Source of the DNA: a virus
IMG/VR virus record: IMGVR_UViG_3300018080_000138
Location: 32,709 to 96,708 of that record
DNA length: 64,000 nt
Direction: 5' to 3' (one strand)
Shown: one piece after another, positions 1-64,000 of the stretch
Position numbering within the stretch: position 1 is the first letter of the stretch
Layout: each line of letters starts with the position of its first letter
Program-made: the position numbers and the translations under genes
The notes under the pieces: model-generated
The model's database searches: none
The model's input: only the letters and a program-made list of their open reading frames with translations
Told to the model about the DNA's origin: nothing

Positions 1-10
1 AGTTACAGAT

Positions 11-418
11 ATGGTAGTTAGTATTCGTGAGAATATTCAACGCTTAATAGTGGTTATTGGTAGGTCGATTATAATAAGAGATAAGATTGAAAGTTCTCTT
101 ACTATTAAGCGAAGAATAATGAAAGAAAAGGTAGATTATTTATTGATAAATGATGCTGAAGTACAAGGTGGAAAAAGTAAGGGTGAAAGAGAAAGTATTG
201 CAGAGAGTAAACTTAAGAAGTTTAACCAGGAAATTGATGATATATCCGCATTATTTATTAGAATAAAAAGTTTTATTTCGGTTGCTATGTTAGTACATGA
301 AAATTTAAGGCATGGTAGAAGAGATATGGATTTTATTTATAACGCAGAATTATTTCGTAGAAATATTGGAATTAATGATAATAAGTTTAAAAAGGATACA
401 AAAGTATCATTTAATTAA
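11..418 (+). CDS. Hypothetical helical protein, possibly 5'-partial
   Basis: I do not recognise this 135-residue protein. It is basic, rich in Lys, Arg, Ile and Glu, and looks mostly helical, with charged stretches at about residues 25-70. No ribosome site precedes the ATG at 11, and the frame stays open to the window edge, so the real start may lie outside. It sits just upstream of an HU-like gene and a recombination block, which hints at a DNA-related role but does not prove one. Confidence 0.55.
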   Translation: MVVSIRENIQRLIVVIGRSIIIRDKIESSLTIKRRIMKEKVDYLLINDAEVQGGKSKGERESIAESKLKKFNQEIDDISALFIRIKSFISVAMLVHENLRHGRRDMDFIYNAELFRRNIGINDNKFKKDTKVSFN

Positions 419-451
419 AATAATATTAATATAATTTTTGGAGTAAAGTAA

Positions 452-1120
452 ATGGCGTCACAAATCAATGGATCAATAACTAAAATTGCAAAGAAGCTTA
501 ATATTCCAAGGCGGACAGTAAAGCTCGTTGTTAGAGCTTTGATGCAAGATATTTTAGTTACATTACCAAAAGAAGGAATTTTTCGTTTTGGAAATTTGTT
601 TACTTTAAAGGTAAAGAAACTTGCAGCAAAGAAGTATTGGAATAATTTTAAGTCTGAGTTTGGTAAGGTTGGTGAAAGAAATACGGTTCGTATTAAGGGA
701 GGTACGGCCTTAATAACTGCTGTTAATGATGGAACACATCCAAAGAAGGATAGGTTGGCTAAAAGAAAAAAAGAGAAGGCAGAAAAACCTGTAGCTGAGA
801 AGAAAAAGAAGAAGAGTGAAGCTAAATCAAAGAAACAAAAAACGAAGAAAGTTGTAGCTGAGAAGAAAACCAAGAAGAGTGAAGCTAAATCAAAGAAACA
901 AAAAACGAAGAAAGTTGCGGCTGAGAAGAAAACCAAGGCAAAAAAAGGAAAAAAAGTAAAAGAAGAAGTAATTGAACCTGATGTTAATGATGATCTTTTA
1001 ATTGAGGAAGATCTTGGTTTGGAAGATCTTGGTTTGGAAGATGATAATGATGGTAGTGAAATTTCCGACGATGACGATGACTTGGATGGTTTAGATGATC
1101 TCGATCTCGGTGATATTTAG
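452..1120 (+). CDS. HU/IHF-like DNA-binding protein with charged repeat tail
   Basis: Residues 1 to about 95 follow the HU/IHF pattern: helical segments (TKIAKKLNIPRRTV), then a beta arm with the GIFRFGNLF core, closing on RIKGGTALITAVND. The HU fold bends and compacts DNA. A Lys-rich segment follows (about 96-170), built from 21-residue repeats, resembling histone-H1-like or AlgP-like tails. The last 50 residues are strongly acidic (LGLED repeats, DDDDD). HU proteins are usually about 90 residues, so this one is more than double that length. GGAG at 440-443 is spaced for the ATG. It may package or organise phage DNA; the acidic tail could be autoinhibitory or recruit partners, which is inference. 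Confidence 0.75.
   Translation: MASQINGSITKIAKKLNIPRRTVKLVVRALMQDILVTLPKEGIFRFGNLFTLKVKKLAAKKYWNNFKSEFGKVGERNTVRIKGGTALITAVNDGTHPKKDRLAKRKKEKAEKPVAEKKKKKSEAKSKKQKTKKVVAEKKTKKSEAKSKKQKTKKVAAEKKTKAKKGKKVKEEVIEPDVNDDLLIEEDLGLEDLGLEDDNDGSEISDDDDDLDGLDDLDLGDI
791..940 (+). repeat. 63-bp in-frame tandem repeat in the HU-like gene
   Basis: The unit beginning GTAGCTGAGAAG at 791 recurs at 854 and, slightly changed (GCGGCTGAGAAG), at 917, a period of exactly 63 bases (21 codons). The repeat encodes the Lys-rich linker. A shorter 15-base repeat (GAAGATCTTGGTTTG, twice) follows at about 1007-1036 and encodes LGLED units. Both could change copy number by slippage or recombination without shifting frame. 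Confidence 0.9.
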
Positions 1121-1132
1121 TTAGGAGACGAT

Positions 1133-1852
1133 ATGAAAGTAAATTGGGATGATGATTCTGTAAAAGATGATAATCAGTTTGGCACAAAGTATAAGGTGAA
1201 AGCTGGTAAAATGGATAGAATTTTTATTGTCGATAAAAATGCTGTACTTGTAATGCGGCATTATAAAAATAGTTATTTCGTATGTACAAAAGAATCAGGA
1301 AAGTGTGTTGGTTGTAGTAGAGGTTTAAAGGCGACTAAAAGTTTTGTTGCCCGTGTTGTACAATACTCAACGGAGTCTGACGGAAAGTTATCAAAACCAT
1401 TTAAGATGGAGTTAAAAACATGGGTATTTGGCTACGATAAGTTTGCGACATTAAGGTCAAAAGCTAAAGTTCATGGTAGTCTGCAAAAGATTGATTTAAT
1501 GACCACATGTAACACAAAACGAGATGAAAAATTTCAAGATATTGATATTGATGTTGCACCGAAGTGTTTGTTTGCAACTAATGCAAAGGTAAAGAAAAAA
1601 GTACTTGAACTTGTCAAGAAATCAGATATTGATTTAAAATCCCAAGCCGCAAGAACATTGACATTGAAGGAGCAAGCAAAATTATTCTTGGAAGGTAGTC
1701 AAGAAGATGAATCTTTCTCAGAACTTGATGATGATAGTTCAGTTTCTGAGCTTGAGAATGATTTGTTTGGTGACGATACGGGTGATAACCTTGAGGACAA
1801 TGATGAGATTAATGACTCGGGCGAACTTGATGACTTGCTTGATAATTTATAG
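1133..1852 (+). CDS. gp32-like single-stranded DNA-binding protein
   Basis: The 239-residue protein has the layout of T4 gp32-type ssDNA-binding proteins: a core with a His/Cys zinc site (H43, C51, C58, C61; C-x6-C-x2-C) and a long acidic C-terminal tail (EDESFSELDDDSS, ending DDLLDNL) of the sort that recruits replication partners. It would coat ssDNA during replication and recombination. The ATG follows TTAGGAGACGAT, a strong ribosome site, 12 bases after the HU-like gene, so the two are co-transcribed. The neighbouring RecA, clamp and nuclease genes support the role. Similarity is by motif and layout, not alignment. Confidence 0.75.
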   Translation: MKVNWDDDSVKDDNQFGTKYKVKAGKMDRIFIVDKNAVLVMRHYKNSYFVCTKESGKCVGCSRGLKATKSFVARVVQYSTESDGKLSKPFKMELKTWVFGYDKFATLRSKAKVHGSLQKIDLMTTCNTKRDEKFQDIDIDVAPKCLFATNAKVKKKVLELVKKSDIDLKSQAARTLTLKEQAKLFLEGSQEDESFSELDDDSSVSELENDLFGDDTGDNLEDNDEINDSGELDDLLDNL

Positions 1853-1865
1853 TAGACATTACTTT

Positions 1866-1910
1866 AACCACCAACCATGTATTATATATATATGGTTGGT
1901 TGGTTTTTTT
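1866..1910 (+). terminator. Intrinsic terminator after the ssb-like gene
   Basis: CCAACCAT (1871-1878) pairs with ATGGTTGG (1892-1899). The stem extends further outward through a one-base bulge, and a run of seven T follows (1904-1910). This is a textbook rho-independent terminator separating the HU/SSB pair from the recombination operon. Confidence 0.85.
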
Positions 1911-2496
1911 CATTTTTAGTATAATAGTAGGTATTATCATAGAAAAAGAAATAAAATTTATTGGGATTGATTACTCATTAAGTAAGACAGGATTAGTTAT
2001 ACTGTGTCCGGATGGTAGATATGAGGCATCTTTGATTAAAGTTACTGGAAAAGGTATTAAAAGGACTAAGGATTTGGCCGATACTATAGTTGATACTTGT
2101 GGTGAAAGGAATATTATTATGATTGAAGATGTTTTTGCCGGTAGGAGTCCTGGTAATGCCATGAAGATTGCTAAAGGATGGGGAATGATTGTATGTAGTT
2201 TAATAAATAATGGTAATACAGTAATTTCTATGCCACCAAGTAGGTTAAGGTCATTTATACATAAAGGAAACCTTGGAAAATGGAAAGAATATATCCCAAG
2301 GGTTAGAAAGCAGTGGAATGTTGATGAGTATCAAGAAGATATTGTTGCTGCCTATGCATTGGCAAGGGCCGCAATGCTTTGGGAAATTAATAGGGTAAGA
2401 CCTACTGCAATAAAGTTAATTTCCAAAGGATTATCAAAGAAATTTACACCTCAGCAGGTATTAGTAATAAAAAGGCAATTTGATTTATATGAGTAA
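1900..2496 (+). CDS. RuvC-like RNase H-fold nuclease (Holliday junction resolvase)
   Basis: The core begins FIGIDYSLSKTGL, the RuvC/RNase H first-strand motif with a catalytic Asp. It continues with IIMIEDVFAG (catalytic Glu) and DEYQEDIVAAYALA (late acidic pair on a helix), as in RuvC and related phage resolvases. It would cut branched DNA during recombination or before packaging. The only standard start upstream of the first motif is TTG at 1900, inside the terminator's T-rich arm, and the first 15 or so residues it adds (VFFIFSIIVG) look non-native. Initiation at an ATT or ATA codon around 1933-1939 is possible. The end overlaps recA by 8 bases. Confidence 0.75.
   Translation: MVFFIFSIIVGIIIEKEIKFIGIDYSLSKTGLVILCPDGRYEASLIKVTGKGIKRTKDLADTIVDTCGERNIIMIEDVFAGRSPGNAMKIAKGWGMIVCSLINNGNTVISMPPSRLRSFIHKGNLGKWKEYIPRVRKQWNVDEYQEDIVAAYALARAAMLWEINRVRPTAIKLISKGLSKKFTPQQVLVIKRQFDLYE
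1920..1925 (+). promoter_or_regulatory. Possible -10 box (TATAAT) before the ruvC-like gene
   Basis: A perfect TATAAT lies directly behind the terminator and would restart transcription for the recombination operon at about 1931-1933. I see no convincing -35 box because the upstream bases belong to the terminator stem and T run. The support is position and hexamer identity only. Confidence 0.35.
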
Positions 2497-3397
2497 AAAG
2501 AAGAATAGTGTTGGGAAGGTAGAACTTGATCAATGTATTTCATTTTTAGAGAATAAACTTTATCCAAATATTATCCAAGGGTTAACTGATGACATGGTCG
2601 AGGTTTATGATGTATGGAAAACAGGTTTACCTACTTTTAACTCAATCTCAGGAATTGGTGGTTTACCGAAGGGTAGACTTATTGAGATATTTGGTTCAGA
2701 AGGTGTTGGAAAATCATCACTTGCATTAAAATTTATAAAGGTTGTACAACAAGCTGGTGGTGTTGCGTTATACCTTGATTATGAGCATAGTTTTTCTACG
2801 AGATATGCAAGGATAAATGGTGTATCTTGTACAAAGGATAAATTTTTATTTTCTCAACCGGAATGCCTTGAAGATGGTTGGGACATTATAGATGCACTTA
2901 TTACTAATAATTTAGTTGATTTAATTGTCTTAGATAGTCTTGCGTCGGCACCAACAAGGGCAGAAGTAGAGGGTGATATTGGTGACTCACAAATTGCTGT
3001 CCATGCAAGAGCAGTATCTCATGCACTTCGAAAATTAACATCGAAATTAGGTAAATCAAATACAACGTTGATTTTTATAAATCAGATAAGATCAAAAATA
3101 CAGACAATGGGATATGGTAGAAAAGAAACAACTCCTGGTGGAAAGTCTGTAAAATTTTATGCATCTATGCGGTTTAGGATGGTAAGAACGAAGGGAATTA
3201 GAAGGAATATAAATATTGATGGGTTATCACAAAAAATTGAAGTAGTTAGTGAGATTAAAGTGATTGCTGCAAAAAATAAAATGGCACCTCCATTTAAGGA
3301 AGGTTATTTATATCTTGTACATGGTGCTGGAGTTTTTGAGAAGGTATCTGTTGATAAAGTATTAAAAGAATTGAAGAGAAGAGAAAATGTTAAATAG
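2489..3397 (+). CDS. recA: RecA recombinase
   Basis: RecA-type ATPase that forms filaments on ssDNA and drives strand exchange. Walker A is GSEGVGKSS (about residues 69-77) and Walker B is LVDLIVLDSLAS, followed by the VEGDIGDSQIAVHARAVS segment. The FINQIRSKI and TPGGKSVKFYASMRFRM blocks are diagnostic of RecA. At 302 residues it is a little short because it lacks most of the bacterial C-terminal domain. I chose the ATG at 2489 over the upstream TTG because MSKKKN is a natural start and sits in a tight overlap with the ruvC-like stop. It is the first clear gene of a recombination and replication operon. Confidence 0.95.
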   Translation: MSKKKNSVGKVELDQCISFLENKLYPNIIQGLTDDMVEVYDVWKTGLPTFNSISGIGGLPKGRLIEIFGSEGVGKSSLALKFIKVVQQAGGVALYLDYEHSFSTRYARINGVSCTKDKFLFSQPECLEDGWDIIDALITNNLVDLIVLDSLASAPTRAEVEGDIGDSQIAVHARAVSHALRKLTSKLGKSNTTLIFINQIRSKIQTMGYGRKETTPGGKSVKFYASMRFRMVRTKGIRRNINIDGLSQKIEVVSEIKVIAAKNKMAPPFKEGYLYLVHGAGVFEKVSVDKVLKELKRRENVK

Positions 3398-4364
3398 AGT
3401 AGTAATCAAAAATTTTCAGAGTTTAGAGCATATCGAGTTTGTACTTGGTAATATTACAGTAATTACCGGCGAGACTGACCATGGTAAGTCAGCAATTATT
3501 CGTGCAATTGATATGTGTAGTTCAGGAAGATTAGTAGGTGAGCATGTTACATTTGATAAAGAATTCTCTGAGACTCACTTGTTTTTTGATGATATTTCTA
3601 TAAGTTGTGTGAAAGGTAAAAGGATAAATTCTTATATAGTTGGTAGTAAAAAGTATAGTTCTGTTGGTCGTACATTACCAGTAGAAGTAATAAATGGACT
3701 AAACATGAAACCTATAAGTGGAATTAAAAAAGAAGTGTATTTTCCTCATATAGCTACTCAAAAACAATCACCTTTTATACTTTCTACATCTTCATCCGCT
3801 GCTAATAGAATAATAGGCAATTTGACTGGTATTGATGTTTTAACCAATGCTACTTATGATAATCAGAGTGAGATCTTGAAGCTTAAAAGAAAAAGAAGAT
3901 TTCATTTGGAAGAGGTACAGAGGTTAAAACAAGAGTATGATCCAAAAAAATTTTTAGTATTAAAGAAATTATTATTAAAAGTTCGTAAGTTAGAGGATAG
4001 TTATATAAAAGCCATTAAAAAGCGGTCTGTATTGTTGGAAAAGGAAAAGTTGACTAAACATGTTAAGAGTATTAGATGTAAATTGCAAAGTTTAAAGAAA
4101 CAATTGGCAATAGTTAATAAATTACCAAATGTTGATAATAAAATTAATGAGATAAGTGCAAAGAATGATGAGTGTGTATTGGTAGAAAATATTTTTAAGA
4201 GATTGTCTTTAGCTGAAGAAAATCTTAGTAAAATAAATAAATCCTTTAAGCAAGCATTAAAGGATTTAAAAGTTAAGTTGGATGGTTTAAAAGTTTGCCC
4301 ATTTTGCCTGTCAAGTATAGATACTAAGAAGATAAACAAAATTGTAAGGGAATTAATAAGATGA
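3387..4364 (+). CDS. sbcC: Rad50/SbcC N-terminal half with zinc hook
   Basis: This is the first half of an SMC-type Rad50/SbcC ATPase. It starts RVVIKNFQSLEHIEF, has Walker A GETDHGKSA (28-36), continues as a coiled coil (about 165-300) and ends 19 residues after CPFC, the zinc-hook motif at about 304-307. There is no signature motif, Walker B or second coil. Those occur in the separate gene at 6563-7180. Whole SbcC/Rad50 proteins run from about 600 to more than 1000 residues. Here the break falls at the hook, the one place where the two coil arms could be separated without removing a folded part. It overlaps recA by 11 bases and the Mre11-like gene by 4. Confidence 0.88.
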   Translation: MLNRVVIKNFQSLEHIEFVLGNITVITGETDHGKSAIIRAIDMCSSGRLVGEHVTFDKEFSETHLFFDDISISCVKGKRINSYIVGSKKYSSVGRTLPVEVINGLNMKPISGIKKEVYFPHIATQKQSPFILSTSSSAANRIIGNLTGIDVLTNATYDNQSEILKLKRKRRFHLEEVQRLKQEYDPKKFLVLKKLLLKVRKLEDSYIKAIKKRSVLLEKEKLTKHVKSIRCKLQSLKKQLAIVNKLPNVDNKINEISAKNDECVLVENIFKRLSLAEENLSKINKSFKQALKDLKVKLDGLKVCPFCLSSIDTKKINKIVRELIR

Positions 4365-5284
4365 TACTTATGTTTATAAATGATATACACCTTACATTGA
4401 CATCACCTGCAAAAAGGAAGCAAACATATTTTAAAGAAATTTGTGCGAAGTTAGAAGAAATAAAGGAGGTTGCAGAAAGAATTGGTAGTACTGCGATAGT
4501 ATTAACAGGTGATATTTTTCATAGGAGAAATGAGGATTACCTTACATTAAATTGGTTTTTGAATTGGATAAAAGAATGCCCATGTCCTGTTCATGCAGTT
4601 ATTGGAAATCATGATTATGTAGGTAATTTGGCAAATATTAGGTATAAACCAATGGGATCATTAATATGGTCGGGATTGTGTAATGTGAATAACGCATTTA
4701 TTGAAAGTGAGAATACTTCATGCATGTTATTTAAAAAGCATTGGAAGTATTCTAATGATGTAGAATACTATAAGGTTAAGAAAAGTTCTGCAAGGTATAA
4801 TATACTCGCAACACATGCACCATTTATTCCTGATGGTGTAAAGGGATTTGGAACAGTATTTAAGTATTCACAGATAAAGATGACCGTCGACTATATTTTT
4901 CATGGGCATCACCATAATGATTATGGTATTCAAGCAGTTAATGGAATACGATTTGTTAATCTTGGTGCATTATCAAGAGGATCGTTGGTTGAGAGAGATT
5001 TAAAGCGAGAAATAAAGATCCCAATTCTTTATTTAGGAAATAAGGCTACGGTAAAACAGTATAAGTTAAAAAATGTTTTACCAATTCACGAGGTCATATC
5101 TTCATCTGAGGAACAGTTATATGATATTGAGCGGTTGGATAAAGAAAAGGTAGATTTGTTTTTAAGTGAAGTTGGTATGACAAGAAAGGATACAATAGAT
5201 TTTTCTTGGGTATATGAAGATGTAGGTGACCCTGTTAAAACGTGTGTTAAGAATTATATAGAAAGACATATTTATGGACATTGA
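4361..5284 (+). CDS. sbcD: Mre11/SbcD-like DNA double-strand-break nuclease
   Basis: A calcineurin-like phosphoesterase with all five metal motifs in order: FINDIHLT (D8, H10), LTGDIFHRR, VIGNHDYVG, LATHAPFIPDG and FHGHHHNDYG. This is the Mre11/SbcD signature. The protein would resect or open DNA ends together with Rad50. At 307 residues it covers the nuclease core and a short C-terminal region. It lies directly between the two rad50 half-genes and overlaps the first by 4 bases, so the complex is probably translated stoichiometrically. Confidence 0.92.
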   Translation: MILMFINDIHLTLTSPAKRKQTYFKEICAKLEEIKEVAERIGSTAIVLTGDIFHRRNEDYLTLNWFLNWIKECPCPVHAVIGNHDYVGNLANIRYKPMGSLIWSGLCNVNNAFIESENTSCMLFKKHWKYSNDVEYYKVKKSSARYNILATHAPFIPDGVKGFGTVFKYSQIKMTVDYIFHGHHHNDYGIQAVNGIRFVNLGALSRGSLVERDLKREIKIPILYLGNKATVKQYKLKNVLPIHEVISSSEEQLYDIERLDKEKVDLFLSEVGMTRKDTIDFSWVYEDVGDPVKTCVKNYIERHIYGH

Positions 5285-5507
5285 TAAACTTAAAAAGAAA
5301 ATTCTTGAAATAAAAACCAGGAAGAATATATTAGAAACTAAGATAGAAACTTTGGCCGTTGAACTACAAGCATTGCAGGAAAAGACAGGATTAATTAGTA
5401 CTGATGATATAGCAGCTCAGATTAAGCAGAATAACAATGAGATTAGAACAATAATATCGGTTGCTGATAAAATTTTATTAAAGGTAAAAGAAAACGATGG
5501 AATTTAA
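5274..5507 (+). CDS. Small coiled-coil protein between Mre11 and clamp
   Basis: A 77-residue, highly charged protein. Heptad-like Leu/Ile spacing from residue 4 to 40 indicates a coiled coil, and a second helix follows. I find no family. It overlaps the Mre11 gene by 11 bases and the clamp gene by 11. Because it lies between the two halves of a split Rad50, it could be a stray piece of coil or a partner of the split complex; that is inference from position only. Confidence 0.65.
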   Translation: MDIDKLKKKILEIKTRKNILETKIETLAVELQALQEKTGLISTDDIAAQIKQNNNEIRTIISVADKILLKVKENDGI

Positions 5508-6573
5508 AATACATAGCCAGATATTGAGTAGTATAGTAAAAAAATTTAGTCCAATATTGGCAAGTAAGGGCATGATAGAAGGACATGGGAATATTTTTTT
5601 AAATGCAAAAGGTAATAAGTTGCAGGTATTTGGAGAGAATACTTCAGTTGGGTTACTATTAAATGAATGTGATGTATCAATTATTAAAGATGGTAAAGTA
5701 GTAATAGATTTTTTAGTATTAAAAGAAATTTCAAGTCATACAAAAGATAATGTATTATTTAAAACTTCTGATAAGTTAGAAATAGTAAATAAAAGTACAA
5801 AATGGAAATTTGAGTTATTACAACAAAAATCTAAATTTCCTGGATTCCCAAAAAATAATACGAATAAAGTTGTACTAAAAACGAATGAACTTAATATTGC
5901 AATTAATCATACTTCGTATTCTGTTTGTAAAGATATGGCAAGGGTTGAGTTAAATCAGCTTGCGACATCTTCGGGATATTTGGTTGGGACAGATGGTATT
6001 AGATGTAGTATGTATAAAACAAAACTTGATTTAGCCATTCCTGAGGTTGCTATACAGTCATTGGTAACTTTATTAGACATTTTTGATGATAAAGACGTTT
6101 CTATCATAAGCTCTAAAAGTCATACATATTTTCTTTTTCCGTCTAATGTGTATTATTTTAGGAAGTATAATGCAAATTTTCCTGATATAAAGGAATCCGT
6201 ACTTAATTTAGTAAAAGATTATGACATGTATATCGAAGTAAATAGAGAACGTTTTATTGATACACTTGGTAGAATTGATATAGCAATTTATAAGGATCCT
6301 ACAACACCAGTTGATATTATTGTGTCCAATGGTAAACATTTAATAGTAAAAAGTGTAAGTAATACTGTGAAAAGTGTTGCTAAGATACCTGTAAGATTAG
6401 AAGGAATTAGTATTAATATTCGTGTTCGTTTAAAACATCTTACCGACGCATTAAATAAGTTATCGTCTAAGAATGTGAAGATATTTTATGCGGGATCTTC
6501 TAAACCTTTGTATATAAAGGCCGATAAGTATAAGATAGTAATTTTACCAATGGAAAAGGAAGATGAGAAATAG
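5497..6573 (+). CDS. dnaN: DNA polymerase sliding clamp (beta-clamp, DnaN-like)
   Basis: The 358-residue length fits bacterial DnaN (about 366) rather than T4 gp45 (about 228). Recognisable landmarks are GYLVGTDGIRCSMYK in the middle domain and a C-terminal KLSSKNVKIFYAGSSKPLYI followed by KIVILPM, matching the DnaN ending that closes near MPM. It would ring DNA and tether a polymerase. The DnaX-type loader two genes downstream is its expected partner. It overlaps both neighbours by 11 bases. Confidence 0.88.
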   Translation: MEFKIHSQILSSIVKKFSPILASKGMIEGHGNIFLNAKGNKLQVFGENTSVGLLLNECDVSIIKDGKVVIDFLVLKEISSHTKDNVLFKTSDKLEIVNKSTKWKFELLQQKSKFPGFPKNNTNKVVLKTNELNIAINHTSYSVCKDMARVELNQLATSSGYLVGTDGIRCSMYKTKLDLAIPEVAIQSLVTLLDIFDDKDVSIISSKSHTYFLFPSNVYYFRKYNANFPDIKESVLNLVKDYDMYIEVNRERFIDTLGRIDIAIYKDPTTPVDIIVSNGKHLIVKSVSNTVKSVAKIPVRLEGISINIRVRLKHLTDALNKLSSKNVKIFYAGSSKPLYIKADKYKIVILPMEKEDEK

Positions 6574-7180
6574 ATTAAAACATTCTATTGAGAGAATAGA
6601 AAAACAATTAAATATGTATAATAGTATGAGAATGAGTATTAAATATCATGAAGTTGAGTTAGAAAAAATTAACTCAGAATTATTGATTCAAGAAAAGAGT
6701 TTTTCCGTACTAAAGAAGGCACAAGAGGGAGTTACGGATATCCATAGTAGGCTTGAGGCAATGCAGTCGTATGCCTTAAGTTATATTTTAGAGCAGAATG
6801 TAAAATTTTCTTTTAACTTTTCTTCTGCAAAGTCTGGTTCAATGAGGTTTAAATTGTCATTGGATAATTCTAAACAGAAGACAGATATCTGTGGGTCAAG
6901 GGGTGGCGGTGTTGAAGACATAATGAGTTTTTTGTTTCGTGTGATTTGTGTATTAACACGAAAACAACGAAAATTTATAGCATTAGATGAACCATTTACT
7001 GCGATATCACAGAATAAATTTGAACGTTTGATGGAATTTATTGCCATGATAGTAAAAAAAACAGGTTTACAGCTTTTAATTGTTACACATAAAAAACAAT
7101 TATTAGACATAGCCGATGTTAAGTATAAGGTAAATCTTATAGATGGGAGTACTAAAATAAAAAGGTTAAAAAATGGTTAA
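6563..7180 (+). CDS. sbcC: Rad50/SbcC C-terminal half
   Basis: This is the missing second half of the Rad50-type ATPase. Residues 1-75 form the returning coiled coil. Then come the ABC signature (GSRGGGVEDIMSF, 111-123), Walker B (KFIALDEPF, 137-145) and the H-loop (LLIVTHK, 171-177). It has no Walker A, which is on the protein encoded at 3387-4364. Two copies of each half would be needed to form the two composite ATP sites of a normal Rad50 dimer. The halves are separated by the Mre11, coiled-coil and clamp genes, so this is not a simple frameshift. Confidence 0.88.
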   Translation: MRNRLKHSIERIEKQLNMYNSMRMSIKYHEVELEKINSELLIQEKSFSVLKKAQEGVTDIHSRLEAMQSYALSYILEQNVKFSFNFSSAKSGSMRFKLSLDNSKQKTDICGSRGGGVEDIMSFLFRVICVLTRKQRKFIALDEPFTAISQNKFERLMEFIAMIVKKTGLQLLIVTHKKQLLDIADVKYKVNLIDGSTKIKRLKNG

Positions 7181-8294
7181 TCTTGCAATAAAGTACAGAC
7201 CGGTAACATTTGATAAAGTAATTGGACAAGAAGTAACTGTAAAAATACTTAAAAATATGGTAAAAACAAAGGACATATGCTTATCCTATGTATTTTCTGG
7301 ATCGTTTGGTACTGGAAAGACAACGTTAGCACGTATTTTTTCACGGGCTATAAATTGTGAGAATAAAGAATTTGGGTATAATCCCTGTAATAAATGCCAT
7401 ACATGTAAAAGTATTAGTTCAGATACTGCAATGGATGTTGTAGAAATGGATGCAGCATCCAATGGTCTTGTTAATGATATTAGAAATTTATCAGAGGCCG
7501 CAAAGTATAAACCAATTATTAATTATAAGGTTTTTATACTTGATGAAGCACATAGTATAAGTAATACGGCATTTCAGGTGTTTTTAAAGATGCTTGAGGT
7601 ACAGGGAAAAGCCGTATTTATTTTTTGTACAACAAGAAAAGATAAGATTCCTGAGACAATTTTATCAAGAAGTAGTGTTCATGATTTTTACCCTGTATCT
7701 GATGTGGATATTTTTTCTTTACTTAAAGATATAGCAGGTAAAGAAAATTTAAAATATGATGAGAAGGCATTGAAAATTATAAGTAAGTTGTCAGATGGAT
7801 CAGTCAGAAATGCATTGACTGTATTGAGTGATTTATCAACAATTGAAATAAGTGTGGCAAATACAGTAAAGTTATATGGATTGGTAACTAATAAATATTC
7901 TGATAGTATTTTTGAGTATTTATTCTCAGGAAGTGTAAACAATGCACTTAGATTGACTGTAAATGAGATAAATAAAGGAAGTGACATTAAAAATATGATT
8001 AAGTCGTTATCAAACACGTTACTTGATATTGTAAGTGCAAAATATAAGTGTTACCAGAGAATAAACGGATCATTAGAAAGAAAGAAAAGAATCTCAAAGT
8101 TAGCCCTAAAATTAAAAAATGGTATACCTTCTAAGTTATTTACGGAATTTTGTAATGCTGATTTTAATCTTCGTTCATTAATCCCAAGTAATATAACTAT
8201 GTTATTATTAATTTCATCAATGGCAGAAGTAATTGGAGTTGAGCAGAGAAATATATTGGATGTTTCTGATATTGAGAGGTTAATAAATGAGTGA
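7173..8294 (+). CDS. dnaX: DnaX-like clamp loader ATPase
   Basis: Bacterial gamma/tau-type clamp loader. It starts AIKYRPVTFDKVIGQE and has Walker A GSFGTGKTT (43-51). The four-Cys zinc module of DnaX follows (INC...CNKCHTC), then VEMDAASN, Walker B VFILDEAH, and SRSS carrying the arginine-finger/sensor position. The C-terminal collar domain runs to residue 373. No tau-like extension is present. It would load the DnaN-like clamp. DnaX-type loaders are not the usual T4 gp44/62 arrangement, so the phage appears to carry a bacterial-style clamp system. Confidence 0.93.
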   Translation: MVNLAIKYRPVTFDKVIGQEVTVKILKNMVKTKDICLSYVFSGSFGTGKTTLARIFSRAINCENKEFGYNPCNKCHTCKSISSDTAMDVVEMDAASNGLVNDIRNLSEAAKYKPIINYKVFILDEAHSISNTAFQVFLKMLEVQGKAVFIFCTTRKDKIPETILSRSSVHDFYPVSDVDIFSLLKDIAGKENLKYDEKALKIISKLSDGSVRNALTVLSDLSTIEISVANTVKLYGLVTNKYSDSIFEYLFSGSVNNALRLTVNEINKGSDIKNMIKSLSNTLLDIVSAKYKCYQRINGSLERKKRISKLALKLKNGIPSKLFTEFCNADFNLRSLIPSNITMLLLISSMAEVIGVEQRNILDVSDIERLINE

Positions 8295-8826
8295 TATAAT
8301 AAAAAGAAATGAACTTATTTTAGCAATGATCCCAAAAGGTAGAGGGATGGTAGCAAAGTCAGAATATTTTAAGAAAATAATTAAGTTTTTTCTTCAAGGT
8401 TATAGCCCTGAGGTGATAGCCAGAATACTTCGTTTAAAACATGGAAGTAAGATTACAGCCGATTCTATAAGAAAGTATGTAAAGAGATATATTGATCCAA
8501 AGTTATTAAAATATCATTTAATTCTAAGAAACAAACTGAGAAAAAACTCAGTATATGTCGCAATAGAAGAGTTGTCTGCAATACAAGAGAATAGATTGTA
8601 TAATTTACTTAGACTTGAGAAAAAAAGTAAGGACAAATATATATCTGACGCAAGGTTTGAGATAGGTACACTGTTAAATCTTTATAAAGCATTAAATTCA
8701 ATGGACGTTATTGTTACTGAGGATGAGATTACTGCTAAGCAAGATTTAAGTTTTTCAAGTGATGGTGTTAGAGTTGATAAGGTAGTATCTCTTGCTAAAA
8801 GGATAAAACAAATAAGAGGTTATTAG
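8287..8826 (+). CDS. terS: Probable small terminase subunit (HTH protein)
   Basis: A 179-residue, mostly helical basic protein with a helix-turn-helix-like segment (GYSPEVIARILR to TADSIRKYVKR, about 38-66) and a long helical middle. Its stop codon overlaps the GTG start of the terminase ATPase gene. A DNA-binding HTH plus an oligomerising helical region directly upstream of the large terminase is the classic small-terminase arrangement. The assignment rests on position and this weak domain evidence, not on a specific family match. Confidence 0.55.
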   Translation: MSDIIKRNELILAMIPKGRGMVAKSEYFKKIIKFFLQGYSPEVIARILRLKHGSKITADSIRKYVKRYIDPKLLKYHLILRNKLRKNSVYVAIEELSAIQENRLYNLLRLEKKSKDKYISDARFEIGTLLNLYKALNSMDVIVTEDEITAKQDLSFSSDGVRVDKVVSLAKRIKQIRGY

Positions 8827-9992
8827 TGAGTGTTAGACGTGAGGTAGAAAATCTTACTGATTCTGAGAAACAACTATTGAGAAAGATGTTGGATGATGAG
8901 ATTTTTTATAAGGAAGTAATAGATAATATTTATATTTGTGATAAGGTGGGAATTCAGCAATTTATTGAAGATGAAAATTATCTTGGAAGTGGTGATGAGA
9001 TTTGGCCGGCAATAAAAAACGATCTTATTAAGATATATGAGTTGGGGGTTCGAGAAGCATTTATGGTGGAGGGTATAGGTGCTGGTAAATCAACAAAGAC
9101 GGCTCTTGCGTTGTGTTATGAGTTATTTAAATTAGGGAGGTTAAAAAATCCACAAAGATACTATGGTTTACGTTCAAAAACAAAAATTGCTGTTATTAAT
9201 ATGTCAATTAGAGCAACACAGGCAAAGGATGTGTTGTTTGATGATATCCAAAGTTTAATAGGAATGTCACCTTGGTTTAATAAATTTTTTAAGCCAGATC
9301 AGAAAGTCCATTCAAAACTTAAATTTCCTAATAATATTTTTGCTATTCCTGGAAATTCACAGGAATCACTTCCAATAGGATTTACGTTAAAAGCCGCAGC
9401 ATTGGATGAAGCGGCACATTTTATGACTAAATTTCATATTGGTGATGATATGGATCAAAGTAGAAATGTTTACCTTTCATTATTGAAGAGATTAAGATCA
9501 AGATTTATGGATTATTTATTAATTGTTTGTACATCTCCGAGATTGGTAGAAGATTTGACTGAGAAGATGAGGGAAAAAGCACTAAAATCCAATGGTGACA
9601 TGTTTTGGATAAGAAGACCACTATGGAAAGCAAAACCAAAAGGATATTATGCAAATGATTATTTTGTCTATGATGAGAGGCATCAAAAAATAATTGGTTC
9701 GGCAAAGGATGTTATTGAGTGTGTGTTTGGTAAAATAGATGGATTTGAGAAACTATGTCTTGAGGAGGTTCAGTACTTGGTTAATTTAATGTATAATTAT
9801 AAGCCTGAAGCGGTTAGTGATTATGTTATTGACGAGACATTGGAGGTAGTAGACCCTGGATTAGGAATAACAAGGGCCGATGCTGATCTAAGTGTTGTTA
9901 ATATTCTTGATAGTATTAGTAACCTTGAGAAAGATGATGAGTTCGATTCTATTGAAGATATTTCCGAGAGCGCTGAGGTGCTCACTATATGA
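8826..9992 (+). CDS. terL: Terminase large subunit, ATPase part
   Basis: This is the motor half of the DNA-packaging terminase. Walker A is VEGIGAGKST (81-90), Walker B is LKAAALDEAAHF with catalytic D194/E195, and the coupling motif is LLIVCTSP (about 236-243). It ends in an acidic tail (DDEFDSIEDISESAE) without any nuclease domain. The next gene starts within its TGA stop (ATGA) and carries the nuclease. The start is GTG at 8826, overlapping the stop of the previous gene. Confidence 0.85.
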   Translation: MSVRREVENLTDSEKQLLRKMLDDEIFYKEVIDNIYICDKVGIQQFIEDENYLGSGDEIWPAIKNDLIKIYELGVREAFMVEGIGAGKSTKTALALCYELFKLGRLKNPQRYYGLRSKTKIAVINMSIRATQAKDVLFDDIQSLIGMSPWFNKFFKPDQKVHSKLKFPNNIFAIPGNSQESLPIGFTLKAAALDEAAHFMTKFHIGDDMDQSRNVYLSLLKRLRSRFMDYLLIVCTSPRLVEDLTEKMREKALKSNGDMFWIRRPLWKAKPKGYYANDYFVYDERHQKIIGSAKDVIECVFGKIDGFEKLCLEEVQYLVNLMYNYKPEAVSDYVIDETLEVVDPGLGITRADADLSVVNILDSISNLEKDDEFDSIEDISESAEVLTI

Positions 9993-10738
9993 AAATTGAA
10001 AGTATAAAAATTCATTCAGACTCAATATTAACTGTTATCCCAAGTCATTTCCTTCCAGATTACCAGGAAGATGCTGGTAAGGCACATAGAGATTTTGGTG
10101 CAAAAACACATAGAGAATCAATAAGATTTATAAGAGATGAGTTATTAGTTGATTCTATGTTTGATCAGTCAGTTAGTAGACCAATAACAGATAATCTTGT
10201 ACTTTACCGGTGGTTTTTACCTAAGAAAAATTGTTATTACCATGCGCATATTGATCTTGGGTTTAACCATTGTAGTTGTGGTATTGCACTTGCTCACCAA
10301 GAGGGTTGGGGAACAGTAATTGATTTGGCCGAGTCATTATCGCCTAAGTTATTTGGTGGTGAGATAGATTTTGAAGAAATTAGGCAAATAGTAAAATCTC
10401 TTGTTTTAAGAAGATTTAATGTCACTGTCACATACGACAGTTTTCAGTCATTTGATAGTATACAACAGTTAAGACAAGGTGGGATAATTGCTGATTTATT
10501 TTCAGTAGATAGAGATATGAGAGCATATATTTCGTTGAGAAGAGGGTTATATGAGAAGTCTATCAAATGTTATTTTTCTGAGAAGTTAAGAAATGAGCTT
10601 CTTGGTTTAGTAAGAAGTGGTGATAAAATTGATAAGCCTGTTAATGGTTCAAAGGATCTTTCTGATGCTGTTGCAGCAGCAGTATACCATTGCAGAGAGT
10701 TTTCAAATAGATTAATCACAGAAGGGAAGGTGGTATAA
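9989..10738 (+). CDS. terL: Terminase large subunit, RNase H-fold nuclease part
   Basis: The protein carries the three acidic residues of a TerL nuclease in correct order and spacing: HAHIDLGFNH (D89), VTVTYDSFQSFDS (D150) and NGSKDLSDAVAAAVYH (D226). This domain cuts concatemeric DNA during packaging. It normally follows the ATPase on the same chain. Here it has its own ATG in a 4-base ATGA overlap with the ATPase gene. Residues 1-80, with their own N-terminal segment, may dock on the ATPase. Confidence 0.83.
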   Translation: MKIESIKIHSDSILTVIPSHFLPDYQEDAGKAHRDFGAKTHRESIRFIRDELLVDSMFDQSVSRPITDNLVLYRWFLPKKNCYYHAHIDLGFNHCSCGIALAHQEGWGTVIDLAESLSPKLFGGEIDFEEIRQIVKSLVLRRFNVTVTYDSFQSFDSIQQLRQGGIIADLFSVDRDMRAYISLRRGLYEKSIKCYFSEKLRNELLGLVRSGDKIDKPVNGSKDLSDAVAAAVYHCREFSNRLITEGKVV

Positions 10739-10740
10739 GT

Positions 10741-11040
10741 ATGAAAAATATTAAAAAGTCTGCAAAAAAAGTTACGGGAAATATTTTTTGTAAGTATTGT
10801 AGAAAAATTACCTCACATAGGGTATCAATAGACATAGGGTACGGAAAAGTGGTGGTTATGTGTCTGAGCTGTTTAAGAATAGTACATTCTGTTTCATTAC
10901 AGACATTTGATAAATATATTCAGGAAAAAAAAGATAGTATAAAAAAGATAAAGATTGCAGTGCTTGATGATATAAAGTCGTTGGATAGTGCCAAGCAAGA
11001 TTTAATCAATAAATTTATTGAGAAAGTAGATGGAAAATGA
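10741..11040 (+). CDS. Small zinc-ribbon protein
   Basis: A 99-residue basic protein with CKYC (17-20) and CLSC (41-44), a four-Cys zinc ribbon, followed by a lysine-rich helix. It follows the terminase nuclease gene by 2 bases. The function is unknown; a nucleic-acid-binding or packaging accessory role is plausible from context only. Confidence 0.65.
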   Translation: MKNIKKSAKKVTGNIFCKYCRKITSHRVSIDIGYGKVVVMCLSCLRIVHSVSLQTFDKYIQEKKDSIKKIKIAVLDDIKSLDSAKQDLINKFIEKVDGK

Positions 11041-11327
11041 AAAGAAGTACTAAGTTACATCAAAGAATTAGTTTAATTGCTGACGAAGTCCATCAAATAG
11101 CCATTAAACAGGCAGAGGTAAAAGGATTATTTGATTCTTTAAAGGCAAATATATTAAAAGATTTTAACGAAGCTATTTCTGAGATCCGTGTATTGTATGA
11201 TGTAAAATTACAGAAGCATGATGATGAGTTAGAGGAATTACACTCAAAGTTTAAGATAAGAACAACACTTTTTGTTATTTTTATGATAGTAATTGAAGCA
11301 GTTGCCGTTGTGTTGAAGACATCATAA
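11037..11327 (+). CDS. Coiled-coil protein with C-terminal membrane segment
   Basis: Of 96 residues, the first 70 are charged and helical with heptad character, and one hydrophobic segment (TTLFVIFMIVIEAVAVVL) ends the chain. This makes it a tail-anchored inner-membrane protein with its coil in the cytoplasm. It overlaps the previous gene by 4 bases (ATGA). Holin-accessory or membrane-docking roles are possible, but nothing specific is shown. Confidence 0.6.
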   Translation: MKRSTKLHQRISLIADEVHQIAIKQAEVKGLFDSLKANILKDFNEAISEIRVLYDVKLQKHDDELEELHSKFKIRTTLFVIFMIVIEAVAVVLKTS

Positions 11328-11352
11328 TATATTTTATTAAGTATTGGTGATA

Positions 11353-12291
11353 ATGGTACGTGATAATCAGATTGGTTTGCTACAGTTTTGCAGTGAGCAA
11401 AGAAAAATTCTTATACTAAGATCGATAGGTGGTATTGGTGACATTATTAATACACGGCCTTTATTTAAACAGATAGCCGAGTTGTCTAATGGAAGTGAAA
11501 TAACTTATGGATTACCGAGGGAATATATCTCATTAGTTATTGATCATCCGTATATTGATGCTGTATTGCCAATAGATTTAATAGATCAGGATGAGTATGC
11601 CTGGGTCGGTGATACAACTAATAAGGCTGGAAATTATGAATATAAGCATTTACCTAATATTAGTTTACATCGGTCAGAGATTTGGGCAAGATATCTTGGA
11701 TTTAATTTAGAAAACCATGACTATAATATTACCTTTTATAATAATGAAAAAAAATTGCAGGAAGAATTTATTGACGATTATTCTAATAAGGAGATTTTTA
11801 TTGGATTAATGACTAAGACATCACATCCATCTAAGGATTGGTTTGATCATAGATGGATTGAACTTATAGATAGAATAAAAAGTGAGTATAATAATATACA
11901 TGTATTTAGGTTTGGTATGAAAAAGCCAAAAATGAGTAATGTTATAGATGTTGATACAAGAGGTAATCTTAGAAAATGGATGTATCTTACTGCTACAATG
12001 AATCTTATTATTACTCCGGCGACGTCCATGTTTTGTCTTGCCAACGCATTACATATACCAACTGTCGCAATTTTTGGCGTCGAAGATGGTCTTGTTTACG
12101 GCAAATATTTTAATGAATGTATTGTAGTAGAAAGAAGGAAAAAGGATGGTATTAAGTGGAGTAGTTGTCCATGTTGGGGCAGTCAGTATTGTTCTCATAG
12201 ATTAGTAGATGGGATGGTAGAATGTATGCGGAGTATAACCGTTAATGAGGTATTATCTACACTTAGGAAAAAGTTAGATGCACTTATCTAA
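11353..12291 (+). CDS. GT9-type glycosyltransferase (heptosyltransferase-like)
   Basis: GT-B fold. The N-terminal RSIGGIGDIINTRPLF matches the GT9 glycine-rich loop. The C-terminal domain has ITPATSMFCLANALHIPTVAIFG, the GT9 nucleotide-sugar pocket, and a trailing Cys cluster (CPCWGSQYC) of the kind found in many phage and cluster-encoded GT9 proteins. The acceptor is unknown. Starts at TTG 11344 or GTG 11347 are also possible; I prefer the ATG at 11353. It is the first of many glycosyltransferases in the window. Confidence 0.8.
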   Translation: MVRDNQIGLLQFCSEQRKILILRSIGGIGDIINTRPLFKQIAELSNGSEITYGLPREYISLVIDHPYIDAVLPIDLIDQDEYAWVGDTTNKAGNYEYKHLPNISLHRSEIWARYLGFNLENHDYNITFYNNEKKLQEEFIDDYSNKEIFIGLMTKTSHPSKDWFDHRWIELIDRIKSEYNNIHVFRFGMKKPKMSNVIDVDTRGNLRKWMYLTATMNLIITPATSMFCLANALHIPTVAIFGVEDGLVYGKYFNECIVVERRKKDGIKWSSCPCWGSQYCSHRLVDGMVECMRSITVNEVLSTLRKKLDALI

Positions 12292-12574
12292 GAATAAAAT
12301 AAAAAAGATATTGAAGTATAAATCCGGAGATTTATTTGATATAAAAAAATTACAACCTGTGGTATTGGGATTACTTAGAAAAATACGATTTGAAGGCGAT
12401 GTTATTGTTTCAAAAGAAGTATTTCTTGAGTGTTCGGTCTGTAATGAAAGTATAGAATTTTTATTAGAATTTTTATGTTATGTATTTGAACTTGATTTTG
12501 TGTTTGAGAAAGAAAATATAAGGATAAAGATAAAAAGTGACAGTAGGACAAATAATAGTAATAGTAAAAAATAA
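12278..12574 (+). CDS. Hypothetical protein
   Basis: This 98-residue protein is not recognised. It has a basic N-terminus, a mixed alpha/beta pattern (VFLECSVCNESIEFLLEFLCYVFELDFVFE) and a Ser/Asn/Lys-rich C-terminus. It overlaps the GT9 gene by 14 bases and the next gene by 38. The DLFDIKKLQ and LLRKIR segments could form a small winged-helix-like unit, but I cannot confirm that. Confidence 0.5.
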   Translation: MHLSKNKIKKILKYKSGDLFDIKKLQPVVLGLLRKIRFEGDVIVSKEVFLECSVCNESIEFLLEFLCYVFELDFVFEKENIRIKIKSDSRTNNSNSKK

Positions 12575-12740
12575 GGGTAGAGTAAAAGTTACTTTTAGGT
12601 CGTTAAGAAAATTAGTACCAAATAAACAGGCAACACAGACTGCAAGATCAATTGCGAAAAGGTACAATCTTTTGGTAAGGATAGACATAAAAGGAAAATT
12701 TGTTGTGTTTACAAGTAAAAAACAAAAGAGGAAAGGTTGA
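12537..12740 (+). CDS. Small basic protein
   Basis: A 67-residue, strongly basic protein starting at GTG 12537. A central helix (TFRSLRKLVPNKQATQTARSI) is followed by two strands (YNLLVRIDIKGKFVVFTSK), as in small winged-helix DNA binders. It overlaps the preceding gene by 38 bases. The function is unknown. Confidence 0.5.
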   Translation: MTVGQIIVIVKNKGRVKVTFRSLRKLVPNKQATQTARSIAKRYNLLVRIDIKGKFVVFTSKKQKRKG

Positions 12741-12745
12741 GTATA

Positions 12746-14170
12746 ATGTCATTTATTAAATCAGTAGTTACTGATGATATTAAAAAAGTTTTAGATAAAG
12801 TAGTGACAGGAAAAATATTATTAATTTATGGTAAGAATAAAACCATTACCACACAAGCAACTAATATTATATTAGGTAATACATTTGGATTATTTGACAA
12901 ATTTGAAGTAACAGATATTTTCTATAAAGATTTAGAAGGCCATATACAAAAATATGGAAAAGGTGGCTTTGATATTGTTCTAATGCTTGACTACGATCCT
13001 GATATGGATACAAATAAGATATATTCTCTTTGTATTGCAGGTGGGTATATTGTTATTGCTGTCAATAAGTGTACCATGGTAAATGATTATAGTATAAAGA
13101 AATTTGAGGATGCGCACTGTGAACACTATCCAAAGTATGATTCTTATACCTTTGTTATAAGAAAAAATAAATTTTATACTGATTTATTGGATAAAAAGGT
13201 TGCGATGATTTGTCCAGTGGATGATCACCCATTGCGAAAGATAGATAGACCAAAAACTCCTGCTCATTCATGGACTGAGTATATAAAGATAGTACCATTG
13301 GACGGGTTTTATGGTGTTCCAAGCCATAGACATTATAATGAACTTAGTAAATATGACATTATAATAGTAGTGTCATTTATTAATTACGCAAGTTCAATTA
13401 TATCCATGCTAAAGACATGGTTTCCAGAGAAAAAAATTGGATTATATGCAGATTCCTATTTACTTAGTATGTTTAATGCGGGTGAAGGAAATTGGCCTAT
13501 TGCTGAGTTTTTGCATAATGCTAAGTTTTGTGACTTTTATGCGTATAATAGACCTGATGGTGATAGATTTTGGAAGTCATTTGTTCCCGAGCATAGTGAT
13601 AGATCTGTTTTTTTATCCTTTCCTATAGATGTTGGGTATATTAGAAAGAATTATTGTAGCAAGAATGTTGATAACTCAGTATTTGTTGCTGGTGATCATT
13701 TGTGTTCTTCTTCGGTGGCTTTTGTTGAAAAAAATTCTCCTGGTTCAATTATAAAGATGGTTGATTACCGTATCGGTAACCAACGTCCGCAGATAGAACA
13801 ATTTAAAATACATAAGGAAATTTTTCCTAAAGTATCACAGGATGAGTTTTATAGGATAATTTCAAATAGTAAGTTCTGTGTTTATTTTGATACAAAAGGA
13901 TCAGTTGGTAGAATTCCAAGAGATATGGCTGCACTACGTATTCCTTGTGTTGGATTTTCATGTACAGGTTATCAGCAGCAACTTTTTCCAAGTATGACGA
14001 TCGAAAATCTTACGGAACTTGGTAGGTTAGCAAATAGATTACATACCCTGGAAAAGGAAATTATAAGAGAAGATGTATTGAGTGTATCTGATAAATGGAT
14101 AAAGGAATATGATATTGAAGAAAGTATTAAAAGATTTTATAAGTTCGTAGAATTTGTTACTAATTTATAA
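12746..14170 (+). CDS. Fused Rossmann-domain and GT-B glycosyltransferase
   Basis: This 474-residue protein has two parts. Residues 1 to about 155 look like a degenerate Rossmann or methyltransferase-like domain (FDIVLMLDYDPDMDTNKIY, then GGYIVIAV). Residues about 165-474 are a GT-B-like domain. The GT part is paralogous to the whole protein at 44015: both share FP(I/V)D, the block VYFDTKGSVGRIPRDMAALR, IPC(V/I)G and (Q/K)xLFP. I chose ATG 12746, which has AGGAAAGG upstream, over TTG 12737. The substrate is unknown; virion or surface glycosylation is inferred from the neighbours. Confidence 0.6.
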   Translation: MSFIKSVVTDDIKKVLDKVVTGKILLIYGKNKTITTQATNIILGNTFGLFDKFEVTDIFYKDLEGHIQKYGKGGFDIVLMLDYDPDMDTNKIYSLCIAGGYIVIAVNKCTMVNDYSIKKFEDAHCEHYPKYDSYTFVIRKNKFYTDLLDKKVAMICPVDDHPLRKIDRPKTPAHSWTEYIKIVPLDGFYGVPSHRHYNELSKYDIIIVVSFINYASSIISMLKTWFPEKKIGLYADSYLLSMFNAGEGNWPIAEFLHNAKFCDFYAYNRPDGDRFWKSFVPEHSDRSVFLSFPIDVGYIRKNYCSKNVDNSVFVAGDHLCSSSVAFVEKNSPGSIIKMVDYRIGNQRPQIEQFKIHKEIFPKVSQDEFYRIISNSKFCVYFDTKGSVGRIPRDMAALRIPCVGFSCTGYQQQLFPSMTIENLTELGRLANRLHTLEKEIIREDVLSVSDKWIKEYDIEESIKRFYKFVEFVTNL

Positions 14171-14190
14171 CTGAGAGGTAGGAGGTAGGT

Positions 14191-14808
14191 ATGATACCAT
14201 TTGATATTAATAGTAGTACATTAGATAATAATAATAAAGATAAGGTAGTTATTGAAGAACCGACAGTATTGGAAGTATCTGGGAATAAAATTTTCTTTTA
14301 TTCGGAAATTGATAGGTCATCTATTCTAACCTTAAATAAGACGATAACAAATAAAAGTTCTGGTTATATGGCAGAGCAGGCTGATTACCAAGCAAATGAA
14401 CCATATCCGATTTATCTCCATATTAATAGTTATGGTGGTGGTGTGTTTCAAGGATTGGCTGGTATGGATAGGATATTGGCAGTTCGTAAGGATACACCAA
14501 TTAATACAGTAATTGATGGTTGTTGTGCATCTGCAGCGACTCTTTTAAGTATTGTTGGTAGTAAAAGATATATTTATAAGCATGCATTTATGTTGATCCA
14601 TCAGTTATCCTCATTTTCATTTGGAAAATATTATGAAATTAAGGATAATATGGATAATCTTGACCGAATTATGGATATATTGAGAGAAATTTACTTGGAA
14701 TATACAAAAATTCCAAAGGAAAAGTTGGAAGAAATCTTAAAGCATGATTTATGGTTTGATGCAAAACAATGCTATGAGTATGGTCTTGTAGATGCAGTAT
14801 TGGGGTAA
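14191..14808 (+). CDS. clpP: ClpP-like serine protease
   Basis: The 205-residue protein has the complete ClpP catalytic set: Ser114 in GCCASAATLL, His137 in FMLIHQLSS and Asp186 in LKHDLWFDAKQ. The oxyanion-type INSYGGGVFQGLA turn and the closing CYEYGLVDAV are also ClpP-like. ClpP forms a chambered protease. In phages ClpP-like proteins often act as prohead maturation protease, but this genome also has an S78-type prohead protease at 48426, so the role here may differ. AGGAGG at 14180-14185 is a strong ribosome site. Confidence 0.9.
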   Translation: MIPFDINSSTLDNNNKDKVVIEEPTVLEVSGNKIFFYSEIDRSSILTLNKTITNKSSGYMAEQADYQANEPYPIYLHINSYGGGVFQGLAGMDRILAVRKDTPINTVIDGCCASAATLLSIVGSKRYIYKHAFMLIHQLSSFSFGKYYEIKDNMDNLDRIMDILREIYLEYTKIPKEKLEEILKHDLWFDAKQCYEYGLVDAVLG

Positions 14809-14852
14809 TGACTATAATATTTTATATTTATTTTTAATGTGTTGAAAATAAG

Positions 14853-14861
14853 TGGTATAAT
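14853..14861 (+). promoter_or_regulatory. Possible extended -10 promoter
   Basis: TGGTATAAT (TGn plus a perfect TATAAT) lies 17 bases before the zinc-protein ATG in the gap after the ClpP gene, and a strong GGGAGG ribosome site follows. No clear -35 box is present, as is common for extended -10 promoters. Confidence 0.4.
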
Positions 14862-14877
14862 AGTCAAGGGAGGATTG

Positions 14878-15066
14878 ATGAATAGTGATTATATTAGAAA
14901 GTGCAAGAGAAAAAAAATATTTTATGATGAACTTGATGCTAAATTGGCCGGCCTTAGAATGTCATTGATACATAAAACTAATCTGAGTAATTATGTATGT
15001 AAATATTGTGGTAATTGGCATATTGGAAGAAGTGATAAGATAAATTTTTATGGAGGATTAAAATAA
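14878..15066 (+). CDS. Small zinc-binding phage protein
   Basis: A 62-residue basic protein with CKYCGNWHIGR, a Cys-x2-Cys-G-x-WH-I/L-G motif often seen in small phage proteins; an N-terminal Cys (RKCKRKK) may be a further ligand. I use ATG 14878 because GGGAGG (14868-14873) lies 4 bases upstream. The longer frame from 14839 lacks a ribosome site. The function is unknown. Confidence 0.65.
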   Translation: MNSDYIRKCKRKKIFYDELDAKLAGLRMSLIHKTNLSNYVCKYCGNWHIGRSDKINFYGGLK

Positions 15067-15067
15067 T

Positions 15068-15946
15068 ATGTTTATCCCATATCAGGACGTTGAGAGGTTG
15101 GGTAACAGTGAAGTTGAGGGAATTCTCAATGGAAAATGTTATATTTTTCCAAAGTTGGATGGTACATGTTCATCATTGTGGTATAATAATGGTATACAGG
15201 CTGGCAGTAGAAGAAGGCAGTTAAGTATTCATAGTGATAATAGAGGATTTTATAAATCCACCTCTACTAATATTAGATTCATGAAATTGTTTAAAGAATA
15301 CCCTAATCTCATGTTATATGGTGAGTGGTTAGTTCTGCATACTATTAAGGATTACCTTGACTCTGCATGGGGAAAGTTTTATGTGTTTGATATATTGAAA
15401 GTCGGTGCTTCAACACTAACCTATTTGCCATATATTCTATACGAGGATATCCTTGTAAAGTTTGGTATTGATTTTATTCCATGTATTGGTGTGTTGGTTG
15501 ACCCAACAATTGATGATGTGAAAAAATATCTTGATAAAAATACATATTTAATGAAGAAGGGGTATGGGGAAGGTATTGTCATTAAAAATTATGATTTTGT
15601 CAATAGGTATGGAAGGACGACATGGGCAAAATTAGTTAGGGATGAGTATAGTCATGAAAATCGCAGAAAAAAGAAAAAAGTGGATAAGTCCTTTGTGGAA
15701 GAAATGATAGTTGAGAAGTTTGTTTCTCGTCATCTTATCGATAAAGTCTATGCTAAGATATGTAGTGATAATGGTGGGTGGAGTAGTAAATTTACCCAAC
15801 AATTGTTGAATACGATATTTTATGATTTAGTGAGGGAAGAATCATGGAATATGGTTAAAAAATTTAAATATCCAACAATTAATTATAAGGTATTAAAGGC
15901 TGTAACATTTAGTAGGATAAAAGTAATTAAAAAAGAATTGTTTTAA
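15068..15946 (+). CDS. RNA ligase, Rnl2-like nucleotidyltransferase
   Basis: All the ligase nucleotidyltransferase motifs are present: motif I FPKLDGTCSSLW with adenylated Lys29, motif III LYGEWL, motif IIIa FYVFDIL, motif IV GEGIVIKNYD and motif V WAKLVRDEY. The 292-residue length and the small C-terminal helical domain fit Rnl2-type RNA ligases, which seal nicked RNA, for instance tRNA cut by host defences. It starts 2 bases after the preceding gene. A structured-RNA region and a tRNA-like element lie 3-6 kb downstream, but no link between them is shown. Confidence 0.85.
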   Translation: MFIPYQDVERLGNSEVEGILNGKCYIFPKLDGTCSSLWYNNGIQAGSRRRQLSIHSDNRGFYKSTSTNIRFMKLFKEYPNLMLYGEWLVLHTIKDYLDSAWGKFYVFDILKVGASTLTYLPYILYEDILVKFGIDFIPCIGVLVDPTIDDVKKYLDKNTYLMKKGYGEGIVIKNYDFVNRYGRTTWAKLVRDEYSHENRRKKKKVDKSFVEEMIVEKFVSRHLIDKVYAKICSDNGGWSSKFTQQLLNTIFYDLVREESWNMVKKFKYPTINYKVLKAVTFSRIKVIKKELF

Positions 15947-15964
15947 TATATAAGGAAATATATT

Positions 15965-16270
15965 GTGGAAAAAGATCAATTTTATTTTTCGTCATTTTAT
16001 ATTGATGATTTATTGGTGACAGAATGTGAGTTGCATGTTCATTATGATAAGATAAATGCGGAGTATAACCAACAGATTATATTTAAAGGTCGTGCAGTAA
16101 AGCATCCGAGTGATCAATTATATAGGGCATTTGGTAGAAAATTGGCATTGAGGAGAGCAACTGAAAATGCCATGGTTAAAGTTCCTAATTTTGATAAATG
16201 TAGAAGAAAAGCACTTTGGGATAAGTTTTATTCGTATAAATCTAACAAATCTTTATTGAAGAGGAAATGA
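15965..16270 (+). CDS. Hypothetical protein
   Basis: A 101-residue basic protein starting at GTG 15965. N-terminal strands (QFYFSSFYIDDLLVTECELHV) are followed by Arg/Lys-rich helices (AFGRKLALRRATENAMVKV, RRKALWDKFYSY). Its stop overlaps the next gene. No family is recognised; the basic helix suggests nucleic-acid contact. Confidence 0.6.
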   Translation: MEKDQFYFSSFYIDDLLVTECELHVHYDKINAEYNQQIIFKGRAVKHPSDQLYRAFGRKLALRRATENAMVKVPNFDKCRRKALWDKFYSYKSNKSLLKRK

Positions 16271-16650
16271 TGTTAATACTTGTTCAGAGAGAGAATTTTG
16301 TTGATCCTCAGGGCGCATCATTTACTCCAACTTCATTGAAAGAAAATGATGGGAAGGAAGTATCTATAACAGATAATTTTAATAAGGTTTCTGTATTTGG
16401 AACAGGTAAGTTGAAGGCAATTGGCGAAGGAAAAGGTTTATATATAGATATAGATGATTCGTTGGCCGGTACATTATTTGGATCCATGCCAATTGGATTT
16501 ATGACTAATGTAAATGACATACAGAATGTTGATGGACGAAGAGTTTTTACGTCAATAGATGTTACTGAAGTTGCCTGCATAAAAAATCCCGTAGATGATA
16601 CATTACCAAAAATTGAAGATATATTGGACATGGAAATGGTGAAAAAATGA
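16267..16650 (+). CDS. Prohead-protease-like protein lacking catalytic residues
   Basis: The 127-residue chain resembles the S78/HK97 prohead protease core: GKLKAIGEGKGLYIDIDDS, then GSMPIGFMTNV, then VDGRRVFTSIDVTEVACIKNP, which matches the family's closing strands (EvS/CivP-like). However, the conserved His segment before the first block is absent. The nucleophile position of the family's (L/F)S-x-(G/R) turn is Pro in MPIGF. If the relationship is real, this is a non-catalytic paralogue. The assignment is tentative. It overlaps its upstream neighbour by 4 bases. Confidence 0.45.
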   Translation: MMLILVQRENFVDPQGASFTPTSLKENDGKEVSITDNFNKVSVFGTGKLKAIGEGKGLYIDIDDSLAGTLFGSMPIGFMTNVNDIQNVDGRRVFTSIDVTEVACIKNPVDDTLPKIEDILDMEMVKK

Positions 16651-16850
16651 GTGATTGGAAATTAGTTGAAGAGAGTTTACCACCAGTAATAGAAGGATTT
16701 CCTTTTTCCCAGATGAGTATCCGGGTATTTGTAAAGGATGGTAATAATTATACATCTGGTTTTTACATGTATAGGTTTAATAAATGGTATGGTATTAATA
16801 CAAATGATGAGTTATCCAATGTTAAGTGTTGGATGTTTATCCCCGAATAA
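16647..16850 (+). CDS. DUF551-like small protein
   Basis: The 67-residue protein follows the DUF551 layout: an N-terminal W-K/I-x-V-x-E-x-LP (DWKLVEESLPP), a middle strand pair with GFYMYRFNKWYG, and a C-terminal KCWMFIPE matching the family's V-x-x-WMP-LPE ending. DUF551 proteins are frequent in phages and have no known function. It overlaps the previous gene by 4 bases. Confidence 0.7.
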   Translation: MSDWKLVEESLPPVIEGFPFSQMSIRVFVKDGNNYTSGFYMYRFNKWYGINTNDELSNVKCWMFIPE

Positions 16851-16868
16851 AATTATAGAGAGGATAGG

Positions 16869-17141
16869 ATGTTTACACATGTAGAACGTAACGAAATAGG
16901 TTATAGGAATACTATTCATATAAGTCATTTACACAGGTATATTTCAGCGTATGAAACATGTAAATATACTATAGATGAACTTATTAATAGCATTGAGAAT
17001 GCATTAGTTGAGGCAGAAAAAACAAAAAAAACAGTGATAGTTGATCAAGATGGTGAGTTTTGCTTTCATGTATCTCCAGTTGGTTATATTACATTAATGA
17101 TACCTTGGAAAATGTTTACTGTAGTAAGGGATAAGAAATGA
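16869..17141 (+). CDS. Hypothetical protein
   Basis: A 90-residue protein of unknown function with an amphipathic central helix (TIDELINSIENALVEAEK) followed by hairpin strands (TVIVDQDGEFCFHVSPVGYITLMIPW). An AGGATAGG ribosome site precedes the ATG. The stop overlaps a short decayed frame at 17138. Confidence 0.6.
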   Translation: MFTHVERNEIGYRNTIHISHLHRYISAYETCKYTIDELINSIENALVEAEKTKKTVIVDQDGEFCFHVSPVGYITLMIPWKMFTVVRDKK

Positions 17142-17257
17142 TAAAGATTCCTGTTAAATACAAAAAGGATGCATGGGCTGTTTTGAAAGATAAGGGAGTT
17201 GTGGTAGAATGGACAGAGTAGGCAGCTTTTATCTCTGACATTAAAAAGAATATGTAA
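17138..17257 (+). pseudogene. Remnant of the Cys-rich KIPIKYK family
   Basis: The ATG at 17138 opens 27 codons, MIKIPVKYKKDAWA to VVVEWTE, then TAG. The same frame stays open for 11 more codons (AAFISDIKKNM) to TAA at 17257. The start matches KIPIKYKE of the intact 116-residue protein at 24431, and WTE-stop-AAFISDI resembles its C-terminal SWTKADIIIHK. The Cys-rich middle is missing. This looks like an internally deleted, nonsense-terminated copy, although a genuine 27-residue peptide cannot be excluded. Confidence 0.45.
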
Positions 17258-17284
17258 ATCGATTATTTTTGGATTGATAAAATA

Positions 17285-17482
17285 ATGAGAGTAATAATAG
17301 ATTTAGAAATTGAAACACCTGATTATGAAGGCGTAAAATTTATGGTAGAAATTAATAAACTTCTTTCAGATATACGGAAAGATATGGGGGATAATGAGAA
17401 GAATTTACGTTTGGTAAAGTTTAAAATGCGCGATAAATATGGCGATTTATCTGATAGTAGAGATTTTGAATGGACAGAATAG
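17285..17482 (+). CDS. Hypothetical small protein
   Basis: A 65-residue acidic protein: strand (MRVIIDLEIE), helix (VKFMVEINKLLSDIRKDMG), strand, ending FEWTE. The terminal EWTE and the surrounding bases (GAATGGACAGA, then TAG) repeat the end of the remnant at 17138. This suggests local duplication. The function is unknown. Confidence 0.6.
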   Translation: MRVIIDLEIETPDYEGVKFMVEINKLLSDIRKDMGDNEKNLRLVKFKMRDKYGDLSDSRDFEWTE

Positions 17483-17495
17483 ATTGGAGGATTAG

Positions 17496-17828
17496 ATGAC
17501 TACCTTCTTATTGGGTATGAGTATTGGATTTTTGTTAGTTTGTTTGCTGATTAGAAGATGGGTAAAAGTGGAGGATTTAATAGACACTGCAATCAAATCT
17601 TTTGTGGTTTTGTTGATAACAAAGTTATTTTATTTTATAGTTTTTGGTTTGACTATATACCATTTTGAGCACCTTCAAAAGTTGAATACTGATGATAGTC
17701 GCCCAAAAGTAAATCAGGAGTATTTTGAGGGGGTTAGAGATACGGTGGATATTTTGAAGAATTTGAATTCTACTTGGTGGTTTGGTGATTTAGTTCCGGA
17801 TAGAGTTGATAAACTTGAACTATGGTGA
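17496..17828 (+). CDS. Two-segment membrane protein
   Basis: Of 110 residues, two are hydrophobic segments (FLLGMSIGFLLVCLLI at 4-19 and SFVVLLITKLFYFIVFGLTIY at 35-55). A soluble C-terminal tail of about 55 residues contains a PKVNQEYFEGVRDTVDIL helix. A GGAGG site precedes the ATG. Small membrane proteins of this size in phages include holins and superinfection-exclusion proteins; nothing here decides between them. Confidence 0.6.
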   Translation: MTTFLLGMSIGFLLVCLLIRRWVKVEDLIDTAIKSFVVLLITKLFYFIVFGLTIYHFEHLQKLNTDDSRPKVNQEYFEGVRDTVDILKNLNSTWWFGDLVPDRVDKLELW

Positions 17829-17855
17829 GGTTATAGAAAATAGTAGGGGTACTTT

Positions 17856-18059
17856 GTGAAATTGAATATAAGCATAGAAATAGATGACTTAGATGATCGA
17901 ACCTGTGGTGAGCATTGTCCATTTTTGCAGGATGATGAGTGTTTACTTTTTTCCTGTGATTTAGAAGAAACTATCTTACCTAAGAATCATGTTTGGCAAG
18001 ATGGTGTTAGTCCAACCAGGCAGAGAACTTATCGATGTTTAACATTTGGAGTAGAGTAA
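17856..18059 (+). CDS. Small Cys-rich phage protein
   Basis: A 67-residue acidic protein starting at GTG 17856. The Cys pattern is TCGEHCPFLQDDECLLFSCDL followed by a late RCL. CPF-x(n)-C-x-LF-x(n)-RC is a pattern shared by many tiny phage proteins and presumably binds zinc. Its stop overlaps the next start. The function is unknown. Confidence 0.6.
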   Translation: MKLNISIEIDDLDDRTCGEHCPFLQDDECLLFSCDLEETILPKNHVWQDGVSPTRQRTYRCLTFGVE

Positions 18060-18496
18060 TGTATAAGATTCCAATTTATTTTAGAAGCAAGTTAAAAAGA
18101 AGGTTTAATGAGAATTTATTAATCTATACAGAGGGTGTAGTTAGGCGGATTGATGGACAATGTCCTTTATGTAAGGTTTATCGTAAGTTAGGATATTGTC
18201 AATTATGCCCATTTGTTACTGGGCATAATTGTGCGCATTTTGTAGTTGCTAATGTAAAGAAGGATTATACTGATGGTAAGATATTAATTAAACTTAACCT
18301 TGATGGATTTTCCATTCCAAATGCTTCTATGGAAGAAGGGAAAAAGATGATAATAAGTTTGAAGAAAAATGCAAAGAAGCAAATTAGATGGACATTTGGT
18401 AGAGAGTCACTAAGATTATATTTTAAGGATTTTGTAAGTTTTGTAGAAAAACTTATGGATTGGATAAGTTATGATATACCGGCACGTTATACGTAG
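18059..18496 (+). CDS. Cys-rich KIPIxY-family protein
   Basis: I use ATG 18059, which has GGAG 7 bases upstream, rather than ATG 18035. The 145-residue protein begins MYKIPIYFRSKLKRRF and then has a CPLC-x(9)-CQLCPF-x(6)-C cluster, a likely zinc site. The C-terminal helix (IRWTFGRESLRLYFKDFVSF) ends in DWIS. The layout matches proteins at 24431 and 28112 and the remnant at 17138, defining a local paralogous family of unknown function. It is the last gene before the long non-coding region. Confidence 0.65.
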   Translation: MYKIPIYFRSKLKRRFNENLLIYTEGVVRRIDGQCPLCKVYRKLGYCQLCPFVTGHNCAHFVVANVKKDYTDGKILIKLNLDGFSIPNASMEEGKKMIISLKKNAKKQIRWTFGRESLRLYFKDFVSFVEKLMDWISYDIPARYT

Positions 18497-18534
18497 TTTA
18501 GTATATATATAACAATGAATTAAAGTAAAAAAAA

Positions 18535-19076
18535 AATGATTAGGCACTAAGATATTGATTTGTATTTATTCCTATTCTTATACAAGATAGTTTTAGGTCG
18601 TTCATTAACATGACCCGGAAAATTTAATAGAAATCGGACAGTAGTATTAATGTAAATTGAGACATTAGTACACTAAGAATATTTCCGGGTCATACTATTA
18701 TAGTGCATCTAATAGTAGTTGGATGGTAAAGAAAGTTAACGGTAAACATAGCGAGTAGTCAATGCTGATCAAAGTAAAGAATTTTTTATACATAATTAAA
18801 ATGTATTGTAAAAATGAGTGTATTGAGTATATCCATGTAAAGGAAATTTTAGTGGATGCTATACGTTTTGTTTTTAGGTCTCCTGTACAAGATAGATTGT
18901 TACGTTATCAAAGAAGGAATATAAGATCACCTGGTAGATAGGGATATGGATAAGATTTATAAAAATAGAATTGGTAGAGTACCAGTCGATATAGAGAATT
19001 AAACAGATAAATAGTCAGTTGGTAGCCCATTAAAAAATTAAGGTATAGTGATGGTGCACCGGCTGGCTATTTTTTA
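18535..19076 (+). ncRNA. Candidate large structured RNA A, ending in a terminator
   Basis: No credible gene lies here, but many helices can be paired by eye. ATGACCCGGAAA (18610-18621) pairs with TTTCCGGGTCAT (18682-18693). Inside it, 18644-18653 pairs with 18662-18671 (10 bp, one G-U). TACTATTA (18693-18700) pairs with TAATAGTA (18710-18717), and ATACAT (18788-18793) with ATGTAT (18801-18806). 18827-18835 pairs with 18853-18864 around a 3-base bulge, and CTGGTA (18931-18936) with TACCAG (18980-18985). A 13-bp terminator hairpin closes the unit at 19011-19070. Size, phage setting and multi-helix form recall ornate RNAs such as ROOL or GOLLD. Membership is untested and the 5' end is a guess. 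Confidence 0.6.
19011..19076 (+). terminator. Intrinsic terminator of RNA A
   Basis: ATAGTCAGTTGGT (19011-19023) pairs over its full 13 bases, with three G-U pairs, with ACCGGCTGGCTAT (19058-19070). A further inner stem, GCCCAT with ATGG-T-GC, extends it. A run of T follows directly (19070-19075). No gene ends nearby, so the transcript it stops should be non-coding. Confidence 0.85.
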
Positions 19077-19204
19077 TTTATACCTGGCCCGATGGTTAGT
19101 AATGGTAAAGTAAAAGTAAAGTTAGAAAATAATGTATAAGAAGAAAGGAAATAGGAATGAGTAAGTGTAAGATAAATAAAACAAGTAAAAGTATAGATAA
19201 AAAA

Positions 19205-20215
19205 ACCAAGATTACCAAGCATAGCAGTCATAGGATATAGGAGTAACAGACAGAGACATGGTGAGGAGGGGGAAAAAGCCAACCGCGTTTACCTGGGGGC
19301 GGCGGTTAATCGAGTTATCAGTAATCTTTCCTACTCAGCATCATACTATCCTACCAAGTATTAAACCAGAGATAGCAAAGAAAATACTTACCCCGCATAT
19401 TAATGTAAAAGATCAGGTAAGACAAATAAACCAAATAGGTACTGCAACTTTACCATAGTTGAGGTTGATTTCAATACGAAGTTGACACACTACTAAAGAG
19501 AAGATGCAATAAGCGTGAAGTCAATAGCAAAAGTGGTATATAGTAAATAGAGTTGCCAAGTACGGTAAAAACTATATCATTTATTATAGATACAATATCT
19601 TAAAATCCTATATATTGTAGTAGTTTCTATATAATCAGGCAATATCTTAGATAGTTTTAGTGAACTTTCCGAGTATTTAGGCATTTTTAGGCATTTTTAG
19701 CGGAAAAACACGGTTATTCAGTAGAAATTAGCGGAAATAGTAGTATTTAGAGGGAATGTAGCAGTTTTAGCCTTAGAAATCCGCCTTAACTTGCTTTGGA
19801 GGGCATTTTTATAGGGTTGGTGGTTCAGTCGGTTACCATTAGGAATAGTAGTCGCTGATCAAAATTTTAGGCAATGGGATTTTTTAAGAATTTTAGGCAA
19901 GTTACGGCGGATTAGTCCACTTTTGTTACTTATTGTGAATAGTACAAGTATTCAGGCATGTATCTAAGAATGTTTTAGCATAAATGGTAGTTGGTCGTGT
20001 AAAATATAGAGTGGTTGAGGTAAGTCGGGTATATTGCCACTTGTTAACTTAAATGTAATAAGGTAGTTTGGTTCTCCAGAGTGATGTTATGATTAGTAGT
20101 GAGTAGAAATTGGCGCTCATTGGATGGGTATGTATGATTAAGTGTGGTAGGGAGGTATTATGTGAGTTTTATACTTGGTAATGTATCATGGGGTTAAGTC
20201 ATCATCACATATAAA
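19205..20215 (+). ncRNA. Candidate large structured RNA B
   Basis: About 1 kb without a credible gene but with long nested pairings. 19231-19237 pairs with 19347-19353, enclosing AACCGC (19281-19286) with GCGGTT (19302-19307). GTACTGCAACT (19439-19449) pairs with 19551-19563, enclosing 19451-19456 with 19533-19538 and 19465-19472 with 19517-19524. TACAATAT (19591-19598) pairs with ATATTGTA (19612-19619). A 17-base arm at 19778-19794 pairs with 19897-19913 with one mismatch. Smaller hairpins are at 19936-19954, 20010-20041 and 20159-20211. A local GC-rich island (19260-19310) stands out in AT-rich DNA, as structured RNAs do. It shares TAGTC...GCTGATCAAA with RNA A. Ends are approximate, and it could be part of one longer RNA. 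Confidence 0.5.
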
Positions 20216-20262
20216 GGAAAGAGAAGTGAGAAAGTTGAATAAGTTATATGAGTAGGTGTTTG

Positions 20263-20286
20263 TGGGATGATTTTTGCACTATATTT
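20263..20286 (+). promoter_or_regulatory. Repeated promoter, copy 1 (-24/-12-like)
   Basis: TGGGATGATTTTTGCA (20263-20278) is followed by CTATATTT, 29 bases before the gene at 20315. It is one of five copies sharing TGGGATGATTYTTGCA-n-TATAWT. The GG-N10-GC spacing equals that of sigma-54 promoters (consensus TGGCAC-N5-TTGC). This copy directly follows the structured-RNA region and has no terminator palindrome before it. Confidence 0.6.
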
Positions 20287-20314
20287 TTATGAATTAAACA
20301 AATGAGGTGACAAA

Positions 20315-20482
20315 ATGAAATATACAAAACGACCTTATGATAGAAAAACGATGATTTTCAAGGCCAATTATATACTATGCACTGCAATGCAAGACTACAC
20401 AGCCTTAAAGGAGGTCTTGTTGGAGGCCGTGGCCGATGGTATTATTTACCCTGAAAAAACTACAACTGATTCAATTATATAA
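20315..20482 (+). CDS. Tiny hypothetical protein (MKYTK type)
   Basis: A 55-residue protein, MKYTKRPYDRKTM to TTDSII, preceded by the strong site GAGGTGACAAA. It is the first gene after the RNA region and is led by promoter copy 1. Its first five residues and start context (AAAATGAAATATACAAA) are the same as in the gene at 20701, suggesting an old duplication or recombination at the leader. The function is unknown. Confidence 0.6.
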   Translation: MKYTKRPYDRKTMIFKANYILCTAMQDYTALKEVLLEAVADGIIYPEKTTTDSII

Positions 20483-20499
20483 CATTTCATCGACTTAGT

Positions 20500-20526
20500 A
20501 AAAGTATGGAGTAAACTCCATACATT
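20500..20526 (+). terminator. Palindromic terminator, module 1
   Basis: GTATGGAGT (20504-20512) pairs with ACTCCATAC (20515-20523), flanked by AAAA before and ATTTT after. It ends the 20315 transcript. The palindrome and the following 120 bases recur before promoter copies at 21650, 24925 and 27446, making a terminator-leader-promoter module. Confidence 0.7.
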
Positions 20527-20646
20527 TTAGTCAAGAATCGGGCAGAGATTACATATTTTTCGGCTTATATAATATACCATAGTTATATATGGTCGTTAGG
20601 GGTCCTCTGTCTCATAAGGGAAAAAACTTCCTTTTCTTAGAAGGTT

Positions 20647-20675
20647 TGGGATGATTCTTGCAATATAATATAATG
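20647..20675 (+). promoter_or_regulatory. Repeated promoter, copy 2
   Basis: TGGGATGATTCTTGCA (20647-20662) is followed by ATATAATATAATG. It is identical over about 50 bases to copies at 24925 and 27446, including the upstream CTTAGAAGGTT. Two readings exist: a -24/-12 (GG-N10-GC) promoter, or TTGGGA-N17-TATAAT. Divergent copies 1 and 3 keep the first pattern but lose the second TATAAT, which favours the -24/-12 reading. The gene at 20701 follows after AAAGGAGTAAGAAA. Confidence 0.7.
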
Positions 20676-20700
20676 AAAATAAAGATAAAGGAGTAAGAAA

Positions 20701-20895
20701 ATGAAATATACAAAGATCAAAATTAGGTTTACTGACAAAGACGGGAGTCTTGGAAAAACGGCAACTAAAACATTGTATAATGATAGTTACGATATGTATG
20801 AAAAAATTGTTGCCTATGCAGCTAAGCTACACAAACAACGGTTATTAGATGATGCATTGATTGCACAGTTGATGCAAGAGACCCCTTATAAATGA
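20701..20895 (+). CDS. Small hypothetical protein (MKYTK type)
   Basis: A 64-residue protein, MKYTKIKIRFTDKDG then helical (DSYDMYEKIVAYAAKLHKQRLLDDALI), of unknown function. A GGAG ribosome site is well placed. It is the first gene behind promoter copy 2 and is followed by the tRNA-like element in the same transcript. It shares its N-terminus with the protein at 20315. Confidence 0.6.
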   Translation: MKYTKIKIRFTDKDGSLGKTATKTLYNDSYDMYEKIVAYAAKLHKQRLLDDALIAQLMQETPYK

Positions 20896-20917
20896 GTTAA
20901 ATGAGTACAAAATACCC

Positions 20918-21018
20918 GCCATCGAAGCCCAATAACTGGCAGAAATGTTAGCACATTTGGGTGGTATGGAAAGGTCGTAATAAGGCGGCAAGCCGGTTCG
21001 ATTCCGACCGATGGCACA
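20918..21018 (+). ncRNA. tRNA-like element (acceptor stem plus T-arm)
   Basis: GCCATCG (20918-20924) pairs perfectly with CGATGGC (21009-21015), a 7-bp acceptor-like stem, with ACA after it. Directly inside lies a T-arm: GCCGG-TTCGATT-CCGAC (20992-21008, one mismatch), containing a perfect B-box GGTTCGATTCC. The 5' part forms GCCCAA (20927-20932) with TTGGGT (20957-20962), with TTAGC in its tip region. I cannot find a legal anticodon arm, and the 99-base body is too long. It is therefore a tRNA-like structure, a degenerate tRNA, or less likely an attachment site. Confidence 0.5.
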
Positions 21019-21040
21019 AAAAAACAAATGAGGTAATAAA

Positions 21041-21208
21041 ATGAGATGTAAACCGGGAACAAGAGTAAAATTTTATGACTATGATTTAGAAGTGGTACAG
21101 ATAGGAGTATATCTAAAACATTTTGCACCTTGTGTAATGTCAATTTATGTACCACTTGACGATAAGGTATACTATGTCAATGAAAATGATACTACACCTA
21201 TTAAATGA
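21041..21208 (+). CDS. Tiny hypothetical protein
   Basis: A 55-residue protein, mostly strands: MRCKPGTRVKFYDYDLEVVQI to DKVYYVNENDTTPIK, possibly a small SH3-like barrel. The leader AACAAATGAGGTAATAAA gives a good ribosome site and repeats the leader at 20296. The bases at the end (ACTATGTCAAT) and the following AGGAGGTATTA recur around 22212-22270. Confidence 0.55.
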   Translation: MRCKPGTRVKFYDYDLEVVQIGVYLKHFAPCVMSIYVPLDDKVYYVNENDTTPIK

Positions 21209-21227
21209 TATACTCAGGAGGTATTAA

Positions 21228-21470
21228 ATGACGAATACTGATAAAGCATATATTAGTGCCAGGATGAGGATTAATTTTCCTGGTATAAAGCATAAAGATT
21301 TGGATAATGGCGTGGTGTTTCCAACACTGAGGTTTAGAGTGACTCAAAAAAATGAAAAATTTTATTTGGAGAGCGCAGCACGTGGATTATATTTTACTGT
21401 CAGAAGTTCGGAAAATGTTGTGCGAATTATGGATGAGTTAGTTGATGAAGTAAAATTTTGGACTGAGTAA
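21228..21470 (+). CDS. Small hypothetical protein
   Basis: An 80-residue protein with an AGGAGG ribosome site (21214-21219). It is beta-rich (VVFPTLRFRVTQ, KFYLESAARGLYFTV) with a closing helix (VVRIMDELVDEVKFWTE). The WTE ending resembles those of the proteins at 17138 and 17285. It is the last gene before the module-2 terminator. The function is unknown. Confidence 0.6.
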   Translation: MTNTDKAYISARMRINFPGIKHKDLDNGVVFPTLRFRVTQKNEKFYLESAARGLYFTVRSSENVVRIMDELVDEVKFWTE

Positions 21471-21523
21471 CTTGAAAAAAGGGGCTTAAAGGAACGTTGT
21501 ATAGAAATTGACCAAGAAAAGTA

Positions 21524-21551
21524 AAAGTATGGAGTTTATCCCATACAATTT
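21524..21551 (+). terminator. Palindromic terminator, module 2
   Basis: GTATGG (21527-21532) pairs with CCATAC (21541-21546) around an 8-base loop. The upstream AAAA and a T-containing tail (AATTTGG) complete a weaker version of the module-1 palindrome. Confidence 0.6.
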
Positions 21552-21649
21552 GGTCAATAGTTAAGGATATTTCTCTATATGTTATTTTATGTGTGAGTGT
21601 GATTGTCCTCTCTGAGTTATTAACGGGAGTTACTATTACCCAGGAGGTT

Positions 21650-21678
21650 TGGGATGATTTTTGCATTATATTAATGTG
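21650..21678 (+). promoter_or_regulatory. Repeated promoter, copy 3
   Basis: TGGGATGATTTTTGCA (21650-21665) is followed by TTATATTAATG. Relative to copy 2 it has diverged outside the -24/-12-like core and lacks the second TATAAT, but keeps the first TATAWT. It drives the long run of tiny genes from 21704 to about 24781. Confidence 0.65.
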
Positions 21679-21703
21679 AAAACAAAGACAAAGGAGTAAT
21701 AAA

Positions 21704-21892
21704 ATGAGAGTATATGTTAATACTGATAAATATAGATGGTCACACGGTAAAAAACCTCGTGGCAAAGGCCAATGGTGGTTTGAAATTGGTAGTGATGATT
21801 TTGGATTAAATGCAACTTATGGTGAGGCCGTAAAAGCTGCGAGGAAAAAAGCTGAGTTAGAAGGAGTTAATGAAATATATGTACTTCCATAA
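21704..21892 (+). CDS. Small protein with VNTDxY..HGK motif
   Basis: A 62-residue protein: VYVNTDKYRWSHGKKPRGKGQWWFEIG, then a helix (TYGEAVKAARKKAELEG) and a final strand (EIYVLP). This compact beta-beta-alpha-beta layout with GKKPRGKG-x-W is common among tiny phage proteins of unknown function. The N-terminal motif is shared with the interrupted frame at 23550. An AAAGGAG site precedes the ATG. Confidence 0.65.
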   Translation: MRVYVNTDKYRWSHGKKPRGKGQWWFEIGSDDFGLNATYGEAVKAARKKAELEGVNEIYVLP

Positions 21893-21943
21893 ATGAAGCG
21901 ATAAGATGAAATACAATCGGCTGGAAAAAAGGAGTGTGGAATA

Positions 21944-22210
21944 ATGTCAGTAACAAGGGAACAAATAAAAGAGGCATTACACGCAGTATTAGCACAGAGG
22001 GAAAGGGATGATTTGAATAAATTGTTTATTACAGATGTTAAGAATCATCTTTCACAGGCTAATAAAAATGGTGAAACGTTAACATACATTAAATGGCGGA
22101 ATAGAACGGAATTCAAACTGAAAGCATCTATCACAGCAATCATGGCACAGTTTTCGGCAGCAGGATTTAATGTTGAGTGGTGTGGTACACATAATTTTGA
22201 AATTTGGTAG
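21944..22210 (+). CDS. Small hypothetical protein
   Basis: An 88-residue protein with an N-terminal helix (TREQIKEALHAVLAQRERDDLNKLF), a middle with NKNGETLTYIKW, and an end IMAQFSAAGFNVEWCGTHNFEIW typical of a strand-helix-strand unit. GGAGTG precedes the ATG. The function is unknown. Confidence 0.6.
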   Translation: MSVTREQIKEALHAVLAQRERDDLNKLFITDVKNHLSQANKNGETLTYIKWRNRTEFKLKASITAIMAQFSAAGFNVEWCGTHNFEIW

Positions 22211-22270
22211 ATGTACTATGTCAATATAAATGATGTCATAGTCCTTTAGTAGTGTACTCAGGAGGTATTA

Positions 22271-22381
22271 ATGGATGAAGTGTTATTTTGTTGTAAGTGG
22301 TGTAAGCATTTAAACCTATTAATTGGGATTTACAAAGATTACTTAGTTAATACCTTAAAAATAAGGAAAGAAGAATATTAG
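22271..22381 (+). CDS. Tiny Cys-containing protein
   Basis: A 36-residue frame, MDEVLFCCKWCKHL to IRKEEY. Two adjacent Cys and a C-x2-C-x2-H could hold a metal. The ribosome site AGGAGGTATTA is excellent and repeats the one at 21214, supporting translation despite the size. The function is unknown. Confidence 0.45.
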   Translation: MDEVLFCCKWCKHLNLLIGIYKDYLVNTLKIRKEEY

Positions 22382-22440
22382 ATGTTGGCAGGGAATACAT
22401 AAAGATCAGAAACAGTCATAATCTATTTAAAGGTGATGAA

Positions 22441-22887
22441 ATGCAAGGTGAAATCAGTAGACAGAATGCTCTTCGGTATATATTAGCGGGTAATGCAATC
22501 ATTACCATGAAGAACATTAGCACTGGTAATAGGTTCACTTATAAAATAAGTAAATTGAAAAAGAAATATCAGCAAACGAATAAGTCAACCGATATTTATT
22601 GGGTAAGAGTGTTAACATGCCCAAATAATACAAGGGGGTATCGGTTTTTCGGAACAGTATTTGTTAATGGTTCAGTTAATTTTAAAGTATCAAATAAAAG
22701 TAAAATTTCAAAAGATGCGCAAAGTGTTCGTGTTTTTCATTATTGTTTATATCATCTAACTAAGAATGATTTATCTGATGATGTAAAATTTTACCATGAA
22801 GGGTATTGTGGTCGTTGTGGTCGATTGTTAACTGTCCCTGAGAGTATTGTTGCAGGATATGGACCAATCTGCATTAATTTAATTTAA
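22441..22887 (+). CDS. DUF6011-like zinc-binding protein
   Basis: In this 148-residue protein the final 35 residues carry GYCGRCGRLLTVPESIVAGYGPIC, the C-x2-C-GR-x-LT-x-PESI-x-x-G-x-GP-x-C motif of DUF6011 domains found in many phage and plasmid proteins. The N-terminal 110 residues are strand-rich (AIITMKNISTGNRFTYKI, GYRFFGTVFVNG), as in other phage homologues. The function is unknown; the Cys motif presumably binds zinc. Confidence 0.75.
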   Translation: MQGEISRQNALRYILAGNAIITMKNISTGNRFTYKISKLKKKYQQTNKSTDIYWVRVLTCPNNTRGYRFFGTVFVNGSVNFKVSNKSKISKDAQSVRVFHYCLYHLTKNDLSDDVKFYHEGYCGRCGRLLTVPESIVAGYGPICINLI

Positions 22888-22907
22888 TAATATAATGAGG
22901 TATTGAG

Positions 22908-23114
22908 ATGTTTAATTTTCCAACTGAAGAAGAAATTAATGAATTTTATGCAGAAAGAAAAAATTCAACACTTGTTAAATCCGAGAATGAAAAAGTCCTT
23001 AGAGAACTTGCGATAATGTATAAACAAAGTCCATTTACATTAGATGTATTTAAAAAAATGGTTTTGAATAATTTAAACATTCTGACCACCGTCTATAAGG
23101 ATATAGTCGGATAA
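22908..23114 (+). CDS. Small protein, EFYA family
   Basis: A 68-residue acidic helical protein, MFNFPTEEEINEFYAERKN to YKQSPF. Its first 45 residues align with the 43-residue protein at 24220 (LPTKKEVDEFYAAYG to LYKEGF), so the two are paralogues. A TGAGGTATTGAG leader gives the ribosome site. The function is unknown. Confidence 0.6.
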   Translation: MFNFPTEEEINEFYAERKNSTLVKSENEKVLRELAIMYKQSPFTLDVFKKMVLNNLNILTTVYKDIVG

Positions 23115-23130
23115 TAAATGAGGTGATAAA

Positions 23131-23325
23131 ATGGGCAGTTTAGTTGTTTTAAAACGTTATAAAGAGCCGGATGCTGAGTGGTTTCCAACAACACTTGCCG
23201 AGTGCATTGAGCATACAGAGGGTTCAGGTTATTGGGGAAAAGACACAGTAACCTATTTACTAAGTACTGGTAATGTTGTATGGACTCCATTTGCAGAGTA
23301 TAAAAGAGGAGAAACAGATGCATAA
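23131..23325 (+). CDS. Small hypothetical protein
   Basis: A 64-residue protein, MGSLVVLKRYKEPDAEWFPTT to FAEYKRGETDA, with Trp-rich short strands and unknown function. The GAGGTGATAAAATG leader is the conserved strong ribosome site of this region. It overlaps the next gene by 8 bases. Confidence 0.6.
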   Translation: MGSLVVLKRYKEPDAEWFPTTLAECIEHTEGSGYWGKDTVTYLLSTGNVVWTPFAEYKRGETDA

Positions 23326-23575
23326 AGTAATAAAAAATGCTAAGCTGGTAGAAATAAGGAGTGATGGTGCTCAAAAATATGAGTATGATGATCCAACAGA
23401 GGAGTTTCCAGCGGTGTGGCTAACAGGGATTCAACGAGCAAGTAATCCGGAGATAGGAATGGTTGGCGACCTCGTTTATAGGAAATTTAGGTCAGGTGCA
23501 TGGTTTATGTTTAGAAGGTATCCTATAAAAAGAGTGAAGGAGAATGAAGATGATACGGATGGTAGTATTAACTAA
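23318..23575 (+). CDS. Small hypothetical beta-rich protein
   Basis: I chose ATG 23318, with AGGAG 8 bases upstream, over the ATG at 23273 in the same frame. This gives 85 residues. The core EEFPAVWLTGIQ and MVGDLVYRKFRSGAWFMFRRYP suggests beta strands with aromatic surface residues. It overlaps the interrupted frame at 23550 by 26 bases. The function is unknown. Confidence 0.6.
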   Translation: MHKVIKNAKLVEIRSDGAQKYEYDDPTEEFPAVWLTGIQRASNPEIGMVGDLVYRKFRSGAWFMFRRYPIKRVKENEDDTDGSIN

Positions 23576-23834
23576 GAAACGTCTCATGGAAATTAAAAAA
23601 ATGTCAAAAGTAAAAGTCAACACGGATGAATATAAAAAGGTTCATGGTAAATGTCCGGATAATAATACGGATGCTATTTAGACGGTTAGTATAGATGGTA
23701 TAGTGAAAGATAGATCATTTTCAGTATATCTAAATTGTTTAACTATAAATAATAAGAAAGCTACGGTAAAAGAATTAGAGCCGTTACGTAGAGGCGCAAA
23801 AAATGGATTAGATGGGTTAAAAAGGAAAATATAA
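23550..23834 (+). pseudogene. Small VNTDxY..HGK-family frame interrupted by TAG
   Basis: The frame starts at ATG 23550 (AGGAG upstream), reads 43 codons including KVKVNTDEYKKVHGKCPDN, meets TAG at 23679-23681, and continues open for 50 codons to TAA at 23834. The continuation (SIDGIVKDRSFSVYLN, KKATVKELEPLRRGAK) looks like protein. The N-terminal motif matches the protein at 21704. TAG is a normal stop elsewhere in this genome, so this is more likely a recent nonsense mutation than recoding. A 43-residue product may still be made. Confidence 0.5.
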
Positions 23835-23835
23835 A

Positions 23836-24204
23836 ATGAACATATATGTTGAAACTATTGTACCTAATAAGTATAGTGTTAAGTTATTAGGCTATAATGC
23901 AGTATTACATTATAAGGTAGTTGATAATCCTATGGATATAATTAATGAAATATTTACAGGTATTGGGTGGTATTTAGATATGAAAGAAATGTTTAATGAT
24001 GATCCTGAAAGTATTTGTGTCAACCAAGATAAGTTACAGGGTGAACAGATTGTAGGGCGGACTGTTGAAATAAAAGATGGTTTTTGGAATGCTGGTTACC
24101 GTGGGATGGTTACTGAGTATGAAGGCATTGTTGGCTGGTACACGGTTATCATTAATGAAATTAGTTTTATCTATGTACGTGACGAATTTGTTGTACTTAA
24201 TTAG
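23836..24204 (+). CDS. Hypothetical protein with SH3-like C-terminus
   Basis: A 122-residue protein. Residues 1-65 are alpha/beta (MNIYVETIVPNKYSVKLL, NPMDIINEIFTGIGWYLDM). Residues 66-122 (VGRTVEIKDGFWNAGYRGMV to YVRDEFVVLN) have the strand and Gly pattern of a KOW/SH3-like barrel. The start directly follows the interrupted frame at 23550. The function is unknown. Confidence 0.6.
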   Translation: MNIYVETIVPNKYSVKLLGYNAVLHYKVVDNPMDIINEIFTGIGWYLDMKEMFNDDPESICVNQDKLQGEQIVGRTVEIKDGFWNAGYRGMVTEYEGIVGWYTVIINEISFIYVRDEFVVLN

Positions 24205-24219
24205 ATAAGGAGATTTTTA

Positions 24220-24351
24220 ATGAAGACATTACCTACAAAGAAAGAAGTCGATGAGTTTTATGCCGCATATGGTACTACTAATTTTTATGTAATGGATGCC
24301 GATAAAAAAGTAAAAGAAATTCTTACACAGCTATATAAAGAGGGTTTTTAA
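24220..24351 (+). CDS. Tiny protein, EFYA family paralogue
   Basis: A 43-residue frame, MKTLPTKKEVDEFYAAYGTT to YKEGF, with AAGGAG 7 bases upstream. It is clearly related to the first two-thirds of the protein at 22908. It is shorter and may be a truncated copy. Confidence 0.55.
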   Translation: MKTLPTKKEVDEFYAAYGTTNFYVMDADKKVKEILTQLYKEGF

Positions 24352-24430
24352 CCAAGGCCTCATTTACAAAGGTTGTACTGAAAAATATTAGGGATATGAA
24401 CGGTTAAATAGTATAGTTAGTGGAGATGGT

Positions 24431-24781
24431 ATGAGAAAAATAAAAATACCTATAAAGTATAAGGAACAATTAGAGGCAAGATTTGATCCAAAAAACCTTA
24501 TTTGTGATTTTTCAACAAATAATTATTACATTAGAATTCCATGTCCATTATGCGAGGATTATGGAGGTAATTTGGTTTGTAGTAATTGTCCATTTCGTGA
24601 ACCTATAGATTTATGCAAAGTTGATAGTTCTTGCGGGGGTTTTGTTGAAGACATTATTGGTTTACCTAAATTTTCTTGGACAAAAGCAGACATAATAATA
24701 CATAAGACATTATATAATCAGGCTGTTGAGCAATTAATTGAACTCAGAAGTAAAGCAAAGGAGTACATTGAGTGGGTATAA
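24431..24781 (+). CDS. Cys-rich KIPIxY-family protein
   Basis: A 116-residue protein, MRKIKIPIKYKEQLEARF, with a CPLC-x(9)-CSNCPF-x(6)-C-x(6)-C cluster that probably binds zinc, and a C-terminal helix starting SWTKADIIIHK and ending EYIEWV. It is paralogous to proteins at 18059 and 28112. It is the last gene before the module-3 terminators. The function is unknown. Confidence 0.65.
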   Translation: MRKIKIPIKYKEQLEARFDPKNLICDFSTNNYYIRIPCPLCEDYGGNLVCSNCPFREPIDLCKVDSSCGGFVEDIIGLPKFSWTKADIIIHKTLYNQAVEQLIELRSKAKEYIEWV

Positions 24782-24841
24782 AAGTATGGAGTATACCCCA
24801 TATAATTTGGTTAAAAGTATGGGATAAACTCCATACTTTTG
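24781..24841 (+). terminator. Double palindromic terminator, module 3
   Basis: Two related hairpins lie in tandem. The first has TATGG with CCATA (24785-24803). The second has AAAAGTATGG (24813-24822) with CCATACTTTT (24831-24840), a 10-bp stem that carries its own A and T runs and should work in both directions. They are variants of the palindrome in modules 1, 2 and 4. Confidence 0.75.
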
Positions 24842-24924
24842 TAATAAAATAAACAACTAATTTTATAGAGCCGGTATATTCCCGGCAAACCCTTACAATA
24901 AAAATGCTCATTTCTTAGAAGGTT

Positions 24925-24953
24925 TGGGATGATTCTTGCAATATAATATAATG
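24925..24953 (+). promoter_or_regulatory. Repeated promoter, copy 4
   Basis: TGGGATGATTCTTGCA (24925-24940) followed by ATATAATATAATG, identical to copies 2 and 5 across the core and about 12 bases upstream. It starts the operon containing the RadC-like and sigma-like genes. Confidence 0.7.
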
Positions 24954-24997
24954 AAAATAAAGACAAAAAATAACAATTTAAAATATGAGGCATTAAA

Positions 24998-25183
24998 ATG
25001 AAACGCAAGGTCAGTAAAAAAGAAATGGAATTATATATAGAGCCAGCAGAAAAAATATATAATTCGATGTCAGTAGTAGAGTTTGACTTATTAATTCAAG
25101 CCGCAAAAAATCGAGCAGACAAGTTTAATAAAGGAACAGTTGCAAAAGATACATTGAGATCAATTGTAGTTCCAGAAGATTGA
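24998..25183 (+). CDS. Small basic hypothetical protein
   Basis: A 61-residue protein, MKRKVSKKEMELYIEPAEKIY, then a helix (VVEFDLLIQAAKNRADKFNKG). It is the first gene after promoter copy 4, with a GAGG ribosome site. The function is unknown. Confidence 0.55.
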   Translation: MKRKVSKKEMELYIEPAEKIYNSMSVVEFDLLIQAAKNRADKFNKGTVAKDTLRSIVVPED

Positions 25184-25296
25184 AGCCATCTGACCTTTAT
25201 AATAATGAAGTCGGGGAGTGGCGTGGGCATGGTTATTGTACACAATAAGTAGGTTAGATTTCGGTCAATGACGTTAAAGTAGAGGAGTATGATAAG

Positions 25297-25521
25297 ATGA
25301 ATAATCAAACATTCATTAATAATCATATAGGGGTACAACAGCATAAAAGTAAGTACAAAGATTTATATGTTGTTACTGTTAGGTCTAAACTTGTTGTTAG
25401 ATTATTGAAGGAACGATTTGAGATTTCCACTAAGCGGGGTAAAGTAGTAAAATTTGATCAAGGTGAACTTGACATATTAAAGCGACTGATACTACAACAT
25501 TATTTAGATAATAACTATTAA
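25297..25521 (+). CDS. Small hypothetical protein
   Basis: A 74-residue protein with strands (KDLYVVTVRSKLVVRLL) and helices (GELDILKRLILQHYLDNN). AGAGGAG precedes the ATG. The preceding 110 bases (25184-25296) hold no gene I can support. The function is unknown. Confidence 0.6.
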   Translation: MNNQTFINNHIGVQQHKSKYKDLYVVTVRSKLVVRLLKERFEISTKRGKVVKFDQGELDILKRLILQHYLDNNY

Positions 25522-25546
25522 CCATAAAATTGGATGAGGTGATAGA

Positions 25547-25900
25547 GTGGTACAGCAGTTGAGTTCGATTGAGAAGCGGTTAACAATACAATATAATAGT
25601 TCGATGTTGCATGAGCTTAAGACAGAATTGGAATCAAGAGGGATTACATTAAGTGTTATTGAGTTTAATGTAAAATTGGCGGATTATATCATTAAACCAT
25701 TACCGTTAGCGTTGTTATGCTCGTTTAATACGGAGGAGAAGGTATATAAATACAGGGTGACGGTTGCCGATAATAAGTATGTTATTGTTGATGGTGATGG
25801 TTTGGCAGTTGCAAGGACTTCGGCGGTTGATTATGCAGTTGATGAGATAATTGATGATGTTGTTTTTAGTGTAACATCAATAAAAGGAAAAGATAAATGA
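25547..25900 (+). CDS. Hypothetical protein
   Basis: A 117-residue protein starting at GTG 25547 with the strong leader GAGGTGATAGA. An N-terminal helical part (SSMLHELKTELESRGITLSVIEF) is followed by strands (VYKYRVTVADNKYVIVDGDGLAVAR). It overlaps the RadC-like gene by 4 bases (ATGA). The function is unknown. Confidence 0.6.
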   Translation: MVQQLSSIEKRLTIQYNSSMLHELKTELESRGITLSVIEFNVKLADYIIKPLPLALLCSFNTEEKVYKYRVTVADNKYVIVDGDGLAVARTSAVDYAVDEIIDDVVFSVTSIKGKDK

Positions 25901-26382
25901 ATGAACTTAGTAGACAAAAAAAGGTGGAAGTATTATATCAACTACAATATGTTGAACCTGTTATTGTACGGGATAAGACAGTGGCAAGTAAAACTGTGGG
26001 GTGTCCTGAGGATATAGTAAATATTTTACGTGAGCTGAAGTATGCTGCAGTTGAAAAGTTTATTGGTGTATATCTTGACTCAAGAAATCATGTTTTAGCG
26101 GTATCAATTTTACATGTTGGCGGTATTACGGAAACAGTAGTTGATCCTAAAATAGTATTTGGAATGGCATTTTTATGCAATGCTACTGCATTGGTGGTAG
26201 TACATAACCATCCATCCGGGAATAATGCGCCAAGTGACAAAGATAAAGAAATGACAAGAAAACTTGTTACATGTGGTGATTTTTTAGATATAAAGTTATT
26301 TGATCATATTATAATAGGTAGTGATGGATATTATTCATTTGCTGAATCTTTGGGCGATGAATTACTCATTGGTCGACATTGA
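25897..26382 (+). CDS. radC: RadC-like JAB/JAMM-domain protein
   Basis: The 161-residue protein matches the RadC C-terminal JAB domain. A Glu comes early (AVEKFIGVYLDSRNHVL), and the JAMM motif is VVVHNHPSGNNAPSDKDKEMTRKL (HxH-x-SG-x(4)-S-x2-D). It ends DHIIIGSDGYYSFAE. RadC-family proteins occur widely in plasmids, phages and genomic islands. Despite the name, a DNA-repair role is not established, and peptidase or nuclease activity has been proposed. The N-terminal helix-hairpin-helix of long RadC proteins is missing. Confidence 0.88.
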   Translation: MNELSRQKKVEVLYQLQYVEPVIVRDKTVASKTVGCPEDIVNILRELKYAAVEKFIGVYLDSRNHVLAVSILHVGGITETVVDPKIVFGMAFLCNATALVVVHNHPSGNNAPSDKDKEMTRKLVTCGDFLDIKLFDHIIIGSDGYYSFAESLGDELLIGRH

Positions 26383-26409
26383 TTTAGTAGTAATAGATTG
26401 GAGGATGTA

Positions 26410-26628
26410 ATGGCAGCAAAGTTGAATAAGTTGCTTAGTGGTAGTATTAGGCAGTCAGATTATACCCCTGGTACATTGAAGCGATTGGCAAAAAAGACTG
26501 CAAATGATTTTAACGCAATTCAATACAATTACGCAATTAGACATTCTGCAAAAACACATCAAATGTTATTAGTGGTTGACATGATGCTAAAAAGTTTGAA
26601 ATTAGTCACACATACAGTAGTTTTATAG
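26410..26628 (+). CDS. Small basic hypothetical protein
   Basis: I use ATG 26410, with TTGGAGGATGTA upstream, instead of TTG 26398. The 72-residue protein is basic and helical: AAKLNKLLSGSI, GTLKRLAKKTANDFNAI, KTHQMLLVVDMMLKSLKLV. The function is unknown. Confidence 0.6.
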   Translation: MAAKLNKLLSGSIRQSDYTPGTLKRLAKKTANDFNAIQYNYAIRHSAKTHQMLLVVDMMLKSLKLVTHTVVL

Positions 26629-26643
26629 TAAAAGGAATGTATT

Positions 26644-27051
26644 ATGAAACCAGAAAAAGTGTACTTGGTCGATGTGGATGATGTTTTTTTGGCGGGTTTA
26701 TCAAGATCACAGAGGTCTCGTATTAAATCAAGGGGATATATTATTTTTGGCTATCATAGACAACAAATTAACGTGAATTATGATAACATTGATTTTGAGA
26801 TAAAAGATATAAGAAAAATTGTTGGTAGTGAACTTCATAAGTATATTTCCTATGGCCATTATTATTTTGATGACATTGTGTCGGAGGTAGTCTATAATTT
26901 TCTAAGAAAGTCGGGAAAAATAAAGAAAAATGCCATAGGTTTTTTAAGATCAATAACAAAATCAACATGTATGAATTTTTGTAAAAAGTCATGGGCTGTG
27001 AAGGAATATCCAATGACAGGAGTTGGAATAGATGAAAGAAATATACAATAA
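26644..27051 (+). CDS. Possible ECF-sigma region-2-like protein
   Basis: In this 135-residue protein, residues about 75-122 (YFDDIVSEVVYNFLRKSG then NAIGFLRSITKSTCMNFCKKSW) resemble sigma-70/ECF region 2, whose pattern is D-L/I-V-Q-E-V-F then a-F-L-x-x-I-x-x-N/T-x-C-x-D-x-x-R/K-K. No region 4 follows; the chain ends 17 residues later. The N-terminal 60 residues (YLVDVDDVFLAGLSRSQRSRI) are unmatched. It could be a transcription factor acting with host RNA polymerase on the repeated promoters around it. This is a motif-level inference. Confidence 0.4.
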   Translation: MKPEKVYLVDVDDVFLAGLSRSQRSRIKSRGYIIFGYHRQQINVNYDNIDFEIKDIRKIVGSELHKYISYGHYYFDDIVSEVVYNFLRKSGKIKKNAIGFLRSITKSTCMNFCKKSWAVKEYPMTGVGIDERNIQ

Positions 27052-27068
27052 GGAATAGTATAATTATT

Positions 27069-27287
27069 ATGAAAAAAATAAAAATAACGAACAATGTTCA
27101 TTTTATATTGGAACATGAGCTATTAGTAGTTTCATTTCCGTCGGGAACAATAGTCGGTTATAGAAGGTATCCAAAAGAATTGGATAAAACGGTTATTATT
27201 GATTGGTTGGAAAAGAATTTTGGTACAAAGATAGCCCATGATTACTTGGATAAAATTTTAAGTGACCAGGATTTGGAATGGGAATAA
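27069..27287 (+). CDS. Small acidic protein, WL-x(3)-FG family
   Basis: A 72-residue protein: strands (HFILEHELLVVSFPSGTIVGY), then a helix TVIIDWLEKNFGTKIAHDYLDKIL. The helix matches EIVVWLKTYFGEAEAQKFQDVV in the protein at 27653, so the two are paralogues on either side of module 4. The function is unknown. Confidence 0.6.
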   Translation: MKKIKITNNVHFILEHELLVVSFPSGTIVGYRRYPKELDKTVIIDWLEKNFGTKIAHDYLDKILSDQDLEWE

Positions 27288-27299
27288 TTTAGTCATGTT

Positions 27300-27328
27300 A
27301 ATGTATGGAGTATACTCCATACATTTTA
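27300..27328 (+). terminator. Palindromic terminator, module 4
   Basis: A perfect 26-base palindrome spans 27300-27325, with the core GTATGGAGTATACTCCATAC at 27303-27322, followed by ATTTT. It ends the operon driven by promoter copy 4. The following 120 bases are about as similar to module 1 as two recent copies would be. As DNA, a perfect palindrome could also be a repressor site. Confidence 0.75.
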
Positions 27329-27445
27329 GTCAAGAATTGGGCATAGATTACATACTTTTGTGCCTATATGACATGTTATAGTTATATATAGTAGGTGTGA
27401 GCCTTTTGTCCCATGTTAGAAAAAACTTCCTTTTCTTAGAAGGTT

Positions 27446-27475
27446 TGGGATGATTCTTGCAATATAATATAATGA
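27446..27475 (+). promoter_or_regulatory. Repeated promoter, copy 5
   Basis: TGGGATGATTCTTGCA (27446-27461) followed by ATATAATATAATG, identical to copies 2 and 4. It starts transcription toward the tiny genes at 27499-28843. Confidence 0.7.
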
Positions 27476-27498
27476 AAATAAAAAGGTAAGTTAAAATA

Positions 27499-27612
27499 AT
27501 GCAGAAAAAATATGAGGAATTAATTAAGCGATTGGATGCCATGTATTTGGCGGCAATAGAATTATCAAAGAGGTATGATAAAATTTTATCATATATTTTG
27601 GATGAGAAATGA
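27499..27612 (+). CDS. Tiny helical protein
   Basis: A 37-residue frame, MQKKYEELIKRLDAMYLAA to SYILDEK, an amphipathic helix throughout. It is the first frame behind promoter copy 5, although its ribosome site (AAAGGTAAG) is distant. It is plausible as a real microprotein, but unproven. Confidence 0.4.
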   Translation: MQKKYEELIKRLDAMYLAAIELSKRYDKILSYILDEK

Positions 27613-27652
27613 GGGGTATTAATTATAACGCAAATTAAATCAGGCATGAGAA

Positions 27653-27865
27653 ATGAAAACATATGAGCAAGTAATTCATGTTACAGATACAGTTTATATT
27701 ATCCCGGCACTTAGACGGTGTGTGTACCATAAATTGGATACAATTCTTGGTGTAAAATATATTGATTCTCATACATCAACCGATGAAATTGTAGTCTGGT
27801 TAAAAACTTATTTTGGTGAGGCTGAGGCCCAAAAATTTCAAGATGTAGTAGTAGGGAGGTTATGA
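27653..27865 (+). CDS. Small protein, WL-x(3)-FG family paralogue
   Basis: A 70-residue protein, strand-rich N-terminus (VIHVTDTVYIIPALRRCVYH) and helix DEIVVWLKTYFGEAEAQKFQDVV. It is paralogous to the protein at 27069. A GAGG-type ribosome site is not obvious (ATGAGAA upstream). The function is unknown. Confidence 0.55.
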   Translation: MKTYEQVIHVTDTVYIIPALRRCVYHKLDTILGVKYIDSHTSTDEIVVWLKTYFGEAEAQKFQDVVVGRL

Positions 27866-27949
27866 TATTAATTATTGTTTATTAGTTGAGTGAGGGGTAG
27901 TATGCTGTTACTCAGCCATTTATTTTATTATTATTTATAGGGTGGTAAA

Positions 27950-28072
27950 ATGAAATTCAAACATGGTTTGTATCTCATGAAAAAATTGGAACTGCTACGA
28001 CTTAACAGTAGTAAGAATAAAAAACAAATTCGTCGGGTTGAAACCGCATTATATGTAAAAATTATGAGGTAG
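27950..28072 (+). CDS. Tiny basic protein
   Basis: A 40-residue very basic helix, MKFKHGLYLMKKLELLRLN, then KNKKQIRRVETALYVKIMR. GGGTGGTAAA precedes the ATG. The product could bind nucleic acid. It is short and uncertain. Confidence 0.4.
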   Translation: MKFKHGLYLMKKLELLRLNSSKNKKQIRRVETALYVKIMR

Positions 28073-28111
28073 TGATAAAAGTATTAATTATATTACTAAA
28101 GAGTAAATAAG

Positions 28112-28459
28112 ATGACTAAGCTAATTTTACCGAGTAATTTTAGAAGTATTACCATAAAAAGATATGACCCAGTATTTTCTGTAAAGGTGTACGATGATTT
28201 ATTGGGTATAAAAATTAGATCATCTATATGTGATTTGTATTTAAGGGATGTCAATTGTTCGTTATGTCCTTTTAATCAGTTTGTTGTACAAAGAACTGGT
28301 TGTATAGAGTTATTTAGGACTATTTTGGGTGAAAAGTTGGCATTTAGTGATAGATTATCCGGGGTATTTTGGTTTAGTTATATGTCGGATAAGGTTATTC
28401 CACAACTTGAAGTAATAAGAAATTTTTTTGAGTATGATGTTGTATGGTATAAGGTATAG
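28112..28459 (+). CDS. Cys-rich family protein (divergent copy)
   Basis: A 115-residue protein, MTKLILPSNFRSITI, with C-x(8)-CSLCPF-x(8)-GC in the middle and a C-terminal helix with FWFSYMSDKVIPQLEVIRNFF. The layout matches proteins at 18059 and 24431, though the first CPLC pair is reduced to one Cys. The function is unknown. Confidence 0.6.
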   Translation: MTKLILPSNFRSITIKRYDPVFSVKVYDDLLGIKIRSSICDLYLRDVNCSLCPFNQFVVQRTGCIELFRTILGEKLAFSDRLSGVFWFSYMSDKVIPQLEVIRNFFEYDVVWYKV

Positions 28460-28467
28460 AAATATTT

Positions 28468-28638
28468 ATGGAAGATTATATAGGGAAAAAGTTAAATTTT
28501 AATTATTTTGCATTATTTCAAAGTATTGCAGTATCATGGTGGATTGCAAGGTATGTGTCCTGGATAGTTGGATATGTAATAGAAGCAACTAAGGTTTGCC
28601 TTGATTATGGATTTGATATTCTTATAATAAAAATTTAG
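28468..28638 (+). CDS. Small hydrophobic protein
   Basis: A 56-residue frame, MEDYIGKKLNFNYFALF, followed by hydrophobic stretches AVSWWIARYVSWIVGYVI and YGFDILIIKI, so probably membrane-associated. It starts 8 bases after the preceding stop; the ribosome site is weak. Translation is likely but unproven. Confidence 0.4.
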   Translation: MEDYIGKKLNFNYFALFQSIAVSWWIARYVSWIVGYVIEATKVCLDYGFDILIIKI

Positions 28639-28651
28639 TTGGAGGAGTTTT

Positions 28652-28843
28652 ATGTTTGGATTAGGCGATACATCATTATGCACGAGAATTCCGTGTCCTG
28701 GATATCATCATATACCTTTACCAGATTTTTGGAGAATTAAAAAGAGGGAATTGGTAAAAGTAAAACTTAGAAAGGAAGTAGTTAGAAAAGTTAGGTATTC
28801 AAGAAGAATGATGCTAATTAAAACCAGAAAGGTTAGTGAGTAG
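28652..28843 (+). CDS. Small basic protein with Cys pair
   Basis: A 63-residue protein, MFGLGDTSLCTRIPCPGYHHIPLPDF then a very basic tail (KRELVKVKLRKEVVRKVRYSRR). GGAGGAG lies 5-8 bases before the ATG. C-x4-C with HH might bind metal; the tail should bind nucleic acid. The function is unknown. Confidence 0.6.
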   Translation: MFGLGDTSLCTRIPCPGYHHIPLPDFWRIKKRELVKVKLRKEVVRKVRYSRRMMLIKTRKVSE

Positions 28844-29357
28844 AATAATGCTAAAAAGAATGTGGAAATATATTACGGCACAAGGTACAATAAGTATTTT
28901 GTTTGGTTGCCATAGTATAGTACATTCAATTTCTATTTTAATAAGATGGTATCAAATCTATGGAAAATGGCCAGAGTTTTGGGAAATAGTTTGTATTTTT
29001 CTTCATGATATAGGCCATATTGGAAGAGATTATCTAAGTAAGGAAATTGAAAAAGATAATCATTGGAAGTTAGGTGCAAGAATAGCATGTTCTTTATTTG
29101 GGCCAAGAGGAATGATTTTTATAGCCGCACATTATCCAAAAGTTGGTTTTGATAAGAATAAATTGTTCTATGCGGATGTTCGTAGTTATGAGATTGTTCC
29201 ACGATGGTGGGTAGTTTCAAATGCTATTTTTGAACCTAAGTTAAAAAAAGGGAAGACGATTAGGGAAGCGGTTGATACGTTTATTAAAGATGTCAGAAAA
29301 AGAGAACAAACGGGTATATATGTCGGTAACCATGACCTTTATTTAACGAGGAAATAA
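28836..29357 (+). CDS. HD-domain protein (putative phosphohydrolase)
   Basis: A 173-residue protein with an HD-like arrangement: an early His pair (GCHSIVHSISIL), then the HD dyad in IVCIFLHDIGHIGRDYL, and a later conserved-type His (FIAAHYPKVGFD). HD proteins hydrolyse phosphate esters of nucleotides or cyclic nucleotides. Phage versions may alter nucleotide pools or signalling. The start is GTG 28836 or ATG 28848; neither changes the domain. The substrate is unknown. Confidence 0.65.
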   Translation: MSRIMLKRMWKYITAQGTISILFGCHSIVHSISILIRWYQIYGKWPEFWEIVCIFLHDIGHIGRDYLSKEIEKDNHWKLGARIACSLFGPRGMIFIAAHYPKVGFDKNKLFYADVRSYEIVPRWWVVSNAIFEPKLKKGKTIREAVDTFIKDVRKREQTGIYVGNHDLYLTRK

Positions 29358-29588
29358 ATGGATAGGGAAAGTATTAACGGTATTATTTTATCGTATAAAA
29401 ATACATTAGAAATGTACCAGGCATCATTGCTAAGTTATGGGCAATTTGAAGATAACATTATGTGTTTATATGGGTATGTGATGGAAGAATTTGATACTAT
29501 TGAATCCTTTAGAGAGTATGGAATATCCATTAATAAAGAAGTAGATGAGCTATGCAGTTTATTTATAACATTAATGGATGAAGATTAA
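29358..29588 (+). CDS. Small acidic hypothetical protein
   Basis: A 76-residue acidic helical protein, SINGIILSYKNTLEMYQASLL to ELCSLFITLMDED, starting right at the stop of the HD gene. The high acidity and small size are typical of phage proteins that bind host factors, but nothing specific is seen. Confidence 0.6.
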   Translation: MDRESINGIILSYKNTLEMYQASLLSYGQFEDNIMCLYGYVMEEFDTIESFREYGISINKEVDELCSLFITLMDED

Positions 29589-29689
29589 AAATTTTTAAGA
29601 AATGCCTGTTATCAGTATTATAATAAAGGATAGTAATTATACAAAAAACTTTTCATGGTATTGCCAAATAAAAAAGGAAGGAGTATAGA

Positions 29690-30007
29690 ATGCAAGAAAG
29701 AAGTAAGGAAACCAAAATAGGCAAACGAGTGACAGTTAATTGTATTAAAGCATTAAGTCCTGATACATTAGTTATTGGAAGATTAAATAACTCAATATTT
29801 ATTGGTAGAGTTAGGGTTATAAAGTTAGTTAGGGGTAGAAAAAGAGTAAGAAAGGTAAAATATATTGAGACAATTAGAAGAATTGGTTTTAAAAAAACAA
29901 GATTAAATTTAGTAACTTTTCTTAAGAGTGAAGGTATTGTGTATATGGTGGATGAAGGTGACCAGGAATCGTTGTTGAAAGCATTTTTTAGGGAGACTTA
30001 TGATTAG
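29690..30007 (+). CDS. Small basic hypothetical protein
   Basis: A 105-residue protein, strongly basic in the middle (RVRVIKLVRGRKRVRKVKYI), predicted mostly strands, with a helical acidic end (EGDQESLLKAFFRETYD). AAGGAAGGAG precedes the ATG. It overlaps the next gene by 8 bases. The function is unknown. Confidence 0.6.
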   Translation: MQERSKETKIGKRVTVNCIKALSPDTLVIGRLNNSIFIGRVRVIKLVRGRKRVRKVKYIETIRRIGFKKTRLNLVTFLKSEGIVYMVDEGDQESLLKAFFRETYD

Positions 30008-30647
30008 TATATTAACCGCAACAATTGGAAGAAATGTATTGCATGATTTGTTTATTTCGTTAGCAAACCAAGTATCACCTAATTGGGAATGGGTAGTAGT
30101 ATTTGATGGTAATTGCTCATATAATAGATATTTTTCTGATTATATTAATTTATATAAAACTTCATCAGGAAAGATAAAGATTAGTATTGAAGAGACACCA
30201 CATAATTTTGGGAGACCACAGAGAAAGGCTGCTGTTAGTATAATGTCGGGTGGTTTTGGAATGTATGTTGACGACGACGATATTTTATACCCCCATGCTA
30301 TTAGTACACTTGAGAAATATATAAAGTATCATGATTTTATAATTTTTCGTACTTGGTGTGATTGGTTAGGTAGATCAATTCCAGCATCTTTGCATCTACC
30401 TAAGATTACTTGTGGAGAGGTTGCATCTTGTAGTTATGCTGTTAGTAATGAGTTATTGAAGGCATTGCCATGGCCACAACAGACTGGTAGGGAGGTTGGT
30501 GGGACTGCCGCAGATTATTATTGGTTTAGAGAGATGAAGAAATTGGCAAAAAGGCCGGTAGTAATACCGGATGTCCTTGCATATGCAAGGCATTATTATG
30601 TAGAAAGAGGGTGTGAACCTTCTTGGGTTTCTCGTTTTGGGCATTAG
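30000..30647 (+). CDS. GT2-type glycosyltransferase
   Basis: A 215-residue GT-A fold protein. It starts ISILTATIGRNVLHDLF and has EWVVVFDG and FGMYVDDDDILYP, the acidic metal- and nucleotide-sugar-binding site. The second half (DFIIFRTWCDW, AADYYWFREM) resembles the acceptor side of GT2 enzymes. It would transfer a sugar from a nucleotide donor in the cytoplasm; donor and acceptor are unknown. It sits alone among small accessory genes. Confidence 0.8.
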   Translation: MISILTATIGRNVLHDLFISLANQVSPNWEWVVVFDGNCSYNRYFSDYINLYKTSSGKIKISIEETPHNFGRPQRKAAVSIMSGGFGMYVDDDDILYPHAISTLEKYIKYHDFIIFRTWCDWLGRSIPASLHLPKITCGEVASCSYAVSNELLKALPWPQQTGREVGGTAADYYWFREMKKLAKRPVVIPDVLAYARHYYVERGCEPSWVSRFGH

Positions 30648-30689
30648 AGGTAGTTGTTGTATAGGAGATAAATAAATGGAAAGAGATGT

Positions 30690-30956
30690 ATGTTTAAAGA
30701 AATAGTGAGTTTTGTCATAGTTGTGTTAATAGTAGGATTATTACTTGATTGGCTTAGTACGCCTCATTATCTGGCTAATGAAGATGAGATGAAGGTACAT
30801 TATTGTGATTATATTGTAGTTGATAAAAATGCATCTTTTATTGGTGGAAATAAAATAGTAGTGAAGAACGACACCATATACTGTTCGTTTCGGTGTTATG
30901 ATATTTTATACGAAAAGTATTTAGTAGGTGATATAATAGGAGAAGAAAATAGATAA
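30690..30956 (+). CDS. Membrane-anchored small protein
   Basis: An 88-residue protein. The N-terminal hydrophobic segment IVSFVIVVLIVGLLLDWL (5-22) is a signal anchor; the rest is a strand-rich outward domain with paired Cys (YCDY, YCSFRCYD). A GGAGAT site at 30663 better suits a 9-codon frame at 30675 that overlaps this start, so initiation could be coupled. It overlaps the next gene by 1 base. The function is unknown. Confidence 0.6.
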   Translation: MFKEIVSFVIVVLIVGLLLDWLSTPHYLANEDEMKVHYCDYIVVDKNASFIGGNKIVVKNDTIYCSFRCYDILYEKYLVGDIIGEENR

Positions 30957-31435
30957 TGTTTCATATAAAACATAAAAATCATGGGAAGAATAAGGATGAA
31001 AAGTATCGTATAATGCGATCGTATTCTTCTTATAAGGAAGCAGTATGGGGTTTATGTGCACATGAACTGAGAGCGTATTTTTCCCTCTCCGGTATAATGG
31101 AAAATGATGAGTTAACAGAGGTGGGTATTTTTGAGAATGATAAATGGGTAGATTGGAGGAATATAGATTTTTCACGTTCATCTTTTGCCTTAGAATGTAT
31201 ATGTTGCGATTCGGTTGACCATCCAAACCATTATAATGAGAACCTGAGTGGAGTAGAATGCATAGAGGTAGTTGAGCGTATGAATTTTAATCTTGGAAAC
31301 GCAGTAAAGTATATTTGGAGGGCTGGGTTAAAAGAAAATATAGAAGAGAATTTAAAAAAAGCAGTGTGGTATATTAAAAGAGAATTAATTAGAATGGAGA
31401 AGTTAAATGCCAGCAAGAGCAGGAAAGAAAAATAG
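30956..31435 (+). CDS. DUF3310-domain protein
   Basis: A 159-residue protein with a C-terminal DUF3310 domain at about 90-148: VDHPNHYNE, then GVECIEVVERM, FNLGNAVKYIWRAGLK and ENLKKAVWYIKREL. This domain is widespread in phages, sometimes fused to nucleotide enzymes, and has no firm function. The N-terminal 88 residues are unmatched. It overlaps the basic protein at 31407. Confidence 0.8.
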   Translation: MFHIKHKNHGKNKDEKYRIMRSYSSYKEAVWGLCAHELRAYFSLSGIMENDELTEVGIFENDKWVDWRNIDFSRSSFALECICCDSVDHPNHYNENLSGVECIEVVERMNFNLGNAVKYIWRAGLKENIEENLKKAVWYIKRELIRMEKLNASKSRKEK

Positions 31436-31619
31436 AAAGTGGGGGAGACGGAAAAATAAACCATGCCAACAGCGGTACACGAAGCAATGTCGTTGGATAC
31501 TGAATAAAGCAAAGAGAATTGTAAGGCACTTGAGAAAGCATCCGAATTTTTGGACATATTCTAAGTTACCATCTGCCGCAGTCTTGGAGAAAGTTTCAGA
31601 GCTGCGTAAGAATCGATAA
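31407..31619 (+). CDS. Small very basic protein
   Basis: A 70-residue protein starting inside the DUF3310 gene: MPARAGKKNRKWGRRKNKP then helix RWILNKAKRIVRHLRKHPN and ALEKVSEL-like end. It is nearly all Lys/Arg in the first half, so probably binds nucleic acid. Similar tiny basic proteins are frequent beside DUF3310 genes in phages. The overlap of 29 bases and a GGAGA site upstream support translation. Confidence 0.6.
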   Translation: MPARAGKKNRKWGRRKNKPCQQRYTKQCRWILNKAKRIVRHLRKHPNFWTYSKLPSAAVLEKVSELRKNR

Positions 31620-31639
31620 AAATAAAAAGGAGAAAACAA

Positions 31640-32020
31640 ATGGATTATTGGTTAGTATATTTGATTGGACAGGTTGATATTTGGATTGATATTTGCGAGG
31701 TTTTTAGTATTATCTCAGGAATAACTTTGTTGGTCCGTATTTTTATTAATACATATTCTTTTGCCAGTGAAGAGAGAAGAGATGAGGACGAGAGAGAGCT
31801 TTTTGCTTTTAAGACGAGGTGGTTAAAATGGATTTTTTTAATTATGTTTGTTTTTTCTACGACGGTCTCTTCATTGATGCCAAATAAAAAAGTATTAGTT
31901 GCAATGGTCATTGCCTCAAAAGTTGATAGAGAGTCTTTTAATAAGCTTCTTTTATTAAAAGAAGAGGTGAAAAGAGATATAATTGATATTGTAAAAGAAT
32001 TAAATGAGAATGATAAGTAA
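31640..32020 (+). CDS. Membrane protein with two segments
   Basis: A 126-residue protein with hydrophobic segments IISGITLLVRIFI (about 24-36) and WLKWIFLIMFVFSTTVSSL (about 61-79), an acidic charged loop between them (EERRDEDERE), and a helical tail. AAGGAG precedes the ATG. It is the first of three membrane or envelope genes in a row (to 32759), suggesting envelope interaction or lysis; no specific family is recognised. Confidence 0.6.
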   Translation: MDYWLVYLIGQVDIWIDICEVFSIISGITLLVRIFINTYSFASEERRDEDERELFAFKTRWLKWIFLIMFVFSTTVSSLMPNKKVLVAMVIASKVDRESFNKLLLLKEEVKRDIIDIVKELNENDK

Positions 32021-32355
32021 TGGAAGCAATAACTAAGAAGATCTTAAGACGGTATTCTTTAACATTATGTATGATAGTATTGATAATAAGCCTTATTTTG
32101 GGTATAGTACATAATATCAAAGGATTAAGTGATAGTAATATAACTAAACCACTGACTTTGGATATTGTGTATAATGATGGTGAGACGATAATAACTTTTG
32201 ATGAGAAGGATTCTGGTGTTTTAGTTTATGAAGAATTTAGTTTGATAGGTGGTGGGAATCTATTTTTAAGAGGGGATAGTTTGGTTATAGAGTTTATTTA
32301 TTCCAAGACGAATTCAGATGTAATTTGTATTGAGAATTTAAGGGGTCCGTTGTGA
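32020..32355 (+). CDS. Single-pass membrane protein
   Basis: A 111-residue protein with an N-terminal signal anchor (LTLCMIVLIISLILGIVHNI, 14-33) and an outward beta-rich domain (LTLDIVYNDGETIITFDEKD, LVYEEFSLIGGG). It overlaps both neighbours by 1-4 bases. Together with the lipoprotein downstream it could form an envelope-spanning pair, which is speculative. Confidence 0.6.
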   Translation: MEAITKKILRRYSLTLCMIVLIISLILGIVHNIKGLSDSNITKPLTLDIVYNDGETIITFDEKDSGVLVYEEFSLIGGGNLFLRGDSLVIEFIYSKTNSDVICIENLRGPL

Positions 32356-32759
32356 AAAAGTATATAGGTATTTTATTTTTGATTTTATTATTACCTGGTT
32401 GTTCTTTAATTAGGAAGACAGTTATCATGTCACCATTACAGAAGTCAGTAACGAAGTTGGAGTTTAGGGGTGTCGGCCCATTAACATTTTCTTTGAAGAA
32501 TTGGTCTGATGTTACTGTTAGATGGGTGATGTATTTACCTGGGACATATAGTTGGATTTTGATAAAACCAGCTGAAGGAAAAATAGAGCCTGGTGAAAGT
32601 CAGTTGATATGGGTTAGAGTTGATCCTAAATCCATTAAAGGTGAAGGGATGCATATGGGAGTAATAACATTGCTTTCGGATGTAAATGATGTGATGATAC
32701 CCGTTTTTTACTTTAAAATAAGTAGTGGTGAGTTTGATTGGAAATCGGAGGAGATTTGA
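32352..32759 (+). CDS. Lipoprotein with Ig-like domain
   Basis: A 135-residue protein starting at GTG 32352. The signal MKKYIGILFLILLLPGC has a clear lipobox (LLPGC, Cys17), so the product should be lipid-anchored. The mature part looks like an Ig-like beta sandwich (LEFRGVGPLTFSLKNWSDVTV, GKIEPGESQLIWVRVDP, MGVITLLSD) of the DUF1573/ASH type. Phage lipoproteins can block superinfection or help lysis. The host must have a lipoprotein pathway. Confidence 0.75.
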   Translation: MKKYIGILFLILLLPGCSLIRKTVIMSPLQKSVTKLEFRGVGPLTFSLKNWSDVTVRWVMYLPGTYSWILIKPAEGKIEPGESQLIWVRVDPKSIKGEGMHMGVITLLSDVNDVMIPVFYFKISSGEFDWKSEEI

Positions 32760-32769
32760 GGGTATAAAG

Positions 32770-32991
32770 ATGTGGAATATAGGAGATAAATGTTATGTTA
32801 TTTTTCCTGAGGGTATTGTACAGGGAAAAATTATTAGTGAGGGGGTATATACACATACATACGTTGTTGAGTTTTGTACAGAAATAGATTTATTGGGGAA
32901 TAATATTGGAATGGTTGTTAATCATTCATTAATGACCAGGGATGAGGCATTTAAACTGCAAAATCTTACAATAATAGAAGAGGAGGTTTAA
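32770..32991 (+). CDS. Small SH3-like hypothetical protein
   Basis: I use ATG 32770, which has TTGAGGG upstream, not the earlier in-frame start. The 73 residues read MWNIGDKCYVIFPEGIVQGKIIS then THTYVVEF, resembling a KOW/SH3-like barrel, and end with MTRDEAFKLQNLTI. The function is unknown. Confidence 0.6.
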   Translation: MWNIGDKCYVIFPEGIVQGKIISEGVYTHTYVVEFCTEIDLLGNNIGMVVNHSLMTRDEAFKLQNLTIIEEEV

Positions 32992-32997
32992 GTAATA

Positions 32998-34059
32998 ATG
33001 CTAAAAATATTATTGCTAAGAGTAGTTTCTGATAATAAAGGTGATGATATGATTGCCGAGGCCATTAAACAGGGATTTAGGCAGTCAATGGTTAAAATAT
33101 CGTTTACAGAAATATCAGTAAAGGAAAAAGTCGGATGTAACGCAGTTAATTATATAAATACATTTGATGCAGTTATCTTAGGGGGTAGTGGATTATTTGT
33201 GAACCATAAGTTTGACTCAGGATTTTATTTTAATTGTAGACCTGAGTTTTTTGATAGAATAAAAATTCCATTATACATTATTGGGGTTGGTAGTAACGAT
33301 AATTTTAAATACTCAAGTTATGGCAAGTTAAAGGAAAGAACAATAGCCAATATTAAAAAACTTATTGGGCGTGCTAAGTTTACATGGGTTAGGGATAATC
33401 AAACAAAAAATTTGTTACTTAGTAATGGAATTAGTGATGTAGTGTATATTCCTTGTCCTGTTCTTGCAATGGGTAGTTTATTTGGTAGTTCAGTAGATAC
33501 TGATAGTCCTATGTCTGTGTCTATATCTTTTGGAAAGCATGGAAAGTATGTAAGTAGTGTGCATGATTATTTGGTGGTGTGTTATGCAAAAATATTAAGA
33601 AGGGTATTAAATGAGTTTGATATTAATATTAATTTTATTGCACATAGAGATATAGATTATGATTCCTATAATGATTTGGTTAATAGAAAAGAATTTAGAG
33701 ATGATAAGGAAAAATTTAAATTTACATTAACTAATTCGCCTTATATAATGAATAAACTTTACTCAGAGAGTATGTGCCATATAGGAGTATATTTACACTC
33801 AAATATTATTGCATTTAGTAATGGATGTCCTGTGAATATACTTGGTTATGATAAGAAGTGTAAAGCATTTTATGAAGATATTGTAAAGGATAATGAGTTA
33901 TGTACATATAATTTGCTTCATAATATTAATATTAGTATGATTTATAGAGCAGTTATCAGTAGTTTACATAGGTGTAGAGGGAGCTTGTATGCTATAAAAG
34001 AACAAGATAAGATTATCCAGACATTATCGGGCATCGCAAGGAAAATTTATTTGTCATAA
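32998..34059 (+). CDS. Polysaccharide pyruvyl transferase-like protein
   Basis: The 353-residue protein follows the PF04230 pattern: KGDDMIAEAIKQGF near the start, DAVILGGSGLF, IPLYIIGVGSND, RAKFTWVRDNQTKNLLLSNG and the late GVYLHSNIIAFSNGCPVNILGY with KAFYEDI. Members add pyruvyl ketals to sugars or act on related surface polymers. It opens the large glycosylation region. The substrate is unknown. The preceding gene ends 6 bases upstream. Confidence 0.8.
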   Translation: MLKILLLRVVSDNKGDDMIAEAIKQGFRQSMVKISFTEISVKEKVGCNAVNYINTFDAVILGGSGLFVNHKFDSGFYFNCRPEFFDRIKIPLYIIGVGSNDNFKYSSYGKLKERTIANIKKLIGRAKFTWVRDNQTKNLLLSNGISDVVYIPCPVLAMGSLFGSSVDTDSPMSVSISFGKHGKYVSSVHDYLVVCYAKILRRVLNEFDININFIAHRDIDYDSYNDLVNRKEFRDDKEKFKFTLTNSPYIMNKLYSESMCHIGVYLHSNIIAFSNGCPVNILGYDKKCKAFYEDIVKDNELCTYNLLHNINISMIYRAVISSLHRCRGSLYAIKEQDKIIQTLSGIARKIYLS

Positions 34060-34079
34060 GTATAATTAGGGATAGATTT

Positions 34080-34400
34080 TTGAATGCTAAGAAGATTATA
34101 TTGGATAAGATAGAAAAATATGAAAAAGATAAAGACGTTCTATCTTTAGTGATGCTTAGTAAGACTTTATTGGATAGGTTAAAAAAAATCTCAGGCAGAG
34201 TAGAAAATATAGATGTTAGTAGTAAGGTTAAAACCTTTCCAAAACTTTATAGTACATGGCGGCATAAAAAGATAAATATTATACTAAGAGTAAATTCAAT
34301 AAAAAATAATAGTATCATACTTATGGAGGATAAAATAGGGGGGTTTAGTTGGAATGGCAGTATTAATCAGTTTTTTAAAGAGTGGAGAGTATCTAAGTGA
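34080..34400 (+). CDS. Hypothetical protein
   Basis: A 106-residue basic protein starting at TTG 34080. Helices come first (KIILDKIEKYEKDKDVLSL, LLDRLKKISG), followed by strands (KINIILRVNSIKNNSIILMED). The stop overlaps the next GTG. The function is unknown. Confidence 0.55.
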   Translation: MNAKKIILDKIEKYEKDKDVLSLVMLSKTLLDRLKKISGRVENIDVSSKVKTFPKLYSTWRHKKINIILRVNSIKNNSIILMEDKIGGFSWNGSINQFFKEWRVSK

Positions 34401-34825
34401 TAAATTTAAATAGATTGCACGAAGTTGCTCTTGGAATAAGAAATGAAAGAGGATGTGGAAAAACAACATTTGATATTTCCTGTATCCAGGGCAGTTTTGA
34501 TTTAGATAATACATTAGTAATTGTGCTGGTAAATAAGTATAGTGATGTTTCTGTATATATCTCAAAAATAGTAAGTTATTTTGGTGAGAATGTTGTATAT
34601 CATAAATTTAAAAAAATAGCATATTTGAGATATAATAAAGTGAAAAGACAAATAATATTTAAAGTATTAAATCTTAATGCAGGTGATTTTAATTTGAGTA
34701 GTGTATTAGACGGGTTTAGTAAAAATATTCCAATTGTTGATTTTAGATATATAGAATATCCAAGTTACCAGAAATTAAAGGAGTATACAGATTGCAGAAA
34801 GAATATGAGCTTTCTCAATGGGTAA
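34397..34825 (+). CDS. Hypothetical protein with P-loop-like motif
   Basis: A 142-residue protein starting at GTG 34397. GIRNERGCGKTTFDI near the start resembles a Walker A loop whose first Gly is shifted or replaced. LVIVLVNKYSDVSVYISKIV and NIPIVDFRYIEYP could be the strands of a small P-loop fold, but no Walker B Asp-Glu is obvious. A degenerate NTPase is possible. It overlaps the following glycosyltransferase by 34 bases. Confidence 0.45.
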   Translation: MINLNRLHEVALGIRNERGCGKTTFDISCIQGSFDLDNTLVIVLVNKYSDVSVYISKIVSYFGENVVYHKFKKIAYLRYNKVKRQIIFKVLNLNAGDFNLSSVLDGFSKNIPIVDFRYIEYPSYQKLKEYTDCRKNMSFLNG

Positions 34826-35895
34826 GAAGTAATACATGGGCAAAATCAATACCATTTAAGGTAGCATTTAGAATTGGGGGTGGTCTTGGTGACATGCTGC
34901 ATACAGCAGCTACAGGGCATACGTTTACACGGATAAAGAGTTTTAAAGAAATTTTTAAAAGTTGCAAGATTGTTTTGTGGGTAAACTCACATGATGAGAA
35001 AATAGCGACTGATTTATGGTCAACATCACAGTACATTGATGAAGTATTGTGGCGGCAGGAGGAAACTATTTTTAGAGGATACCTTCGTGAGTTTTTTGGT
35101 AAAAATATGTTGTCTGATTGGACAAATCTACCGATATATGACACGAATCCTTGGGAAATGGTGTATAATAATACACGGTTTAAAGAAAGTGGTGGTATAC
35201 CGATATATGAGTTTTTGCGCCAGGTACATCTACCGATAAATTTATTATTGCAAGAAGAGTTTGAACCAAAGTGCATGCCTGAAGATATTGAGTGGGGAAT
35301 AAGGAATATTCCTAATATGACAGTTGGAATAAGTTTTTTTTCAAGCCACAAAACAATAGACATAAAAGTATGGAAAAGTATAATAAAAAAATTATTGGCT
35401 AATGGACTTAATGTAGCTTTCTTTGGTAATGAGTATGAGAGAAGAGTAATAAAAGTGGATAAGAAGAATAGATCATTATCTGCAATTGCCAATAGGGCAT
35501 GGAAGAAGGGTGGATTAGGAATATTTTATAAAGAGTTGATTGAGAGTAACATGACTGGGATAATTGATCTTGTTGGAAAGTCAAATAATATAAGGCAGAC
35601 ACTTGTTGCGATGAAGCAGTGTATAGGACATATTACTGTTAATAGTGGTTTATGCAATGTTCCGTGGTTGTACAGGATACCATCCGTTATGCTTTTTATA
35701 AAGAGCGCAAAGATGACGAATAGTTATGTACATAAAGAAAATGGATATTTTTGGGGTGTTACAAATCCAGATTACGTAAAACCTTATAGTACTCGAATAA
35801 TTATCCCGGAAGCAAATATAACAAAGGATATATCGGATAGTATTGTTACTGATTTAATGCGCAATATATCATTTATCCATGATACGAAAAGATGA
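34792..35895 (+). CDS. GT9-like glycosyltransferase
   Basis: A 367-residue protein starting at TTG 34792, with AAAGGAG 8-9 bases upstream. The GT-B elements are FRIGGGLGDMLHTAATGHTF (GT9 glycine loop), GISFFSSHKTIDIKVW and ANGLNVAFFGNEYE, then AMKQCIGHITVNSGLCNVPWLYRIPSVMLF, the donor-binding side. It would use an ADP- or other nucleotide-activated sugar. The acceptor is unknown. Confidence 0.75.
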   Translation: MQKEYELSQWVRSNTWAKSIPFKVAFRIGGGLGDMLHTAATGHTFTRIKSFKEIFKSCKIVLWVNSHDEKIATDLWSTSQYIDEVLWRQEETIFRGYLREFFGKNMLSDWTNLPIYDTNPWEMVYNNTRFKESGGIPIYEFLRQVHLPINLLLQEEFEPKCMPEDIEWGIRNIPNMTVGISFFSSHKTIDIKVWKSIIKKLLANGLNVAFFGNEYERRVIKVDKKNRSLSAIANRAWKKGGLGIFYKELIESNMTGIIDLVGKSNNIRQTLVAMKQCIGHITVNSGLCNVPWLYRIPSVMLFIKSAKMTNSYVHKENGYFWGVTNPDYVKPYSTRIIIPEANITKDISDSIVTDLMRNISFIHDTKR

Positions 35896-36143
35896 TAGTT
35901 TATATAACACAGACAATAGATGGAAAGAAAATAACAAGAGACATTGAAGATATGGTAGATGGAAGTTATTGTGGTATAAGGTCTGTAAAGAATTATGGTA
36001 CGATACTTGGTGCTGCAAAACTTATTAGATTTGGTGGTAATTTGGTTGCAAACATTTATACCACTAAAAATGAAGGTATGCGGTATAATTATTATTTATC
36101 AGTAAAAGAAAGGGTATCATTAATTGCAGTCAAAAAAGCTTAA
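35892..36143 (+). CDS. Small hypothetical protein
   Basis: An 83-residue protein of mostly strands (MIVYITQTIDGKKITRDIEDM, GGNLVANIYTTK, RYNYYLSVKERVSLI). It overlaps the glycosyltransferase by 4 bases (ATGA) and the MurB-like gene by 20. The function is unknown. Confidence 0.55.
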   Translation: MIVYITQTIDGKKITRDIEDMVDGSYCGIRSVKNYGTILGAAKLIRFGGNLVANIYTTKNEGMRYNYYLSVKERVSLIAVKKA

Positions 36144-36960
36144 GAGAAGAAGAACGAAATTGGCCGGTTATACATCTATTGGAATAGGTGGTAGTGCACC
36201 TTTATATATTCCCAAGTCATTAGATGAATTAAAAAGGTTTATCGATTTACATAGACATTATAGGTGCATCGGTAGCGGAACAAATATTTTATTGACATTT
36301 GATAAAAGTAATATCCCATTTATTAGTTTAGGAAACTTTAGTGAGATAAAGAAGTATGGTGATATTTTTTGTGTTGGAGCTGGTTGTTTGTTATCCGTTT
36401 TTGCAAAATATACCACATTAATGGGATATACTGGATTGGAGTGGGCTGTTTATGCATATGGAACAGTTGGTGGTGCAATAATTGGAAATGCAGCAATGTA
36501 TCGTAATAATCCAATAAGTAGTAAACTTGCAGTTGTCACCACATTACGAGGTGGATCACAAGATTTTACTATGTATATTAAAGATGAGTTGAAGTTTCGT
36601 TACCGTGAGTGTAGTTTACCATGTAATGATATAATTGTAAACGCAACATTTTGTCTTACTAAAGGTAGTAGTAGTGTAATAGAAAAAAAATTGAGGTTAG
36701 CAAAAAATGTTAGACGGGCACAATTGTTTTGGTGTAAGGGGTATAAAAGGTTTGGTAATTTTTGGAAGGATTATCATATAATAAAAGAAAATATATTAGA
36801 TATACAGGTTTTAGAAACAGACAAGTTACTTATGCCTACAATGTTACCTGGTTGGATATTGAATAAAGGTAGTGCAACTGCCAAGGACATTCTTTTATTT
36901 GCTGATGCTGTTGAGAAAGATATACAGGTTAAGTTAAGAAGAGAAGTAATAGTGTATTGA
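36124..36960 (+). CDS. murB: MurB-like FAD-binding protein
   Basis: The 278-residue protein matches UDP-N-acetylenolpyruvoylglucosamine reductase. It has TSIGIGGSAPLYI, the GSGTNIL FAD loop, LEWAVYAYGTVGGAIIGNAAMY, KFRYREC with Arg161, WILNKGSATAKDILLFADAVEKD and the final RREVIVY with Glu274. MurB makes UDP-MurNAc for peptidoglycan. At the expected catalytic Ser segment (family G-S/C-x-FKNP) the chain reads FGNFWKDY, with Asn212 instead of Ser. It starts at TTG 36124 behind AAAGGG. Either the active site is altered or it reduces another enolpyruvyl or sugar substrate. Confidence 0.8.
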   Translation: MQSKKLKRRRTKLAGYTSIGIGGSAPLYIPKSLDELKRFIDLHRHYRCIGSGTNILLTFDKSNIPFISLGNFSEIKKYGDIFCVGAGCLLSVFAKYTTLMGYTGLEWAVYAYGTVGGAIIGNAAMYRNNPISSKLAVVTTLRGGSQDFTMYIKDELKFRYRECSLPCNDIIVNATFCLTKGSSSVIEKKLRLAKNVRRAQLFWCKGYKRFGNFWKDYHIIKENILDIQVLETDKLLMPTMLPGWILNKGSATAKDILLFADAVEKDIQVKLRREVIVY

Positions 36961-37913
36961 TGAGAATAGTGTTTATAAATTGTATTAATAGTTTTAAGAA
37001 TGAAGCCAGTTCACATAGGTTTTGGGCTGAAGAATTTTTAAACCAGGCATCAGATATATTATTCTTAACAAAACATAATTGGAATATTAATGAGATAGTA
37101 AATTTTAAACCACAACATATTCATTTTGCAAGTGACGCGTTGCCAAGAAGTGTGTGGATGCCGGTAAATAAAATTAAGAAATTAAGAAATAAATTAAATA
37201 GTGCTAAATTAAACACAGTGATCACTTCATATAGGGGTGGTGTTGGAAAGGAAGGTGAACTACTTGAGGTATTAAATGGTTTAGTGGATAAAGCTTTTGG
37301 TTCAACAGATTTTTACAGTAATCAGGAGTGGTTACCAACGGCGTCAAATCCATTATTTTGGAATGGGGTGAGAAGGGGCGGTTTATGTGGTATCATATAT
37401 ATTGGACATGCTTCAGAGGAGCATATAAAGATAATGCGAAAAAGAGGTATTTATTTTACAAAACATAAGTATTTAAAGGCATTACAAGGGCGGACAAAAT
37501 TAACCGTAGTTGGATCTGGATGGAAACGATTTGGTATAAGGCATGAGATACCAACTAATACGTATGAGCAGAATAGAAATTATTATTTAAACTCGACGAT
37601 CGGATTGAATATAGTTCATGATGATTTACGAAAATATACAAAATACTTTTCTAATAGATTAATTCACATGATGCAAACAGGACTTCCATGTATTACACCA
37701 TACCAACCTAACTTAGAAAAAGTGTTTAAATATGGTGAAGTCATTATGTATAAGAACATTAATGATTTATTATTAAAGGTTATTTATTATTTGGATGAGA
37801 CAAATAGAGATGAGTTACGTAGAATAGCCGCAAAAGGAAAGCATCTTGTATCTACTGTTTGGAATCCGAAAAACTTAGTTAGAAAAATATTAAGTGTTGA
37901 GAGGAAGCAATGA
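36960..37913 (+). CDS. GT-B glycosyltransferase, local family A copy 1
   Basis: A 317-residue CgeB-like GT-B protein. Landmarks are FKPQHIHFASDALPRSVWMP, ITSYRGGVG, CGIIYIGHASEEHI, NTYEQNRNYYLNSTIGLNIV and SNRLIHMMQTGLPCITPYQP, the donor-side motif. It is most similar to the protein at 42872 and shares 51 identical bases with that gene. I use ATG 36960, in a TGATG overlap with the murB-like stop. Substrates are unknown. Confidence 0.7.
   Translation: MRIVFINCINSFKNEASSHRFWAEEFLNQASDILFLTKHNWNINEIVNFKPQHIHFASDALPRSVWMPVNKIKKLRNKLNSAKLNTVITSYRGGVGKEGELLEVLNGLVDKAFGSTDFYSNQEWLPTASNPLFWNGVRRGGLCGIIYIGHASEEHIKIMRKRGIYFTKHKYLKALQGRTKLTVVGSGWKRFGIRHEIPTNTYEQNRNYYLNSTIGLNIVHDDLRKYTKYFSNRLIHMMQTGLPCITPYQPNLEKVFKYGEVIMYKNINDLLLKVIYYLDETNRDELRRIAAKGKHLVSTVWNPKNLVRKILSVERKQ
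37217..37246 (+). repeat. 30-base identity shared with 43108-43137
   Basis: AGTGATCACTTCATATAGGG and the next 10 bases are identical at 37217-37246 and 43108-43137, in the segment encoding ITSYRGGVG of two paralogous glycosyltransferases whose surrounding DNA has diverged strongly. Confidence 0.85.
37655..37705 (+). repeat. 51-base identity shared with 43525-43575
   Basis: The segment encoding RLIHMMQTGLPCITPYQ is identical over 51 bases at 37655-37705 and 43525-43575, ending ACACCATACCA. Flanking codons differ at many positions, so selection on protein alone would not keep the synonymous sites. Recent gene conversion or recombination between the two genes is the likely cause. Confidence 0.88.
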
Positions 37914-38065
37914 GAAAAATATATAAAGTTTTATTACTACTTAAGTTAGGTTTGTTTATTATGTTATATTATATTATTCATTTTGTATTTAAGTGGTTTA
38001 AAAGATGTTATTATAAAATTTTTACTTTAGTGAGAGGTAGTAATGAAGGTAGTATACATAAATAA
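37910..38065 (+). CDS. Small membrane protein
   Basis: A 51-residue frame, MRKIYKVLLLLKLGLFIMLYY then IIHFVFKWFKRC, one or two hydrophobic helices with a basic tail. GAGG lies 5 bases before the ATG, which overlaps the preceding stop. It overlaps the next glycosyltransferase start by 23 bases. It could anchor glycosyltransferases to the membrane; this is a guess from position. Confidence 0.45.
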   Translation: MRKIYKVLLLLKLGLFIMLYYIIHFVFKWFKRCYYKIFTLVRGSNEGSIHK

Positions 38066-38969
38066 AGATTTGGTATTAAGTAATAATGTATTTTTAAAGA
38101 AGGAGTTTGTAAGGCAAAGTACAAATTTTAAGCATATAAACACATCTGCATGGTCTCCAAAACGAATAGCAATATTAAAGCCAGATCATATTCATTTTAG
38201 TTCTGCCGCACAACCGGTAGAAAAATGGATTAAGATTGAAAAAATAATGGAGTTGCGGAAGTTGTTACCAGGTTGTGTGATAACTCATTTTTATGCAGAC
38301 GCACTTAAATCATCAGATTACAGAAAGAAACTTATACAGTTAATGGATAAATCTTTTTACAGTTATGATTATCCAGGAGCTGAGTGGATGCCAGTTCCGA
38401 CTGCAATAGATTTTTGGAACAGAGAAAGACAGACAGGAAGGTATGGAATTATTTTTGTTGGGAATGTATATGAGAAACATCTACAGAAGTATAAAATAAA
38501 GTATGATAGACAATTATATTTAAAGGAAGTATTAAGACATCATCGTGTTACTGTGGTTGGTAATAAATGGGATAAATATTATGGGATACCTCAAAAGAAG
38601 AGAACAGTAAACTATGAGCAAACAAGGGATTATTACTTAAACTCAACGGTTGGATTAAATTTAATAGTATCAGGTTTATGGAATCTTTCAAGATGTTGGT
38701 CTGCAAGACTTACACATATGATGTTGGTAGGATTGCCATGCTTTACACCAAGAGTTAAAGGTATTGACTCTGTATTTACTACTGGTGAAGAGGTTATTTT
38801 ATATGATTCGATAGATGATTTGATTATGAAGATGGATTATTTTATGAAGAGGTCAAAATTGTTAGAACATATAGGAATTAAAGGAAGAATAAAAATGATG
38901 TCACTTGCCGATGTAAGGTTGGCTGTGATGAAAATTTTAGATACAAGGAGGGATTATGATAAGAGGTAG
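38043..38969 (+). CDS. GT-B glycosyltransferase, local family B copy 1
   Basis: A 308-residue paralogue of the neighbouring genes. Landmarks are LKPDHIHFSSAAQPVEKWI, YGIIFVGNVYEKHL, TVVGNKWDKY, NYEQTRDYYLNSTVGLN and SARLTHMMLVGLPCFTPRVKGI. It is closest to the protein at 41955 (shared CWSxRLTHMML and CFTPxVKGI). A GAGAGG site precedes the ATG. It ends inside the glycosidase-like gene. Substrates are unknown. Confidence 0.7.
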   Translation: MKVVYINKDLVLSNNVFLKKEFVRQSTNFKHINTSAWSPKRIAILKPDHIHFSSAAQPVEKWIKIEKIMELRKLLPGCVITHFYADALKSSDYRKKLIQLMDKSFYSYDYPGAEWMPVPTAIDFWNRERQTGRYGIIFVGNVYEKHLQKYKIKYDRQLYLKEVLRHHRVTVVGNKWDKYYGIPQKKRTVNYEQTRDYYLNSTVGLNLIVSGLWNLSRCWSARLTHMMLVGLPCFTPRVKGIDSVFTTGEEVILYDSIDDLIMKMDYFMKRSKLLEHIGIKGRIKMMSLADVRLAVMKILDTRRDYDKR

Positions 38970-41409
38970 TCTTGATGTGACGTTTGACAGTACGAGATGT
39001 TTATTAACTGTAGTGCATAGTGGTAATACATGGGTGTCTGGTGGTAATTTTTTGATACGATCAGTAGATGGTATGGAGTATGGAATAGACGATATTACTA
39101 TAGAATCGTCCACCTTATTGGTAGATACAGATAGTACTTCATTTGATATTTTTATTTATAGTAATGGCAGCAGTTTGCTTGTATCAGTCACAATAGTTGC
39201 TTGTGAAGATGGTACACTTATCATTAAATATAATAAATCAGTTACTGTTATGGATGTTGAGTTACCTTTGACCATTGGTGCGTCAAAGGGGTGGGGGAAT
39301 ATGTTAATAGATCCGAGTAAATATTCAGGTACTGGTGGTATCAGACCACTTAATACTGATGTGAACATTTATGCAAGATTGTACGATAGTAATGAGTTAT
39401 ACTATCGTATGTGGGGAATAATAGATAATACAGTTGGCAATGGATTTGTTGCTATGACAGATAGTGTTGATTTTGACTTCGAGTGCAAGACAATAGATGG
39501 CCGTGTGTATCCTGGAGTAAGGTGGTTGCCAAGTATGGGGTCATTTATAGGTGGAACAATAGTGTATAAATTTGTGGATAAATTGTGTTTTAATACTGCT
39601 GCTAAGATATATGAGAAATTTTTAATAGAGAATAATTTAATAAAAACGTTGGATGAGAAGAAAAAAGAGTATCCGATTCCGCCTTGGGATGCTATTAAAA
39701 AATGCGTAGTATTTACACGTTATATTACTGAAGTTAATAAGGTGGATGGTCAGTGGAAGAGGAGATTTAGATTTACTTTCGATAAAGTTGCTGAGCAAGC
39801 AATTTGGTTTTCTAATCAATTAGGAAGTGGGTATAAAGTGCTTGTTCATATTAGAGAGTGGCATGAAGGTGAACTTGCAGATGGTGGGTCTTGTTATGAC
39901 TTGCGTTATAATGGCCCAAATGAACAAGCAGGTGGTTGGAATGGTTTTATTGATATGGCAAATAGAATTCATGCCTTTGGAGATTATCTTTATTTTTACG
40001 ATTGTTACGATGACGTTGCTATTAATAGTTATATTTATGATACATATCCGGAGATAGTTTTATTGGATGTGCATGGAAGAGAGGTTAGACATTCACATTG
40101 GAAAGGTGGTAATGGTCCGTTTGCAAAGGTTTGTCCAACACAGCGTTTAAATCTTTTAAAAAGAAATATTGAGTTTTTGAAGGATAAAGGTGTTAATATT
40201 AGTACAATTTATATTGATCTTGATGGTGGGAGGCAACTTTTAGAATGTTACTCAGAGTATCATGACCATGGTATTTATGGTGATAGTAAGACAGGAAGTT
40301 TATCAAGGCAAGGTGCACTTGAAGCTTTACAGGATACATATAGGTGGCTTGCATCTAATGGGGTTATTGGGTTTACTGAGCATCCATGTGATTGGATATG
40401 GCCAATTTTAGGTGGATCATTTTTTCATGGACCTTGGACAAAACATCTTGATAATGTAAGGAATGGTAGGTGTATTCCATTCATTCCATTAGTGGCTGGC
40501 AGTGCAATTACAGGTGGTGCATATGTTGATACTTATCATAATATGCCAAAAAATGATGCGTTATTGCAGATTTTATGGGGAGGGTACCCAATAGCCCGTG
40601 AAGCATTGGAGGGTGATGTTAGTTGGTCAAAAATGATTACCGATATCCATAAGAAGGTAGGGTTTAAAACACCAATATCATATTCATCTGATGGACATGG
40701 ACGGTGTACTATGGTGTATAATGATTGTACCGTTTATGTGGATTTTGGTAATGAAAGTTACTCGGTAACGGAGTATGTAGACCCGCCGGAAGACCCGCCG
40801 GAAGACCCGCCGGAAGACCCGCCGGAAGACCCGCCGGAAGACCCGCCGGAAGATGGTATTACAAAGGTGAAAGATATATTTGTTAAATATGATGGAAGTC
40901 TTTGTGGAGTGGCAGTAAAGTTTGAATCTATGTCTTCTGGTTTAAAAGAGATATGGGCAATGGTAAAGAATCATGGAGATATTTATTGGAATACAAAATA
41001 TTACCACCAGGTTGTTGATTCTGAGTTGGAAAGGAATTTTGGATTTAGGTATATTGGTGATACATTTCTTTTGAAATTGAGATTTAAACATGAGGATCAA
41101 ACAAAGACATTTTATTCGGATACAATAGAGGTAAGCAGAGAAAGTGAGTTTGATTTGGAGCTGTACTTTAGGAGAGAAGTACAGAAAACTATACAAGTTT
41201 TTTCAAATAAGGATGTAAGTGGAAAATTACATATAATAAATACTGATGGTATAGTTGTTTATGAGATAGTGGATAATTTAAATGTTGGGTGGAATCCATT
41301 TAGTATAGATAAATTAATAAGTAATGGTACATATTTTTGCGCATTTATTAGAAGTGAAAATAATCAAGTATATTACTTGGGTGCACTTATATTTTCCGGA
41401 AGTAATTGA
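38956..41409 (+). CDS. Glycoside-hydrolase-like protein with PPED linker
   Basis: An 817-residue protein in three parts. Residues 1 to about 230 are beta-rich. About 235-600 look like a TIM-barrel glycosidase (KVLVHIREWHEGE, GDYLYFYDCYDD, ISTIYIDLDGGRQLLECYSEYHDHG, GFTEHPCDWIWPILGG), resembling large GH or DUF6259-type enzymes; acidic residues near YIDLDGG and FTEHPC are candidate catalysts. A linker of six DPPE units (about 609-632) follows, then an Ig-like C-terminus ending like FlgD/T9SS-type domains. I see no signal peptide. It may be a virion enzyme that degrades host surface glycans. It overlaps the preceding gene by 14 bases. Confidence 0.6.
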   Translation: MIRGSLDVTFDSTRCLLTVVHSGNTWVSGGNFLIRSVDGMEYGIDDITIESSTLLVDTDSTSFDIFIYSNGSSLLVSVTIVACEDGTLIIKYNKSVTVMDVELPLTIGASKGWGNMLIDPSKYSGTGGIRPLNTDVNIYARLYDSNELYYRMWGIIDNTVGNGFVAMTDSVDFDFECKTIDGRVYPGVRWLPSMGSFIGGTIVYKFVDKLCFNTAAKIYEKFLIENNLIKTLDEKKKEYPIPPWDAIKKCVVFTRYITEVNKVDGQWKRRFRFTFDKVAEQAIWFSNQLGSGYKVLVHIREWHEGELADGGSCYDLRYNGPNEQAGGWNGFIDMANRIHAFGDYLYFYDCYDDVAINSYIYDTYPEIVLLDVHGREVRHSHWKGGNGPFAKVCPTQRLNLLKRNIEFLKDKGVNISTIYIDLDGGRQLLECYSEYHDHGIYGDSKTGSLSRQGALEALQDTYRWLASNGVIGFTEHPCDWIWPILGGSFFHGPWTKHLDNVRNGRCIPFIPLVAGSAITGGAYVDTYHNMPKNDALLQILWGGYPIAREALEGDVSWSKMITDIHKKVGFKTPISYSSDGHGRCTMVYNDCTVYVDFGNESYSVTEYVDPPEDPPEDPPEDPPEDPPEDPPEDGITKVKDIFVKYDGSLCGVAVKFESMSSGLKEIWAMVKNHGDIYWNTKYYHQVVDSELERNFGFRYIGDTFLLKLRFKHEDQTKTFYSDTIEVSRESEFDLELYFRREVQKTIQVFSNKDVSGKLHIINTDGIVVYEIVDNLNVGWNPFSIDKLISNGTYFCAFIRSENNQVYYLGALIFSGSN
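40780..40851 (+). repeat. Six tandem 12-bp repeats encoding DPPE
   Basis: GACCCGCCGGAA is repeated six times without change, very GC-rich in an otherwise AT-rich genome. Identical synonymous codons in all units indicate recent expansion or active homogenisation. It encodes a proline/acid linker between the catalytic and C-terminal parts. Confidence 0.95.
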
Positions 41410-41475
41410 TTAAGGTTGACTAAATATATTTTATAGTTGAAGTAAAAGGTATTTAATTTTAATTTAGGAGAATAA

Positions 41476-41958
41476 ATGAGTAGTAATAAAATTAAAATAG
41501 TAATCCCAAAATCTATGACAAAGTCTAATGAAGATGAAGAAAGAGAAGTAGAAGTGGAGAATTATTTATTTGATGTATTAGAAGTATTGGTTGCTAATGG
41601 TTTTAAGGGTGTACTTGGTAGTCAGGAAGGTGGATTACAGGCATTTTTATTGGAGGATGGAAGACTTTTGACAATATTTCCAAAAGGACATACAGAAAGT
41701 AATGATAATGGTGAGGAGGATGATAGTAATGCCTTAAGTGATCCTAATTATAGATGGAAGATGCCACTAAAATTTAATTATGGTGAGAATGTAAGAATTT
41801 TACCATTGAATTGTCCTGGTAGAGTGGTATTTATAATTATTACATCACAGGGAATAAAATATGGTGTTAGATATTTTGATAATTCTGTACCAATGACATT
41901 AGATTTTTTTCCGGATGAGTTGGAACTCACTAAAGTTAGTTATGTGTATAGTAAATGA
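41476..41958 (+). CDS. Hypothetical protein
   Basis: A 160-residue acidic protein. A coil-forming start (KSMTKSNEDEEREVEVENYLFDVLEVL) precedes a middle with GGLQAFLLEDGRLLTIF. The C-terminal part (FNYGENVRILPLNCPGRVVFII, then KYGVRYFDNSVPM and FFPDELEL) looks like a small beta barrel seen in phage structural accessory proteins. An AGGAG site precedes the ATG. It overlaps the next gene by 4 bases. Confidence 0.6.
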   Translation: MSSNKIKIVIPKSMTKSNEDEEREVEVENYLFDVLEVLVANGFKGVLGSQEGGLQAFLLEDGRLLTIFPKGHTESNDNGEEDDSNALSDPNYRWKMPLKFNYGENVRILPLNCPGRVVFIIITSQGIKYGVRYFDNSVPMTLDFFPDELELTKVSYVYSK

Positions 41959-42875
41959 AATTAGTATTTATTAATCCCATATTGCCAAGAAGTAATGGAA
42001 GATTTTGGAAATTGGCATTTGTTAAACATGTAGATAGTATGTTACATATAAAAAATGAAAATTGGTCAGTAGATAGTATACTTAAGTTTAAGCCAGATCA
42101 TATTCATTTTAACTCAGCGGCTCAACCTGTTGAAAGATGGATACCTGTGAGTAAAATAAATATGATTAGAAGATCACTACCAAATATAGTAATAACAACT
42201 TATTATTGTGATGCATTAAAAAGTATTAGGTATCGGAAATTACTGAATACTATAGTAGATTGTGCATATTGCTCATATGATTTACCTAATTGTACGTGGA
42301 TGCCAGTACCTGCCGATATTAATTTTTGGAAACCTATGTTGGGGCCCGATAAAAAAACTATATTATTAGTATTTTTAGGTAATAATTATACTGACTTGGC
42401 AAATAGTCAAGGAATAGAGTTTACACGGGCAAGAACATTAAAACTTGTTAGTAAGTATTATGATATAAAAATTGTCGGGAGTAAGTGGTCACAATATGGG
42501 TTAAAGTATGACCGCCCAACCAATACGTATGAGCAAGCAAAAAGTTATTATGACAGATCATTTGCAGGCATTAATATTGTTAATAATGGTATAAAGCATC
42601 TGAGTAGGTGCTGGTCAAATAGACTTACCCATATGATGTTAATGGGACTCACTTGTTTTACACCAAATGTTAAGGGTATTAGAAATGTTTTTGGCAGTAA
42701 AGATGATATATTAGTAGTATATGATAATGATAATGATTTAGTAGAAAAGTTACATTTTTATATGTCTGATAAAAAGTTATTGGTAGACATTGGAAGTCGT
42801 GCAAGGAAATTTGCAGTAAAAAATTTTGATATTAATGTTGCAGTTAAAAAAATACTTACAAGGAAAAAGAATTGA
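41955..42875 (+). CDS. GT-B glycosyltransferase, local family B copy 2
   Basis: A 306-residue protein. Landmarks are FKPDHIHFNSAAQPVERWIP, TTYYCDALKS, NCTWMPVPADINFW, NTYEQAKSYYDRSFAGINIV and SNRLTHMMLMGLTCFTPNVKGI. It is the closest paralogue of the protein at 38043. It lies on the far side of the glycosidase-like gene. It overlaps both neighbours by 4 bases. Confidence 0.7.
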   Translation: MKLVFINPILPRSNGRFWKLAFVKHVDSMLHIKNENWSVDSILKFKPDHIHFNSAAQPVERWIPVSKINMIRRSLPNIVITTYYCDALKSIRYRKLLNTIVDCAYCSYDLPNCTWMPVPADINFWKPMLGPDKKTILLVFLGNNYTDLANSQGIEFTRARTLKLVSKYYDIKIVGSKWSQYGLKYDRPTNTYEQAKSYYDRSFAGINIVNNGIKHLSRCWSNRLTHMMLMGLTCFTPNVKGIRNVFGSKDDILVVYDNDNDLVEKLHFYMSDKKLLVDIGSRARKFAVKNFDINVAVKKILTRKKN

Positions 42876-43780
42876 TAAGGTTAGTATATGTACATCCAGA
42901 TATTAAGCATGAGTCACATAGATTTTGGTATGTCGCTTTTTCGTCAAATGTAGATCATATTTTATGGATTAAAAATAGTGATTGGACAACAAGAAAGATT
43001 GCACGGTTTAAACCAACGCATATTCATTTTGGTTCAAGAGCATCACCAAGAGAACGATGGATGCCTATAAATAAAATAATAAAATTAAGAAATTTATTAC
43101 CAAAAGTAGTGATCACTTCATATAGGGGTGGTGTTGGTACTGAAGTAGATTATCTTGAACGGTTAAATAAAATAATAGATTGTGCCTTTGGTGCAACCGA
43201 TTCTTATCGAGGACAAAGATGGATGCCGGGCGGATCAAGTTTTAATTTCTGGGCACGACCACGACAGGCTAATCCTAAGCAGCAATTAATTTTTATTGGT
43301 AGGGCATATAAAAATGACAGAGCAGAAAGGGCACACCTTGTCAAAGAAGTACAGAGTAGGTTTCCACTTACTGTGCTTGGTAATAATGCCTGGAAAAATT
43401 ACGGTGTTAAGGTTGCATCATATACAGGAACATTTGAAGAAAATCGTTTGTTTTATTGTACATCACTTATGGGTATAAACTTTGTTAGCAAAAAGTATTT
43501 ACACCTAAGTAAATATTTTTCAAGTAGATTAATTCACATGATGCAAACAGGACTTCCATGTATTACACCATACCAGCCAGGAATGGCACAGGTATTTAGA
43601 GATAAGGAAGATATATTTTATTACAGAAATAAACATGAGTTATTTAGTTTATTACGGTGTTATTTAAATCGTGAAAATAGGAATTTATTAGAAGTAGTAG
43701 GAAAAAGAGGTAAGTTGGTATCAAGAAAATATGATGTAAATAATCTTGTTAAACAAGTATTAAGCATAAGAAGGAGGTAG
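42872..43780 (+). CDS. GT-B glycosyltransferase, local family A copy 2
   Basis: A 302-residue protein starting at TTG 42872, overlapping the previous stop. Landmarks are FKPTHIHFGSRASPRERWMP, ITSYRGGVG, QLIFIGRAYKNDR, FEENRLFYCTSLMGINFV and SSRLIHMMQTGLPCITPYQP. It is the closest paralogue of the protein at 36960, with two stretches of DNA identity (43108-43137 and 43525-43575). Confidence 0.7.
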   Translation: MIRLVYVHPDIKHESHRFWYVAFSSNVDHILWIKNSDWTTRKIARFKPTHIHFGSRASPRERWMPINKIIKLRNLLPKVVITSYRGGVGTEVDYLERLNKIIDCAFGATDSYRGQRWMPGGSSFNFWARPRQANPKQQLIFIGRAYKNDRAERAHLVKEVQSRFPLTVLGNNAWKNYGVKVASYTGTFEENRLFYCTSLMGINFVSKKYLHLSKYFSSRLIHMMQTGLPCITPYQPGMAQVFRDKEDIFYYRNKHELFSLLRCYLNRENRNLLEVVGKRGKLVSRKYDVNNLVKQVLSIRRR

Positions 43781-43781
43781 T

Positions 43782-44018
43782 ATGAGTACAGATAGTTATA
43801 TAAGTAAGTTAGAGGATGAGAAGGTAGAAATGAAACTTAAACTTATTCGTAGTAGAGGACTAAGATGTAGTTCAAAGTGTAGTATATGTAATGGCACAGG
43901 TGGTACTATTATAAATGGTGAGGCCATTGTATGTCCACGGATTAAGTATAAACGTAGTAGGTTTGGTGCATCTCATAAGAATAATTTATTAATGTCTGTT
44001 AGGAGGTTAAAGAGGTGA
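43782..44018 (+). CDS. Small zinc-ribbon-like protein
   Basis: A 78-residue basic protein with C-x3-CSICNGTGG and a later VCP: a CxxC-x-GTG knuckle like the DnaJ-type zinc motif, with the second pair incomplete (CSSKCSIC, then one Cys). AGGAGG precedes the ATG. It overlaps the next gene by 4 bases. The function is unknown. Confidence 0.6.
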   Translation: MSTDSYISKLEDEKVEMKLKLIRSRGLRCSSKCSICNGTGGTIINGEAIVCPRIKYKRSRFGASHKNNLLMSVRRLKR

Positions 44019-44986
44019 GTATAGCAATGATCTGTCCAAATGTTGAAGGTTATTTACATTGGATAAAGAAACCATTTCCTGAACCTCTAAACTCATGGCC
44101 TCAGTGGACACGTATTGTTGATGCATGGGTTGTTTATGGAAGTATTCTTAAGGATGAAGATATTGCTGAGTTGGCATTGTGTGATGATATAGTAATAATT
44201 ATTGCAAATCCAATACGTAGTAAATATATAAAGAAAATTATTCTTGATATAAAAGAGAGGTTGCCAAGGAAAAAAATAGTACTTTTTATTGATGGTCACC
44301 AAGAAACAATGTTTGATAGAATTCGAGCATGGGATTTTTATTGGTGTCTTAATAATGTTGATTTAATAGCCACTAATCGGAAGTATACTACTTACATTCA
44401 ATTGTTAACTAATGTTAAAACATATTGGTTATCATTTCCTGTAGATATTAGTTATTTTGCTGGCTTTAGGACTAATAAGAATGTGGGTACAGTAGCAGTA
44501 TGCGCAGCTTCAGGTGCATTGGAAGCAATTACTATCTTACATAGATTTAATAGTAATCTTAAATTTAAATTAACGGAAAGGGGAGGGTTCTTTACAAGAG
44601 AACAATTAGATTATCTTGGTATGCTTGATTTTGTTGATGTCCAACCAAAGGTAAACCAACAATTATTCTATGAAAGAATTTCTGATTGTGAAGTTGGTGT
44701 TTATTTGGATTATAAAGGACATCTTGGAAGGTTTCAAACAGACTGTGCAGTATTAGGTATACCTTGTATAGGTATGACATGTACAGATAGACAAAAAATG
44801 TTGTTTCCAAGGATAATGGTAGGTAATTATAATGAAATTTATAATGTTATTAGTAGCTATGCTATTTTAGTACATAATAAGAAATTTTATAAGGAAGTTA
44901 CAGATTATGCGAGGAATAAAGTATTAGAGTTTTCTACTGTAAAATCTATTGTGAGATGGAATAAAATGATTGAAATGTTATCATAG
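44015..44986 (+). CDS. GT-B-like glycosyltransferase
   Basis: A 323-residue protein starting at GTG 44015. It is homologous to the C-terminal two-thirds of the protein at 12746: LSFPVDISYF, then VNQQLFYERISDCEVGVYLD, KGHLGRFQTDCAVLGIPCIG and KMLFP. It therefore looks like the same enzyme without the Rossmann-like extension. PRKKIVLFIDGHQETMF is the linker strand between the lobes. Substrates are unknown. Confidence 0.65.
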   Translation: MSIAMICPNVEGYLHWIKKPFPEPLNSWPQWTRIVDAWVVYGSILKDEDIAELALCDDIVIIIANPIRSKYIKKIILDIKERLPRKKIVLFIDGHQETMFDRIRAWDFYWCLNNVDLIATNRKYTTYIQLLTNVKTYWLSFPVDISYFAGFRTNKNVGTVAVCAASGALEAITILHRFNSNLKFKLTERGGFFTREQLDYLGMLDFVDVQPKVNQQLFYERISDCEVGVYLDYKGHLGRFQTDCAVLGIPCIGMTCTDRQKMLFPRIMVGNYNEIYNVISSYAILVHNKKFYKEVTDYARNKVLEFSTVKSIVRWNKMIEMLS

Positions 44987-44996
44987 GGAAAGATAA

Positions 44997-45191
44997 ATGA
45001 CAGGAATTGAGTATCAATATTTTAAGTTGAAAATAAATAATGCTTTAATAAGTTTGAATAGTGCAATTGGACAGCAACAACATAATCCCGGTGCAAACGT
45101 TGAAGCGTTATTACAAAAAAGTTCGGTAGAATTGTACGATATAGTTGAAGCATTGAAAGTTGAAAGAGAGTTTAGTAGTGGTACTAAGTAG
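44997..45191 (+). CDS. Small hypothetical protein
   Basis: A 64-residue protein, two amphipathic helices (QYFKLKINNALISLNSAIGQQ and ALLQKSSVELYDIVEALKVER) separated by an HNPGAN turn, so probably a helical hairpin. It overlaps the methyltransferase gene by 32 bases. The function is unknown. Confidence 0.55.
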   Translation: MTGIEYQYFKLKINNALISLNSAIGQQQHNPGANVEALLQKSSVELYDIVEALKVEREFSSGTK

Positions 45192-45816
45192 TGATTACTA
45201 TGATGAAGATTATTTCACTAAGCAAGGGTGTAAAGGTTGGTATAATAAGCATGCATTTATGTTAGAGCAGTCTTTTCATTTATATTGGGCATGTTTTATC
45301 ATTAATAGTCTTGAGATAGGACAACGTGCGAATGTATTAGATTTAGGATGTGCAAGAGGAAATGTTGTACATTGGTTAAGAGAATATAGTATTAATGGGT
45401 TTGGGGTGGATATTTCACAGTGGTCTATAGGTAATAGACATTGTGAGTATTGTATTAGAAGTGATATAATAAGTATTCCATTTAAAAAGAATACATTTGA
45501 TTTTGTTGTATGTAGAGAAGTAATTGAACATATTGATTGTAAGTTAGTTAATAAGGTGTTTAATGATGTAAGACGGGTACTAAAAAAGAATGGGATTTTT
45601 TTACTATCACCTGCAACCAATAGAGGACGAAAGGAGGATATTAAGCAAAGATCAAATAATGCCGATATATCCCATATTTGCATAAGAACACCTTATCAAT
45701 GGTCATCATTATTGGAGGACAGTGGATTTACTATCCTTTATAAAGAAACATTTAAAATAAACAGCATGAGATTTGTATTGTTTAATAATTGGGATATTAT
45801 AGTATGTAAAAAATAA
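45160..45816 (+). CDS. SAM-dependent methyltransferase (class I)
   Basis: A 218-residue protein with motif I VLDLGCARGNVVHWL, motif II GFGVDIS, a middle DFVVCREVIEHID and post-motif RRVLKKNGIFLLSPATN: a type-11 methyltransferase, often found acting on sugars in glycan clusters. The start may be TTG 45160 or GTG 45178, with little difference. It closes the glycosylation region upstream of the head genes. Confidence 0.8.
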   Translation: MKESLVVVLSSDYYDEDYFTKQGCKGWYNKHAFMLEQSFHLYWACFIINSLEIGQRANVLDLGCARGNVVHWLREYSINGFGVDISQWSIGNRHCEYCIRSDIISIPFKKNTFDFVVCREVIEHIDCKLVNKVFNDVRRVLKKNGIFLLSPATNRGRKEDIKQRSNNADISHICIRTPYQWSSLLEDSGFTILYKETFKINSMRFVLFNNWDIIVCKK

Positions 45817-45892
45817 TATTTTTATAAAAATATAAATAAAAAACTAAAAAATAATTATTTTTGCGTATTATAAGTAGATAGGAAAATGCTTT
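45817..45892 (+). promoter_or_regulatory. Putative start region of the head-gene operon
   Basis: The gap contains two perfect AT palindromes (TATTTTTATAAAAATA at 45826-45841; AAAAATAATTATTTTT nearby at 45847-45862), then TTTTTGCGTATTATAAG, which partly recalls the ATTTTTGCA-n-TATA half of the repeated promoter but lacks its GGG element. It may terminate the upstream operon and start the portal-capsid operon. Confidence 0.35.
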
Positions 45893-47335
45893 ATGAAAGA
45901 TGAAAAGAAAAATATAGTAGATGGTTATATTCTTGGTGATGGTAGTGTTGTATCGTCTAAGGATTTTGTTAAAAAAATAGTATCCGCTAAGAAAGTAACT
46001 AAAAAGGCATTGGTCGATTATTCAGCCGATAAGATAATAGAACCACCTTATAATTTTTCAAATTTGGTAGATTTACTTGATCAGGATACCACTCATGCAC
46101 GGTGTATATATGCAAAGGCAGCAGACTTGGCTGGTAATGGATGGCAGATTGTAAAGGATAAAAATCATAAAAAAACATATAAGCGGGATGCGTTGATCGC
46201 AAAAAATTTTTTTTTAAATTCCAGTGATATGGGTTTTATGGATACGTGTAGAAACACATCTCTTGATTTTTGGATAACTGGAAATGGATATATGGAAATG
46301 AAAAGATCATTAGATGGATATCCTGCAAAGTTATCGCATCTTGATAGTACTGGTATTTATATACGAGAGGATGACCTTGGTTATGCTAAAATTACTGATA
46401 GTGGTGATAATAGGTATTATATGAAGTATGGAAGTATGATAAAACGCGATAAGAATAGGATAGTTGACCGAACATTTATTGATCCTAAAACAGGTGAGAT
46501 AGATGATAAATTAGGAATTCAGAATTCAGCAACTGAGTTAATGCATTTTAAGTTATATCGACCAAAAAGTAAATTTTATGGTATTCCAGATTATATCTCA
46601 GGAATAAGACATTTACTTGGAAACAAGAATGCAAGTAATTATAACTTACAGTTTTTTGAGAATAATGCTGTTCCTCAATATGCTATTTTGGTAATGGGTG
46701 GACGTTTGGATAATGATTTGACCGCATTAATAGAACATTACTTTAAATCTGATATAAAGGGAAATTCTCATAAAACATTAGTTTTATCAGTCCCTTATAA
46801 AGATGTTGAGATAAAGTTTGTACCATTGTCCGTGGAAATGAAAGACCAATCATTTGCTGATTATAAAAAAGATAATAGAAATGATATTTTGGTTGCGCAT
46901 GGTGTTCCACCAATGCGGGTAGGTATTATTGAGACAGCACAGCTTGGTAGTGGTTCTGGAGAGAGTCAGGCAGAGAATTATAAAAGGACAATAATTGAAC
47001 CGAGTCAGGCAGTATTTGAAAATATATTAACAAGATTAATACTTCAGCGGGAATTTGGTATTTTTGGCTGGTTATTTGCCTTTGATGATATAGATTTTAG
47101 GGACAAGGATGCACTTTCAAAAATTGCTGCGGTATACCTTGAGAAAGGTGCCATCACATTAAATGAGGTGAGAACGGAGTATTTAGGAGTTGAACCATAT
47201 AAGAAAGGTGGAGATAAGGCATTTATTATTGCTGGTAATAGGATAGTATATATTGATACTATGGAAGAAGAAGAAGACAGAGAAATTGTTGATATATTAC
47301 GAAGTCATTATGAGGAGACAGTTAAGTTACTATGA
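45893..47335 (+). CDS. Phage portal protein (HK97/PBSX type)
   Basis: The 480-residue protein follows the portal pattern: EPPYNFSNLVDLLDQDTTHARCI near the start, DLAGNGWQI, SLDFWITGNGYMEMKR, ELMHFKLYRPKSKFYGIPDYISG, FFENNAVPQYAILVMGG and APVPPMRVG-like VAHGVPPMRVG. Portals form the ring through which DNA enters the head. It is followed by MuF, protease and capsid genes in the usual order, but the terminase lies 35 kb upstream. Confidence 0.9.
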   Translation: MKDEKKNIVDGYILGDGSVVSSKDFVKKIVSAKKVTKKALVDYSADKIIEPPYNFSNLVDLLDQDTTHARCIYAKAADLAGNGWQIVKDKNHKKTYKRDALIAKNFFLNSSDMGFMDTCRNTSLDFWITGNGYMEMKRSLDGYPAKLSHLDSTGIYIREDDLGYAKITDSGDNRYYMKYGSMIKRDKNRIVDRTFIDPKTGEIDDKLGIQNSATELMHFKLYRPKSKFYGIPDYISGIRHLLGNKNASNYNLQFFENNAVPQYAILVMGGRLDNDLTALIEHYFKSDIKGNSHKTLVLSVPYKDVEIKFVPLSVEMKDQSFADYKKDNRNDILVAHGVPPMRVGIIETAQLGSGSGESQAENYKRTIIEPSQAVFENILTRLILQREFGIFGWLFAFDDIDFRDKDALSKIAAVYLEKGAITLNEVRTEYLGVEPYKKGGDKAFIIAGNRIVYIDTMEEEEDREIVDILRSHYEETVKLL

Positions 47336-48390
47336 TTGTTACCAGGAACGAATTTAATGAAGGAATTACTAATAAGATAGTTAGTAGTGCACTTACTAAA
47401 AAACGAAGATTGAATTTTTATCTTGAGAAAATAATAGAAAAAAGTTTTAAGAAGGTTTTTAGGCAGTGGAAAAATGATTTTTTAAAATTTTATGAGGATA
47501 ATAATGTAGCTGGATATTTATATGCTATAGCATCAGATAGATTTCCTAATAGACGAATAGAAATAGAAAAAGAATTTCATTTTATCTCTCCTTCCGATAT
47601 AGAGCATTGTACTGACTATGGTTCTCTTCTTTATAATATTGATGTTAATGAGTACCTTAAACATGTGTATGATGATTATCATATACATAATTATGGTATT
47701 GATTTATATACACCATATATTGTAGTAAAGGGAAAAGATCCTATAGTTGAGAATGTTTTTGTAGATTTTTCATTTAATGAAGGCATTCTTTTAAGTGCTT
47801 TTCTTTCAAATGATATATTGGTTGCAAATATGTTTGGTGGGTATTTGCTTAGGTGGTTAAAATTGAATGAAACATTTTCATTACAGAATAAAGAGATTTT
47901 GAGAGCAATTAAAAGTAGAGCAAATAAATTAGTAGGAAGAATATCGGATAGAGTATTTAATGAGATAAAAGATATTATAATGAAAGGTTTTTTTATTGAA
48001 GGAAAACATCCGATATTTTATACGTCAGTTGATGGTAAGAAATTAACACCAATTTCATTAGATATTGAGAAGTACTTAGATGGAAATATAAAAAGATCAA
48101 TAGTTACAGCAAGAACAGAGATAGCGGTAATACAAGGACAAATTTTGTATGAGTTTAATAAAAGAAGTAATATTAATAGACATGGTTGGCTTGCAACTGT
48201 TGGTAAACCTGTATTACCAAGGGAAATGCATCAATTAAACCATAAACATATAGTTACCATTGGTGATCCATTTCCATCCGGGCAATTTTATGTTGGTGAA
48301 GGTAGTGCAAGATTAGTCGTGAATTGTAGGTGTTCTAATTTTTCAGTAGTAGAGGATATTAAGGATATTAAAGCATGGTCAGGATTTTAA
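47332..48390 (+). CDS. MuF/SPP1 gp7-like minor head protein
   Basis: A 352-residue protein. The C-terminal part carries the MuF pattern: TARTEIAVIQGQILYEF, GWLATVGKPVLPREMHQLNHKHI, GDPFPSGQFYVGEGSARLVVNCRCSN. These proteins enter the head with the portal and may be ejected with the DNA. It overlaps the portal gene by 4 bases (ATGA). Confidence 0.8.
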   Translation: MIVTRNEFNEGITNKIVSSALTKKRRLNFYLEKIIEKSFKKVFRQWKNDFLKFYEDNNVAGYLYAIASDRFPNRRIEIEKEFHFISPSDIEHCTDYGSLLYNIDVNEYLKHVYDDYHIHNYGIDLYTPYIVVKGKDPIVENVFVDFSFNEGILLSAFLSNDILVANMFGGYLLRWLKLNETFSLQNKEILRAIKSRANKLVGRISDRVFNEIKDIIMKGFFIEGKHPIFYTSVDGKKLTPISLDIEKYLDGNIKRSIVTARTEIAVIQGQILYEFNKRSNINRHGWLATVGKPVLPREMHQLNHKHIVTIGDPFPSGQFYVGEGSARLVVNCRCSNFSVVEDIKDIKAWSGF

Positions 48391-48425
48391 TAATAGATTA
48401 ATAGTTTTTTAATTATGGAGGAAAC

Positions 48426-49457
48426 ATGAAACCAATTAGTGGTAAATTCGTATTTGATATTCTAAAGTACTATGCTGCGAAGGATGCAAATGGTACTGAG
48501 GAAAAATGGTACGTTGAAGGGTATGCCGTAACTACTGATCCTGATTATGCGGGTGATCAAATAAGTAAGGAAGCAATAAAGGCAGCTGCAAAAGATTTTA
48601 CTAAGAATTCTACTGTGCTACGAAACCATAATTTGGACGAAGAAATAGGTACAGTTGTAAAGACAAAAGTTGATGAGAAAGGTCTATTTGTTAAGGTACT
48701 CATCTCAAAAACAGTTCCAAATATATGGACAAAAATAACAGAAAAGGTATTGAATAAGTTTTCTGTAAGAATGAAGATTACTGAGGCAGTAAAGACTTAT
48801 AGTAAAAGTCTGAAAAGAATACTTAATGTTGTGAAAAGGATGGAGTTAGTAGAACTTAGTATTGTTTCTGTTGCAATGAACAGTAACGCGAAAGTGACTT
48901 CACATTATGTGTCGAAGATGATACGGGAGTATGAAGATGAAGGAAATTCCGTTGAAGTTGATATAAAGGATGAACATAAAAAGGATGTCGCAAAAATTTT
49001 ATTTGGTTCATTAGTAGATAGGTCAAAGAAGTTGGGTATTGATATTACGGACGCTGTGAAATTGTACTCAAAGAATAAAGATAATGATGCTGGTGGCAGT
49101 GGTTCGGATGCTTTAACAGAGGATACAGTAAATACAATTATTGAGAATAAACTTAAGAATTTTGAAGTATCAGATATTTTAATTAGTAAAATAAAAGAAT
49201 TTGACATTTTTAATGAGTTATCAACGAAAATAAATACTGCGATGGATACACTTACAGGTATTGAACAGAAACTCATATTATATGAGGATTATCCAAAATT
49301 AAAGGAAGAACTTGTGGAGCTTAGGCAGTTATTTGAGAATCTTGGTAGTAGAGTAGGATCAGTTGAGAAAAATGTTGGTATTATTGATACCAGCGACGAT
49401 ACTAATAAGGATGATCCAAAGAAATGGTCAAATGTATTCCCTACTATTATGCAATAA
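48426..49457 (+). CDS. Prohead protease (S78 type) fused to scaffold
   Basis: A 343-residue protein. Residues 1 to about 160 form the protease: KWYVEGYAVTTDPDYAGDQIS, His68 in VLRNHNLDEEIGTV, Ser113 in KFSVRMK, and ELSIVSVAMNSNA. Residues 170-330 are acidic and helical with repeated coiled-coil segments, as in a fused scaffolding (delta) domain. It would organise and then cleave the capsid precursor. GGAGG precedes the ATG; the capsid gene follows 12 bases later. Confidence 0.88.
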   Translation: MKPISGKFVFDILKYYAAKDANGTEEKWYVEGYAVTTDPDYAGDQISKEAIKAAAKDFTKNSTVLRNHNLDEEIGTVVKTKVDEKGLFVKVLISKTVPNIWTKITEKVLNKFSVRMKITEAVKTYSKSLKRILNVVKRMELVELSIVSVAMNSNAKVTSHYVSKMIREYEDEGNSVEVDIKDEHKKDVAKILFGSLVDRSKKLGIDITDAVKLYSKNKDNDAGGSGSDALTEDTVNTIIENKLKNFEVSDILISKIKEFDIFNELSTKINTAMDTLTGIEQKLILYEDYPKLKEELVELRQLFENLGSRVGSVEKNVGIIDTSDDTNKDDPKKWSNVFPTIMQ

Positions 49458-49469
49458 AGGAGTAAAAAG

Positions 49470-50558
49470 ATGAAACAGGGATTGGATGAAATAAATGAAT
49501 TAATTAAAAAGGCAATTGATACTTCATTAATCGCTTCCGGTGGTGAGATGAATCCAGAGCAGGCCGATGAGTTTATAGACCTTGTTGTAGATGAGAGTGT
49601 TCTTTTACAGAATGGTGTTAGGGTTCATAGAACTAATAATCCAAAGGGTGAGATAGATAAATTAAATATTGGTGAGCCTGTAACAGAATATGCCGCTGAG
49701 TCCGGTGAAAATATTGTTGTTTATTCGAGTACACCAACAAATGCGCAAGGATATTTGTATGATCCGACATTTGATAAAATAGAATATACTGTGGTGAAAA
49801 CACGTTCAGCGTTTAACATCACAAAGGAAGCAACACAAAGTAATATTGAGAAAGAAAAACTTCGTGATACATTAGTTTCGTCTTTCGCTAAAAGAATGGG
49901 AACGGATTTAGAATTACTCGCATTAATGGGTGATCCTACAACTTATGCTGCGTCCTTTTCTAAAATTGGAAGGTTATTAAAATCTAATGTCGGTTGGTAT
50001 CGAATTATGAAAGGTGATTTAGCGCCTAATCCGGCTGCGGCACATATAATTAATGTTGGTGGGTATAATGTCAGTAAATATTTATTTTCTGAGATGATAA
50101 AGACATTGCCAAAGAAGTATTTAATGTCTTTTGATGATTTTAGATTTTTTGTGTCACCAACAATACATCAAAATTATTTAGAACAGCTTGGTGAGCGTTC
50201 AACTAATCTTGGTGATGCAGCACTTTCTGGAAAAATAGACCTTACAGCATGGGCAGTTCCGATAGTACGTGTTCCATTAATTAGTGAGACATTAGAAGGA
50301 TGTACTGATGGAACAACAGAATTGGATGATGCAACATTTATATTTTTAACTGTTCCGGAGAACTTAATTTTTGTCATGCTTAGATTATTTGATATTTATT
50401 GGGAGTTTAAACCAAGAAGTGATCGTTGGGAAAATACAACATATTCGCAGACGGATTTTCAGATTGAAAATACTGATATGGTTGTCTTGGCAGACTGTGT
50501 TGACCCGACAAGCTGTAATATATATAATCCATGTAATCGTTCGTTAACAAGAATTTAA
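49470..50558 (+). CDS. Major capsid protein (HK97 fold)
   Basis: A 362-residue protein. An N-terminal helical segment precedes the P-domain-like strands (VRVHRTNNPKGEIDKLNIGEPV) and E-loop region. TVVKTRSAFNITKEATQSNIEKEKLRDTLVSSFAKRMGTDLELLALMGD matches the long spine helix of phage capsid proteins, and a late PENLIFVMLRLFDIYWEFKPR precedes the C-terminus. Position right after the protease/scaffold agrees. AAAGGAG precedes the ATG. A perfect hairpin follows the stop. Confidence 0.85.
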   Translation: MKQGLDEINELIKKAIDTSLIASGGEMNPEQADEFIDLVVDESVLLQNGVRVHRTNNPKGEIDKLNIGEPVTEYAAESGENIVVYSSTPTNAQGYLYDPTFDKIEYTVVKTRSAFNITKEATQSNIEKEKLRDTLVSSFAKRMGTDLELLALMGDPTTYAASFSKIGRLLKSNVGWYRIMKGDLAPNPAAAHIINVGGYNVSKYLFSEMIKTLPKKYLMSFDDFRFFVSPTIHQNYLEQLGERSTNLGDAALSGKIDLTAWAVPIVRVPLISETLEGCTDGTTELDDATFIFLTVPENLIFVMLRLFDIYWEFKPRSDRWENTTYSQTDFQIENTDMVVLADCVDPTSCNIYNPCNRSLTRI

Positions 50559-50576
50559 TTTAATTTAATAGAATTG

Positions 50577-50617
50577 AAGATAGTAGGTGCAATGTAGTAA
50601 TACACACCTACTATCTT
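50577..50617 (+). terminator. Perfect 13-bp hairpin behind the capsid gene
   Basis: AAGATAGTAGGTG (50577-50589) pairs perfectly with CACCTACTATCTT (50605-50617) around a 15-base loop. No T run follows, so it may be a weak terminator, a processing or stability hairpin that keeps capsid mRNA abundant, or both. Confidence 0.6.
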
Positions 50618-50639
50618 AAAATTATAAAGGATAGTTTTT

Positions 50640-51833
50640 ATGGAAAGATATATTAAGCTAACAAATGCACGAAGTATTACAATAGATTTGTTTGGAGTTA
50701 CGAGAAAGTTTAGACAGGGTATTTGTTCGTTAGTTAGTGAAAGAGAATACTCTTATTTAATGCAAAATCAGTATGGAGTCCTTTTTACTGAGGTAAAGAA
50801 GAATGTCTTTGATGGTCAAGATAAAAAAATATATGATTTTGAGATGCTACAGTTTAATTCCCATAAAGAAATATTAAGTAGAAGAAATAAGGTAAAGAAG
50901 ATAGATATGAGTAGTTTGAAGGATAATAGAATATTGTTCGTTAGACCTGGTGGAATAGGTGATATTCTTTATACATTTTGCGTTGCTTCATATATTAAAA
51001 GTATAGAGAGTTCTGTGCGAATAGCATTGGCATCGGGAAAAAAATATCTAAAACTTTTACCTTTTACCAGGTCAATAGATTGGGGACTTGAGTATAATGG
51101 AAATATCTCAAGTGAAGAATTTGATCAGGTAGCAAGTTTTATTGGTGCGGTTGAAGCTAACAAGAAGGCAGAAAAATTACATTATGTCGATGCTTATTAT
51201 GATTGGTTAGGGATTGATTATAACAGTGTCCCGGAAGAATATAAAGTACCAAAATTATTTTTAACGGATACTGCGAAAAAAATTGCAGATGAGATATGGG
51301 AAAGATGGAGTCTGGATAAGCACATTACAATAGGACTTGCGTTACGTGCAAGTTCAAAGCTTAGATCATGGCATCCTGAGTATAATAAAAAACTTGCGTT
51401 GGCATTTGCTAAAAGGGGCATAAAAGTGTTATTATTTGATAGTATATCAACTCTTGAGTTTGGTGGGAAAAATATACTGTCATATTGTGGAAATCTTGGA
51501 TTAGAAGGATTAGTTGGCTGTGTTTCAAAACTTGACTTATTAATTGCGCCGGATACGGGGTTATTACATATTGCTGGTAGTTTAGGAATTCCTGCTGTTG
51601 GAATATACTCATCATTTAATCCTGAGTTGAGAGTAAGTAAGTATAAAAATGTTTTATATACAAAACCATCATTTAAGTGTGCACCATGTTATCATCATAT
51701 TGAGTCACAGTGTAAAAGTAAATCACTGGGTGATAACCCACCTTGTATGACGGGTATAACACCAAAAGAAGTATTTTTATTGGCAAGAAAATTAATACAT
51801 AATACAAGAAAGATTGATATTGCAAGACTTTAG
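50640..51833 (+). CDS. GT9 glycosyltransferase with N-terminal extension
   Basis: In this 397-residue protein, residues about 95-397 are GT9: ILFVRPGGIGDILYTFCVASYI, LALRASSKLRSWHPEY, KLDLLIAPDTGLLHIAGSLGIPAVGIYSSF and a final Cys cluster (FKCAPCYHH, CKSK, PPCMTG). The first 60 residues (YIKLTNARSITIDLFGVTRKF, REYSYLMQNQYGVLF) are not part of GT9 and look like a small phage head protein or binding domain. Fused beside the capsid gene, the extension could direct the enzyme to the capsid, which is inference. Confidence 0.75.
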   Translation: MERYIKLTNARSITIDLFGVTRKFRQGICSLVSEREYSYLMQNQYGVLFTEVKKNVFDGQDKKIYDFEMLQFNSHKEILSRRNKVKKIDMSSLKDNRILFVRPGGIGDILYTFCVASYIKSIESSVRIALASGKKYLKLLPFTRSIDWGLEYNGNISSEEFDQVASFIGAVEANKKAEKLHYVDAYYDWLGIDYNSVPEEYKVPKLFLTDTAKKIADEIWERWSLDKHITIGLALRASSKLRSWHPEYNKKLALAFAKRGIKVLLFDSISTLEFGGKNILSYCGNLGLEGLVGCVSKLDLLIAPDTGLLHIAGSLGIPAVGIYSSFNPELRVSKYKNVLYTKPSFKCAPCYHHIESQCKSKSLGDNPPCMTGITPKEVFLLARKLIHNTRKIDIARL

Positions 51834-52506
51834 TAGTATATGCATTGTTATCCCGTACTATAATGCATTAACATATCTTAATAATGCAGTAAATAGTATT
51901 ATTGAAACCACAAATAATTCCATAAATATTTTAATAGTTGATAATAACTCAGATAAACCTTTTTCAGTTAAAGGAAGAAAGATAGAAGTTATTAGAAATG
52001 TTAATAATTTAGGTTTTACAAAGGCAATTAACCAAGGGATAAAGTTATATAGGAATTGTGATATAATTCCTTTTAACTCAGATAGCATTGCATTACCAAA
52101 TTGGATTGAGAATTTATATATAGCAGCATATTCAAGAAATAAGGTTGCTTTGGTGTGTCCAAGACACATTATTGGTAATGGTGTAAAGAAGAATACGGCA
52201 ATAAATAATTTAACATCTCCACAACCATTTTATGATAAAAATGGTTATCGACTAATGCGATGGGCAGGTTTTACATGTGTTTATATAAAAAGAAGTGCAT
52301 TAGAGGATGTTGGATTATTAGATGAGAAGTATTGGCACTTTTCATCAGATGAGGAATGGTGTAATAGAGCACGGATGAAAAACTGGAGTATTATTTATTG
52401 TAATACTGCAAGTGTTAAACATATAGGCGGTGTATCATATAACATACTTAAAAAAAGATCACCAAAGATTGTGCAGAATAAAATAGATAAAGGACTTAGA
52501 CTATAA
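51814..52506 (+). CDS. GT2-type glycosyltransferase
   Basis: A 230-residue GT-A fold protein starting at TTG 51814 (or 51820): CIVIPYYNALTYLNNAVNSII, ILIVDNNSD, NLGFTKAINQGIK, DIIPFNSDSIALPNWIENL and the late DEKYWHFSSDEEWCNRARMKNW, matching rhamnosyltransferase-like GT2 enzymes (SDEEWC as ED-type base). It overlaps the GT9 gene by 20 bases. Confidence 0.82.
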   Translation: MILQDFSSICIVIPYYNALTYLNNAVNSIIETTNNSINILIVDNNSDKPFSVKGRKIEVIRNVNNLGFTKAINQGIKLYRNCDIIPFNSDSIALPNWIENLYIAAYSRNKVALVCPRHIIGNGVKKNTAINNLTSPQPFYDKNGYRLMRWAGFTCVYIKRSALEDVGLLDEKYWHFSSDEEWCNRARMKNWSIIYCNTASVKHIGGVSYNILKKRSPKIVQNKIDKGLRL

Positions 52507-52516
52507 TAGGTAGACT

Positions 52517-53233
52517 ATGAGAGAAAAAAAGATGGACGTTGCAATAGTTATACCATCAGCAGGTGGTGAGAGTACCTTAAGAAGGTGCGTGGAGAGTATT
52601 ATACGAAATACTAAGACACCATATAAAATTTTTATAGTAGATCAAGGAGAATTAGGTTGCTCATCCTATTGTTGTTTTTTAGAAAAAAAATATTCTAATA
52701 TCTTTATCCATTATAATAGTAAGAATGAACCTGGATCAAAAGGGTATAATAGAGGGATAAAGTCAGCCTATATAAAAAGTAATTTTACTCATCTTTGTTT
52801 TTTAGATGACGATATATTGGTATTAAAACCTGGGTGGTTAAGTACGTTGGTTGATGGTATGGATACTGATCCGGGTGTTGGTATAATAGGATATGAGATG
52901 TGTAGTACAATACCCCCAAATCTTGGTGGTTATGTTTTAGAATTTATGAGCTGTTGTATGCTTTGTAGTAGAGAGTTGATCGATACAATAGGCTTAATGG
53001 ATGAATCATTATTATGGCATTGTAATGACTCAGATTATTGCCGTCGGGCATGGCAAAATGATTTTAAGGTAAAGGTATTGTATGCTAATGATAATAAAGA
53101 TATGAGCAATGATTTTTTATATCACTCACACCAAGTAGGAACAAAAAGGTGTGAGGGGGAAAAATTATTGAGAGAAAAAACGTATAAGGTATTTGAGAAA
53201 AAATGGAATAATGTAATTATAGAAGCATTATGA
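52517..53233 (+). CDS. GT2-type glycosyltransferase
   Basis: A 238-residue GT-A fold protein: VAIVIPSAGGESTLRRCVESI, KIFIVDQGE, GSKGYNRGIKSAYI, LCFLDDDILVLKPGWLSTL (DDD metal site) and DESLLWHCNDSDYCRRAW. It is the second GT2 in a row and follows the same layout as the one at 51814. Substrates are unknown. Confidence 0.82.
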   Translation: MREKKMDVAIVIPSAGGESTLRRCVESIIRNTKTPYKIFIVDQGELGCSSYCCFLEKKYSNIFIHYNSKNEPGSKGYNRGIKSAYIKSNFTHLCFLDDDILVLKPGWLSTLVDGMDTDPGVGIIGYEMCSTIPPNLGGYVLEFMSCCMLCSRELIDTIGLMDESLLWHCNDSDYCRRAWQNDFKVKVLYANDNKDMSNDFLYHSHQVGTKRCEGEKLLREKTYKVFEKKWNNVIIEAL

Positions 53234-53300
53234 AAAGATATTAGGATATATGATTTAGGATGGAAGTTAGGAGTTAATTTTATATTTTAGAAGGTGAAGA

Positions 53301-53540
53301 ATGCCGTATAGTTACCCAAAGAATATACCAGTATGGGTTAAGGATTTACCAAAGAATGCACAGAAGATAGCAATAAGAGTATTTAATAAGGTTTATAAAA
53401 AAACAAAAGATGAAGATAAGGCAAGACAAGCTGCATGGTCGGCAATAAAAGAAAAATATAAAAAGAATAAAAAAGGAATATGGATAAAGAAAATTTTAAG
53501 AAATGTGTTTTGGATACCAATTACCAATGATGGAGAATAA
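53301..53540 (+). CDS. ChaB-like protein
   Basis: A 79-residue protein, MPYSYPKNIPVWVKDLPKNAQ, then IAIRVFNKVYKKTKDEDKARQAAWSAIKEKYKK and GIWIKK, matching the ChaB fold (PY...LP..V..LP..AQ-x-I-x-x-xFN, AW-x-x-v-x-x-Y-x-K). ChaB domains occur in bacterial and phage small proteins of uncertain function. AAGGTGAAGA precedes the ATG. Confidence 0.85.
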   Translation: MPYSYPKNIPVWVKDLPKNAQKIAIRVFNKVYKKTKDEDKARQAAWSAIKEKYKKNKKGIWIKKILRNVFWIPITNDGE

Positions 53541-53541
53541 A

Positions 53542-53994
53542 ATGTATGTTTGTGCAAGTTGTCGTACAGGATATAGATATATTGATGTTGCAACGTGTTT
53601 AAAGTGCACAAGTCCTGTGCTCCCTGAGTATTTTAAGTATTATGAATCTGTATTAGATGAAATTAATGAGGTAACGAAGTCGTTTGGTATAATTTCAGCC
53701 AAAAAATTAGCTGTAGTATTAAAAAATATCTATGATGATAGTTTAGATGAATCCATAGATATTAGTGTTACTGGTGTTCGACTTGTACAGACATTAAAGA
53801 GGTATGTAGTTAATGATTATTTGAATAAAAAGGATAAAACCGCTGTAAGATTTGCGATTGTTTCGTTATCAAGGATAATGTTGAAGTATCAATTTAATAC
53901 AATACCTAAGAAGAAGTTATTGAATAAATGTCATAGTGTATTAGCATTAGCGATAACATTAGAATTAAAGAAAGCAAAAAAGAGATTTTATTGA
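53542..53994 (+). CDS. Zinc-ribbon helical protein
   Basis: I use ATG 53542, with GGAG 7 bases upstream, rather than starts at 53503 or 53530. The 150 residues begin MYVCASCRTGYRYIDVATCLKC, a C-x2-C-x(11)-C-x2-C zinc ribbon, followed by a basic helical domain (about 25-150; FGIISAKKLAVVLKNIY, VRLVQTLKRYVVNDYL). This resembles late transcription factors in layout, but no family is proven. Confidence 0.6.
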   Translation: MYVCASCRTGYRYIDVATCLKCTSPVLPEYFKYYESVLDEINEVTKSFGIISAKKLAVVLKNIYDDSLDESIDISVTGVRLVQTLKRYVVNDYLNKKDKTAVRFAIVSLSRIMLKYQFNTIPKKKLLNKCHSVLALAITLELKKAKKRFY

Positions 53995-55058
53995 TGAAAA
54001 TAATGCATATCGGTGGTTCACATAGCTTGCATGTTAAAGATATAGTATGTGAACTTAAAAAATTAGGTTATCAACAAACAATAGTATCTTATCGTAATAC
54101 TAAGATGACATGTCAAGATATAGAAACGTATTATTATAATTATACCAGGTATAATACAAAGTGGTGGAAAGATATTAATCTGAGAAATTTTATGGTTAAA
54201 TTACTTGTCGATAAAAGGCCAGATGTTGTTCATGGTCATTCATTAACCTATGCTTGTATTCCGACATGGATAGCGGCGGAGTTAGGTTACAAAACTTGTA
54301 TTACACCATGGAGTATTGACTCAATAATACATGAGAGAAGACGTTCAAAATTTTATGAGACAAAGTGTCTAAAAACTATCTCAGGATTTTTATATCCTTT
54401 ATCGTGTAAGCTATTTCAGAATTTTTATAGTGTTAAGTTGACACATAAGCAAGTTATATTTAGATCATTAGTTGATTTATCATTTAAGTCAAAGATAAGT
54501 GCTGATCCCGTAATTTTAGCACCACGTCCAACAACTGAAAATTATTACCAAGAATTTTTGATAAGATCAATACCTTATTTAAGAAAGATAAAAAATAATT
54601 TGTTAGTTATTTTTTTAATTGGTCAGTCAAGATCAGCAGGTTTGTCGTATATGAATAAACTAAAAAAAATTGCAAAGCAGAAGGATGTATTAAATAATTG
54701 TATTTTTATAGATAAAACTATGACCAGAAGATGGTTAGTAGATAAGATATGTGATTCAGCAATAGTATACTCAGTTGCTAAACATGATTCAGGATTTTCG
54801 GGTGTAACACTTCAGGCACTTGTGGCAGGTAAGGTTGTAGTAACACAAAAGACTAAGCAAAATGAGTTTTTAGATGGTAGGTGCCTAAGAGTGGACTTAA
54901 ATTTTAATGATATTAAAAATGCTCTTTTATATGCCGTTAGTAATTATGTCTCATCACAAACATTTTATATGAGAAAAAATAAAGATTTAAAAAGATATGA
55001 TAAAGAACAGATGATTAAGAATTTAGTAGGATTTTATAATGGAAGTTTACCTAAATAA
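53994..55058 (+). CDS. GT4-like glycosyltransferase
   Basis: A 354-residue GT-B protein. Landmarks are IMHIGGSHSLHVKDIVCELKKLGYQ, then KRPDVVHGHSLTYACI, the linker strand NNLLVIFLIGQSRSAGLSYMNKL, and the donor-side KHDSGFSGVTLQALVAGKVVVTQ with the GT4 E-x7-E replaced by FSGVTLQALVAG. A TTG at 53991 is also in frame. It overlaps the acetyltransferase gene by 20 bases. The acceptor is unknown. Confidence 0.75.
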   Translation: MKIMHIGGSHSLHVKDIVCELKKLGYQQTIVSYRNTKMTCQDIETYYYNYTRYNTKWWKDINLRNFMVKLLVDKRPDVVHGHSLTYACIPTWIAAELGYKTCITPWSIDSIIHERRRSKFYETKCLKTISGFLYPLSCKLFQNFYSVKLTHKQVIFRSLVDLSFKSKISADPVILAPRPTTENYYQEFLIRSIPYLRKIKNNLLVIFLIGQSRSAGLSYMNKLKKIAKQKDVLNNCIFIDKTMTRRWLVDKICDSAIVYSVAKHDSGFSGVTLQALVAGKVVVTQKTKQNEFLDGRCLRVDLNFNDIKNALLYAVSNYVSSQTFYMRKNKDLKRYDKEQMIKNLVGFYNGSLPK

Positions 55059-55539
55059 CATTTGTAGTAAGCATATGACATATTTTCTTGATCTGAATAA
55101 TTTTGAAGAAAATAGAATGTTATTAATGAGAAAAAGAAAACTTAGTAGGGATTGGTTCAATAGATATATAAATAACTTGGCATTGTATATAGAGTATGGT
55201 TTTTCAATAGTTGCTGATGGAAATGTTTCTGGGTTTTGTGGGATATTTGATATTAGTATAGATGCAAAAAATGCATGGATTTGGATATTGATAGATAAAA
55301 AGCAAAGAAGAAAAAGAATTGGTATTGCAGCATTACGTAAATTATTATTTTTTTCATTTGATATATATGGATTTAAAATAGTATATTTAAAGGTGCTTAG
55401 TAATAATACTCCGGCGATAGATTTGTATAAATCAGTTGGGTTTGCTGTTGTTGGAAAATTAACTGATAATTTCGTTTATAAAAATAGTTTAGTCGATACA
55501 TTGATAATGGAATTGCAGTCAATTGATTATAGTAGTTAA
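55039..55539 (+). CDS. GNAT N-acetyltransferase
   Basis: The 166-residue protein has the GNAT acetyl-CoA loop as KKQRRKRIGIAALRKLLFFSF, followed by IVYLKVLSNNTPAIDLYKSVGFAVVGK, the motif-B strand and helix. It resembles enzymes such as PseH/WecD-type sugar N-acetyltransferases in clusters with DegT aminotransferases. It may acylate an amino sugar made by the genes at 57241 and 58962. Confidence 0.82.
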   Translation: MEVYLNNICSKHMTYFLDLNNFEENRMLLMRKRKLSRDWFNRYINNLALYIEYGFSIVADGNVSGFCGIFDISIDAKNAWIWILIDKKQRRKRIGIAALRKLLFFSFDIYGFKIVYLKVLSNNTPAIDLYKSVGFAVVGKLTDNFVYKNSLVDTLIMELQSIDYSS

Positions 55540-55556
55540 TTTAATATGGGTATTAT

Positions 55557-56444
55557 ATGAGAAAATTAACAAACATTGATACTGAGTTTCCAAAAGTTAT
55601 TTTAATAGATAATTTTTCTGGATGTAATTTAAAATGCTCAATATGTGACCATAAAAATATTACCAGGTATAGAAAAGTTGAAAGGATGAAGTTAACCCTG
55701 TTTTCTAAGATAATTAATGAAATTTCGGATATAGATAAAGATACAAGAGTATGGATGATTTATTTTGGTGATCCATTTTTATGTTATGATATGCCTGAAA
55801 GAATAAGGTATGCAAAGAAAGAAGGATTGACCGATGTTGTTTTAAATACTAATGGTGTCGCGTTGACTACATCTAAAGCAATTGATTATATAAATGCTGG
55901 ACTGGATACATTATATGTTGGTATTGATGCATTTTTACCATTAACTTATAAAAAAATACGGGTTGGTGGTGATTATATGTTAGTGGTAAGAAATGTACTT
56001 GAGTATAGAGATTTATTGGAGGAGTATGGAACTGGCACACAAAAACTTTATGTTCAGTTTGTTGAGACATCTCTTAATATTGGTGAGAAGGATAGATTTT
56101 GTGCATTTTGGAAAGAATTTGGTGTTGCTGTAAAGGTAAGACCAATGGTGTCGTGGGGCGGGCTTATAGCAAATGGTATTAAACCTTTAAAGGATAGAGT
56201 ACCATGTGGTTGGGTAATGGATACATTACCAATTCTTTCTGATGGTAGAGTAGCCGCATGTGCTACAGATGTTCATGGACGATTGATACTTGGTAATATA
56301 AAGAATAAAACAATTAGGGAAATATGGAATGGTAGTCATAAATTAGTAAGAAAATTGCATTATAATAAATATTGGGATAAGTTACCAAGATTGTGCAAAA
56401 AATGTACAGATTGGAATAGTTATAGTAGTGAGGTAGTTGAGTGA
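55557..56444 (+). CDS. Radical SAM protein with SPASM-like C-terminus
   Basis: A 295-residue protein with the iron-sulphur motif CNLKCSIC (CxxxCxxC) in FSGCNLKCSICDHKN, IYFGDPFLCYD, VVLNTNGVAL and LYVGIDAF. A C-terminal block follows (VPCGWVMDTLPILSDGRVAACATD, GNIKNKTIREIWNG, LCKKCTDW) like SPASM or twitch domains that bind an extra cluster. These enzymes do radical chemistry on peptides, sugars or other substrates; here a sugar or virion-protein modification fits the context. Confidence 0.88.
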   Translation: MRKLTNIDTEFPKVILIDNFSGCNLKCSICDHKNITRYRKVERMKLTLFSKIINEISDIDKDTRVWMIYFGDPFLCYDMPERIRYAKKEGLTDVVLNTNGVALTTSKAIDYINAGLDTLYVGIDAFLPLTYKKIRVGGDYMLVVRNVLEYRDLLEEYGTGTQKLYVQFVETSLNIGEKDRFCAFWKEFGVAVKVRPMVSWGGLIANGIKPLKDRVPCGWVMDTLPILSDGRVAACATDVHGRLILGNIKNKTIREIWNGSHKLVRKLHYNKYWDKLPRLCKKCTDWNSYSSEVVE

Positions 56445-56524
56445 TACCGCATTAGAACAACTAACAATAAAAAGGTTGAATTCCAAGTAATTTTTGAAAT
56501 TAAGTATATTTTTAGGAGAATTAG

Positions 56525-57244
56525 ATGAGGATAGGGATATTACAGCCTGGGTATTTGCCATGGCTTGGATTTTTTGATCAAATGGATAAAGTCGATTTAT
56601 TTATTCTTTTGGATACTGTCCAGTATACAAAAAATGACTGGAGAAACCGTAATAGAATTAAAACTTTTCAAGGTATGCAGTGGTTAACTGTGCCAATATC
56701 TTTTAAGCTTGGTGATACAATAGCAGAGGCATTAGTTGTTGATTCTAATTGGAGAAGAAAACATTTGAGAGCGTTAGAACTTAATTATGGTAGTGCAAAA
56801 TATTTTGATTGGTTATTTCCGGATTTGAAGATACTTTTACAAGCAAGATGGACATCGTTAAGTAAATTAAATTTTATGTTATTATCATTTTTAAAGAAAA
56901 AATTGAGTATCAGTACGAAATTGGTTTTAATGTCGTATTATATCGATAACAAAGCAAGCATACATACTTATATTACTGATAAAAGTAAAGATATTAAACC
57001 AAATATGAGATTGGTTAATATTTGTAAGGAGTTTGGTGCAACAGAGTTTTTAGAAGGAAAAAGTGGTTGTAATTATATGGATATAAAGTTATTTGAAAAA
57101 AATGGTATACATGTAGAATTTCATGATTTTAAGCATCCGGTATATCCACAGTTACATGGTGAGTTTATACCATATTTATCAATAGTAGATTTATTATTTA
57201 ATTGTGGTGATAAGTCATTATATTATCTAAGAGGAAATAGATGA
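56525..57244 (+). CDS. WbqC-like family protein
   Basis: A 239-residue protein matching the WbqC family: GILQPGYLPWLGFFDQMDKVDLFILLDTVQYTKNDWRNRNRIKT in pieces, WLTVPISFK, then LELNYGSAKYFDWLFPDL, NICKEFGATEFLEG and FHDFKHPVYPQLHGEFIPYLSIVDLLFNCG. WbqC proteins occur in O-antigen and surface-sugar clusters and are suggested to acylate amino sugars. AGGAG precedes the ATG. It overlaps the dehydratase gene by 4 bases. Confidence 0.88.
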   Translation: MRIGILQPGYLPWLGFFDQMDKVDLFILLDTVQYTKNDWRNRNRIKTFQGMQWLTVPISFKLGDTIAEALVVDSNWRRKHLRALELNYGSAKYFDWLFPDLKILLQARWTSLSKLNFMLLSFLKKKLSISTKLVLMSYYIDNKASIHTYITDKSKDIKPNMRLVNICKEFGATEFLEGKSGCNYMDIKLFEKNGIHVEFHDFKHPVYPQLHGEFIPYLSIVDLLFNCGDKSLYYLRGNR

Positions 57245-58230
57245 GAATATTAGTAGCAGGTGGTGCTGGATTTATAGGATCAGATTTTGTTCGATTATTG
57301 TTTAATCAGACAAATCATAATATAGTAATTGTAGATAAATTAACTTATGCGTCAGATTTAAGAAATATCGAAGATATTTTAGCTTCTGAAAGGATACAGT
57401 TTTTTCAAGGTGACATAAGAGACTTTGGTTTTATGTATGATATTATCACTAATGTAGATTATATAATAAATTTTGCCGCAGAAACACATGTTGCAAGATC
57501 AATTTTTACAACATTAAATTTTGCAGAAACGGATTTTATGGGTACTCAAGTTATCTGTGACTGTCTTGTTAGAAATAGACATATTAAGAGGTTTATTCAT
57601 GTATCTACATCAGAAGTATATGGAACGGCATTAACAGAGTATATGCATGAGGATCATCAATTAAATCCAAGATCACCATATGCCGCTGCAAAGGCAGCAG
57701 CGGATAGGTTGGTATATTCGTACATAAAAACATATAATATTCCAGCCTTAATTGTTAGGCCATTTAATAATTATGGAATAAGACAACATCCGGAGAAGCT
57801 TATACCAAGGTTTATAACTAATTCAATTCTTGGAAGAGAGTCATTAATCCATGGCGATGGAAATGCACTAAGAGACTGGGTATCAGTCAGAGATACATCA
57901 TCCGCAATATTATTGTTACTTACTTATGAAGATATTGATGGTGAGGTATTTAATATAGGAACAGGAAGATCATTATCAATAAAATACATTGCTAAAAGAA
58001 TAGAGGGTAAATATAGGTATGTTGAAGATAGACCTGGTCAGGTTAGTCGACATACAGCACATGTGGGTAAATTATGGAAGCTTGGTTGGCAACCATCTTA
58101 TAGTTTTGATGATCATCTAAAAGTTATTTTTGATTGGTATTCTAAAAATAAAGAATGGTGGATAGATAAAATTGAATATGCCAATGTTCCAATAAAAAAT
58201 GGTAATGGGACTGGTTTAATTTATAGGTAG
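57241..58230 (+). CDS. RmlB-like nucleotide-sugar 4,6-dehydratase
   Basis: A 329-residue extended SDR enzyme: VAGGAGFIGSDFVRLL (NAD loop), VDKLTYASDLRNIEDI, FAAETHVARSI, HVSTSEVYG, YAAAKAAADRLV (catalytic Tyr-x3-Lys) and RPFNNYGIRQHPEKLIPRFI. KLTYAS and FAAETHV are characteristic of dTDP-glucose 4,6-dehydratases, though the usual HVDRS is HVARS. It should make a 4-keto-6-deoxy sugar nucleotide for the aminotransferase at 58962. The start overlaps the WbqC gene by 4 bases (ATGA). Confidence 0.88.
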   Translation: MRILVAGGAGFIGSDFVRLLFNQTNHNIVIVDKLTYASDLRNIEDILASERIQFFQGDIRDFGFMYDIITNVDYIINFAAETHVARSIFTTLNFAETDFMGTQVICDCLVRNRHIKRFIHVSTSEVYGTALTEYMHEDHQLNPRSPYAAAKAAADRLVYSYIKTYNIPALIVRPFNNYGIRQHPEKLIPRFITNSILGRESLIHGDGNALRDWVSVRDTSSAILLLLTYEDIDGEVFNIGTGRSLSIKYIAKRIEGKYRYVEDRPGQVSRHTAHVGKLWKLGWQPSYSFDDHLKVIFDWYSKNKEWWIDKIEYANVPIKNGNGTGLIYR

Positions 58231-58239
58231 GAAAAATTT

Positions 58240-58965
58240 ATGGTATGTAGAATTTGCAGTAGTAATGATACTGTGCTTGAGTTATCAGTTACTAAAAGAA
58301 TAATGGGTCAGACAATTTTTAAGGTGTTTAAGTGTAATAGATGTCGTGGGTGGTTTGTTGGAAATAATATTTCAGAACAGGCATGGAGGACATTTGTTCT
58401 TCAAAATAAAGTTTCTATAGGAACAACAAGGACAGATTCTAATAGCAGAATAAAAAATGTATACCCAGTTTATTTGGCACACATGGAAAAGGTAATTCCA
58501 TTAGAAAGTGTTTCTACTTTATTAGATATTGGATGTTATACAGGTGGTTTTATGGATGTTTTATCAAAAAAATATCCATTAATACTTTTTAAAGGTATTG
58601 AACCAAATAAGCGGTTTTATGACATTGCTTTAGAAAAAAGGTTTGATGTTGATAATAAATTTTTTGATACTTGGAGTTCAACGATTTGCTATGATATAGT
58701 CGTACTTAACCAGGTATTAGAACATGTTTGCTATCCTGCAACTATATTAACTAAAGCAATAGATTATTTATCAGATGATGGGTATATGCTTATTACAATA
58801 CCTAATGTTAGTTCGATTTTGGATTCTATTTCGATTCCACAACACCTTAGTTATTTTAACCAAGAAAGCATTGATGCTTTATGTGATATATGTGGTATTG
58901 ATATTATTTATGATGCCGTGTACTTAAATTCAGGAAGATTACTTGTATGTAAAAAAGGTGTGTGA
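58240..58965 (+). CDS. SAM methyltransferase with N-terminal zinc motif
   Basis: A 241-residue protein. The N-terminus holds CRICSS and CNRCRGWFV, a four-Cys zinc ribbon. Then come TLLDIGCYTGGFMDVL (SAM motif I), GIEPNKRFYDIA, VVLNQVLEHVCYP and DDGYMLITIPN. Zinc-ribbon plus type-11 methyltransferases of this form act on sugars in many surface-glycan clusters. The stop overlaps the aminotransferase start. Confidence 0.85.
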   Translation: MVCRICSSNDTVLELSVTKRIMGQTIFKVFKCNRCRGWFVGNNISEQAWRTFVLQNKVSIGTTRTDSNSRIKNVYPVYLAHMEKVIPLESVSTLLDIGCYTGGFMDVLSKKYPLILFKGIEPNKRFYDIALEKRFDVDNKFFDTWSSTICYDIVVLNQVLEHVCYPATILTKAIDYLSDDGYMLITIPNVSSILDSISIPQHLSYFNQESIDALCDICGIDIIYDAVYLNSGRLLVCKKGV

Positions 58966-60110
58966 GATTAATGAATGTAAAATTTCATAGGCATAATTTA
59001 GGTAATTATGAACTTTCAGCAGTAGGCAGTGTTTTTAAGTCTGATTTTTTAACTACGGGTGAGAATGTGAAGGTATTTGAGCGGGAGTTTGCAATGCTTA
59101 CAAAAATGAAGCATTGTGTTGGTCTTAGTTCATGTACTGCTGCATTACACCTTGGTTTAGAGTATGTAAGATATATTATGGGGAATAATAAGTTTGTGGT
59201 TGCAACAACTCCGTTGACATATGTCGCAACCGTGTTGCCGGTAATAGCAACTGGTAGAAGATTATTATTTATTGATGTCGAAGAAAATACAGGATTATTA
59301 TCTACTAATGAATTACTTAAAGTTGCAGATGATGTTGATTTAGTAATTCCAATACATTTATATGGACAGGTATGTGATATGGTTCAGATAGGCGCAATTG
59401 CTGAACACTTTGATTTTTTAATCATGGAAGACAGTGCACATGTAATACATGGTATGGGGCATGGAAATTATCCTGGATATGAGTTTAATAGTATTGGTGC
59501 TGCGTATAGTTTTTATGCAACAAAGGCAATAACATGTGGTGAGGGTGGGGCATTTTGTACAAACAATTTGATGGTTACCGATTTTATTAGAAAGATGGCA
59601 CAACATGGTATTAATAAAACTGCATATGAGAGGTATAATGGTATTGATAGTTGGGATTTAGAGTATATTGGTTGGAAGTATAATATGTCAGATATTCAGG
59701 CAAGTATTTTACTTGCTCAATTAAAAAGAGAATTGGATTTTTGGGATAGAAGAAAATTAAATGAGTTTGCATACAGGAATTCATTGGATGATATTGTTGA
59801 TTTTCCTGAGATAAGTGATTCGCATGCGCATGATTACTTAATGACAACTATGTGGGTTGATCCTGGTAAGAGAGACAAGATAATGGAAGAATTAAGGAAA
59901 TTAGGTATTGGTATTAGTATGCATTACAAACCATTACATCTAATACGTAAGATTGCTGTGTATAAGGATTTGATAAACAGAACTTTGGCATTTCCAAATG
60001 CTGAGTTAATAGGGAGCAGAACAATTTCACTACCAAATTATCCATTATTGACCAAGAAGGAAATCGAGTATGTTATTGACTCAGTAAGAAAGGTAGTAAG
60101 ATCGGTATGA
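58962..60110 (+). CDS. DegT/DnrJ/EryC1 sugar aminotransferase
   Basis: A 382-residue PLP enzyme: FLTTGENVKVFEREFA, GLSSCTAALHLGLEY, TPLTYVATVLPV, DLVIPIHLYGQVCDM, LIMEDSAHVIHG and SFYATKAITCGEGGAFCT with the PLP lysine, then WKYNMSDIQASILLAQL. It would transaminate a keto-sugar nucleotide, most simply the product of the RmlB-like enzyme. The GTG at 58962 overlaps the previous stop; ATG 58971 is an alternative. Confidence 0.9.
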   Translation: MRLMNVKFHRHNLGNYELSAVGSVFKSDFLTTGENVKVFEREFAMLTKMKHCVGLSSCTAALHLGLEYVRYIMGNNKFVVATTPLTYVATVLPVIATGRRLLFIDVEENTGLLSTNELLKVADDVDLVIPIHLYGQVCDMVQIGAIAEHFDFLIMEDSAHVIHGMGHGNYPGYEFNSIGAAYSFYATKAITCGEGGAFCTNNLMVTDFIRKMAQHGINKTAYERYNGIDSWDLEYIGWKYNMSDIQASILLAQLKRELDFWDRRKLNEFAYRNSLDDIVDFPEISDSHAHDYLMTTMWVDPGKRDKIMEELRKLGIGISMHYKPLHLIRKIAVYKDLINRTLAFPNAELIGSRTISLPNYPLLTKKEIEYVIDSVRKVVRSV

Positions 60111-61330
60111 TAGAAATAAGAACAAACATTAAAAAAAATGTAATAGAGTATACAATGTCTAAGAAGTTGAGGTATATGAAAAATCAAAGGTTTGTTATTA
60201 GTTATACTTTTGATTTAAAATCATTTCCTTTACATCTTGCGAATTTTATGGTAGGAATTTTATTATCTGAGCATATTAGTTGGACAGGTGAGGATGTGCT
60301 GTTTTCTTCATTAACAAAGAAGGAAGTTAAATGTATCAATAAACATATCTTAAATAATTTTATTGCTAATCCGTATAAAAGAGTAATAAATAAATGTCCT
60401 GAGGTTCATTCTAAAAATATTAGTAAGTCTGAGTTAAACTTTGATGGTGGTCCAGTAATTACAATGAACGGGATGGGAAAGGATGGATTAGCACTTGCAA
60501 GCTTAGTAAGAGAACTTAATATTGAGCTGGTGAGTTGTGTAGTTGCCAATCAGTATAAAAATATGTCCTTATGGAAAGATAGGGCAAGAGCAATGAAAAA
60601 GTTTTATTCATCGAAGGGAATAATTCCGGCCTGGGTTGGAACATCTTATTTTCGAGGAAATAGTTATAAAATAATTCCTTGGCAAGTGTTTGCTTTTCCT
60701 GTTGCTTGGTTTTATAGCTCACGTGATATATTAATTGGATTTAATCTTGGAGACTCAAAGTTTTACTTAGGAAATGGATATTCACCAAGACCTAATGTTA
60801 CTGTGTTTTCATTTGACGCAATATCAAAGGCAACGGGATTTAGGATTGGAAATCCATTTTGGGGAGTAAGTCATTTAGTGATACAAAGATTGATTTTAGA
60901 AAGGTATCCTGAGGTTGCGCAGTTTCAAAGGAGTTGTATGCGTGGAATTCCTTGGTGTGGTAGGTGTGGAAAGTGTCTTGGAATAAATATTCTTGCACGT
61001 GCAGGCGGTAATACTACTAAAAAGTTGAGTCTTAGGAATATGAGAATTCACTGTGATACGTCTCATTGGAGGAGAGCGAATCCTCTTTCTGCTGATGTTT
61101 ATATGGAAGCAGAAAAAAAATTACGTGGTGAAGAATATCAGTTGTGGATAGAAAAATTAAACTTAAATGCACAAAAGTTTGCGTGGCATCCTACTAAGGT
61201 AATGAAGATATTAAAGGAACATGTATCTTGTACTAAAGTTGATCCGGGAAAGAATGGTTTGGGTTATACAAATGTACCATCTATATGGTCGAATATATGT
61301 CTAAAAGATAAATGGAGTATAAATGTCTAA
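60107..61330 (+). CDS. PP-loop (HUP) ATPase-like protein with Cys cluster
   Basis: In this 407-residue protein, FDGGPVITMNGMGKDGLALASLV resembles a PP-loop (SGGKDS-like, here NGMGKDG), then LVSCVVANQYKNM and an IIPW-VFAFPVAWFYSS block. The Cys cluster FQRSCMRGIPWCGRCGKCLGI recalls QueC- and MurL-like enzymes that activate a substrate by adenylation. The fit is moderate: the PP-loop deviates and the substrate is unknown. It lies within the sugar cluster and overlaps the aminotransferase gene by 4 bases. Confidence 0.6.
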   Translation: MIEIRTNIKKNVIEYTMSKKLRYMKNQRFVISYTFDLKSFPLHLANFMVGILLSEHISWTGEDVLFSSLTKKEVKCINKHILNNFIANPYKRVINKCPEVHSKNISKSELNFDGGPVITMNGMGKDGLALASLVRELNIELVSCVVANQYKNMSLWKDRARAMKKFYSSKGIIPAWVGTSYFRGNSYKIIPWQVFAFPVAWFYSSRDILIGFNLGDSKFYLGNGYSPRPNVTVFSFDAISKATGFRIGNPFWGVSHLVIQRLILERYPEVAQFQRSCMRGIPWCGRCGKCLGINILARAGGNTTKKLSLRNMRIHCDTSHWRRANPLSADVYMEAEKKLRGEEYQLWIEKLNLNAQKFAWHPTKVMKILKEHVSCTKVDPGKNGLGYTNVPSIWSNICLKDKWSINV

Positions 61331-62093
61331 AGTTACATTATCAGTTGCATTACCATTGTATGAAAGTAAGGATTCAGCATGGATAGCACTTGAGTCATTA
61401 TGTTATCAACGCAATGGTGGTGGACCATCTTGGGAATTATTGGTGGCTGAAGAAATAACAAACAATATGGTTGGTGCGGAGAACATACTTTCCTATAAAG
61501 ATAGACTTAGATTAGTTGGTTGTGAGCGAATTAGTTATACCCCACTTACTGAGTGGATACCATTGCCAAAGAAATGGAAATTACTTGCTAATAAAACATC
61601 AAGTACATCTGAAGTATTTTGCTTACAGGCAAGTGATTGCTACAGCCAGCCTTGGCGTATTTTTGAAAGTTATAAGCTGATAAAGAAAGGGAATGACTGG
61701 GTACAAAAAGGAAAAGGTATTTTTTATGATTTATTTACTGGTATAGTGGTATTATTTATTAGGGGTAAAAAAACGTATCGTCCAGCATTGGATATGTGTT
61801 TTAGAACTCAATATGCAAGGCAGTTGGAATCAAGTTCGTTGAAATCCAATATTGATGGTTGGTTATTTAGACAGTGTGCCAAATCTAAAAAAGGAAAGTT
61901 AAGAATTGGATGGACGTTATCTAATTCATGGATGTATGGTATTGATACCAATGGATTAAATAGGATATCAAAGAGTAGATTAACACAAATGAGAAAGAAA
62001 AGACCTCCATTTTATAGATGTACTTTAGATTGGAGGAAAAATTTACCTAATAAGGTAGTTGAAAGATTATTAAGTTACAAGGAGAAAAAATGA
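61323..62093 (+). CDS. GT2-like glycosyltransferase (divergent)
   Basis: A 256-residue protein: VALPLYESKDSAWIALESLCYQ, SWELLVAEE, then PLPKKWKLLANKTSSTSEVFCLQASDCYSQPW, which fills the GT-A acidic site with ASD. The remaining half (YRPALDMCFRTQYARQLE, NIDGWLFRQC) is unmatched but placed like an acceptor domain. It is divergent from the other GT2 enzymes in the window. It overlaps its neighbours by 8 and 4 bases and precedes fibre genes. Confidence 0.65.
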   Translation: MSKVTLSVALPLYESKDSAWIALESLCYQRNGGGPSWELLVAEEITNNMVGAENILSYKDRLRLVGCERISYTPLTEWIPLPKKWKLLANKTSSTSEVFCLQASDCYSQPWRIFESYKLIKKGNDWVQKGKGIFYDLFTGIVVLFIRGKKTYRPALDMCFRTQYARQLESSSLKSNIDGWLFRQCAKSKKGKLRIGWTLSNSWMYGIDTNGLNRISKSRLTQMRKKRPPFYRCTLDWRKNLPNKVVERLLSYKEKK

Positions 62094-62470
62094 GTATACC
62101 ATATGTTAGTCCGGCATACGATGATTTGACAACACGGGTTGCTGAGACTAATTTTCACAATAGGTTTTTAACACTTACTGTAACAGTCCCAGCTAATGAC
62201 TCAACTCAGATAAATGTTCTTCAAAGATTAGGTGGATGCGCAAACCGTATTATAGGATATATTACAGATGTAACAGATTTGGTATCAATTAGATTTAATG
62301 ATATAAATACAAGTGATTATCCATTATCAACTGTTGATAGTAAGTTGTACCTGGACAAGGTATTAATAAATCAGGTAGATATTATTAATACTGACGTTGT
62401 TGCAAGAACTGCTGTAATTTTACTTAGTAGGTATCAAAATGCACCAAGAACAAAGCAGGCGGGGATGTAA
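62090..62470 (+). CDS. Putative small virion protein
   Basis: A 126-residue, beta-rich, non-basic protein: FLTLTVTVPANDSTQINVLQRL, RIIGYITDVTDLVSIRFND and TAVILLSRYQNAPRTK. The repeated polar strands and its place between the glycosyltransferases and the fibre gene suggest a structural virion protein. No family is recognised. Confidence 0.6.
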   Translation: MSIPYVSPAYDDLTTRVAETNFHNRFLTLTVTVPANDSTQINVLQRLGGCANRIIGYITDVTDLVSIRFNDINTSDYPLSTVDSKLYLDKVLINQVDIINTDVVARTAVILLSRYQNAPRTKQAGM

Positions 62471-62474
62471 TTAG

Positions 62475-64000
62475 ATGGCAACGATAAATAGAGCTTATTT
62501 TGCTACTTCCCTGACAGGAGGTGGCGATGGTGCGTTAGATGAGATTTCCGGAGCTGTTTTAAGTGATCTTGATGCTGTGTTAGGAATAACAGGGGATACC
62601 GGTTATCTATATACTCTCGATGCCACTTCTGGAGCAGCGGAATCCTCACCTGATATAGTATCTCCGGATACCAGTCCGGGAACAAAAAGATGGACGTTGG
62701 TGAACCTTAATACTCCAAGATTAGAGACGGATAAGGTTAGGGCAAGGACATCTTCTGGTCTAAAGTTGGAAGATGATGGTGGAAATCTTGGTATTTTTAT
62801 TGAGGATGGAGGCCAAGTTGGAATAAATAATTTGACCCCATCCCAAGCTCTGGATGTTGTGGGTAATTTGGAGTTAGAAGATACTACCAGTTCTTTGATG
62901 GGTGTTGTGTGTAAAGGAGCAGATGTATTTATACACAATTTCCACCACCCAACTGGAGGTGGAGCTGTACCTAATGGAATGAATTTATTTTTTGGTGTGG
63001 ACGCAGGTAATTTTACTATGGGTGCGACAGCTACAGCTATAGATGAGTCCTCCTATAATATAGGAATAGGGAGGACTGTGCTGTCAGAAAATACTTTAGG
63101 TCTTGGTAATGTTGGTGTAGGTCCGTTTACGCTTTCGGAAAATACTGAGGGTAACCAAAATGTTGCTATTGGGTTAAATTCTCTTAGGAGGAACACAACC
63201 GGTTATCGTAATACTGCCATTGGTGGTGGAATGCAGTATAGTACTACAGCACATGATAATGTAGCAATTGGGGCATGTTTGAATACCAATGTCGATGGAA
63301 GCTATAATGTTGCAATAGGAAGGGATTCGTTGGAGGAGAATATTTCTGGTGAGTTTAATATTGCGGTTGGATATCTTGCACTAAACAAAAATTTAGCAAA
63401 TACAAACATAGCAATTGGTTCAAGTACACTCATGGAGAATACCACAGGTATATATAACATAGCAATTGGTTCGAGTGCACTTAATGCTAATACTATAGCA
63501 GATTCAAATATTGGTATTGGTATAGATGCTTTAATGAATAATACTACTGGGCAATGGGGGACTGCTATTGGTACAGATGCATTGCAGTTTAATGTGGACG
63601 GGAGTTTTAATACGGCTCTTGGAATGCGTGCTGCACGGGATAATGTTTCCGGTAGTAATAATGTTTGTTTGGGTTATTATGCCTGTAAAAGTGGTCTTGG
63701 TTCGGATACGGTTGGTGTTGGAGTTGAATCTTTATACAATAGTACTGTTGGCGACAATGTCGCTGTTGGTTTTAGGGCTGGATATACTGGAACTACTGGG
63801 ACCCCAAATGTTATTGTAGGAAAAGAGGCATTATTTAGTAATGTTTCTGGTAATAATAATACTATAATTGGTTACCGGGCTGGCTATAATGTTTTAAGTT
63901 CAAATAATGTCTTAATTGGTCACCAAGCTGGTGACCTAATAACTACAGGCACAGATAATATTATTATAGGGCATGATGAAGATCCCCCACTTGCTACAAC
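62475..64000 (+). CDS. YadA-head-like adhesin or tail fibre (3' partial)
   Basis: An open frame from ATG 62475 to the window end, 508 codons without a stop, so the gene is cut by the window. After a beta-rich start it becomes a tandem array of N-(V/I)-A-I-G-x-x-A-L units separated by N-T-x-G turns (NVAIGLNSLRRN, NTAIGGGMQYS, NVAIGACLN, NIAIGSSTLMEN, NTIIGYRAGYN). The spacing is about 20-30 residues. This is the left-handed beta-roll of YadA/Hep_Hag heads, used in trimeric phage fibres. It directly follows the sugar-pathway genes, so it is a candidate for glycosylation. It is somewhat richer in GC than its neighbours. Confidence 0.85.
   Translation, partial: MATINRAYFATSLTGGGDGALDEISGAVLSDLDAVLGITGDTGYLYTLDATSGAAESSPDIVSPDTSPGTKRWTLVNLNTPRLETDKVRARTSSGLKLEDDGGNLGIFIEDGGQVGINNLTPSQALDVVGNLELEDTTSSLMGVVCKGADVFIHNFHHPTGGGAVPNGMNLFFGVDAGNFTMGATATAIDESSYNIGIGRTVLSENTLGLGNVGVGPFTLSENTEGNQNVAIGLNSLRRNTTGYRNTAIGGGMQYSTTAHDNVAIGACLNTNVDGSYNVAIGRDSLEENISGEFNIAVGYLALNKNLANTNIAIGSSTLMENTTGIYNIAIGSSALNANTIADSNIGIGIDALMNNTTGQWGTAIGTDALQFNVDGSFNTALGMRAARDNVSGSNNVCLGYYACKSGLGSDTVGVGVESLYNSTVGDNVAVGFRAGYTGTTGTPNVIVGKEALFSNVSGNNNTIIGYRAGYNVLSSNNVLIGHQAGDLITTGTDNIIIGHDEDPPLAT

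Follow-up and report, generated by a model that had tools for sequence, protein, structure and literature searches.

Rad50 genes divided at the zinc hook in a lineage of phages

Rad50/SbcC is a DNA-break-processing machine encoded as one long protein in cells and most phages, and Rad50 and SMC machines are modelled on the basis of one chain that extends to the hook and returns. The closest described systems, SbcC/gp46 and SbcD/gp47 of T4, T5 and SPO1-like phages, resemble the locus described here in their ABC head layout, their coil with a CxxC hook, their Mre11 partner and their siting in the replication-recombination region. Excerpts of a jumbo-phage survey describe SbcC as nearly universal and mention no split (PMC7824862). 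We found no description of a split Rad50/SbcC in the literature searched, which covers few subscription papers and preprints.

Here we analysed a window of 64,000 nucleotides, part of the 96,708-base IMG/VR virus record IMGVR_UViG_3300018080_000138. Its Rad50 homology is divided at the zinc hook between an N-half gene and a C-half gene, and we consider it likely that the locus encodes an Mre11-Rad50 (SbcCD) machine in which separate polypeptides make up Rad50.

Two Rad50 halves in one operon

The halves belong to a set of overlapping, same-strand genes at 2489-8294, which encode UvsX/RecA, the N-half, Mre11, a small protein that we call s, a sliding clamp, the C-half and DnaX:

First gene of the 2489-8294 set, before the N-half, plus strand: UvsX/RecA
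3387-4364, plus strand: Rad50 N-half (325 aa) with Walker A lobe, coil helices and C-terminal CPFC (Pfam AAA_23, E 2e-8; phrog_16465 'exonuclease', 1e-15)
3468-3491, plus strand: Walker A, GETDHGKS, residues 28-35 (conserved in N-half homologues)
4296-4307, plus strand: zinc-hook motif CPFC, residues 304-307 (conserved in N-half homologues)
4361-5284, plus strand: Mre11/SbcD nuclease (Metallophos, 2e-14; phrog_100 SbcD, 9e-7; alignments)
5274-5507, plus strand: s, a 77-aa two-helix coiled-coil protein (conserved family, AF2 helices, neighbourhood, length)
5497-6573, plus strand: beta sliding clamp, between s and the C-half (DNA_pol3_beta_3, 2.5e-9; phrog_947, 2e-30)
6563-7180, plus strand: Rad50 C-half (205 aa), a coil of about 65 aa and the C-lobe (phrog_15167 'ATPase', 3e-17; SbcC family phrog_77, 7e-4, at positions 892-953 of 967; PDB profile)
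6896-6910, plus strand: SRGGG at the signature position, atypical (G114 invariant and G115 >90% conserved in 28 homologues)
6974-6991, plus strand: Walker B, FIALDE (D142 and E143 invariant)
7085-7090, plus strand: H-loop, TH, residues 175-176 (H176 >90% conserved)
7173-8294, plus strand: clamp loader DnaX, directly after the C-half

Neighbouring genes share 4-11 bases, and purine-rich, Shine-Dalgarno-like runs precede several starts, so co-translation of the operon, Rad50 halves included, is likely on sequence grounds. Mre11 keeps its metal-binding residues in alignments (D8, H10, D51, N83, H84, H152, H183 and H185). The clamp is context and not a piece of Rad50. Elsewhere in the window, 452-1120 encodes an HU-like protein that resembles histone H1: its tail is repeated and rich in lysine (KKSEAKSKKQKTKKV...), and its end is acidic. 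A split is apparent in the large terminase as well, with its ATPase part at 8826-9992 (phrog_17415 terminase, 5e-7) and the RNase H-like nuclease motifs HIDLGFNH, TYDSFQSF and DLSDAVA on a separate ORF at 9989-10738.

The N-half holds the Walker A and N-lobe homology to Rad50. Across 46 homologues, G28, G33 and K34 of Walker A and both CPFC cysteines are invariant, as is the Q-loop glutamine at residue 125. A profile of these homologues matched the Rad50 heads 3qf7_A (9e-7) and 3tho_A, plus OLD and RecN, and its final 60 columns matched the first half of the Rad50 zinc-hook domain, ending at CxxC (1l8d_A, 4.6e-6; 6zff_A, 2.8e-6). The AF2 model (pLDDT 83) places helices at 150-183, 186-244 and 263-300 ahead of CPFC, and Foldseek returned P. 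furiosus Rad50 N-chains (chain A) as the top three hits. Given residues 1-183, a structural aligner ranked the heads of RecF, SMC and Rad50 side by side, which means that Rad50 is identified here not by its head fold alone but by the hook and the Mre11 partner.

The hook lies at the very end of the N-half. The stop codon in the window follows CPFC by 18 residues, and all 48 non-redundant IMG/VR N-halves, the window's included, end 3-20 residues past CxxC. A CxxC in the final 25 residues occurs in 48/48 of these proteins versus 0.3% of shuffled sequences and is therefore not a product of chance. A coiled-coil arm with a terminal zinc hook is thus present, as seen in the modelled helices (150-300), the hook-profile match and the 48 N-half ends. 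Additional His or Cys residues beyond CxxC, possibly an extra zinc ligand, occur in 36 of 48 tails (L091-L170); the window's tail has neither. Long-armed N-halves (L008:12992-14356, L004:4980-6434 and L002:5557-6969) have, in the arm, ~45-residue repeats interrupted by prolines; these repeats may fold back on themselves.

Inteins habitually sit in conserved sites of working genes. Two relatives carry Hint/LAGLIDADG inteins inside the N-half Walker A (L135:7900-10143 and L102:4609-6726), which we count as support for a working N-half gene. A further LAGLIDADG match lies inside an Mre11 ORF (L114:10242-12473). We considered split inteins as a means of joining the halves and rejected them: the ends of the window proteins show no intein motif, and the relatives' inteins are inside Walker A.

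The C-half supplies Walker B, the H-loop and C-lobe homology to Rad50. Its profile (28 homologues) matched P. furiosus Rad50 chain B first (3qkr_B, E 1.5e-9; 1ii8_B; 1f2t_B). The canonical ABC signature, LSGG(E/D) or SGG(E/D), is absent; among the 28 homologues this position reads (R/F/Y/K..)GG(G/A/S), with GG kept and both Ser and E/D replaced. The loss of the signature serine across the split family counts against the model. ABC residues apart from the signature are all kept across the two halves (46 N and 28 C homologues). In descent and in most of its motifs the split Rad50 is Rad50-like; it is not a canonical SbcC, because the single chain and the SGG(E/D) signature are both missing.

An earlier note on this DNA had placed Rad50 on these two genes, broken at the hook, with Mre11, a coiled-coil protein and the clamp between them. 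Its coordinates proved exact, and the head and hook profiles, together with the 48 N-half ends, agree with it. Its statement that all ATPase motifs are kept holds for Walker A, the Q-loop, Walker B and the H-loop and fails at the signature. It had also named a full-length SbcC elsewhere in the genome as evidence that would speak against a split; the 96.7-kb record, which may be incomplete, holds one N-lobe match and one C-lobe match in its entirety and hence no full-length Rad50/SbcC.

The small coiled-coil protein s

The AF2 model of s has helices at 3-38 and 43-74 with a break at 39-42, and its family (~77-97 aa) repeats this plan of helix, G-(I/V)-x-P-like turn at the break, and helix. By HMM or by eye, s was detected in nearly every cluster-bearing locus, including L164, L167, L168 and L170. 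The window's s has no significant match in PHROGs, and its relatives and a PDB profile of s gave scattered coiled-coil matches only.

In our view s is probably not a bystander but a third component of Rad50. Full-length phage SbcCs have 278-312 residues after the hook, 217-256 of them between hook and Walker B; a split C-half by itself is 198-239 residues long, and s and C together have 275-319. In the window, helix 1 of s and the final N-half helix are of similar length (36 and 38 residues), and the break of s would fall where the modelled N-half breaks, at 245-262. Summed length, helix length and break position suggest that s is the outer (distal) part of the return strand between the hook and the C-half.

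Alternatively, Rad50 might be strictly two-piece and s an accessory, such as a clamp or Mre11 partner or a UvsY-like mediator, a reading that we find credible if rather doubtful. It draws on position, since s immediately precedes the clamp in about 33 loci, where the clamp occupies the same place as in the window, and on sequence, since profile comparison of s with the return coil of full-length SbcC detected no similarity. The helix-break-helix could also be a free hairpin. The absence of similarity and the break at 39-42 count equally against a three-piece arm, as do long-armed N-halves (hook at 350-486), for which s and C together are not correspondingly longer. However, where s lacks the clamp as a neighbour it usually adjoins N or C, in the order N-s-C (L158, L159 and L164), s-C (L161, L163 and phages Mvi-JY20 and vB_BboS-125) or N-s (phage Tunturi_5). 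Nor were s-like genes detected beside full-length phage SbcC among the small genes between gp47 and gp46, and the lengths fit the missing strand. A three-polypeptide Rad50 in a large phage lineage, composed of N-half with hook, free distal return strand s and C-lobe, strikes us as evenly poised between right and wrong. In its arm nothing would covalently link the hook back to the head, leaving the hook end and the two sides of the arm free to separate and re-form.

Conservation and ancestry of the split

Used directly as queries of an IMG/VR scan, the window's own N- and C-halves found no relatives; an N-half alignment found 116, of which 80 were examined. N-halves occur in dozens of IMG/VR contigs and in five deposited phages, in no case fused to a C-half, and none of the ORFs in 93 loci carries both N and C, that is, both lobes and both coils on a single polypeptide. 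The deposited phages with both halves as separate genes are vB_BboS-125, Tunturi_5, Magritte, LR745208 (485 kb) and Mvi-JY20. The distance between N and C reaches ~108 kb in Tunturi_5 and ~93 kb in Magritte, whose N-half is exceptional in having no CxxC and next to whose halves no s was found. In vB_BboS-125 (NC_048735.1), an unannotated Mre11/SbcD fills an annotation gap beside the split Rad50 (L002:8812-9789; phrog_100, 3e-21).

The order N-Mre11-(nuclease)-s-clamp-C is common to about 31 non-redundant loci, most of them with UvsX upstream and a PD-(D/E)XK (Cas4-like) nuclease between Mre11 and s. An Mre11/SbcD partner is encoded in most loci. Most phrog_77 matches in 30 records that bear the split are to one or other of the two halves, with no full-length SbcC seen among them. 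Cellular versions amount to one strong match on a 3.5-kb MAG contig, the others being short matches in the Walker A region. A tree of joined N- and C-lobes separated 27 split forms from 9 full-length phage SbcCs with branch support of 100/100; it includes some long-branched rows, so branching order within the split clade is unsure. Split Rad50 forms one clade of common ancestry, a trait of a phage lineage. Very divergent phages (about 20% identity) have in common the split point, the CxxC-ended N-half and the gene order. This is an old arrangement that has been conserved, so the gene is not a broken one.

In large records such as G029, G031, G033, G036 and G038, a distance of about 14 to 325 kb separates N from C, with s near C. 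This separation and the altered signature would fit halves that have parted ways, N-CxxC and C serving as separate ATPase-like factors with no joint Rad50 head. We judge this highly improbable: neither half alone has a complete ATP site, all ABC residues except the signature are kept, and 8/8 large records in which a search found C also have N, s and Mre11. Recent gene disruption or an assembly artefact, with one or both halves decaying, would account for a gene in pieces and is exceedingly improbable, as the same split point, catalytic residues and order recur in dozens of independent contigs and five deposited phages and the split forms make up one deep clade.

The earlier note had predicted a working two-piece machine instead of decay and had proposed a search of phage genomes for the same split order, which the IMG/VR loci indeed share. 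Recurrence at such divergence sides with its prediction, as does the retention of both N and C at distances of tens to hundreds of kb. Its count of two pieces includes N and C and misses s, probably the third.

Proposed assembly and comparison with described machines

Our best reading is a Rad50 assembled in trans, with Mre11, from two, probably three, pieces; we infer its assembly and stoichiometry, its ATPase and nuclease activities and the place of s. The N-half would contribute the lobe with Walker A, the coil that leads outwards and the zinc hook at its extreme C-terminus; the C-half would contribute the inner stretch of the coil that leads back, together with the lobe that bears the signature and Walker B. 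In the structures 1f2t/1f2u (1f2u being the ATP-bound form), 1ii8 and 3qkr, the Rad50 head is divided between chain A (N) and chain B (C), which shows that two polypeptides can make up one head; by homology and these crystals, the N and C lobes likely pair in trans to form one ABC head. ATP binding would pair two such heads and Mre11 would sit on the coil base, as in the family. Two N-chains would join through CxxC at their extreme C-termini, to go by the hook match, and s would tentatively bridge hook and C-half.

A lineage without the covalent turn suggests that the turn is not required. The split offers natural, separately expressible parts with which to assign arm roles (tethering, DNA entry and head gating). 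It also gives meaning to the vaguely named families phrog_15167 'ATPase' and phrog_16465 'exonuclease' and to the orphan family s.

Among known systems, the P. furiosus crystals (1f2t, 1f2u, 1ii8 and 3qkr) likewise have a head made from N and C chains; they are a man-made truncation without a hook, whereas the phage split is natural and bears the hook on its N chain. Fusions of Mre11 and Rad50 exist, for example Mimivirus R555, another unusual viral gene architecture of the same machine that differs in being a fusion and not a fission (PMC3175470). Jumbo phages have a split DNA polymerase III and a multi-piece RNA polymerase, according to excerpts of the survey (PMC7824862), and these are likewise conserved phage machines from split genes, albeit other enzymes. 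Phage SbcC/gp46 itself is one polypeptide of about 570-637 aa with a mid-protein hook, whereas the split Rad50 is encoded in separate genes and forms a clade apart.

Follow-up and report, generated by a model that had tools for sequence, protein, structure and literature searches.

The secondary structure of ROOL RNA is elaborate, includes multiple pseudoknots and is supported by covariation; the RNA is organized as a homo-octameric nanocage. Both ROOL and GOLLD are large, are often found near tRNA islands and present an extensive structure supported by covariation (PMC12286853). Many GOLLD members are longer than 800 nt and possess a conserved 3' region (PMC12286853). An earlier note on the DNA studied here had proposed a large ornate RNA of this kind at 18,535-19,076 of the analysed window, a stretch of 64,000 nucleotides corresponding to bases 32,709-96,708 of a 96.7-kb phage record (all coordinates below are window positions). 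The coordinates of that region are correct, and it is similar to ROOL in its length class, in being phage-encoded and in being non-coding; it is comparable to GOLLD as a phage-encoded and large element, provided that the whole gene-free gap to which it belongs is counted. Nevertheless, no Rfam family reaches the gathering score in the 64-kb window, and at E values up to 10 the segment 17,800-20,700 gives no match to ROOL, GOLLD, OLE or HEARO, the families to which the earlier note had pointed, with weak matches to others far below threshold. The locus further differs from ROOL by the absence of tRNA genes in the window, and the many conserved helices and pseudoknots of that RNA are not evidenced here, the number of helices being at chance level. 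As for GOLLD, its conserved 3' region is not detected by the Rfam model at E up to 10, and the fold of the later part of the gap is at the level of shuffled sequence. A phage-operon terminator with a 3' UTR hairpin offers another comparison: the GC-containing stem, the U run and the strong stem-loop after the last stop codon are all found here, but the trailer would measure about 570 bases, which is long for a compact phage genome. Small RNAs derived from the 3' UTRs of phages and bacteria also resemble the locus, as far as general knowledge and the sequence alone allow the comparison, in having a strong hairpin and a terminator where an operon ends.

The record is densely coding, and the inventory of gaps over its 96.7 kb left 18,497-20,314 (1.8 kb, plus strand) as the sole large true gap, flanked on the left by a long rightward operon and on the right by a block of small genes; an apparent second gap at about 62.4-63.6 kb was seen, on inspection of the sequence, to be an open frame continuing towards the end. 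The region 18,535-19,076 is the first third of the gap. That about 540 bases lack a credible gene was borne out by codon scores and family searches, but the gene-free stretch is in fact 1.8 kb long. The ORFs of the gap have codon scores near zero, and family searches made with them, including a 59-aa frame, were empty or stayed below the cut-off. This 59-aa ORF (18,762-18,941), contained in the spacer between the hairpin and the terminator described below, scores 0.05 bits per codon and has no ribosome-binding site; the neighbouring small genes mostly score 0.13-0.43 bits per codon, one of them, at 17,496, being also at 0.05. A decayed gene was rejected, as the stop-to-stop frames have no family match above the cut-off, and recoding of TAG or TGA was rejected as well, no convincing long frame emerging in the gap. 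The region is non-coding: a protein frame across it, which would speak against an RNA, was sought through codon scores and family matches and none was found. Inside the gap, at 19,275-19,500, the GC skew, otherwise positive in the record, is locally reversed and the GC content is higher.

A long imperfect hairpin occupies positions 18,610-18,693 (plus strand), about 110 bases downstream of the last stop codon (18,496). It is composed of a 12-bp perfect outer stem (ATGACCCGGAAA/TTTCCGGGTCAT), four additional pairs and an inner stem of about 13 pairs, with a stability of about -28 kcal/mol. In 60 shuffles no helix reached 12 bp, and the 90-nt window at 18,608 has a fold z of -5.69, the most extreme among the 15 most stable windows of the genome, a tile near 50,543 being similar. 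The outer helix enclosing an inner one, as first described, is real and beyond chance. An exact search of IMG/VR for the outer stem gave five matches in other contigs, mostly GC-rich, mostly within open frames and without sequence similarity to the region, which were rejected as relatives. Strong structure is also seen elsewhere: the 90-nt tile at 50,543 (z -5.6) belongs to a strongly structured spacer (50,543-50,640) immediately 3' of the major capsid gene, and a 12-bp perfect hairpin (CAATTATGCCCA...TGGGCATAATTG) lies at 18,200-18,231 within a Cys-rich gene (18,035-18,496).

At the other end of the region, positions 19,009-19,074 (plus strand) carry a predicted intrinsic transcription terminator with a lower stem of 15-17 pairs, a short inner stem and then TTTTTT. 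The stem (19,009-19,072; about -27 kcal/mol) runs into TTTTTTATTT, and the stretch 18,990-19,076 folds with a z of -5.4. A stable stem-loop with an adjoining U run, by which intrinsic terminators are recognized, is present, so that the strong terminator followed by a T run that had been announced was found in canonical form, and it gives good support to the prediction that a transcript ends near 19,075. By our own reading of the listings, the record has two clear intergenic intrinsic terminators, this one and another near 1,905, about 50 bases behind its gene. The one at 19,009-19,074 lies 571 bases 3' of the stop codon at 18,496 that ends the rightward operon, and there is no better terminator between that codon and 19,009. 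It had been argued that a terminator without a preceding gene implies a non-coding transcript, but this does not follow: since the stop of the operon is 571 bases upstream and no better terminator lies between, a long 3' trailer can explain it. At such a distance from the last gene, the terminator could end either a trailer of the left operon or a separate RNA.

The whole segment 18,535-19,080 folds better than shuffled sequence (z -4.2), an effect that can be traced to the hairpin at 18,610-18,693 and the terminator stretch at 18,990-19,076. The z is -2.0 for 18,535-18,985 and -0.85, no better than shuffled sequence, for 18,700-18,985; the spacer as a whole (18,694-19,005, plus strand) has no fold beyond chance. 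For 19,320-20,215, the larger part of the remaining gap, z is +0.16; long nested inverted repeats are found in this second part of the gap. Perfect helices of at least 8 bp number 4, against 2.6 ± 1.5 in shuffles, and those of at least 7 bp number 8, against 10.2 ± 2.9. Because these counts match shuffled sequence, no weight can be given to the other short and long-range helices: among the at least six helices claimed by the earlier note, the 12-bp outer one with its inner helix stands, while the remaining ones occur at chance frequency. Similarly, the motif ACAAGATAG is present twice in the region as stated, but calculation from the base composition predicts about six chance pairs of repeated 10-mers for a gap this large. 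The sequence TACAAGATAG has two copies in 96.7 kb, both in this region. A direct repeat (D1, 18,740/19,830), identical at 24 of 34 positions, was at shuffle level and was rejected.

Relatives of the gap were sought in sets that may lack records very close to this genome: the gap DNA had just chance-level matches of 33-43 bases among 50,697 phage records, no match among 72,556 plasmids and no similarity in some 220 loci and records fetched via RNA ligase, portal and capsid. The 80 loci obtained via RNA ligase were rejected, none having a common neighbourhood or the gap sequence. Using terminase, portal and capsid, the nearest relative was found by capsid and is 46-48% identical in that protein; its 76.8-kb record was set aside, as it has no gap longer than 415 bases and no similarity to 18,497-20,314. 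Concerning the terminase itself, the gene is apparently split in this phage (8,826-10,738), with an ATPase protein at 8,826-9,992 and a separate overlapping ORF at 9,989-10,738, whereas in relatives it is a single protein of about 600 aa; the second ORF, which has no family match, may be the nuclease part, a guess from its sequence. Between 29 and 62 kb, reading of the translations showed many glycosyltransferase-like and sugar-metabolism genes, with repeated paralogues among the sugar-related ones (36,957, 38,043, 41,955 and 42,872).

The reading that we tentatively place first is that 18,497-19,076 would be a long 3' trailer of the preceding rightward operon, equipped with a processing or stabilizing hairpin. 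It is preferred because sigma70-type promoter matches in the area occur at the shuffled rate (25 versus 23.7 in shuffles), and the plus strand has none from 18,417 to the terminator. In such a scenario, the operon, with its last stop codon at 18,496, would end in this stretch, transcribed without being translated, and RNA polymerase would read through to the strong intrinsic terminator at 19,009-19,074. The hairpin at 18,610-18,693 would most likely be an RNase III-type processing site or a barrier to 3' exonucleases, and its action would set the lifetime of the upstream mRNA; the bases between hairpin and terminator would need no specific fold. The gap would then form the border of two transcription units, with the terminator at the end of the left unit and a sigma54-like promoter at 20,263 at the start of the right unit, and the 1.2 kb between them may hold DNA-level signals. 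The canonical form of the terminator, the extreme z of the hairpin, the unstructured middle, the lack of a promoter match and of a coding signal, and the sigma54-like right border all argue for a trailer. Against it stands its length, 571 bases being unusual in a compact genome in which the other clear terminator follows its gene so closely.

The main rival, possible but rather doubtful, is a dedicated small or medium non-coding RNA of the phage, of about 450-580 bases, which would start from a promoter of its own at about 18,500 or be cut from the operon end, and whose 5' hairpin and 3' terminator would provide stable ends to a molecule pairing, for example, with host or phage mRNA. The robust hairpins at both ends, the non-coding sequence between them, the fold of the whole region and the presence of a gap atypical of a dense genome are consistent with it; however, no promoter rises above chance in the sigma70-type scan, no sigma54-like site among the five precedes the region, the middle is unstructured and no relatives were found. 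A transcript may nonetheless start inside the gap from a promoter type invisible to a sigma70 scan.

A DNA-level element is unlikely: here the gap would be a replication origin or a packaging/terminus region, with hairpins and repeats as protein sites. This would fit the only large gap in 96.7 kb and an iteron-like cluster of four TTTAGGCA copies in the same orientation (19,676, 19,686, 19,866 and 19,892; 19,676-19,905, plus strand), which holds four of the seven copies in the record and is its second strongest local 8-mer enrichment, after a coding repeat. An AT-rich stretch adjoins the cluster, making it a possible candidate origin. However, the cluster is outside the reported RNA, the gap has no DnaA-box cluster, no initiator gene appears among the ORFs read and a canonical terminator is an RNA-level signal. 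It is less likely again that the gap encodes an undescribed large non-coding RNA from a sparsely sampled phage lineage, made as a discrete and abundant transcript from about 18,500 to 19,075. Finally, a new class of large ornate RNA akin to ROOL and GOLLD, with several conserved helices across the 540 bases or the 1.8-kb gap, is very improbable and the proposal of the earlier note is not supported: size, phage setting, the whole-region z and the nested inverted repeats of the second part could suggest it, but helices mostly at chance, the z values of the middle and of 19,320-20,215, and the lack of tRNA, of an Rfam match of any significance up to an E value of 10 and of relatives in which covariation could be seen speak against it.

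A sigma54-like promoter, TGGGATGATTTTTGCA, lies where the gap ends on the right (20,263-20,278, plus strand) and is the first of five in the record. The -24/-12 pattern of sigma54 promoters consists of GG, ten bases and GC, and the site at 20,263 fits it at 10 of 12 scored positions. The core TGGGATGATTYTTGCA has five copies (20,263, 20,647, 21,650, 24,925 and 27,446) in the block of small genes to the right of the gap, and no other site in the record reaches that score; simulated sequences average 1.3 such sites (maximum 6), so that the number by itself is modest evidence, and repetition, position and the common core weigh more. Five such putative promoters would be unusual for a phage. The palindrome GTATGGAGTnnACTCCATAC is also present in five copies (20,504, 21,527, 24,784, 24,817 and 27,303), 108-143 bases upstream of the last four promoters, and at up to four mismatches no other copy exists in the 96.7-kb record; the promoter at 20,263 is without it. 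These palindromes resemble enhancer sites of sigma54 activators, at a distance typical of such sites, and may be activator sites or else weak terminators. No sigma54 or activator domain is found in the record, so that host factors would be needed. By inspection, three of the five sites can also be read as sigma70 promoters (TTGGGA, 17 bases, TATAAT), and part of the similarity comes from duplication of a 186-base segment. A search for the promoter core gave no match, and the two matches of the palindrome, without promoter context, were rejected.

As it stands, the region amounts to an orphan transcript end whose one remarkable feature is a hairpin; a new class of large RNA, if true, would enlarge the small set of giant phage RNAs whose function is unknown. 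The sigma54-like promoters and their palindromes are arguably more interesting than the claimed RNA: if they are true, the small-gene block of this phage would depend on the alternative sigma factor of its host.

Follow-up and report, generated by a model that had tools for sequence, protein, structure and literature searches.

A phage MurB-fold protein lacking the catalytic serine may act with a PF04230 transferase in glycan lactylation

The window analysed here, a 64,000-nucleotide stretch of an IMG/VR virus contig of 96,708 bases, encodes a full-length relative of the MurB-fold proteins, with homology far above chance. We think it somewhat probable that this protein is a MurB-fold flavoenzyme recruited from peptidoglycan to glycan decoration, where it would form a two-step module with a transferase of the PF04230 family. 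In the chemistry of MurA and MurB, enolpyruvyl transfer is followed by flavin-dependent reduction to give a lactyl ether. In the proposed module, the PF04230 transferase would move enolpyruvyl from PEP to a hydroxyl group on a sugar, either in a phage-directed glycan itself or in a lipid- or nucleotide-linked precursor of it. The MurB-like enzyme would then use FAD and NAD(P)H to reduce the enolpyruvyl group to a lactyl (1-carboxyethyl) ether, giving the glycan a negatively charged tip. The adjacent glycosyltransferases would assemble the carrier glycan, on the virion or on the host surface; here we infer the acceptor and the cellular target as well as the chemistry of both steps.

The MurB-like open reading frame (Table 1) is free of internal stops, shares 20 nt at its start with the preceding frame and is preceded by GAAAGGG about 7 nt 5′ of the TTG. 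The portal gene lies 9 kb downstream, and no mur gene was found among the typed neighbours in the window. The PF04230 gene is located 2.1 kb from the MurB-like gene in the same operon-like run, and its product scored 92.1 bits against a curated cut-off of 25.3 and kept the His of the LHS motif. A glycan locus was counted as having the module when PF04230 was fused to the MurB-like gene, adjoined it or lay no more than about 2 kb away, and the window was among the loci counted; the four ORFs that separate the two genes speak against a module in the window. When the window PF04230 protein was searched by tblastn against 50,697 phage records, no match was found at E ≤ 1e-4.

Table 1. Coordinates in the window of the MurB-like gene, its proposed partner and neighbouring genes
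Feature	Position	Strand	Evidence
PF04230 polysaccharide pyruvyl transferase, proposed partner (step 1)	32998..34059	+	Pfam E=7.4e-26; single PF04230 of the whole 96.7-kb record
MurB-like flavoprotein, 278 aa, TTG start (proposed step 2: reduction)	36124..36960	+	Profile, phmmer, model
Arg161 codon (= E. coli MurB Arg159)	36604..36606	+	Invariant in 27-protein alignment
Asn212 codon, catalytic Ser/Cys position	36757..36759	+	Alignments; helix-to-motif spacing in two models
Glu274 codon (= E. coli MurB Glu325)	36943..36945	+	Alignments
Glycosyltransferase PF13524, TTG start overlapping MurB-like stop by 4 nt	36957..37913	+	Pfam E=1.7e-14
Glycosyltransferase PF13524	38043..38969	+	Pfam
Glycosyltransferase PF13524	41955..42875	+	Pfam
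Glycosyltransferase PF13524	42872..43780	+	Pfam
Phage portal protein; glycan operon abuts head genes	45893..47335	+	PF04860 E=4.8e-29

Two other regions of the window were also noted. After the capsid-like gene there is a second glycan block (50640-61330) with GT9, GT2, GNAT, radical SAM/SPASM, WbqC, NAD-dependent sugar epimerase/dehydratase and DegT aminotransferase genes, and an RNA ligase gene (15068-15946) has RecA, sliding clamp and clamp-loader genes upstream of it.

That a phage should carry a MurB relative had been read from the sequence in the original prediction, and profiles, phmmer and fold comparison all bore this out. PF01565 (FAD_binding_4) matched the protein at E=1.5e-7 with 31.6 bits, above the curated cut-off of 26.4, while PF02873 (MurB_C) reached 13.2 bits, below its cut-off of 27, though the AlphaFold model covers this domain. 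Eight NCBIfam models matched (best E=4.6e-31), seven of which are MurB models, and the protein stayed under every MurB equivalog cut-off (best 107.8 versus 259). Four solved MurB sequences were matched by phmmer, with E=3.5e-18 for 2gqt over residues 9-275. The AlphaFold2 model, built from an alignment with 12 viral relatives, displayed the complete three-part MurB fold (pLDDT 86.8, pTM 0.83). When it was compared with known structures, all 13 of the 13 MurB entries gave Z scores of 26.5-29.5 (4pyt: Z 29.5, rmsd 2.3 over 273 residues), and the next best chain gave 13.5. We found no close relatives of the MurB-like, capsid-like or portal protein of the window in viral contigs, and none of the window or Natrinema MurB-like protein in cellular genome contigs. 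In the tree of MurB-like proteins the window protein had the longest branch (2.96) and was left unplaced; a single-origin clade of PF04230-paired members was dropped, as the tree requires four changes.

The residues of the active site were compared in an L-INS-i alignment of 27 proteins. The catalytic arginine and glutamate that the original prediction had singled out, Arg161 and Glu274, were retained, the only exception to the latter being one misaligned archaeal row. The segment G211-N212-F213-W214-K215 aligned with G-S/C-x-F-K and placed Asn212 at the position of the catalytic serine. This register is supported by the closer viral relatives (GNFWKDYHII in the window, GGIFKNWHEL in L028) and by the helix-to-motif spacing: nine residues separate the end of the long helix from the motif Gly in the models of both the window protein and L014. 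Another candidate for the serine equivalent, Lys208 (Tyr207/Lys208), came from the more distant comparisons (phmmer to 2gqt and an early MAFFT alignment) and was rejected in favour of Asn212. Neither register put a Ser or Cys at the acid position; the replacement of the serine by Asn212, as first proposed, stood. A second departure lies in the G-I-P-G flavin loop, where Tyr112 stands in place of an almost invariant Pro.

A search for the same substitution in homologues had been suggested, and we found that replacement of the serine recurs but with other residues: Gly in L022, L027 and L028 and Thr in L025, L026 and the Levilactobacillus copy, with Asn in the window protein. Cys occupied the position in L016, L017, L041, L029 and L024, and Ser in the remaining proteins. 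Because three window-like relatives carry Gly, loss of the serine at the MurB catalytic position recurs. With no proton-donating Ser and with Tyr112 in place of Pro, the window protein may be inactive or altered, and the loss of Ser would mean either another proton donor or altered chemistry. In the proposed module the window enzyme would still be a reductase that uses another proton source.

The first clue to a partner was that two plasmid matches of the window protein were beside, or fused to, a 'polysaccharide pyruvyl transferase'. MurB-like genes were gathered from IMG/VR with MurB queries only and their neighbours were inspected afterwards, and PF04230 was found with the MurB-like gene in seven viral lineages, the window counted. 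The two are fused in L014/L015, with the MurB domain first; the genes overlap in L016/L017/L041, where the L016 pair sits between terminase and portal, and in L019/L025, where they belong to a run of head genes that also includes a KDO8P-synthase-like gene, and L025 adds a CMP-transferase. PF04230 adjoins the MurB-like gene in L022 (0 kb) and is 0.6 kb away in L028 and 1.3 kb away in L029. The partners in L022 and L028 are the nearest found to the window PF04230 protein. No PF04230 was present in the contigs of L027 (about 1 kb from the contig end), L023 (near the locus end) or L024 (cut off at the locus start), where a partner may have been missed, and L023 and L024 were dropped as paired cases. 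The INPHARED matches in MT8* and OR84* records were not counted as phage MurB genes, most of them looking bacterial: those translated were canonical murB or, in one case, an E. faecalis capsule locus. Several MT8* records labelled 'Bacteriophage sp.' carry canonical bacterial murB and look like host DNA.

The pairing extends to cells. MurB-like and PF04230 genes were found together on plasmids of Natrinema, Paracoccus, Levilactobacillus, Cetobacterium and Novosphingobium, as a fusion in Paracoccus; Natrinema is an archaeon and has no murein. A record labelled Enterococcus phage (L036, OR846590.1), which looks like host DNA with an apparent E. faecalis capsule locus, encodes a PF04230-MurB fusion of 817 aa, flanked by GT2 genes on one side and Glf/ABC transporter genes on the other. 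The same gene order is described for the cpsF-less form of the E. faecalis cps locus (PMC1899230). CpsG of E. faecalis (EF2489), annotated as a 'MurB family protein' (PMC2766626), is such a PF04230-MurB fusion, and the CPS-C/D glycan of E. faecalis carries lactic acid at O-3 of Galf (PMC3060912). This link is one of locus to product, not of enzyme to product. Among the publications searched, we found none that joins the CpsG fusion, the cps locus and the capsule lactic acid; an earlier description may exist. CpsG resembles the window pair in that a surface-glycan locus brings together a MurB-type and a PF04230 domain, whereas it is one fused chain, keeps the serine (NHGSTF) and belongs to a bacterial capsule.

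PF04230-MurB fusions thus occur in both domain orders, which argues for consecutive steps. Together with the pairing and the lactic acid capsule, this suggests that PF04230 supplies the enolpyruvyl step. On balance it is about an even question whether part of the PF04230 family transfers enolpyruvyl and does not form ketals and, with a MurB-fold reductase, provides a MurA-independent route to lactyl ethers on glycans that is common to bacteria, an archaeon and several phage lineages, one phage group having a Ser-less reductase. PF04230-type enzymes are treated as ketal-forming (reviewed in PMC6801904), and in the literature we found no demonstration of one that makes an enolpyruvyl ether. The ketal pyruvyl transferases CsaB and Pvg1p belong to the same family as the window partner; the products of the characterised members, however, are pyruvate ketals, and no accompanying reductase is described. 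A further comparison is offered by a Rhizobium gallicum plasmid (L011, 4537-6882), where a MurB-like gene comes after a MurA-type gene in the company of flippase and glycosyltransferase genes, in apparent non-murein use. This EPS-type pair likewise joins a PEP-dependent transferase to a MurB-like reductase outside murein, but the transferase has the EPSP-synthase fold (PF00275), not PF04230.

The change at the acid position bears on another reading, unlikely though deserving some weight, in which the Ser-less members (the window protein, L022, L027 and L028) are not reductases: they would either hold the enolpyruvyl glycan as partners without catalytic activity or put the flavin to another reaction. 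Their Asn or Gly would fit this, as would the additional Tyr112 in the window flavin loop and the closeness of the PF04230 partners of L022 and L028 to that of the window; E. coli MurB Ser229Ala was reportedly crystallised with substrate bound (1uxy), which we counted on the same side. However, the FAD loops and the Arg and Glu are kept in all of the Ser-less members, and Glu274 or Tyr112 could donate the proton. Ser or Cys persists elsewhere among the paired proteins, and the ancestral pair was therefore presumably reductive. It is improbable that the two enzymes work independently, with PF04230 forming a conventional pyruvate ketal and the MurB-like protein acting on a different unsaturated sugar intermediate of the same glycan. 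The characterised PF04230 enzymes that we found in the literature all form ketals and the window genes are not adjacent, but the fusions in both orders and the reported lactic acid ether of the E. faecalis capsule point the other way. Decay into a non-functional gene, which the long branch and the two active-site departures might indicate, is slightly more improbable: the ORF is intact, tightly packed and overlapping, the predicted fold is confident and complete, and Ser has also been replaced in other viral lineages whose pairs are intact.

Least probable of all is a genuine MurB (EC 1.3.1.98) that serves host peptidoglycan synthesis in infection or produces UDP-MurNAc. The fold and the sequence similarity in a phage gene would agree with it, and the window protein shares with MurB the complete fold, the FAD-binding loops and the catalytic Arg and Glu. 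It differs from MurB in that neither Ser nor Cys is there to donate the proton, Tyr takes the place of Pro in the flavin loop, the scores fall under all the equivalog cut-offs, and the context offers PF04230 as a partner in place of mur genes. The recurrent partner is PF04230, not a mur gene, and homologous pairs reside in a murein-less archaeon and in capsule/EPS loci, which makes the support of host wall synthesis envisaged in the original prediction unlikely; resistance to wall-targeting defence, offered there as well, found no support, the recurrent partner again being PF04230. Its third suggestion, a sugar of the muramic type destined for the glycan cluster around the gene, came closest to the evidence. 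Our interpretation moved from wall synthesis to glycan lactylation because the PF04230 pairing recurs in viruses, on plasmids and in a capsule locus.

Many bacterial surface polysaccharides carry lactic acid ethers, which influence antibody recognition. In the literature we found no assignment of enzymes for their biosynthesis outside muramic acid, and glycan lactylation by the proposed module would name a concrete gene pair for them, with fusions and one locus-to-product match. That phages carry the PF04230/MurB-like pair suggests that virions or host surfaces are decorated with charged glycans. The mechanism could also be studied on these naturally occurring variants of the MurB fold, whose acid position is Ser, Cys, Thr, Gly or Asn.

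Some viral copies of the PF04230 gene are disrupted. Compared with the near-identical L019 (8771-9538), a PF04230 gene with an in-frame deletion of about 480 nt between short GGCAGCG repeats was found in L018 (6152-6439), L020 and L021; the deletion takes the half with the conserved His, and the MurB-like gene is intact. The PF04230 gene of L026 is also broken. Furthermore, the head-gene run of L018 and L025 holds a KDO8P/NeuB-like synthase, a weak GT29 sialyltransferase-like gene, the MurB-like/PF04230 pair and, in L025, a cytidylyltransferase, which suggests a nonulosonic-acid-type pathway.
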